Of a stretch of 27,540 nt of DNA, positions 1-27,540 are shown one piece after another. Under the pieces are notes generated by a model. The model did no database searches and was not told the DNA's origin. It saw only the letters and a program-made list of their open reading frames with translations. The DNA comes from a virus: positions 1 through 27,540 of IMG/VR virus record IMGVR_UViG_3300028388_001893, one strand, 5' to 3'. The translations under genes and the position numbers were made by a program. Every line of letters begins with the position of its first letter. Within the stretch, counting starts at the first letter, position 1.

Positions 1-3000
1 AACATTGCCTCCACTCATATGAGTAATGGTAGTATCTAATGTCATTAGTCCTACGTCTACTCCATATAAAGTATCGTTAGTAGATAAGTAAACAGAGTCT
101 CCAGAAGAGTAGAAATCGTTTACACCAGGTTTATTAAATAAGCTGTCTAAAGCTTCTTTTACATTCTTTTGATTATTTCTATAGTATTGAATATTACGAG
201 AGTTAATGAACGGAGTTCTAATTTCCCAACCTCTTTCTCCATTAACAGACCTGGATTTCCAAACTCTTTCTAGAGTATAATTAATCTGACCTTGTAATTC
301 CAACTCATAAATATCCTCGTACCAGATTGAATCAGTGGTTATTCCATAATAATTATTGTCTGTACGGTCTTTATGAGAACCGTAAGAATGAAAGTATTCT
401 GGGTAATTGTCTGCTGGTAACTCATCTACTACAGAAACTATAGTCGGAGATATGTATATTGTAGGAGCCCCAGAGTAGTCATATTTTGTAGCATTAATGT
501 TAAAGGTTCTCGCCTTAATAGTATTATCTGGAGTCGGTATCGTTATAAAAATAGTATCAGTAATATTAGTACCGTCATTTTCGACCTGAATATTAATAAC
601 GTCGTAGTGCTGAGCCGCATAAAGGAAATTATAATATAAATTACTTCCAGACGAAGTCCTGTTTATAACTGTATCAAGAGCGCGAATTCCTAGCTCAATT
701 CCGTAATTGGCATCTTCAGTATTGACATAAGCAGAGTCTATTGTCTGAGTTACATCAATAATATGATTTTTACTAAATAAACTATCTAAAGCTTGATGAG
801 TAGTTGTTACTCCATTATCCAAGTAATCAACGAACCTAGAGTCTGCTCTCCCATCTTCTACAAACCAGTAGTAGTTATTTACTCCTTGAGCACTCCTGTA
901 AGGAGTGAAGACCACCGGCGTCCAGTAATCTTGAGGAGAGTAAGTAGTTCCTTTATAAACAGTCAAAGATTCGTTAGGCCCGTCTCCGTCGGTTTTCATG
1001 ATACTTGTACGTCCAGTAAAATCTCCGAAGCTTCACAACTCCGTAGCGCCTTCTACATCGAATACGAAAGCGTCATCTCTTCCGTTGTAGTCTCTACCGT
1101 TGTACTCAATTCTCTTCACTCTCATGTCGGGATCGTCAGGAGATAAAAGTATGTAAGTTATTTGAGAGTCTACATCTACTTCTAACATACGATGTTGAAT
1201 CCTTATCAAATCATACTGTTTACATAGAGGTCTAAGATCTATTGTTCCTCCTGTATTAGTGAAGAAAGTATCTAGTGTCATGTAGTTAACGGCACTGGCG
1301 AACATAGAATCTATCTCTATACGATGTCTCGTAAGTGAGTCAACATTTTTGTCTTGCTGTTTAAACAAAGAATCCAATGCTCCTTCTACGTTCTTTTGAT
1401 CGTTAGCGTAGTATTGTATATTCTTAGAGTACGCGAAAGGGCTAGTCATGATCCAGGCTTGCTGTCCTAATCCTGCTCCGTTTTCCCATCCTCTATTTAA
1501 GTGATAACTAGCGTACGGTTCTAGCTCCAAACTTGTTACATTTTCAAAGGTAATAGAGTCTGTTAATACACCAAAGACAGAATTATCATCTAAGTCTTCG
1601 TGTGCTCCGTAAGACACTATAAACTCGGAATTCGTATCTAAGGGCCCTACGTCTTCTATTTGTAGAATAACGCGTCCTAAGTAACCGGCACTCATATTAA
1701 AATTCCACTCCCTTGTTAACACTGTCTCATCTATAGTAGGAATTGTTAAATATACAGTATCTGTAACTGAACTCGCACTCATGCTTACCTGTACGTTTAC
1801 TTCATCATATCTTTTAGAAGCAGCGTATAAGTTATAGTATTCATTACCTGCACCAGAAGAGTACTCAATAACAGTATCCAAAGTTAGATAACCTACTGGC
1901 TCTCTCCATATAACGTCTTTTGATTCTGTAATTAAAGTGTCCCTGTCACTAGACAAGCGTACGTCTATTATATGGTTTCTTCTAAATAAAGAATCTAAGT
2001 CGATACGATGTTGTGCAGTAGTATCAAACAACTGGTTCAAACGAATGTTGTGAACGATGGTAGTATCAAATAGATCTGCTATGTCTAAGGTATTTAATGC
2101 TATAGCTGACTGCGCTACTGCTATGTCTATCTCATTAGCTATGATACGGTCTTTGTTAGTGGAGATAGAGTCTCCGTTAGCAGATATTTGAGTCCAGTGA
2201 ACAGCTAAAGAATCATATATTCTATTAATGTATTTCGTGAACCCTACTGTAGCGTCGTACGTAGAGCCGTCAAAGCTAGTAATGCGGAGGGTAGAGTCTG
2301 CTATTACTTCAAAAGTAACAATAGAATCTGCTACCTCATTAAACACGTCTTGGCTTAAGAGGTTGTTAATATCTGTTCTATGTACAGTTAAAGAGTCAAA
2401 GGCTCTCGTCAGCTCACTGAGACGTAAGGTGTCTTTAAACACGTTACCGTCATAAGTAGTTAAGGTAAGCACGCTGTCTTCTGCTGAAAAACTAGTAGTA
2501 GAGTCTGCTACTATAGCGTACACTAAAGTATATAAGCTACTAATATCTAACCCGTGCTGAGTTAAGCTGTCTTCGTGTATAACTAAGGTAGACAATATAC
2601 TATTTAAGACTCCTCGATGGTTAAATATAGAGTCTAAGTTAGCGCCTACATCTGCTCGTATGTTTGTTAAGGAATCATTCACTTCTACAATGTCTGTAGC
2701 GTTTTGCGATATGTCTCCTGTATTTGTAGCGATGTTATCGACATTGTTGTTAATCCTGGTATTGTGTGCTTGTATGCTATCTAAGTTCTCTGCTATATCT
2801 CCTGTATTAACAGCTACTGCCATCTGTAGATTCTTGATGTTAGTCTCCGCTAACTCTATGCGAGCTAAGTGAGAGGCTACAGAATCCAGTACGATGTTGA
2901 TGTATTTCGTGAAACCAACTGTTGTATTGTATATGTTACCGTCATGTGTAGCAATTCTAATAGTAGAATCTGACACTGTGATAAAACTAGTGATAGAGTC

Positions 3001-6000
3001 TCCAGGAGCAGAAGGGCCACTGTTACCTAAAATGTTAAGTATAGAATCTATATCGACTCTCTGATCAGATAAAGAGTCGTACAGTATAGGTATATCAGTC
3101 AGTCTTAATGTATCTTTATATATATTACCATCTGCGGTAGTCAGGGATAAGATGGTATCTACGCTAGATAACGTGAGTATACTGTCGTCAGGAGTAGTAG
3201 TGATATTACCTAACAGAGAGAACAGTGTATTAATATCTGTCCTATGTACGATGAGGGAATCTTCATTATTATCTGATTGAATAGTAACCAACGCTAATCC
3301 AGATTGTAGGATAGCGATGTCTGACTCGTTGATGAGTATCTGTGTATTGTTAGTTTCTATGTCTGTCTCTGCCTGATCTATTCTGTTAGCGTAACTGCTG
3401 ATAGAGTCCTGTATAGGGTAAAGTAAGGGTAAGATAGTTTTCTTAACTCGTACAGGGATAGAGAATAAGTCGTTATTCGTCTCAATTCTAACAATGGTAT
3501 CTTGGAAGATGAAAGCATCTACAATCGTATCTATAGTAGAGATAGGTATAGTTACCTGTACTACTTGATTGGTATCACTGAGAGACAAGCTCAGTATGTC
3601 TGCGGAGAAAGTAAACTGATCTACTCCCTGTTTGAGAATAGTATCTGGTTTGTTTTCTAAGACAATTAAGCGATTATTATGCGCTACTAAACTATCGTTA
3701 ATCAGACTAACGTCTCCTTCTAAAGTAGTTACCCTACCATCTAAGGAAGTAATCTGTGCCCCCAATACTACATCCCTACTAAATAAAGAATCTAAAGCCT
3801 CTTCTGTAGTAGTTTGGCTGTTGTTGGTATAAGGAACCTCACTCGCTAACTGATCGTCTGTACCAGTACTTGTAGCGATAGAATCAAATAAAGCGTTGAT
3901 ACGTTCGTTGTGAGAGATAAGAGTATCTCCTTGTTGAGTGTGCCTAGCAAAAGATAAGGCCAAAGAGTCATATATTCAGGCGTCGTCATATACACTTAAT
4001 GCGAAAGTATCTCTGAAGTCTAATCCATCTATAGTTTGTAGTCTGAACTGTACTTCTGTACCTGTCTCTGTAAAGGTTATAGAGGTAATAGAGTCAGCAT
4101 TATTAAGAGGTAATGCATTAACCACATTAATCAGGTTATTAAGATCTGACCTAATTGCGGTGGAAGTATCCCTATTAACTCCAATGCTAGTCTCAAGTAA
4201 ACCAAGTTTACTACGGTGAGCACTAATAGAGTCCAGAAGCTCCGTTTTGTTAGTTTGAATCAGAGTACTGTTATCAGTAATCAAAGATAAATGACTTGCC
4301 AGGGAATCGTAAATTCAACTATCATTATATGCTATTTGATTAAATGTATCCGTAAAAGTAAGTCCATCTACAGTGGTTATAGTCCATATACTATCTACTA
4401 TACTAAAGGTAGCTAAGCTATCTGTATTAGGAATGACAAGATCTACAGTAGTTACTATAGAAGTATCACTTAACTTACCAGATAAAGTAAGGCCATCAAA
4501 GGTTAAAGTTTCTATAAATTGAGGACGAGATACGCTATCAGTACGCTGTTCTAGGGCTAGAAGTCTATTATTGTGCGCTATAAGAGTATCTTGTATGTCT
4601 AATAAGGTGAGGTTAACGATTCCTATATCGTTACTATTGGATTGAATCATCCCGTAGTTTACAGAAATGTTAGCTTTATTAACGAGAATAGAGGAGTCGT
4701 TGGAGTTAATATCTAGCCTATGTACAGTCAAGGTATCCCAGATAGTGGTTAGATCTACGGTATCTGCTCAAGCGTTTAAGGTATCTATTTCTCTAGTTAA
4801 AGAGTCTATGTTACCAGGAGAGATAGCAGTGATCAATCCTCTGAGAGTAAGGGCTGTATCTGCTAGTGTTTGTTCTAAGGAATCAAAGTTTTGTTGAGCA
4901 ATGTTTCTTATAACAGTCATAGAATCTCCCAGTACAATACGAAGATTAGAAGTAGAATCTGCTACTTTCTGAGTAACGTAGTATAGAGTAGATACTTCTG
5001 TGGTGTCTGTTCTTACTACTAAACCATCAATAACGATTCCGTAACCAGGAGTTAACTGTTCAGGAGGGCCGTCTGTGACGCTGTTACGTCCCAGTAGTTT
5101 TCCTTTAGTAATGTCGTCTAATTTAGACAACTGAATATCAGCACCGCTAGAGATGTCTACATCTTCTATCGTGCCGTCAATGATTCGACTTCCTCCTATA
5201 TTAAGATTAAAGAGAGAGTCTAAGGCAGTTTTAACGTTGGCCTGACCATTATATAAGTATGGTACTTCAACGGCTGTCTGGTCGTCTGTATTGCCAGACT
5301 GAGCAATGTCATACTTTGTCGCGATACGGCCGGTTGTGTCTAACCTTAAAGTATCGCTATATATTCTAAAAGAGGAATCTATCGCTATTTGTTTGAGCGT
5401 ATCTCTAATACTATTAGGGTTCCCAAACAAGTGTTTCGCATCAATACTATCTAAAGTACTGAAAGGAATAGTAGTTCCTTCTCTAAAGTTAGACCCATCT
5501 ACGCTATCAATACCTGGATTATAGTTTATATTAAATAACGAATCCAGTGCTTGATCTACATTAAAGATACCTGGCACCCCCATATAGGGTACTTCAGTAG
5601 CCATTTGATCGTCTGGAATTAAGTTGTTTAAAACAAAAGCCCTAGTAGCTACTAGGGTGGTATCGACTTTTAACGAGTCATTAAACATTAAAATAGTATT
5701 ATCTAAATAGATAGTATCTGGCGGACCAGCGTTTCCAGTACCGTTACCCAACAAAGTTTGGTCTGGTATATCCTGAATTTTAGTTAAAGCAATAGCAGCA
5801 TCTTCAGCAATGTCTGCATCGCTGATAATAGTATCCTGTTCTATGAGATTGCCTAAGCTATCAATCTGATACTTATAAGCGATCTTCTCATAATGATCTC
5901 CATACGGAGCATACAAGAATACAGTATCTCCTGTCTTCTTCCAAAAGGTTAGAAGAGAAGCAGGCTCTGCTGGTTGCCTTAAAACAGGTTGCAAACTATC

Positions 6001-6477
6001 TCCTATATACTGTGAAACATCTAACTCAGACGTTAAGTAATTAGATAGTTGCAGAATGTTCTTATTCAGAATAGCTGCCCTTAGCCGTGGTGAGACACCT
6101 CCTGTAACAAAATACTGACTAGTAACAGAAGTTACTTGTGTAAGTTGTCCAAATCCTTTAGCAGGAGCGTTCGTATGTCCTACAGGATCTATCTCTATAA
6201 CAAAGGGAGATGAAGAGTTTACTGACATAATTTTAAATTCCCTCTCCAAAGCATCTATTAAGTAATAGTTGGAATCGGGAATAATATCCGTAGGGACATA
6301 TCCTCTACCGTCACGGTCAAAGAATGTCCCCAGGATCTTATATTCTCCTACACTAGGAGCAGTTAAGCCTTCTACTTCATCTCAGCGTGCTAAATAATTC
6401 ATCTCAGCTACAAACTGCGCGTTAGCAGTAATAGCCATAATGGTAAATAGCACTATATATAATATACGCTTAAACAT
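1..6477 (-). CDS. Giant modular tail-fibre/adhesin-like protein (3' end outside window)
   Basis: One reading frame runs from ATG at 6477 to the window edge (2,159 codons) once five in-frame UGA codons (6382-6384, 4768-4770, 4315-4317, 3976-3978, 1033-1035) are read as Trp; under the standard code it appears as five separate ORFs. The N-terminus (MFKRILYIVLF... then ANA|QF) looks like a Sec signal peptide with a plausible cleavage site near residue 20. Residues ~150-570 carry fibre-type modules of the form DDQ-x-A-x-EVPY followed by ALDSLF. Residues ~570-1420 are repeated beta-like modules alternating with heptad-like DSL-x-x-H-x-x-I-x-x-L stretches. Beyond residue ~1,530 there is a tandem ~200-residue repeat. 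It follows another fibre gene by 19 nt. Role (receptor binding or surface adhesion) is inferred from architecture and position. The signal peptide is odd for a virion protein; secretion by the infected cell is the alternative. Confidence 0.8.
13..1890 (-). repeat. Tandem ~200-residue repeat units in the giant fibre (at least three, a fourth entering)
   Basis: Within the giant fibre, the segment LDT recurs at about 1890 (LTLDTVIEY), 1282 (MTLDTFFTN), 683 (RALDTVINR) and 45 (MTLDTTITH), so units are about 600-640 nt long. Units 1 and 3 are clearly alike: both carry SSG-x-x-N/YYN, Y-D-x-(V/I)-N-(V/I)-Q-V, TIPT, YGAHED/YGSHKD, SPFAYSKNIQYY/TPFINSRNIQYY, QKNV and ALDSLF in the same order. Unit 2 is more diverged but keeps LDT, YD-x-I-x-I-Q, NNYY and ALDSLF. 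DNA identity looks low, so these are old duplications under protein-level constraint. The array continues beyond the window. Confidence 0.75.
2180..4440 (-). repeat. Short repeated fibre modules (DG-x-x-(F/Y)-x-DT ... DSL-x-x-H-x-x-I)
   Basis: At least six copies of a ~45-residue pattern are visible: a beta-like strand pair centred on TxDG-x-x-(F/Y)-x-(D/A/T)T, then a linker ending in YDSL or FDSL, then H-x-x-(D/R)I-x-x-L. Examples are TVDGLTFTDTF, TIDGLDFRDTF, TADGNIYKDTL, THDGNIYNTTV, TYDGNVFKDTL and SFDGSTYDATV. Two copies carry in-frame UGA immediately before IYDSLA. Such alternation of small beta modules with coiled-coil-like linkers is typical of long phage fibres. Confidence 0.7.
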
Positions 6478-6496
6478 AGCGACTGAGTTTATTAGA

Positions 6497-7417
6497 TTAT
6501 TGTAACCAAGAAAGAACCACGACTAAGCGTGATTTATTTGCGAATTCTGTGCCACTATCAAAAGTGAGAGTGCAGTCACCAGAACCGTAAGATACGGCAG
6601 GGTCAATACTACCTGCGTCAGAGCCAGAGTGAGACACATCTGATAAGTCTGCACCTGCTACAGAAGTAGTAGTACCTGCGTCATATACGTGTACAGTAGG
6701 AATCCAAAGATCCCATCCGGTAGTAGCAGTAGCGTTCCAGGTATTGACACTGTTAGAAGTGTCAGAAATTGTAACTGTTACGTCTGCATTAAAAGTAGCG
6801 TTAGACTGGATCGTTTGAGAATCAAGCAGTAAAACTACTCTACCTAAATCAGCAGGAGTAGCTACTGTGACAGTGTAATCAGAACCTGTACGAGCGATGG
6901 TCGTGTTAGCACTTACTGCCCAAGCTTGCCATTCTGTATCAGAGATTAGTTCTTTACCATCAGAAGTAACAACCAAATCTCCAGAAGATAAACTAAGACC
7001 TGCTCCAAGAGCTAGTTCTTGAATAACTCCAGCACCAGCAGCTTCGCGTCCTAAGATACGATCTGTAGCGATGTCTTGAACTTTAGGGAAAGTTACTGCA
7101 TTAGCAGCGATTTGAGCAGTGTCTACTCCTCCGTCCGCTACTTTGTAAGGACTACCGACAGTACCTAGACCATCAATAGTGCTTCCGTCTACATTAATTG
7201 TAGCTGAGAAGTTAAGCACTCCTTCACCAATCTTCTGATTGATCCACCCTGCCAGTTCTACTTCTTGTGCTCCTGGATGAGACTTGAAATCTCCCGCATT
7301 GTTTACTCCTCTACCACCAGTACGACGACCTGCATTGTAAGGGATGTATACTACGTCAGGATAACTACCATCTAGCGTATCTTGAAATGCTTCGTTTGAA
7401 TTTAAAAAGAATTCCAT
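6497..7417 (-). CDS. Fibre protein (short tail or head fibre)
   Basis: 306 residues, ATG start, TAA stop. Residues ~85-150 hold fibre-type modules: VGSPYKVADG, DTAQIAANAVTFPKVQDI, then RILGREAAGAG, ELALGAGLSL. The giant downstream protein has related modules (ADIAEDAAIALTKIQDI; SGADIQLSKLDDI with LLGRN), so the two probably belong to one adhesion apparatus. The C-terminal half is Thr/Ser/Asp-rich and predicted beta, ending in LVVVLSWLQ. All Trp codons are UGG. It sits 19 nt upstream of the giant fibre and just after a terminator, so the two fibre genes may form their own transcription unit. I infer fibre or receptor-binding function from composition and modules, not from a recognised named family. 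Confidence 0.65.
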   Translation of the reverse strand: MEFFLNSNEAFQDTLDGSYPDVVYIPYNAGRRTGGRGVNNAGDFKSHPGAQEVELAGWINQKIGEGVLNFSATINVDGSTIDGLGTVGSPYKVADGGVDTAQIAANAVTFPKVQDIATDRILGREAAGAGVIQELALGAGLSLSSGDLVVTSDGKELISDTEWQAWAVSANTTIARTGSDYTVTVATPADLGRVVLLLDSQTIQSNATFNADVTVTISDTSNSVNTWNATATTGWDLWIPTVHVYDAGTTTSVAGADLSDVSHSGSDAGSIDPAVSYGSGDCTLTFDSGTEFANKSRLVVVLSWLQ

Positions 7418-7440
7418 TTTTATATTGTTTCTTTTTTAAT

Positions 7441-7479
7441 AAAAATAAGGTAGGTAAGCTACGTAAAGCCACCTACCTT
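7441..7479 (-). terminator. Intrinsic terminator after the structural gene at 7502
   Basis: On the minus strand a perfect 9-bp stem (AAGGTAGGT / ACCTACCTT, at 7471-7479 and 7447-7455) with a 15-nt loop is followed by ATTTTTATT. It lies 22 nt after the stop codon of the upstream gene and before the fibre gene. Confidence 0.75.
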
Positions 7480-7501
7480 TTAAATTAATATTCGTATTTC
7501 T

Positions 7502-8833
7502 TTACGCAGTTTCTACAGTAGCGTTTACACTAGCAGCGTATGCGTTGATTGCTGTATCAAGCTGACCGATGGTAGTGCTGTCCCCAGATGGGATACATAC
7601 GTAAGCAGTCTGAGGGCTGATTACTACATTACCTGTGTCTACTTGTGCAGAATCGTAATGACGAATGATGTAAGTAGTGTAAGTTTCCGCATCCACAATA
7701 GGAGTGGAGAACTCAACAACTGGATCTTGAGTGTGGTCCAGGTTATACTTACGTTGTCCGTGAGTTGCTTTGTACTTAAGTCTGAGTTGACGAGAAGTTC
7801 CGTTGCCTTCAAAAGCTTGGGAAGTATCTTCTGCCCAAACAGTAGAAGCAAATCCAGCTTTCAATCCTACTTTCAAGGTAGTCTTAGTAGCCAGCATCTC
7901 ATCATCAAATACTAAGTTTCTGTCCAAGCCTACCAGTGCGATAGCGTCTGCTACATTTGCAGTCGCTCCTGCCGTAGCGGTATTTACTTTTACGATAGAG
8001 CATCCTGAAGGTAGGGCTGCTTGGAAATTCGTTACTTGTTCTGCTGTTAAGCTGATGTTAACGTCTTTTCCGTTTACAGTCATAACTGGCAAGTTACCTG
8101 CTGATAAACCAGCAAGGGTCTGCCCTTCGTCACCAGACAAGTCTAGTGCCAAAGCTACTACCATATGCCCAGATCCGTACAAACGACGGTTAGGAGTCAT
8201 GATCGCAGAGTTCTTGTTTACTGAGTATACCAGGTTCTGAATCATGTGATCCAAAGGATTGGTAGTCCCCAAAGCAGTGTAATTAGGTGTGCGGAAAAAT
8301 GGCGCATACTGATTGGTGTTCATAGAAGCTGCAAGGCGCTCATCGAAGTAGCGTCCGTAGAAGCTAATTCCTAAGCGGTATTCTGTCAAGTCTTGAGGAG
8401 TACCTAAACCACCCGTAGCAACAGCTCCAGTATCTCCAATTACCCAGATAGACTGAGTAGGAGCCTGATAAACCTGCTTAGTGATTCTCAAAGTGTTTCG
8501 TCCGTCAATATCTCCAGTACGCTCGAAAGGTCTAGAGAACAGAGGATACTTCTTTGTAGAACCGGCCGGGTTAGCACTATCTTCTGTACCTTGAGCAATG
8601 TACATAATAGGAGCCTCGGTTACAGTAGGAGTAGTGTCAGTAGCTACGTTTAAAGCTACGCTTCCTAATGCAGAACCAGAGAAAAGACCAAGCTGCCCAT
8701 CGGCAAGTCTGACTGCTCCAGTAGTTGCGTTGTTAATATGATTTCCAGAACCAGCAGTATTATAAAGAGCTTGATCGCTTTTTCCTACTACGAATGTTTC
8801 TACTGCTCTTTTGTTAGTTGTGTGCCTGCTCAT
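7502..8833 (-). CDS. Structural protein (crAss-type virion protein, function uncertain)
   Basis: 443 residues, ATG start preceded by an A-rich leader, TAA stop, followed by a strong terminator. The protein is rich in Ala, Thr, Gly and Asn, with few Cys and no membrane segment or signal peptide, as expected of a capsid-surface, tail or head-fibre component. It lies in the virion cluster between the adaptor-type protein (8847-9578) and the fibres. Both Trp codons are UGG. I do not recognise a named domain. Auxiliary capsid protein and tail-tube or sheath-like protein are both possible; proteins of similar size and composition occupy this part of crAss-like genomes. Confidence 0.55.
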   Translation of the reverse strand: MSRHTTNKRAVETFVVGKSDQALYNTAGSGNHINNATTGAVRLADGQLGLFSGSALGSVALNVATDTTPTVTEAPIMYIAQGTEDSANPAGSTKKYPLFSRPFERTGDIDGRNTLRITKQVYQAPTQSIWVIGDTGAVATGGLGTPQDLTEYRLGISFYGRYFDERLAASMNTNQYAPFFRTPNYTALGTTNPLDHMIQNLVYSVNKNSAIMTPNRRLYGSGHMVVALALDLSGDEGQTLAGLSAGNLPVMTVNGKDVNISLTAEQVTNFQAALPSGCSIVKVNTATAGATANVADAIALVGLDRNLVFDDEMLATKTTLKVGLKAGFASTVWAEDTSQAFEGNGTSRQLRLKYKATHGQRKYNLDHTQDPVVEFSTPIVDAETYTTYIIRHYDSAQVDTGNVVISPQTAYVCIPSGDSTTIGQLDTAINAYAASVNATVETA

Positions 8834-8846
8834 TTTTTAAATATTA

Positions 8847-9578
8847 TTAGTCTTGTTGTAATAGACCCTGAGCGTGAATTTGATAAGTGTTAGGGTCTGT
8901 CATTATTCGGGCTGCTAATTCTACAGCCTGATCTACAATTTGAGGATGCATGTGGTTGCTTAGTTCACAGTCTTGGGAACCTCCTGATTCTCCATTGATA
9001 TACTCGTAAGAACCCTCATACATTCTTTTAGGTTGTTTTAAATACTCAAGATAAAAATCTGAGATAGTGAGATCTGTCCTAGGATATAAGTAAAGAGAGG
9101 AACCTTGACCATCCGAAGAACGTCCAAAGTTCCCTATAATCTCTTTCTCATTAGATTGAGTAAAAGGGTCGTCCAAAGAAAAGCCTAAATCATCTGACTG
9201 AATAACAACTATTACAGCTTTTTTATAAGTACATTTTCCATCTGTTTGCGTACCGTGAGCACGTAAATAATATAAATAAGGTTGTTTTAGATTGTCTAAA
9301 TCTACCTCATAGATATGTTCATCATCGTGATACACTGGAATAATGGAAGGCTGTTCAGGATAACGCACATGTAACTGTTTCAGATCCTCTGTGCGTTTCT
9401 GAATCTGTTCATAACTAGCGCGGTAGTTATTGTTCTCGCCCAGTCTTTTCTGAATGATGATATCCTGGGCTCTGTTCAAGAGCCAGTCTACTTGTGCTAC
9501 ATTAAAGTACTGATTCACTTGGTTACCAAGCTGATTAAACTTGAAAGTGAAATCGTAGTGCATTTCCTGAATAGTCAT
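8847..9578 (-). CDS. Adaptor/ring-type head-tail connector protein (crAss-like family)
   Basis: 243 residues. The N-terminus (MTIQEMHYDFTFKFNQLG ... FNVAQVDWLLNRAQDIII) resembles a conserved crAss-like virion family in which an (I/V)DWLLN-A-Q motif follows a short helical start. The C-terminus (QIVDQAVELAARIM) is helical, and the middle is probably beta. Its ATG overlaps the stop of the upstream gene (TAATG), suggesting coupled translation. The helical ends, size and position two genes after the MCP fit a head-completion or tail-ring adaptor; that role is inferred from context and family resemblance. Confidence 0.55.
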   Translation of the reverse strand: MTIQEMHYDFTFKFNQLGNQVNQYFNVAQVDWLLNRAQDIIIQKRLGENNNYRASYEQIQKRTEDLKQLHVRYPEQPSIIPVYHDDEHIYEVDLDNLKQPYLYYLRAHGTQTDGKCTYKKAVIVVIQSDDLGFSLDDPFTQSNEKEIIGNFGRSSDGQGSSLYLYPRTDLTISDFYLEYLKQPKRMYEGSYEYINGESGGSQDCELSNHMHPQIVDQAVELAARIMTDPNTYQIHAQGLLQQD

Positions 9579-10582
9579 TAGAATATAGTTTTAGCTTTTA
9601 GTTGTTGTTTTAAGTCTTCAACGAATCCTTCTTTAGCTGGGCTTAACAAGAAATCAACTGCTTCTGGATACCGATCTCCAAGAACGATTGTCCCTTGAGG
9701 GCGATTCCAGGTATAAGTTTCTCCTTTCTCATAGATGATTCGAGTGTCTAAAGATTGCTTCAGTAAGAGTCGAGCATCAAGCTCTTTTCTTCCCAAGTCA
9801 TTCTTCGTTAACTCGTACAGTTCATTGAACTTATCTATGTTTGTGGATACTGCACTGAAATCATTTTGCGTGATATAATCATACAATAGATTATCTACAG
9901 TTTCTTCTGTCAATTCTGTCGTGCTTTTAGCTAAGTCAAGTATCCAAACAAACTGCTTTTTACGCTTATCCGTCATCTTCTTATCTTCTAAAGCAGCGAT
10001 GGCTGAGCGTATAGCTTTTGTTCTAGTATACTTAATTTCTTCACTTTCGTTTTTCAAAGCGATGTAGTGAGTAGCGTGAGGCCATTTACGGGCTTGGTAC
10101 TCTTTCTCTGAATTAGCTACGTACTTAGAGTCTATCATAACTCTGTACCCTAATTCTCCTTCCATCGAGTTTAAGTCGAAAGCAGTTGATCCGTCGTTCA
10201 ACTTTCAAATTTTAGTCTGATAATAAGTAGGCTTGTCTTCTCCTACCTTATTTGATCTACCCCAAGGACGGTTATTTAAAAAGTCTTTTCCAGTACCCCA
10301 CTTAACTTCCATCTTTTGTTGGAGCGTTAGTGCGTTACCTTGATCATCCATTTTAACTTTCCCGTTCTCTTTCCAAGGTTTATAACTGAGTCCGTTTAAG
10401 AGGCCCCCTATTCTAGGAGAGTATAAAGCAGTAATAGCATCCTTCGCATCTCCGATTTTTGTCTTATTCATACGTTTATCCGAGGATGGATTCCGCCACT
10501 CTCCTATTAGGGTAGCTGTTCTTCTTGGTATACTCTTTATAAAAACTAGATCTTTATTTGAGTTATTTGTTAATATTTCCAT
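9578..10582 (-). CDS. Conserved structural protein after the MCP, with one recoded UGA
   Basis: 334 residues when the UGA at 10205-10207 is read as Trp (context TKI-W-KLNDGS). The standard code would split it into a 125-residue piece and a 207-residue piece opening at a TTG. The junction is the same frame with no indel, so one protein is the simpler reading. The N-terminal part is basic and Trp-rich (GEWRNPSSDK, RPWGRS); the C-terminal part is largely helical and Lys/Glu-rich. No named domain is recognised. Position between MCP and the adaptor-type protein suggests a head-completion or connector role. It follows the MCP by 125 nt, with a possible RNA hairpin between them. Confidence 0.6.
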
Positions 10583-10633
10583 TGCCTTTAAATTCCTTAC
10601 TTTTCTAAAGCGTGTTTTAGTTCCACACTTCCC

Positions 10634-10676
10634 CTAAATCATGGGAGGACCAGTAACCTTTGAAGTCCCTATTTAG
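10634..10676 (-). other. Possible RNA hairpin between MCP and the next gene
   Basis: Nested inverted repeats: CTAAAT (10634-10639) with ATTTAG (10671-10676), and GGAC (10647-10650) with GTCC (10665-10668). No U-tract follows on the minus strand, so it is not a standard terminator. It could be a processing site or attenuator reducing expression after the MCP. Evidence is weak. Confidence 0.25.
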
Positions 10677-10707
10677 AGATTAGAGTATTTTTAATAAATT
10701 AAATGAC

Positions 10708-12183
10708 TTACGCAGCGTCGAAGTCATAAATCAATTCACCACCGCGAGTAGGATCTTTCATCCAGATACCCATAGTACCTTCTTCAAAGATGTCATACCC
10801 AGCTTTGAGTACGCCAGCTTGACCTCCACGAACAGGGCCGTTAGGTCCGACAGTACCTACAGTGTAACCGTGACGATAAGTATCTTTAACACGCAGCATT
10901 TGAATGTTGTTCTCGCCAGAAGCAGAACCGAAATCCAAGAATGTGAAGCGAGCGGAATCAATAGGAAACTCTGTGTAGATTGGGTGCGTGCGCTTTTCAT
11001 AGCGACGAGAGTCGTACATAGGGTTCTTAATCAACGTTACTTCAATTCCTTCTGGTCCTTGATAATGACGGAACTGAGCACCATAAGACAAGTGCTTTGG
11101 GTTCTTAGAGTACTCGCGAATGAAGTGAGTATCCAAGGTGAAGAATGAAGAAGCTTCTGAAGCAAGCATATCGTGGAACATGATTGATCCGAGAGTACCT
11201 GTCATAGCTACGATCTTACGATCTTGCTCATTCTCACGAGCGAAGAATACGCTCAATAAATAGTCTTTCAAACGGTTTACAGTAAGTACTGAGTTGTAGT
11301 ATTCTGTATGTCCGTCTTTTAACTGTTGACGAAGACCGGGACCAGTCTTGATCCAGTAACCGTCTTTAGCAGATTTAGTTTGCTTTACACCATACATAGA
11401 TTGAGCCTCCATAGACATGTAAAGTTCGTTACGCATCATCGCTTCTGCCATAGGCATAAAACGCTCTACTTTTACAAACTTACCACTAGAAGGATCTTCA
11501 TAACCGAACTCAACAGCTAAGCGACCTTGGTCACGCAGTGCTTTGTCAGTTACAGTCAACTTCTGAGCAAATGCTCCTACTTGAGATTCAAGTTGGAAAC
11601 TTGCTGGGTACTGCTGTGTACCGAAGTCTTGGTTGTACTCACTCTGTACAGAAGTCCAAACCTTAGAAAATTCTTTTCCTGGTTCTACCAAGTAAGAAGG
11701 TAGATAAGCATCTGGGTCATCTCCCTGTAACTGCATTACATAAATGTAACCACTGCCGTCAGGAATAGGCCCTTCTTTTACTTGAATAGGGAAGCGAGAA
11801 TCTTCCGGCATCAGTACGTCTGGGTAATGGTAGTAATCTAAATCTAGTTTAATACGGAAGGTAGTTCCGTTTAGTCCGAGAGCTGTGTTGCCGCTTTCAA
11901 TGTCTTCCATGATGCGTGCACACTTGTACTCTGCTCCTTGAAGAGTCCAGCGATAAATCTCTGTGTCAATTTCTTTAATACCGCCTTTCTTAGCACCAGT
12001 CATTCCCATCATCGGCTTCCCAGTAAAGAATCTTGATTTAGATGCGTAGATCTTCATCAAAGTGTTTTGGAAAACGTGAGGGGCACCAGTCTCGTAAGAA
12101 TTCGCTAAGTATTGAGAATCAACGAAAGACCCGCCGAATCCTTCTTTCTTCTTAATTACGAATTGTTCTTTAGTCCATGCCAT
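10708..12183 (-). CDS. Major capsid protein (crAss-like HK97-fold family)
   Basis: 491 residues, close to the usual length for crAss-like capsid proteins. Family-typical features include FFTGKP near residue 52, then a Gly-rich GAKKGGIKEI and a YRWTLQGAE segment, and a central MAEAMMRNELYMSMEAQSMYG stretch ending in YG. The C-terminus (GELIYDFDAA) is intact, with no membrane segment. It assembles the icosahedral shell. All five Trp codons are UGG although neighbouring genes use UGA. It lies 14 nt after the scaffold-like gene. The start at 12183 has an A-rich leader and no Shine-Dalgarno sequence. Identification is from remembered family pattern plus synteny. Confidence 0.85.
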   Translation of the reverse strand: MAWTKEQFVIKKKEGFGGSFVDSQYLANSYETGAPHVFQNTLMKIYASKSRFFTGKPMMGMTGAKKGGIKEIDTEIYRWTLQGAEYKCARIMEDIESGNTALGLNGTTFRIKLDLDYYHYPDVLMPEDSRFPIQVKEGPIPDGSGYIYVMQLQGDDPDAYLPSYLVEPGKEFSKVWTSVQSEYNQDFGTQQYPASFQLESQVGAFAQKLTVTDKALRDQGRLAVEFGYEDPSSGKFVKVERFMPMAEAMMRNELYMSMEAQSMYGVKQTKSAKDGYWIKTGPGLRQQLKDGHTEYYNSVLTVNRLKDYLLSVFFARENEQDRKIVAMTGTLGSIMFHDMLASEASSFFTLDTHFIREYSKNPKHLSYGAQFRHYQGPEGIEVTLIKNPMYDSRRYEKRTHPIYTEFPIDSARFTFLDFGSASGENNIQMLRVKDTYRHGYTVGTVGPNGPVRGGQAGVLKAGYDIFEEGTMGIWMKDPTRGGELIYDFDAA

Positions 12184-12197
12184 GATTTAAAAATTAT

Positions 12198-13364
12198 TTA
12201 GTTTTGCTCGGCCCACTTTTCCCAATCGAATTTAATGTTGTTACTTGGAGGGGCTGGCCTGCCTTTACGGCTCCCCGTTGAAGTTTGCTCTTTTTCGATC
12301 TCTTTTTTCACTTTCGTAGTCACTTTAGATTTAAGTTTTCTAGCGATCCTGTCAAAAGAGAATCCTTTTTCTTTATCGTAATCCAAAGCGATGTCCGCTA
12401 ATTGTGCGATATGCTCTGGATTAGTTAGTACCTGTCTTATAAAACGATCAAATTCTGTAGTAGGTTTTTGCCCACGTTTCCATTGCTCGTTTGTTAAGAA
12501 AGCTTTTACTTTTCCTTTTCTTGTTTCATCAATATTTTCTACTGAATCCACGGCAGATTGTAATAGTTCTCTGCGTTGTTTCTTGAGTTCTTTAGCCCTT
12601 TCTTTCTCTTGATCAATCTGCTCTTGCATCTTAGTATTCTCTTCTTTAACAACTTCTTTCAAGTCTAAGAAAGTAGTTCTAGCTTCTTCATCTAACATTT
12701 CTGTTTTCCTAAGCTTGTCTAGTTCTCTTTCTATTCTATCTTTAGAAAAGCGAGTTGTTTTCTCTAAGTAAGATCGTACTATATACTCTTGATGAGTTTG
12801 ATTGTCTAAGTCGATATTTTCTAAATCAACTTGGTTTTGTTGGTATTGGTGATAGAACTCTGAGAGAGGTTTACCTTTAGCCATCGCATATTTAAAAGCG
12901 AGTTTATAATCTTCAGGTAAGTTATTTAAGAAGTCTTCTTGTGCTTGTTCATGAAGCTGTCTTCTGATCTCAGAAATAGATCTTTCTGGATCTTGAGCTA
13001 CTTCCTCATCTAACTCTATTCCGTCTTCTTTAAACACGCTCAGAAAAGGACTTAATTCAGAGTCAGAAGTTTCATTTTCCTCCTCTTCTTGTTCTTCGTC
13101 TTGTTCTTGCTGAGCACGCTCTTGTTCAATCTTAGTTAAATCAATGACTTCTTTTTCCTCCTCCTTTTCTCCTTCTTTTTCTTTTTCAGGAATGTTCTCT
13201 TCAGAAGTTTCTTCCTCGGAAGAAGTCTCTTCTTTAATAGGAGTGTCTTCTTCTTCTTCTGCTTTAGTTCCTGCTATCACGCCTTCGTATTTAGGCTCTT
13301 CAATGCTTCCCAAATCTATGTCGTCTTGGAAGTCTAATAACTCTTCTAATGAAACATGTTCCAT
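12198..13364 (-). CDS. Acidic scaffold-like protein upstream of the MCP
   Basis: 388 residues. Residues ~35-110 are extremely Glu-rich and low in complexity (runs of EEE with Lys, Ser, Thr). Residues ~150-290 are predicted helical and coiled-coil-like, and the C-terminal third is basic (KLKSKVTTKVKKEI), ending FDWEKWAEQN. A highly charged, mostly helical protein between portal and MCP, with a basic C-terminal tail that could contact the capsid protein, is the usual position and look of a phage scaffolding protein. No protease domain is visible. The Trp codons (three) are all UGG. Function is inferred from position and composition. Confidence 0.65.
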   Translation of the reverse strand: MEHVSLEELLDFQDDIDLGSIEEPKYEGVIAGTKAEEEEDTPIKEETSSEEETSEENIPEKEKEGEKEEEKEVIDLTKIEQERAQQEQDEEQEEEENETSDSELSPFLSVFKEDGIELDEEVAQDPERSISEIRRQLHEQAQEDFLNNLPEDYKLAFKYAMAKGKPLSEFYHQYQQNQVDLENIDLDNQTHQEYIVRSYLEKTTRFSKDRIERELDKLRKTEMLDEEARTTFLDLKEVVKEENTKMQEQIDQEKERAKELKKQRRELLQSAVDSVENIDETRKGKVKAFLTNEQWKRGQKPTTEFDRFIRQVLTNPEHIAQLADIALDYDKEKGFSFDRIARKLKSKVTTKVKKEIEKEQTSTGSRKGRPAPPSNNIKFDWEKWAEQN

Positions 13365-13394
13365 AATTTTAACAAATTTTTTTCGTTGTTTTAA

Positions 13395-13409
13395 GACATT
13401 AAGAATGTC
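13395..13409 (-). promoter_or_regulatory. Short perfect inverted repeat overlapping a TTGACA box
   Basis: GACATT-CTT-AATGTC (6-bp stem, 3-nt loop) lies between portal and scaffold genes, 31 nt before the scaffold start. On the minus strand it begins with TTGACA. It could be an operator or a promoter element; a match of this length can occur by chance in AT-rich DNA. Confidence 0.25.
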
Positions 13410-13419
13410 AATCTAGTTT

Positions 13420-15798
13420 TTATAATTTTAGTATAACTGTGGCAGAGATAGCGGCTTGTCCTTTTAGTTTTAATTCTTCAACAGCCAACTTACCACGTAT
13501 TTCCATCTCTGTAATTTCTTTCTCATGATCTCTCTTAGCTTGCTCTTCCGCTTGTTGAGCTTCAATTTGTTGCTGCTGCATACGTTCTTGTTGCTCCATC
13601 ATAGCTCTCTCTTTTTCTTCTGCGGACGCTTCACTTTTCTTAATAGCGCGAGTCGCGTCAGAAACACTATCTGCGTTAAACAGTTTTATGATATCTGAGA
13701 TTTTAGATTTCTCACTGCGAATTAAAGGTTCTGCTAAAGATTGAATCTTCTGAAATACTTGATTTTCTTTAGGTAAGTTAGTTAAGAATACTGCTACATC
13801 TGCGCCTTCTAACTCATTGGCTGCGATGTTTAATGCTTCGATACTCATATCATCTAAAACGTACTGTCTCTTAACTCCTGTATCTTTCCATATATGAGCT
13901 GCTGACTTACATAAAGAGTTTAAAACTTCTTGCCAGTGTAATCCGTTTAAGTGGAAATAAGGCTCTGTAATATGTGTACTTTGCACAATATTTTGTTGGT
14001 GATTGCTTACTGCTTCGTGAGGAGAAGATTGCCCTTCTCTTTGTTTAGTAACACCTGCTACGTCACTAATTTGATTATCCAACTGATCCAGTAACATAAT
14101 GTAGTTAGAGATCTGTTGCATGTTATTTCTGTCAGTGGTAGCAGTTACTTTTCCGCGTTGAGCAGCTCCTGCTGTCTCTGCATTCATAAGCGGATTGTAA
14201 ATGTCAATATCTAAATGGTTTAAGTAGTACAAAGTTTTTTCTACTCCTATCTTAGGGTCTACCATTGTGATGTCAAAGTGAAACAGTTTACCCTTATCTT
14301 TAGCAATTAGTTCTTTGAGTTTATGCATCGCTAAAAAGTACAAGTATTGGAAAGGTTTCATACGATCCATTAAAGAAATATTAGGAGCGTTCATGTTAGA
14401 ATAAGCTACTCCGTGATATCCTAACTTTACTTTGTACGGGTTATCAATGTCTCTAAATTGTAACTCTTTAGGCTGCATACCTACGTAGATATCATCACCA
14501 ATACGAGTACCTGTTAATACTTCAGGAATCCAAGCTGCTTCTAAAGTAGAGCCGTCAAATGTGTAAACTGTCTTTTTCTTATTTCCGTCTATAGTGATAA
14601 CTTGTCTTTCTGCATAGCTGGGTATCTCAAACTCTTCTCCAAGCATATTTACCTCCTGATCTCCGTACTCATTAATACGTGTCTCAAAGTAAATCTTACG
14701 CTGGGATACTCACTCTAAATGATAAACTACCCAGTCATCTGCCAAAGAGTCTGATCTTCCATAAGAACCTTCCCAAGTAGAACGTCCTGCTTGACTTTTT
14801 GCGTGACGGTGTGCGATGTCATCATTAGGATAAACCATGTACTCTCCTACACTATTATGACGAGTACCGGAGTAACCGTGGTGATAGTCTTCTACTTTCT
14901 TTAAATCTTTCTCTCTCATCATATCTCCGTAGTTAGTGAAGATATCAGAGGTCGTCATTCTATTTCTAAAACCGGCTGCGTTACCATTCTGCACGAACTT
15001 GGTTTCCGGGCTCTTTACGTACATCATACCTAAAGGATTCTTTACTTCTACAACAGGTTCTCCTTGCCGGATACCTACTCAAGCGAACTCGTACCCGGAG
15101 ATAAGACCGTGCTTGAAAGAGTCATTCATCTTATCTTTTAGTCTCTGTGTATACTTGAAGTATTTCAGTATTTTACTGTGTGCTTTTTCTAAGTTAGAAA
15201 TAAATCCTTCTCCCACGTAATTAGATATCTTATCTGGCTGAACAAAAGTATTGATATACTCTTCCATTTGCTGCTGTAAAGCTTGTGCTTGTTGCTCATC
15301 TTGAATGTCTCCTTCCGTTTGAAATTGCTGTATTTGTTGCGCAATCATTCCTCTGATTTCCTCCATACCAGTACGTAAAAAAGATCTCATATTCTCGTCT
15401 ACTTCTGATAATTTTCTACTGATACCATCTTCGTTCATGACTGCTACAGTCCAGTCAAAAGGTCTTTTTAATTGCTCTCCCAAGATGACGTTTACTTTGT
15501 TGTAGCATTTATTGTAAGGCTTAATCTCATCCTGAAACTGGCCTACACTTAGGCCCATAGGATTACACTCTCTCTCGAAATCTTTCTGATTAAGCATGTT
15601 GTTAAATAGCTGATAGTTAGATATCATACGATCATATTCACTATCTCCCAGGTGGGTCATAGATCCGTAAGAAGGGAAAGTACCGTAGTCTAGGTAGCTG
15701 TAAAGCTGCGCATCCATAGAGTCTTTCCACCACTTATAATCATTGGCTATCTTCTTTTTTAATGAAGTTCTTTGCTTCGGATATATTTTTTGTTCCAT
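13420..15798 (-). CDS. Portal protein (crAss-like), with two recoded UGA codons
   Basis: 792 residues in one frame if UGA at 15079-15081 (context YEFA-W-VGIRQGEP) and 14710-14712 (YHLE-W-VSQRKIYF) is Trp; under the standard code it falls into three ORFs of 239, 105 and 408 residues. The N-terminal half has portal-like features: KWWKDS, ...FDWTVAV, a Gln-rich helical insertion at ~150-190, and ISGYEFA. The C-terminal ~100 residues are a Glu/Gln-rich coiled coil (EQQERMQQQQIEAQQAEEQA). In crAss-like portals a Trp after the H-x-E segment, followed by S-x-R-K, is a pattern I recall, which supports UGA as Trp. It forms the dodecameric vertex through which DNA is packaged. It directly follows TerL (2 nt between stop and start). 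There are eight UGG and two UGA Trp codons. Confidence 0.85.
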
Positions 15799-15800
15799 AA

Positions 15801-18242
15801 TTATTGTGATCCAGCTATACTAGATAAGTAAAGAGCAGCTTCTCCTACATGTTCCTCTTCTGAAACGTAATGATTTTCTTTCTCTTCCGGGATCATAGTA
15901 GGTCCCGAGTTTCTAAATAGCCTTCTGTTATTTGTTAAGAATTGTAATGATTCATCTGTTAGTTGATTTGATTGTACGTTTTCTTCGTACTTGTTAAACA
16001 TTTCGGCAAGTCCGAATACACACCCCATAAAACCCATTACTCTATCGTAGTTTCCGTGGTCTATGTCAAAAGCTAAGAGTTCCTGTAACAAGGCCCTGTC
16101 TCATATCCTATCCAAATTTCTAATCTTTACCCCTTGATCTGTGCCTCTTTCCTCTACTAACCAGTCTCTGATATATTGTAAACCATCCATCTTAATCTTA
16201 CGAGAGTTCATAGGATATCCGTAAGAGATGTTACGACCGTGATCATAAGAAGCTTTCTTAGTAAAAATAGTGGTAGGAGTTTTAGCTAATAAGTGTAGTT
16301 TCTTATGCTTCTCAAAATACTCTTTTACGTTACCCACTGCGTTCTCAAAAAATATTTTAGCGTTGCCATATAACATACTCAGTTTCATCAATATCTCATT
16401 GGTCTTTTCTCTTCCTATAAAGGGTCTACCTACAAACTGAGCAACAATCTCGTTGTGCCCGTGTTTCTGCCAGTGGTTAGAAGTTTTCAGTACGTAGATA
16501 CTCGCTAAAGAACTACCGTCTGGGTCGTCTGTACGTACAGGGTCATGTCCTATAATATATAAGTCTTTAGGCACTCTGCCTACCTCATCAAAAATGGGTT
16601 CTTCATACATTACGACCGTCCCTTCTCTGTCCGCTCTTTCATCCCAAGGAAACTGATTAATAGGAGGGTGTTTCCTAGATACGTCTACTCTAAAACCGAC
16701 TCCATATTTCTCGTGTCTATCTCAGTATAGTTCGACAGGTTTCTCTAAAGAGAGGTATAAGTTATCTCTTTCTAAAGTATTTAATCTGTTCTTGATCTCA
16801 GCAATGGGGAAAATGTTACCTGTTTTGGCTAAGAACATTTCTGAAGGAACTAAAGGACGGTTTTGAATTTCAGAGTCTAAAGCTTTAGAAGTACCTCCTG
16901 AACTCTGTAATTTAAACCTTTTACCTTCTAACTCTTTTCTTGCTGCTTCTGTGTCTGTGTTCCCCATCGGGTCTTTAAAGTCATTAAGTCCCATATAGGC
17001 AGGAACAAAGTAGCAGACTTTTCCAGTGGCCCCTTTTCCTTCTCACTCATCCACAAATGTGATGCAGTCGTACTTGTCAGGGTTATAGAAGATATCGTAA
17101 GCGTCCCTAGTACCTCCCCCTTGAAAGTCACCTCCGGTTCCCAAAAAGATTGCTGATCCGAATTTTCATGCACCATCTCTCATACATTCTACAGAAGCGT
17201 TATAAGAATCAATTAAATTGTCAAACATACCACATTCCTCAAATACGATAACCCCTGGTCGCGTACCGTTAGCAGCGAAGGGGTTGTCTTTAAATGTCCT
17301 GTGTTTAATATTTGACTTCGTTCCTTTTCATTCCCAGTTACCTCCTTCTACTCTTTTCTTATAACGAGCTGTTACTTGTTTGGCGGGTTGCCAGGAGCCT
17401 GTGTAGTTTTTAAAGAAAGGAGCAGGGTAAACTTTGGTGGGAGAGCTGTAACCTCCAGGCAGTCTTTCTAAGGATAGACGACTTTTTTCCAGAAGGTCAG
17501 CAGAGTATTTAGCGTCTCCTGCTCCTACTACAATTTCAGAAGAGGTCTTGAATTTCTTAGGATTGTTGCTGTCATATTTTACGGCTCCGTCAAATAGCCA
17601 CTCATGAAGAACTACATGCCCTACAGAATATGATTTACCAAAACCACGGCTACCGAGCATCATAAAATTTTTAGCTTGATTATAGTACAGAGGATCACCT
17701 AAATTAGATTCGTGCTGTCTCTGCATATATTCTTGCGCTTCTACATATATTTTTTTCTCTCTTTTTTTGTCGCTTCCTAAAGGGATAAAAGGTCCTTTGA
17801 AAATGTTAAAATAAGCTTCTTTTAAAACTTCTCCTTTCTCCATACAGTAGAATCGAATAATCTCCTCATCTGTTAAAGGATCTGTTATATCGTATGGGTC
17901 TTTAGGCTTAGCAGCTCTATGACAAGTATAAGTATCGTCTTCCTTAAACCCAGAAAATCCTCTACACTCTGCTCAGTTGTAGAAGAATTGTCAGTCCAGG
18001 TCTCTTAGCCAGGGGCGGCCGAATTGTTTTACTCCTCTTTGTCCTCCTTTGTTCAGTTTAATAGTACCAAAATTTACATAGAAATAGAGTTTACCTGGCA
18101 TTCATACACCACTTTGTCAGTAGCCTAAAATACATCTTTCTTTTTGAGTTCTTCAGTACTCTCGGAATAGAGGGCTCTTAGGGTGCAATCTCGGTATCTC
18201 TTCCTCTAAAAATAAATTAGGATTTACTTTTACTTCGTACAT
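15801..18242 (-). CDS. terL: Terminase large subunit, with ten recoded UGA codons
   Basis: 813 residues, ATG at 18242, TAA stop. Ten in-frame UGA codons at residues 30, 42, 47, 84, 90, 305, 359, 400, 507 and 714 split it into pieces under the standard code, with no frame change anywhere. With Trp the N-terminus reads REYWRTQKERCILGYWQSG, VWMPGKLYFYVNF and RDLDWQFFYNW, matching the crAss-like terminase pattern as I know it. Walker A is GSRGFGKS (residues 197-204) and Walker B VIVFEE (331-336). Nuclease acidic residues fit HDP (D567), FFEN (E633) and NYDR (D733). It cuts and pumps phage DNA into the head through the portal encoded next. It starts 74 nt after the GroEL stop, beyond a terminator. 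It uses ten UGA and seven UGG codons for Trp, by far the highest UGA share here. Confidence 0.92.
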
Positions 18243-18254
18243 GCTTTATTCTTT

Positions 18255-18284
18255 TTTAAAGAAAGCCGCCCTTTACAGGCGGCC
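18255..18284 (-). terminator. Intrinsic terminator between groEL and terL
   Basis: On the minus strand GCCGCC (18278-18283) pairs with GGCGGC (18265-18270) across a short loop and is followed by TTTCTTT. It sits about 33 nt after the GroEL stop. Confidence 0.7.
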
Positions 18285-18316
18285 CTCATATATATACCAA
18301 CTTATGAAAGGTTCTC

Positions 18317-19948
<1,632 letters not shown>

Positions 19949-19966
19949 TTACTTTTACTATTATAA

Positions 19967-20344
19967 TTACTTACTTTTTTCTGAGATAGGAGACATCACA
20001 ACTGTACTTCCGTTAGAAGCAGGCACGATGATCTCGTCTTCTCCTTTGATTACTTTGATTACATTTGTTACGAACTTGATCAGTCTTCCTAAGTTAGTGA
20101 TTGCCCACCACCAGCTCAACTTCTTATTGAAGTCTGGGTTGTTTAGTAGGTTCTGTACTAGTAAGATAATCTTGTCTACTTTTTCTCTCCACTCAGGATT
20201 TTCCTCTACTACTACTGCGTAAACAGACTGTGCTCCTACCGCAGGTACAGTATCTACTACCTCTCTCTTAGGGGCAGTTTTCTTTGAAGATGATCTTCTT
20301 GTTCTAGTTGTTTTCTTTTTTGGTTCTTGTTTCTCGTTAGCCAT
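19967..20344 (-). CDS. Small basic-tailed protein of unknown function
   Basis: 125 residues. The first ~30 residues are very rich in Lys, Arg, Thr and Ser (KKKTTRTRRSSSKK), like a disordered nucleic-acid-binding tail. The rest contains amphipathic or hydrophobic helices (DKIILLVQNLL; GRLIKFVTNVIKVIKG) joined by a SWWWAI segment. A peripheral membrane or holin-like role is possible, as is a DNA-binding one; I cannot choose. It sits 5 nt downstream of the gene at 20350 and 30 nt upstream of groEL, so it is probably cotranscribed with groEL. Confidence 0.6.
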   Translation of the reverse strand: MANEKQEPKKKTTRTRRSSSKKTAPKREVVDTVPAVGAQSVYAVVVEENPEWREKVDKIILLVQNLLNNPDFNKKLSWWWAITNLGRLIKFVTNVIKVIKGEDEIIVPASNGSTVVMSPISEKSK

Positions 20345-20349
20345 TTTAT

Positions 20350-21132
20350 TTAAAATTTAATTAATGAATAATGTAGACCCACTCCTGCTTGCCAAGATAA
20401 GGTCCCTTGGTTATTAATACCACCTCCTATATAAGGCCCGAAGCCGAATCTACGAGGTTTTTCTATAATCTTGTAGGACTTTACCTTTAACTCATCCACA
20501 TACGGATTAGCGTTATAAGCGTCTACAAAATACGTTAATTTTTGTCCCAATAATCCCGAACGTTCCGCCTTATGTACGAGGGTAATTTCATCATACAATG
20601 AGGCAGTTACGCCCAACTTATCGGGCGGAGTAAACACGAAGTCTGCGTCAATCCACTTGTCTGATAAACTAGCGTATTGAGAAGTATTGTACAAATTTTC
20701 TAAAGAGTCGTATTTTTCTCTCAACTGAATAGCGTCTTCTATTATCTGACTAACAGACAAGGAATCATATCTTTGTTGCTGTTTAATAGCTGCTATTTTC
20801 TTTTTAACTTCGCTTCGCTCTTTATACAAAGAATCTCTCAAGAGTGTTATTTCTTGCTCTATTCTAGAATCTGTTTCTACTTTCGTGATGTACTCGTATT
20901 TAATCTTTGGTTTTTTCTTTAAACTTTCCTGTAGCTGGGCGTTGTCTAACAACGTGGTAGCGTACCTTTTTCTGGTCGTATCCAGTACGAACTCCAGAGA
21001 GTCGAAGCTTTGAATGAGCGCCTCATCTAAAGGAGCACAATCTTTATCTGCTTTGGTACATCTTCCTGTAAAGAAAGCGGCTGCCATTAAGACGGCGCAA
21101 AATATAAGAATGGTTTTTAAATCTCTTTTCAT
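20350..21132 (-). CDS. Membrane-anchored coiled-coil protein with beta C-terminus (spanin candidate)
   Basis: 260 residues. An N-terminal signal-anchor (LKTILIFCAVLMAAAFFTG) precedes Cys25. Residues ~30-155 are a long charged coiled coil (ITLLRDSLYKERSEVKKK and similar). The C-terminal ~40 residues (RFGFGPYIGGGI ... VGLHYSLIKF) look like closing strands of a small outer-membrane barrel, ending in Phe. Proteins of this layout recur in Bacteroidota phages. Inner-membrane anchor, periplasm-spanning coil and outer-membrane-like end together suggest an envelope-bridging, spanin-like protein. That function is inferred; a structural virion role is the alternative. It is 3 nt downstream of the exported protein at 21136. 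Confidence 0.6.
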   Translation of the reverse strand: MKRDLKTILIFCAVLMAAAFFTGRCTKADKDCAPLDEALIQSFDSLEFVLDTTRKRYATTLLDNAQLQESLKKKPKIKYEYITKVETDSRIEQEITLLRDSLYKERSEVKKKIAAIKQQQRYDSLSVSQIIEDAIQLREKYDSLENLYNTSQYASLSDKWIDADFVFTPPDKLGVTASLYDEITLVHKAERSGLLGQKLTYFVDAYNANPYVDELKVKSYKIIEKPRRFGFGPYIGGGINNQGTLSWQAGVGLHYSLIKF

Positions 21133-21135
21133 GTT

Positions 21136-21570
21136 TTAATTTTTAATTATTTGAAGAGTATCTCCGCCTTGTCTGCTGAAGATAAAACTGTCTTTCACTA
21201 TGTGGTACTCCCACGTTTTTATATACTTAGGAACGTAAATAGTATCTAGTTTAGTTATCCCAGTATATTTCTGTACAGGGCGTTTAAATCTTCCTTTATC
21301 GTGAGGATACCATAATTGAAATCTTTCCTCACACTCCTCCATAACGAGACCGGGAGAGGCCATAAATTCGCTTTCTTTATTGTCCCATTGCCAACAGGGG
21401 TAAAGAACTTGATACGTTACTGTAGTCACATTCTCTTCCACTTCTACTTCGATGATAGAAGTATCCCTTTGTAGAGACTGTGCTTGTACACTACAAAAAG
21501 CGACACTTAATAATAAAGCGATAAAAAGTAAGGCTATGAATTTTGCACCTTTGCTTACATCTTTACTCAT
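21136..21570 (-). CDS. Exported small protein with signal peptide
   Basis: 144 residues. The N-terminus has a basic start, a hydrophobic core (FIALLFIALLLSVAFC) and a likely cleavage site at VQA|QS, so the product should reach the periplasm. The mature part is Trp/Tyr/Cys-containing and probably beta-rich (CWQWDNKES, DTIYVPKYIKTWEYHIV). No domain is recognised. It overlaps the preceding lipoprotein gene by 8 nt and is followed within 3 nt by the spanin-like gene, which suggests a shared envelope or lysis function. Confidence 0.65.
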   Translation of the reverse strand: MSKDVSKGAKFIALLFIALLLSVAFCSVQAQSLQRDTSIIEVEVEENVTTVTYQVLYPCWQWDNKESEFMASPGLVMEECEERFQLWYPHDKGRFKRPVQKYTGITKLDTIYVPKYIKTWEYHIVKDSFIFSRQGGDTLQIIKN

Positions 21571-21904
21571 GTTTGAATTGTTTTACATAATCTGAATACC
21601 TTGGTCCATCTGGACGGGTCTTAAATTCATGAGGGTCTACTTGTAACATAACTTTATATAAAGAGTCCCTCACCTCTTCGCAACTAGAACACTCTTTAAC
21701 TAATCTGTCATATAGTCCCCTGAAGTATTCTCTTTTACTCACCCCTATAGCATCCCCTGACTTGTTTAATTCAGGTAAAGCGGGTAAGTGTTTTAAACCT
21801 TTTTTAAAAGCACGGCAGTCTAATCCTCGTGGACCAGAACATGCCGTGGCTATAACTAAACACATGATGAAGGCGCTTAGCGTGATTTTTTGCAATAAAA
21901 ACAT
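21563..21904 (-). CDS. Small predicted lipoprotein
   Basis: 113 residues. The N-terminal segment ends in LVIATACSG, a reasonable lipobox-type site with Cys22 as the lipidated residue. The mature part is charged and helical with further Cys (CRAF, ECSSCEE). A small lipoprotein beside an inner-membrane coiled-coil protein and an endolysin cluster fits an outer-membrane spanin subunit, but it could equally be a superinfection-exclusion lipoprotein. Start and stop overlap both neighbours, as in a tightly coupled operon. It overlaps the upstream gene by 28 nt. Confidence 0.6.
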   Translation of the reverse strand: MFLLQKITLSAFIMCLVIATACSGPRGLDCRAFKKGLKHLPALPELNKSGDAIGVSKREYFRGLYDRLVKECSSCEEVRDSLYKVMLQVDPHEFKTRPDGPRYSDYVKQFKHE

Positions 21905-22128
21905 ATCTCGTTAGGGTACTGATTGGTGTTTGTACTAATATCTACATCTACCCAATTACACTCTTTAGGAGTTAGGCATCTTTTTATTTTTTCTTCTTCT
22001 TTAGGTACGTACCCGTACCCTTCTAATAAGCTAATATCGTCACAGTTTTTACACCTGACTAATTTTGATTTAAAGTCTGTATATCTTTTACAACTTTTTG
22101 CGTCACACCCTATTAATTGTTTATTCAT
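21877..22128 (-). CDS. Small Cys-rich, probably zinc-binding protein
   Basis: 83 residues with seven Cys, several paired: C8, C13, the pair RCKNC (26 and 29), C51, and the terminal pair CFYCKK. The spacing suggests one or two zinc ribbons. No signal peptide. Function unknown; small zinc-ribbon proteins in phages often modify host transcription or translation. It overlaps the 24-residue membrane peptide upstream by 8 nt and the lipoprotein gene downstream by 28 nt. Confidence 0.6.
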   Translation of the reverse strand: MNKQLIGCDAKSCKRYTDFKSKLVRCKNCDDISLLEGYGYVPKEEEKIKRCLTPKECNWVDVDISTNTNQYPNEICFYCKKSR

Positions 22129-22195
22129 CTTTAGTTAAGTAAACAGCGAACATCATCATAAAAGAAAAAACCAGTACCATAAAAAGAATATCCAT
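22121..22195 (-). CDS. 24-residue single-pass membrane peptide
   Basis: A short frame from ATG at 22195 to TAA at 22121 encodes a peptide that is nearly all membrane segment (MDILFMVLVFSFMMMFAVYL) followed by TKDE. Its ATG overlaps the stop of the upstream gene (TAATG) and its end overlaps the next gene by 8 nt. This gap-free packing supports a real gene. Role unknown; tiny membrane peptides in phage lysis regions can modulate holin or envelope functions. Confidence 0.5.
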   Translation of the reverse strand: MDILFMVLVFSFMMMFAVYLTKDE

Positions 22196-22548
22196 TACGC
22201 TTTCTTTTTAAGTATTCTATAGACTAATGTAAAGGAAACTAAGTAAATGAATAGTCCTCCTAAAGCCAATATCCACCAAGGGTAGTTAAGTAAAGACATA
22301 GCTGTGAATACAAAAATGATCTCCAACATCTGAAACAGATGCCAACCGTCTGTAAATCCTACCAACAAAGTGCTTGATAAAGGAAATCGTTCCCCTTGTT
22401 TAGGATCTCCATTTTTCCACTTTAAAGGCCAGGATAAATTCTTATTCCACCACTGTTTTTTCCAGTGTCCTTCTGCGCACATGTCTTTAATGGCTTTCGC
22501 TATACCTGCTACAACTAATAACAACCCTGCTAATACTAAATATATCAT
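22195..22548 (-). CDS. Conserved Bacteroidota-phage integral membrane protein
   Basis: 117 residues from ATG at 22548; an upstream ATG at 22581 would add 11 residues and lies within the terminator U-tract region, so I prefer the shorter start. It has a membrane helix at the N-terminus (MIYLVLAGLLLVVAGIAKA), a Trp-rich loop (HWKKQWWNK, SWPLKWKNGDPK), a GFTDGWHLFQM motif and two C-terminal helices. Phages and prophages of Bacteroidota commonly carry small proteins with the same order: N-terminal helix, Trp/Lys-rich loop, then TDGWHL. Function is not known to me. It is the first gene after the tRNA and its terminator. Confidence 0.7.
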   Translation of the reverse strand: MIYLVLAGLLLVVAGIAKAIKDMCAEGHWKKQWWNKNLSWPLKWKNGDPKQGERFPLSSTLLVGFTDGWHLFQMLEIIFVFTAMSLLNYPWWILALGGLFIYLVSFTLVYRILKKKA

Positions 22549-22563
22549 TTGTATTTCTTTTTT

Positions 22564-22606
22564 AAAAAAGTGAGGCGACACGGTTATAGGACGCTAGACG
22601 CCTCAC
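22564..22606 (-). terminator. Intrinsic terminator downstream of the UCA tRNA
   Basis: A perfect 8-bp inverted repeat (GTGAGGCG / CGCCTCAC, 22599-22606 and 22570-22577) with a 21-nt loop is followed on the minus strand by TTTTTT (22564-22569). It ends the transcript carrying the tRNA. Confidence 0.8.
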
Positions 22607-22632
22607 AAAAATTAATAGTATGAAAAAACTAG

Positions 22633-22725
22633 CACGGGCATCAGGACTCGAACCCGAATAAGCGAGTTTGGACCCCGCCATGCGGTTTTGAAGACCGCTC
22701 CCCTTCCTAAGGGATAAGTGCCCGT
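22633..22725 (-). tRNA. tRNA with UCA anticodon (UGA decoder), long variable arm
   Basis: 93-nt fold: 7-bp acceptor ACGGGCA/TGCCCGT, discriminator G73, anticodon stem GCGGT/ACCGC with loop CT-TCA-AA, and T arm TCGGG-TTCGAGT-CCTGA. The anticodon UCA reads UGA and, by wobble, UGG. The variable region is 24 nt with a 5-bp stem (GCGGG/CTCGC), a class II feature of tRNA-Ser/Leu/Sec rather than tRNA-Trp. The D arm is unusual: four unpaired bases, then up to 6 bp (TCCCTT/AGGGGA) around a 4-nt AGGA loop, resembling tRNA-Sec. The acceptor plus T stems total 12 bp, not the 13 of bacterial tRNA-Sec. CCA is not encoded. It is the natural candidate for decoding UGA as an amino acid in this genome. Its charging identity (Trp, Ser or Sec) is unsettled by sequence alone. 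Confidence 0.87.
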
Positions 22726-22753
22726 TTCTTATATATCTATTCCATACGACATA

Positions 22754-22957
22754 CTATACTATTTTAAGTCCGTATAGAGTACCCTCATTTCTCCAAACAT
22801 AAACCTTCCCATAAGAACACTTTATAATACTTTCACTATCAAGCATCATTTTAGGAACATCTTTTTCCTTAATTGTTCCTATTATAGTTATATAGATGCC
22901 TGCACTAGTATTACGTTCGGTGTCGTATCCTTGTTTTATACTTCCTTCTGTATTCAT
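22754..22957 (-). CDS. Small hypothetical protein
   Basis: 67 residues, predicted mostly beta (AGIYITIIGTI, GKVYVWRNEG), no signal peptide, one Cys. It ends in TAG, showing that UAG remains a stop here. ATG overlaps the stop of the upstream zinc-ribbon frame (TAATG). No family recognised. Confidence 0.5.
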   Translation of the reverse strand: MNTEGSIKQGYDTERNTSAGIYITIIGTIKEKDVPKMMLDSESIIKCSYGKVYVWRNEGTLYGLKIV

Positions 22958-23142
22958 TATTGTTTATTATTACAGTGGACACAATAGTTAGAAGTGACTG
23001 CTATTTTCTTATGACAGTACCAACATTCTTTAAAGGCCAAGGAACCATGGGGGCGGAGTACAGTCATTCTTTGGGGGACAGGAAGGCTTAAATAATCCGC
23101 AGGTACAATTGTCCCTCTTCTTTTTCTTTTCTGTGTTATCAT
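22957..23142 (-). CDS. Zinc-ribbon fragment, possibly the frameshifted C-terminus of the HNH protein
   Basis: A 61-residue frame from ATG at 23142 ends in a clear zinc ribbon (CWYCHKKI ... YCVHCNNKQ). Phage HNH endonucleases often carry such a ribbon after the nuclease core. This frame is shifted +1 relative to the HNH frame at 23030-23377, which it overlaps. It may be an independent small protein started at the overlapping ATG, or the true end of the HNH protein after a frameshift near 23140-23150. Its frame is more protein-like than the overlapping HNH tail. Confidence 0.45.
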   Translation of the reverse strand: MITQKRKRRGTIVPADYLSLPVPQRMTVLRPHGSLAFKECWYCHKKIAVTSNYCVHCNNKQ

Positions 23143-23377
23143 ATCTTCCTCTGTTTTTTCCTCCCCAAGTATCCGTTTGTGTGTGACAGTTAGGGCATAC
23201 AAATCTTAAATTATCTATGTGTGTGTTATTTTTATTTCCGTCTATGTGATCAAGTTGTAAAGTTAAGTCTTCCCCTTCTCACTCAGGCAGAAGCCCACAA
23301 AGGTCACAGACATATTCTACTCCGTACTCAATCATTTTTTTCTTAATGGTAGAGTTGCTCTTATACTCAAAAACCAT
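23030..23377 (-). CDS. HNH endonuclease (homing type), one recoded UGA, suspicious C-terminus
   Basis: 115 residues in frame from ATG at 23377 (TAG lies five codons upstream). The core is a good HNH: C-x-x-C (CDLC), P-E-W-EG, LTLQLDHIDGN, then DNLRFVCPNCHTQT and GGKNRG. The Trp is encoded by UGA at 23279-23281; in this family that position before G-x-x-L-x-L-x-LDH is usually Trp, supporting UGA as Trp. After KNRG the frame becomes Pro/Cys-rich and atypical (CTCGLFKPPCPPKN), while a zinc ribbon appears in the +1 frame. Such enzymes cut DNA and promote their own spread; they are common free-standing passengers in phages. Confidence 0.75.
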
Positions 23378-23429
23378 TTTTTGATGAGGTCACTAGGATG
23401 GTAGTAATGTTGTTACCCTTTACTCTCCC

Positions 23430-23942
23430 TTAGATAATGTCTTCTTCCGCAGCACTTTCAATTAAGTTTCCTGAAGTTTGTTCAGCTCTTTCCTGATCCA
23501 GGTCTTTAAGTGCTTGCATATAGTAGTCCCATAGTTTTTTATTGTTACTCATCATCTTGTCTAACATTTCGTAGGTAGATTCGTTGTATACTTTTTCCCT
23601 CACAAACCTATCTCTTTCCATTAACTTATCTTCCCATCCTTTAGCTATTTTTTCCTTAGGCGTTAGACATTTTTCTTTGAACTTATTTTCTATTTCTTCA
23701 TACTTACTACGGTCTCATTTTATAGTCAGAAAGTTAGATCTTTTTAAGTCTGTTACTAACTCTTGTTCTGACATATCTTTCATCTCACTATCAGGGTGAT
23801 TTAAAAAGTAAATTATCTTCATTACCTGATCTGAGTTTGTTTTGTTCCTTGATTTGTCATTCTTATAAAAAGAAGGGAACCGTACTTTGAGTATAGGGTT
23901 ATCTTCTCAAATGGAACTATTTAAATCTACTTTAAGCTTCAT
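23430..23942 (-). CDS. Conserved crAss-like hypothetical protein, two recoded UGA codons
   Basis: 170 residues from ATG at 23942 to TAA at 23430. Two in-frame UGA codons are read as Trp, in contexts NSSI-W-EDNP and TIK-W-DRSK; under the standard code only the C-terminal 63 residues would be seen. The body is helical and highly charged, with Lys/Glu-rich segments and an acidic end (ESAAEEDII). The N-terminal pattern (MKLKVDLNSS-I-W) resembles a hypothetical family I associate with crAss-like phages. It overlaps the upstream membrane gene by 11 nt. A small-terminase or virion-assembly role is possible but unproven. Confidence 0.65.
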
Positions 23943-24084
23943 CTTCGTCTAGGTTGTTTTTATTTTCTTTTTTAAGTAAGTAAGTTATTGCTCAGGTAAT
24001 TGAAGTTAGGCACAATAGTGCGCTGAATAATATACCTATAAATTCAGAAGGGCTGATAACAATAACACCAAATAAGTTATACAT
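23932..24084 (-). CDS. 50-residue membrane protein (holin candidate), one recoded UGA
   Basis: From ATG at 24084 to TAA at 23932, 50 residues when UGA is Trp (context TSIT-W-AITYLL). The hydrophobic stretch from about residue 5 to 36 forms one or two membrane helices, followed by a charged tail (KKENKNNLDEDEA). It lies 10 nt after the endolysin gene and overlaps the next gene by 11 nt. Small size, membrane helix, charged tail and the endolysin neighbour make a holin or lysis-accessory protein a reasonable guess. Under the standard code it would be truncated inside the membrane segment. Confidence 0.55.
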
Positions 24085-24094
24085 AGTTATTTAT

Positions 24095-24616
24095 TTAATA
24101 AAGCCATATAACAGGGTGTGCTTTAGTTGTGTCCACATCTAGATGAATGAAGCGTTTGTGAATACCAATTCTGGGTATCTCTAACTCTATTGCTTTTTTG
24201 ATGATAGCATATCTCGCCTTCGTTTCGAGAACTCTGATATCAACCGCATCTCCTGTTTTGTGGGCTGAATTATGTACACCTCCCGCTCTAACGTTTCTAG
24301 CATACGTTCTATATGCTGAGTTCACTTTAAGTTCTTCATCTATGTAGACATTTAATAAAGCTAACTTGTGTAATAATGTTGAATCCATTAGTTTGTTTGT
24401 TCCTTTCTTATCAGGTGAGTCAAAGTCATCTTCCGTATAGTATATGAACGGGTCAATTTCACTCTGAAATTTAATCGTGTTGATCTGGTAAGTCAAGCTG
24501 TCTATCTTCTTTTTCTGCGAGGAAATTATCCCACTTTGGATCTTCGTTACTTCAGAGTGAAGGGATATCGAATTCTCGTAACTTGTTCTCCCTGAGTAAA
24601 CTCCATAGCTTATCAT
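24095..24616 (-). CDS. Endolysin, M15-family peptidase (M15_3-like)
   Basis: 173 residues from ATG at 24616. The C-terminal ~100 residues hold the family motifs: SAYRTYARN, SAHKTGDAVDI (zinc ligands His119 and Asp126 in this numbering) and RFIHLDVD (His158), ending VIWLY. M15 peptidases of this type cleave D-Ala- or L-Ala-D-Glu-containing peptide bonds in peptidoglycan. The open frame extends upstream to 24868 with a hydrophobic segment (KLLLILGMISYGVYSG), so a start a few codons earlier at TTG would give a signal anchor. The longest version would overlap the Cys-rich gene almost wholly. Even from 24616 it overlaps that gene by 146 nt. The 50-residue membrane protein follows at once, forming a probable lysis pair. 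Confidence 0.85.
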   Translation of the reverse strand: MISYGVYSGRTSYENSISLHSEVTKIQSGIISSQKKKIDSLTYQINTIKFQSEIDPFIYYTEDDFDSPDKKGTNKLMDSTLLHKLALLNVYIDEELKVNSAYRTYARNVRAGGVHNSAHKTGDAVDIRVLETKARYAIIKKAIELEIPRIGIHKRFIHLDVDTTKAHPVIWLY

Positions 24617-24965
24617 CCCTAATATCAATAATAATTTCCATCTTGATAAGGGTTGATATCCACATAGCCAAAGGAGCCCAGTACGCAGACTGTTCTTTAT
24701 ACTTTTCCCAATCTTCCTCACTAAGTTTTGTAGGCCACTTACTAATAGGGTCCACCTTATTAGGTGCGAACATGACGTGAGGAGTATGGCAACCGCAGTG
24801 CAAGCACTTACCATTAATGGTACAAGGTCTGCAAACGAAAGCTCTATATAGGTACTGTTCATAAACATAATCAGGCAACTGTTTTCTATTAGCGAAGTTA
24901 ATCATCCCTTGAGTGAAGTTAGAGATGTTTTTTAGCGTAATATCTTTGGCTTGTATCTTAGTCAT
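24471..24965 (-). CDS. Cys-rich zinc-binding protein, one recoded UGA
   Basis: 164 residues from ATG at 24965; UGA at 24552-24554 is read as Trp (IPSL-W-SNEDPKWDNF), extending the protein to TAA at 24471. A zinc-knuckle-like cluster lies at residues ~50-62 (VCRPC ... KCLHCGCHTPH), followed by MFAPNKVDPISKWP. A Cys-rich module followed by a Trp/Pro segment recurs in hypothetical proteins of crAss-like phages. Six other Trp codons are UGG. It is the first gene after the terminator at 24986-25020. Its 3' part overlaps the endolysin start in another frame. Function unknown. Confidence 0.7.
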
Positions 24966-24985
24966 TTTTTCTTTTCTTTAAAGTT

Positions 24986-25020
24986 AAAAAAGCGCCCTCC
25001 TCCTATCGAAAAGAGAGCGC
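24986..25020 (-). terminator. Intrinsic terminator after the GroES-like gene
   Basis: On the minus strand GCGCTCTC (25013-25020) pairs with GAGGGCGC (24992-24999; one G-U pair) across a 13-nt loop and is followed by TTTTTT. It lies 20 nt after the stop at 25041. Confidence 0.8.
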
Positions 25021-25040
25021 CTCGTTCTAACAATCCCAAA

Positions 25041-25472
25041 TTATATTGTTTGCTTTTCTATAAATTCTACCCAATTATGGTTGATCTTCATATATCCTGA
25101 AGGTTTCGATACGGGCAAATCTCTTTCTAAGAGTAACCACAGATCGTTATTTCTTGTGAAGTTAGGACGGAACCAAATGATTTGTCCTTCCTTAATATCG
25201 TGCTCCGCTTCAGGATGTGCTTTCACGACTAAAGCTCTGCTCTGCCAAGTAGGGTTATCAATCTCACTCTTGGGCCTTCCGCCTTCAGTAGCTCCTACTT
25301 TAAACCTGGGTTCTATAATTCCTCCTTTGGTCTTGGACACTAAAGTAACCTTAAAAGGTTTAATGATAAGATCTTCCTTATTACTCAGGCTCCCTTCCTT
25401 GATTATTTCTGGGATGTCCTTAATGTTCTTATTCCAATCTTCGTGTTCCTTAATTTGTTTTTCTGAGTACAT
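25041..25472 (-). CDS. GroES-like co-chaperonin candidate
   Basis: 143 residues. After a ~35-residue helical start the order of elements matches a GroES fold: IKPFKVTLVSK, then KTKGGIIEP (47-55, like the mobile-loop region), a ~25-residue insertion, RALVVKAHPEA (79-89), IKEGQIIWF (93-101, like the VKVGDRVLF strand), a further loop, and a closing GYMKINHNWVEFIE similar to the terminal strands of GroES. It is longer than host GroES (about 97). Phages with their own co-chaperonin (for example T4 gp31) show similar size drift. The presence of a groEL at 18317-19936 makes the assignment more likely. It ends at a strong terminator. Assignment is by pattern, not a confirmed hit. Confidence 0.6.
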   Translation of the reverse strand: MYSEKQIKEHEDWNKNIKDIPEIIKEGSLSNKEDLIIKPFKVTLVSKTKGGIIEPRFKVGATEGGRPKSEIDNPTWQSRALVVKAHPEAEHDIKEGQIIWFRPNFTRNNDLWLLLERDLPVSKPSGYMKINHNWVEFIEKQTI

Positions 25473-25930
25473 TACTTATCTTTTTTATTTTGTTCTTTGT
25501 CTTTTAATTTCTCTTCCACACCTTCAGAGAAATGGAATTTACTTTTGTTCTCTTTCTTCATCTGATACAAATCTAAACATAAACTTCTTCTTTTCCAAAG
25601 TTTTCTGATTCTTTTTTCATATTTTTCTACGTCTTCCCCTTTTAAGTAAGGGTTTTTCTTATGATCTTTCAGTATCTGTACATATCTGAGGATATCTACC
25701 CTCATCTTACTACAGTTAATTTGAAGGGCTCCGAACTCGTGTAGTCTTAATGTATGAGTCACTGGGTTCTTACATCAGTGACTAATACACTCAAAACAGT
25801 GATCTGTAATGTCTTTAACTACTATAACAGGTACACCCATAATCTCCGCTGTCTTCTCCACTAATTCATCTAAGTCTCTAGTCAGCCCTTTTGATAGTTG
25901 AGTGGACCTCTTCGTTCTTTTTCGGTACAT
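25472..25930 (-). CDS. Conserved crAss-like hypothetical protein, one recoded UGA
   Basis: 152 residues from ATG at 25930; UGA is Trp in context CISH-W-CKNP. Two Cys plus two His in CFECISHWC suggest metal binding. The C-terminal half is very basic and helical (KYEKRIRKLWKRRS), ending in a Lys-rich tail. A later start at 25825 (MGVPVIVV) would give a shorter protein; I prefer 25930 because the extension is open and protein-like (RDLDELVEKTAEI). It overlaps the upstream gene by 53 nt and its stop overlaps the GroES-like ATG by one base. The layout HW-C-x-x-P-x-THT, followed by a basic helical half, resembles hypothetical proteins of crAss-like phages. Confidence 0.55.
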
Positions 25931-26345
25931 GTTCTAAATGTAATAAAGCGTTGATCACTAATGGCTCTCCTTCCTGTTCTCTGAGTTTTCTCCAGATGTC
26001 TCTGATATCCTTACTCAAGTACATTACTCCATCCTCGTCTTTGACTAAGTACCCTTTACTTTCCAGGGAGTATAACTTATTGTTCAAGTTCATACTACTC
26101 AGTACCCATCCGTTTTCTTTGCAAAGCTGTCTAACTTTATTCTTCGCTACCCTGGAGAACATACGGTGCTCGTAACTCTTAGGAAGTTGTAAGAATCTTA
26201 CCAGTACAGATAATTCTGAACTCGTTAACTCCTTGTCTCTGTTAGAAGAGAGGGAGGATAGGAATCTTAGTAACTTTCTCCAGAAAATGTCACTCGTCAA
26301 ATCAGTGAAGGGTATCTTTAAATTTACGTTATTCTTTGTCGTCAT
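25878..26345 (-). CDS. Winged-helix-like protein (possible DNA-binding)
   Basis: 155 residues, stop TAG. Residues ~25-120 read as helices followed by a wing: KLLRFLSSL, ELTSSELSVLVRFLQL, KNKVRQLCKENGW, LNNKLYSLESKGYLVKDED, VMYLSKDI. The segment in which helix 3 is followed by LESKGYLVK and a beta turn is typical of winged-helix domains. It could be a regulator of late genes or a structural protein with such a fold. The ATG overlaps the end of the upstream gene by 17 nt. All Trp codons are UGG. Confidence 0.55.
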   Translation of the reverse strand: MTTKNNVNLKIPFTDLTSDIFWRKLLRFLSSLSSNRDKELTSSELSVLVRFLQLPKSYEHRMFSRVAKNKVRQLCKENGWVLSSMNLNNKLYSLESKGYLVKDEDGVMYLSKDIRDIWRKLREQEGEPLVINALLHLEHVPKKNEEVHSTIKRAD

Positions 26346-26673
26346 CTTCTCATAGGTTTTTTATGATGGCATCTTGTTTTTCCTTCTTCTTGCCCTCTAA
26401 TAAAGCAGGGCTATTCAACCACTCAAAATTATCTAAATACCAGTACAGGAATCTTCCTAATTTCTGCACTTTCTTTACTTCACTTGGAGGTAAAGAACGA
26501 GTACTGGGTACGTTATAATACGTAGCGGAGACTCTCAAGCAGTAATCCATCTTAGCGTACTGTTCTCCCTTAGTCTCTCCCTCTTTAGGTCGTATGGGAG
26601 CCTCTTTAAGCTTCTGTCTAATGGGTCTAAGTTTACCTGTACCCTTCTTATCCTTTTCCTCTGAGTCCGCCAT
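26329..26673 (-). CDS. Small charged hypothetical protein, one recoded UGA
   Basis: 114 residues. UGA at 26350-26352 is read as Trp (IIKNL-W-EDDDKE), adding eight residues to a TAA stop. The N-terminal ~40 residues are Lys/Glu-rich and likely disordered; the remainder is helical with an aromatic patch (RFLYWYLDNFEWL). Both ends overlap neighbours (26 and 17 nt). The recoded tail is short, so UGA as a stop cannot be excluded for this gene alone. No family recognised. Confidence 0.5.
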
Positions 26674-27157
26674 CTTGTCTTTTTTTAGCTATCTCCAACG
26701 CTTCTTCTAAAGAGCAGTAGAATACGTTAGGATCTTCATCATAAGCCTTTCGCTGGTCACTCGTATACTGCCCTCCTGGGCCTTCCCCCTCTAAACGTTC
26801 GCCTTCCCCCGAAAACTCTATACGCCAGTACGCTTCGTCTTTAAGCTCCATAGACTCTTTAAGTTCCGGTGACATATACACTCCTAAGCTCCCTTCTTGA
26901 AGGTCAATCTCTGAAATGTGATCTGTCTTTCTTTTGGACTTCATTATTTGTGATAGCAAATCTCTCTTAGCTGTTACTTCTTTGTGTCTTAGCATCACTT
27001 CGAGATGAGTCACGAACCGTTCTAGATCTTCCTCTGTAAATGGTTTCTCTTTCTTCATCTTATCTAACTTATCTAACAGGCGTCCCGACATGTATACCAG
27101 CAGAACAGTACCTATTAAAATCATACCAGAGAAGAACTCCAATAATTCCATATTCAT
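26648..27157 (-). CDS. Single-pass membrane protein of unknown function
   Basis: 169 residues. A membrane helix spans about residues 6-26 (FFSGMILIGTVLLVYMSG), then a basic, helical cytoplasmic stretch (LLDKLDKMKKEKP, MLRHKEVTAKRDLL) and an acidic, Gly-rich C-terminal third (GEGERLEGEGPGGQ). The start could be either Met1 or Met3 (ATGAATATG). It overlaps the next gene by 26 nt. No named family is recognised. Confidence 0.55.
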   Translation of the reverse strand: MNMELLEFFSGMILIGTVLLVYMSGRLLDKLDKMKKEKPFTEEDLERFVTHLEVMLRHKEVTAKRDLLSQIMKSKRKTDHISEIDLQEGSLGVYMSPELKESMELKDEAYWRIEFSGEGERLEGEGPGGQYTSDQRKAYDEDPNVFYCSLEEALEIAKKRQDGGLRGKG

Positions 27158-27161
27158 TTCT

Positions 27162-27242
27162 TTACTTTTTCACACAAGAATCCCCTTTACCAGGACAGTG
27201 TTTTTTAAACTGTTCTAGCTGAGGAGCATACTTGTGTATCAT
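27162..27242 (-). CDS. Possible 26-residue peptide
   Basis: ATG at 27242 to TAA at 27162, ending 4 nt before the next ATG. The sequence is Lys/Pro/Cys-containing (HCPGKGDSCVKK). The close spacing to the next gene supports translation, but the length allows chance. Not recognised. Confidence 0.3.
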   Translation of the reverse strand: MIHKYAPQLEQFKKHCPGKGDSCVKK

Positions 27243-27463
27243 ATATGATCCAAATGTCAATTAGTAACTTCACATTCAAGCCAGTGCATCCGCGATGATT
27301 GCGTAGACCTCACTGCTGCTCGATTCCGAAGTCTTTTTTCATACTTCGTCACCCCTGTTCCTGATGCGCCACTAAGCTTTGATAACCAGTACGTTGAGCA
27401 GTCAGCTCACCTTGAGCTTATATACTAATCATTTTTAGACACTACCGGGGACACCTCCGATGA
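27243..27463 (-). other. Non-coding interval with small hairpins
   Basis: About 220 nt without a convincing frame in either strand, even with UGA read as sense. It contains two perfect 6-bp hairpins: AGCTCA/TGAGCT (27404-27409, 27413-27418; 3-nt loop) and CGAAGT/ACTTCG (27327-27332, 27343-27348; A-rich loop on the minus strand). A TTGACA lies on the minus strand near 27260. It may hold a promoter or leader for the downstream small genes, or a structured RNA I cannot identify. Confidence 0.35.
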
Positions 27464-27540
27464 CTATGTTGTGGTCAATCCACCCTTCAGATACAAACTA
27501 GCCCTATTAAAAAGCTCCTCACTTTCTTTCAGTAAACCTA
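27464..27540 (-). CDS. Possible C-terminal end of a gene entering from the window edge
   Basis: On the minus strand the frame entering at the edge reads GLLKESEELFNRASLYLKG and then GLTTT, ending in TAG. The composition is protein-like and helical, better than the other two frames. Only ~24 residues are visible, so no function can be given. Confidence 0.35.
   Translation of the reverse strand, partial: GLLKESEELFNRASLYLKGGLTTT

Follow-up and report, generated by a model that had tools for sequence, protein, structure and literature searches.

Recoded phages, crAss-like and others, carry stop codon suppressor tRNAs (Yutin et al. 2021, PMC7886860; Peters et al. 2022, PMC9523058), and those recoded phages in which no suppressor tRNA is recognised are a stated puzzle (PMC7886860, PMC12386605). 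In these descriptions the suppressors count as ordinary tRNAs of four arms in which the anticodon is changed. Bacterial Trp identity consists of G73, A1-U72 and C34C35A36, bacterial Gln identity of G73, U1-A72 and a UUG or CUG anticodon (review, PMC9976931). When its anticodon is changed to amber, tRNA-Trp receives Gln instead (PMC9976931). Since bacterial TrpRS needs C34C35A36, a changed anticodon threatens charging.

Three further groups of tRNAs with long extra arms have to be considered, namely selenocysteine tRNAs (SelC), class II tRNAs (Ser, Leu) and the allo-tRNAs. The latter were reportedly described by Mukai and colleagues in 2017 from metagenomes and phages as tRNAs with odd UCA or CUA anticodons, long extra arms and 8/4 or 9/3 branches. 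Allo-tRNAs differ in the acceptor/T branch from the tRNA described here, which has a canonical 7/5 branch and is set apart by a second anticodon arm.

The window, i.e. the whole stretch of DNA analysed, comprises 27,540 bases of a virus record and is a fragment, to which our searches of the window are confined. It contains a single tRNA (22632-22726, minus strand) with the anticodon UCA, labelled SeC by ARAGORN. RNAfold of the respective strand predicts a cloverleaf to which a fifth arm is added, namely an extra hairpin whose loop has 7 nt. The parts are as follows (basis in brackets).

22633-22725, minus strand: dual-anticodon-arm opal suppressor tRNA-Trp, A1 at 22725 and G73 at 22633 (ARAGORN, fold, comparative set)
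22719-22725, minus strand: 5' strand of the acceptor stem, ACGGGCA, with A1-U72 (sequence, fold, comparative set)
22699-22718, minus strand: region of nt 8-26 including the D arm, 6-bp stem and 4-nt loop AGGA (sequence, fold)
22682-22698, minus strand: arm 1, GCGGU-[CUUCAAA]-ACCGC, anticodon UCA at 22689-22691, reads UGA (ARAGORN, fold)
22662-22678, minus strand: arm 2, GCGGG-[GUCCAAA]-CUCGC, Trp anticodon CCA at 22669-22671 (fold, comparative set)
22658-22661, minus strand: 4-nt linker UUAU from arm 2 to the T stem, the length of a class I variable loop (comparative set)
22641-22657, minus strand: T arm, UCGGG-[UUCGAGU]-CCUGA, 5 bp (sequence, fold)
22633-22640, minus strand: 3' strand of the acceptor stem, UGCCCGU, and discriminator G73 (sequence, fold, comparative set)

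The fold has an energy of -39.6 kcal/mol (z = -3.1), and none of 200 shuffled sequences folds equally well. The D arm is UCCCUU-AGGA-AGGGGA and a CCA end is not encoded. With five arms and a variable region of 24 nt the molecule does not adopt the class I four-arm fold with a short variable loop. The acceptor end carries the bacterial Trp identity elements G73 and A1-U72, while pair 2-71 is C-G and not G-C. The extra hairpin is itself an anticodon arm, the second of the molecule, and has the Trp anticodon CCA. The initial annotation had pointed to a UGA-reading tRNA of unusual shape at 22633-22725, which ARAGORN and RNAfold bear out; likewise its 6-bp D stem with 4-nt loop, G73, 7+5 branch and 24-nt variable region are all found in sequence and fold, and the anticodon arm given as GCGGT-CTTCAAA-ACCGC folds as GCGGU-CUUCAAA-ACCGC. 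Its option of a class II-shaped tRNA charged by TrpRS holds in part. Charging by TrpRS is probable, whereas the label of a class II variable arm has to be dropped in favour of a second anticodon arm with CCA.

The tRNA shares with SelC (RF01852) the anticodon UCA, an identical loop CUUCAAA, a long extra arm and the 6-bp D stem with a 4-nt loop. Unlike SelC it shows a 7+5 instead of an 8+5 branch and a 7-nt CCA loop in the extra arm, and UGA is Trp across the virion genes. In a family search the Rfam tRNA-Sec model (RF01852) scores 44.2 bits (E = 5.6e-8), which is below its gathering threshold of 47. With class II tRNAs (Ser, Leu) the molecule has in common an extra arm between anticodon and T arms, and G73 as in tRNA-Ser. 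In contrast to class II Ser and Leu tRNAs, the extra arm of dual-arm tRNAs is conserved as an anticodon loop, and A1-U72 with G73 is Trp identity.

The terminase, portal protein, GroEL and major head protein of the window match PHROG families. By terminase the nearest named relative is Cellulophaga phage phi14:2 (Crassvirales, Steigviridae; 34% identity), and a terminase-based search for related loci among viral contigs gave no match. In-frame UGA codons are found in the following reading frames.

15801-18242, minus strand: terminase large subunit (TerL), 10 in-frame UGA (PHROG 6681, E = 4e-104; UGG/UGA interchange)
13420-15798, minus strand: portal protein, 2 in-frame UGA (PHROG 6547)
1-6477, minus strand: long tail/fibre-like ORF, 5 in-frame UGA (ORF, UGA count)
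9578-10582, minus strand: conserved virion-region protein, 1 in-frame UGA (profile search, relatives, UGA count)
23430-23942, minus strand: ORF with 2 in-frame UGA (ORF, UGA count)
23030-23377, minus strand: HNH endonuclease ORF, 1 in-frame UGA (profile search, UGA count)

Four syntenic relatives (L024, L026, L033, L090) with TerL identities of 44-58% each have a dual-arm tRNA near groEL and terminase. Their arm-2 stem sequences differ while the CCA loop is identical. Opposite the UGA codons of the window these relatives show UGG 20 times and UGA 7 times, followed by Tyr (7), Phe (4) and others (9), with Ser at none of the 47 positions. The window TerL itself has 7 UGG codons beside its 10 UGA. 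In four standard-code relatives Trp is opposite UGA in 13 of 37 homolog comparisons (p about 5e-15). Over the dual-arm loci among the matches listed, Trp is the top residue at UGA sites (83/276). Hence UGA is Trp in the gut-type phage of the window, as the initial annotation had favoured from the proteins, and the insertion of Ser that it had also considered finds no counterpart in the 47 aligned positions.

Two other features of the gene region may be recorded. The phage GroEL (18317-19936, minus strand, 539 aa) lies between tRNA and terminase and contains no UGA codon; groEL is also present in relatives with dual-arm tRNAs. At 24095-24868 and 24471-24965 (minus strand) two long ORFs overlap, one of which matches an endolysin/peptidase family while the other has one UGA.

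A CCA loop in one sequence could be a matter of chance. The second CCA loop first became apparent with an exact anticodon-arm pattern that gave 12 loci, including several chance matches. Two unrelated phage tRNAs (L009, L004) also have it, and the extra arm of L009, CCGGT-CTCCAAA-ACCGG, equals what we take to be the anticodon arm of E. coli tRNA-Trp. The main opal scan combined a UCA loop, TCCA and a T loop, whereby the second anticodon as well as U33 of arm 2 were required; it found at least 80 viral contigs with about 60 clear tRNAs among the matches listed. Because this pattern demanded TCCA, a second scan was run without it. This unselective scan is smaller than the selective one (at least 120 matches, 80 loci listed). 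Among the matches listed, the tRNAs passing its structure filter are the dual-arm type, genuine SelC with an 8-bp acceptor and no CCA loop, and a few others, the long-V UCA tRNAs not fitting the dual-arm type being L017, L093, L166 and L173. SelC thus forms a mostly separate group among long-V UCA tRNAs, and the tRNA of the window lacks the 8-bp acceptor of bacterial SelC, which speaks against the Sec option of the initial annotation. L017 (427-479) is a Ser-like long-V tRNA with UCA, A1-U72 and G73 and no clear CCA hairpin; it may be a different UGA suppressor.

After removal of SelC, the dual-arm UCA+CCA tRNAs make up at least 34 divergent clusters, set at less than 85% similarity and not fully independent of each other. 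Among the matches listed, 87% of the arm-2 stem positions in the 34 clusters are paired versus 47 ± 3.6% with the 3' strands shuffled among sequences (z = 11). The stems of arm 2 covary across these 34 clusters among the matches listed while the CCA loop stays. When the V region is folded separately with RNAfold, CCA lies inside a hairpin loop in 33/34 clusters among the matches listed, as against 24% expected. Likewise among the matches listed, A37 of arm 2 is kept in 33/34 clusters, and an arm like arm 2 is present in 30/34, compared to 0.26% in shuffled V regions. U72 is found in 34/34 clusters among the matches listed, a count that, like that of G73, is partly selected since the filter barred C72 and required G73; one dual-arm tRNA, L027, has G1-C72. 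Recurrence over 34 divergent clusters argues that the CCA loop is not due to chance.

The scaffolds differ. Class I D arms are found as well as Sec-like 6-bp D arms (as in the window) and Ser-like D arms (L015, L023, L067, L079), the latter in L015 and L023 resembling class II Ser. The Ser-like D arms suggest repeated origins of the second Trp arm on different scaffolds. The order of arms is fixed: a pattern search for the reverse (CCA in arm 1, UCA in arm 2) gave 0 matches. In the GTDB genomes (257 Gb) 46 pattern matches were obtained, nearly all bacterial SelC and three true dual-arm tRNAs. One of the three (L208 / L083), a UCA+CCA tRNA, lies in Bacteroides neonati MS4, a cultured isolate, on a scaffold of 1.48 Mb and is identical to an IMG/VR contig. 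Two genuine SelC of Planctomycetes (L227, L228) have in their extra arm a 5-bp stem closed by the 7-nt loop GTCCACC; as TCCA was part of the pattern, this is probably a chance match. Suppressors with only one anticodon arm, UCA or CUA, occur in phages too (L006, L013 and two in phAss-1), so the second arm is not always needed. Within the window, a 27.5-kb fragment of the record, no canonical second tRNA-Trp(UCA) was found.

A parallel architecture exists for UAG, with CUA in arm 1 and a Gln anticodon YUG (CUG or UUG) in arm 2 (e.g. L371, L385, L430, L443). The first amber scan demanded the second anticodon, and a loose TYTGA version matched many ordinary tRNAs and was replaced. The unselective amber scan (long-V CUA, arm 2 not required) is complete. 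It yields 62 well-formed long-V CUA tRNAs, 41 of which have YUG followed by R37 in a 7-nt loop; with L479 and L496, where base 37 is another, YUG is found in 43/62. A YUG arm arises by chance in 3.6% of shuffled regions. The other long-V CUA tRNAs mostly resemble class II Leu, Ser or Tyr suppressors. In the amber Gln class pair 1-72 is U-A or weak, G-C being rare (3/45), and G2-C71 is present in 36/45. Judged by sequence, this is what GlnRS identity requires. Many arms 2 of the Gln type comprise only 2-3 Watson-Crick pairs, and U33 is absent in 7/45. UAG sites in the amber dual-arm loci align mostly with Gln (155/460), then with Lys and Glu. Amber dual-arm tRNAs are also present in the published phages phAss-1 (OQ749652, 62445-62532, annotated as Sup-CTA) and cr113_1 (NC_055896, 94123-94213, annotated as tRNA-Gln).

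One phage combines the two classes. The tRNA at L507:10262-10354 (record G051) of phage L506, whose record has 146,105 bases, carries CUA in arm 1 and CCA in arm 2 (GAGGT-GTCCAAA-GCCTC). It adjoins an ordinary tRNA-Trp(CCA) whose acceptor and T arm are similar to its own, and no further CUA tRNA was found in the L506 record. The virion genes are rich in UAG, e.g. 30 within one frame of 1822 codons. The Terminase_6N profile had no match in the L506 record, the terminase being found via PHROGs. Aligned with homologs from Enterococcus, Bacillus, Lactococcus and gut phages, 64 UAG sites correspond to Trp in 18, Tyr in 11 and Gln in 2 cases, and the close relative MT836163 has Trp at about 15 of the UAG sites of L506. 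The relative phAss-1 was published as UAG = Gln (PMC10607447). UAG aligned with Trp in L506 and with Gln in phAss-1 suggests that the amino acid follows arm 2 and not the codon. Based on this one phage genome, L506 apparently uses an undescribed code in which UAG is Trp. We know of no description of such a code, and a search of the open-access literature, whose coverage is incomplete, found none. The same phage has a tmRNA gene (L507:18416-18760) with the tag peptide AKKIVSFPTKVALAA.

On its 5' side arm 1 is attached to the D arm like any normal anticodon arm. Between arm 2 and the T stem lies a linker of 3-5 nt, similar to a class I variable loop; among the matches listed it is 4 nt long in 24/34 clusters, and in the Gln class arm 2 is connected to the T stem as 5+4 nt in 39/45. 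The linker between the arms varies while the distance from arm 2 to the T stem is near-constant. In blastn searches the 3' half of the dual-arm tRNA matches ordinary tRNA-Trp, and dual-arm tRNAs compared with named phages mostly matched halves of ordinary tRNA-Trp or tRNA-Gln. The arm geometry together with the match of the 3' half is in keeping with a tandem duplication that comprised the anticodon arm and the variable loop. Dual-arm tRNAs probably arose when this happened in a tRNA-Trp and C34 of the first copy became U.

These tRNAs resemble the suppressors of recoded phages in being phage-encoded and reading UGA as Trp or UAG as Gln, mostly in late genes, with no own synthetase found. They differ in adding an arm with the anticodon of the original amino acid. 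We propose that arm 1, at the normal position after the D arm, would alone read UGA on the ribosome, while host TrpRS would charge Trp by contacting CCA of arm 2 and the acceptor end with A1-U72 and G73. UGA-filled late phage genes would then be translated with Trp. In the amber class arm 1 would likewise serve the ribosome, with GlnRS binding to the acceptor end and arm 2. Access of the synthetase to arm 2 could be provided by two alternating arm stackings. Support for decoding by arm 1 comes from its match with the codon, and from Gln-type second arms whose shortness would prevent them from functioning on the ribosome. No TrpRS was found among 50 phage records of the dual-arm or UCA kind, many of them fragments, which makes a host enzyme likely. 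Given the structure, recurrence, covariation and fixed order of the arms, UGA = Trp, the UAG/Gln class and the UAG/Trp case, all obtained by computation, we assign a probability of about 0.77 to the reading that arm 1 decodes the stop codon and arm 2 supplies the anticodon needed by host TrpRS for charging.

Existing single-arm UCA tRNAs of other phages and the conserved acceptor identity elements would also suit an arm 2 that is an inherited duplicate of the tRNA-Trp arm and stabilises the fold or attracts modification enzymes, charging proceeding via the acceptor end (A1-U72, G73) and arm 1. This is improbable, considering that the CCA-A37 loop persists in spite of changes in both stem strands across 34 clusters among the matches listed, that the amber class keeps YUG-A37 even on a stem of 2-3 bp and that the UAG = Trp phage follows its own arm 2. 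If both arms decoded, arm 1 would read UGA and arm 2 UGG. The two canonical 7-nt loops of the Trp class, both with U33, agree with this, U33 being however required by the search pattern. Wobble already allows UGG to be read by a UCA anticodon, L506 has an ordinary tRNA-Trp(CCA) as well, and Gln-type arms 2 often have only 2-3 pairs and sometimes no U33 (7/45), so we regard decoding by both arms as quite improbable. A further notion, by which RNA processing cuts off one arm once the tRNA is charged or before it is used and leaves an ordinary tRNA, draws on the fact that phages can encode RNA repair enzymes. No processing signal is seen in the sequence, however, and a second anticodon matching the amino acid in two classes would not be needed, which renders it very improbable.

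The long extra arm and the tRNA-Sec score of 44.2 bits are what a class II Ser/Sec-type tRNA inserting Ser or Sec at UGA would lead one to expect. Some mis-serylation is possible, given the preference of SerRS for long variable arms and G73. A tRNA of the Ser/Sec type is exceedingly improbable: the syntenic relatives have Ser at 0/47 and Trp at 27 of the window UGA sites, TerL and portal alone contain 12 UGA codons, the acceptor has 7 bp with the score under the Rfam threshold, and dual-arm tRNAs and genuine SelC are separable. We consider this reading already contradicted by the alignments at UGA sites. Anticodon nucleases cut anticodon loops, and arm 2 might accordingly serve as a decoy for those of the host, or as a regulator. 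Such a role does not predict a link of arm 2 to the amino acid used at the stop codon and appears equally far-fetched.

Since the arms combine freely (UCA+CCA, CUA+YUG, CUA+CCA), phages can seemingly let a stop codon stand for whichever amino acid arm 2 specifies. Taken together our data make it likely that a widespread class of five-armed tRNAs parts codon reading (arm 1) from identity (arm 2), with arms that combine freely, and gave rise to the UAG = Trp code. A search of the open-access literature, with many journals and preprints lying outside its coverage, found no published description of a tRNA with two or duplicated anticodon arms.

In ordinary tRNAs that are recognised by their anticodon, a change of the codon read also damages charging, and a second arm bearing the identity would escape this conflict. 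If true, this explains how phages reassign UGA and UAG without a synthetase of their own. Dual-arm tRNAs, which ARAGORN labels SeC or Pyl, may account for some of the recoded phages seemingly without a suppressor. The dual-arm tRNA moreover offers a design for genetic code engineering, and the UAG = Trp phage is a natural test of the amino acid following the second arm. As suggested by many unrelated phages, which codon is read and which amino acid is inserted can sit in separate arms of one tRNA.
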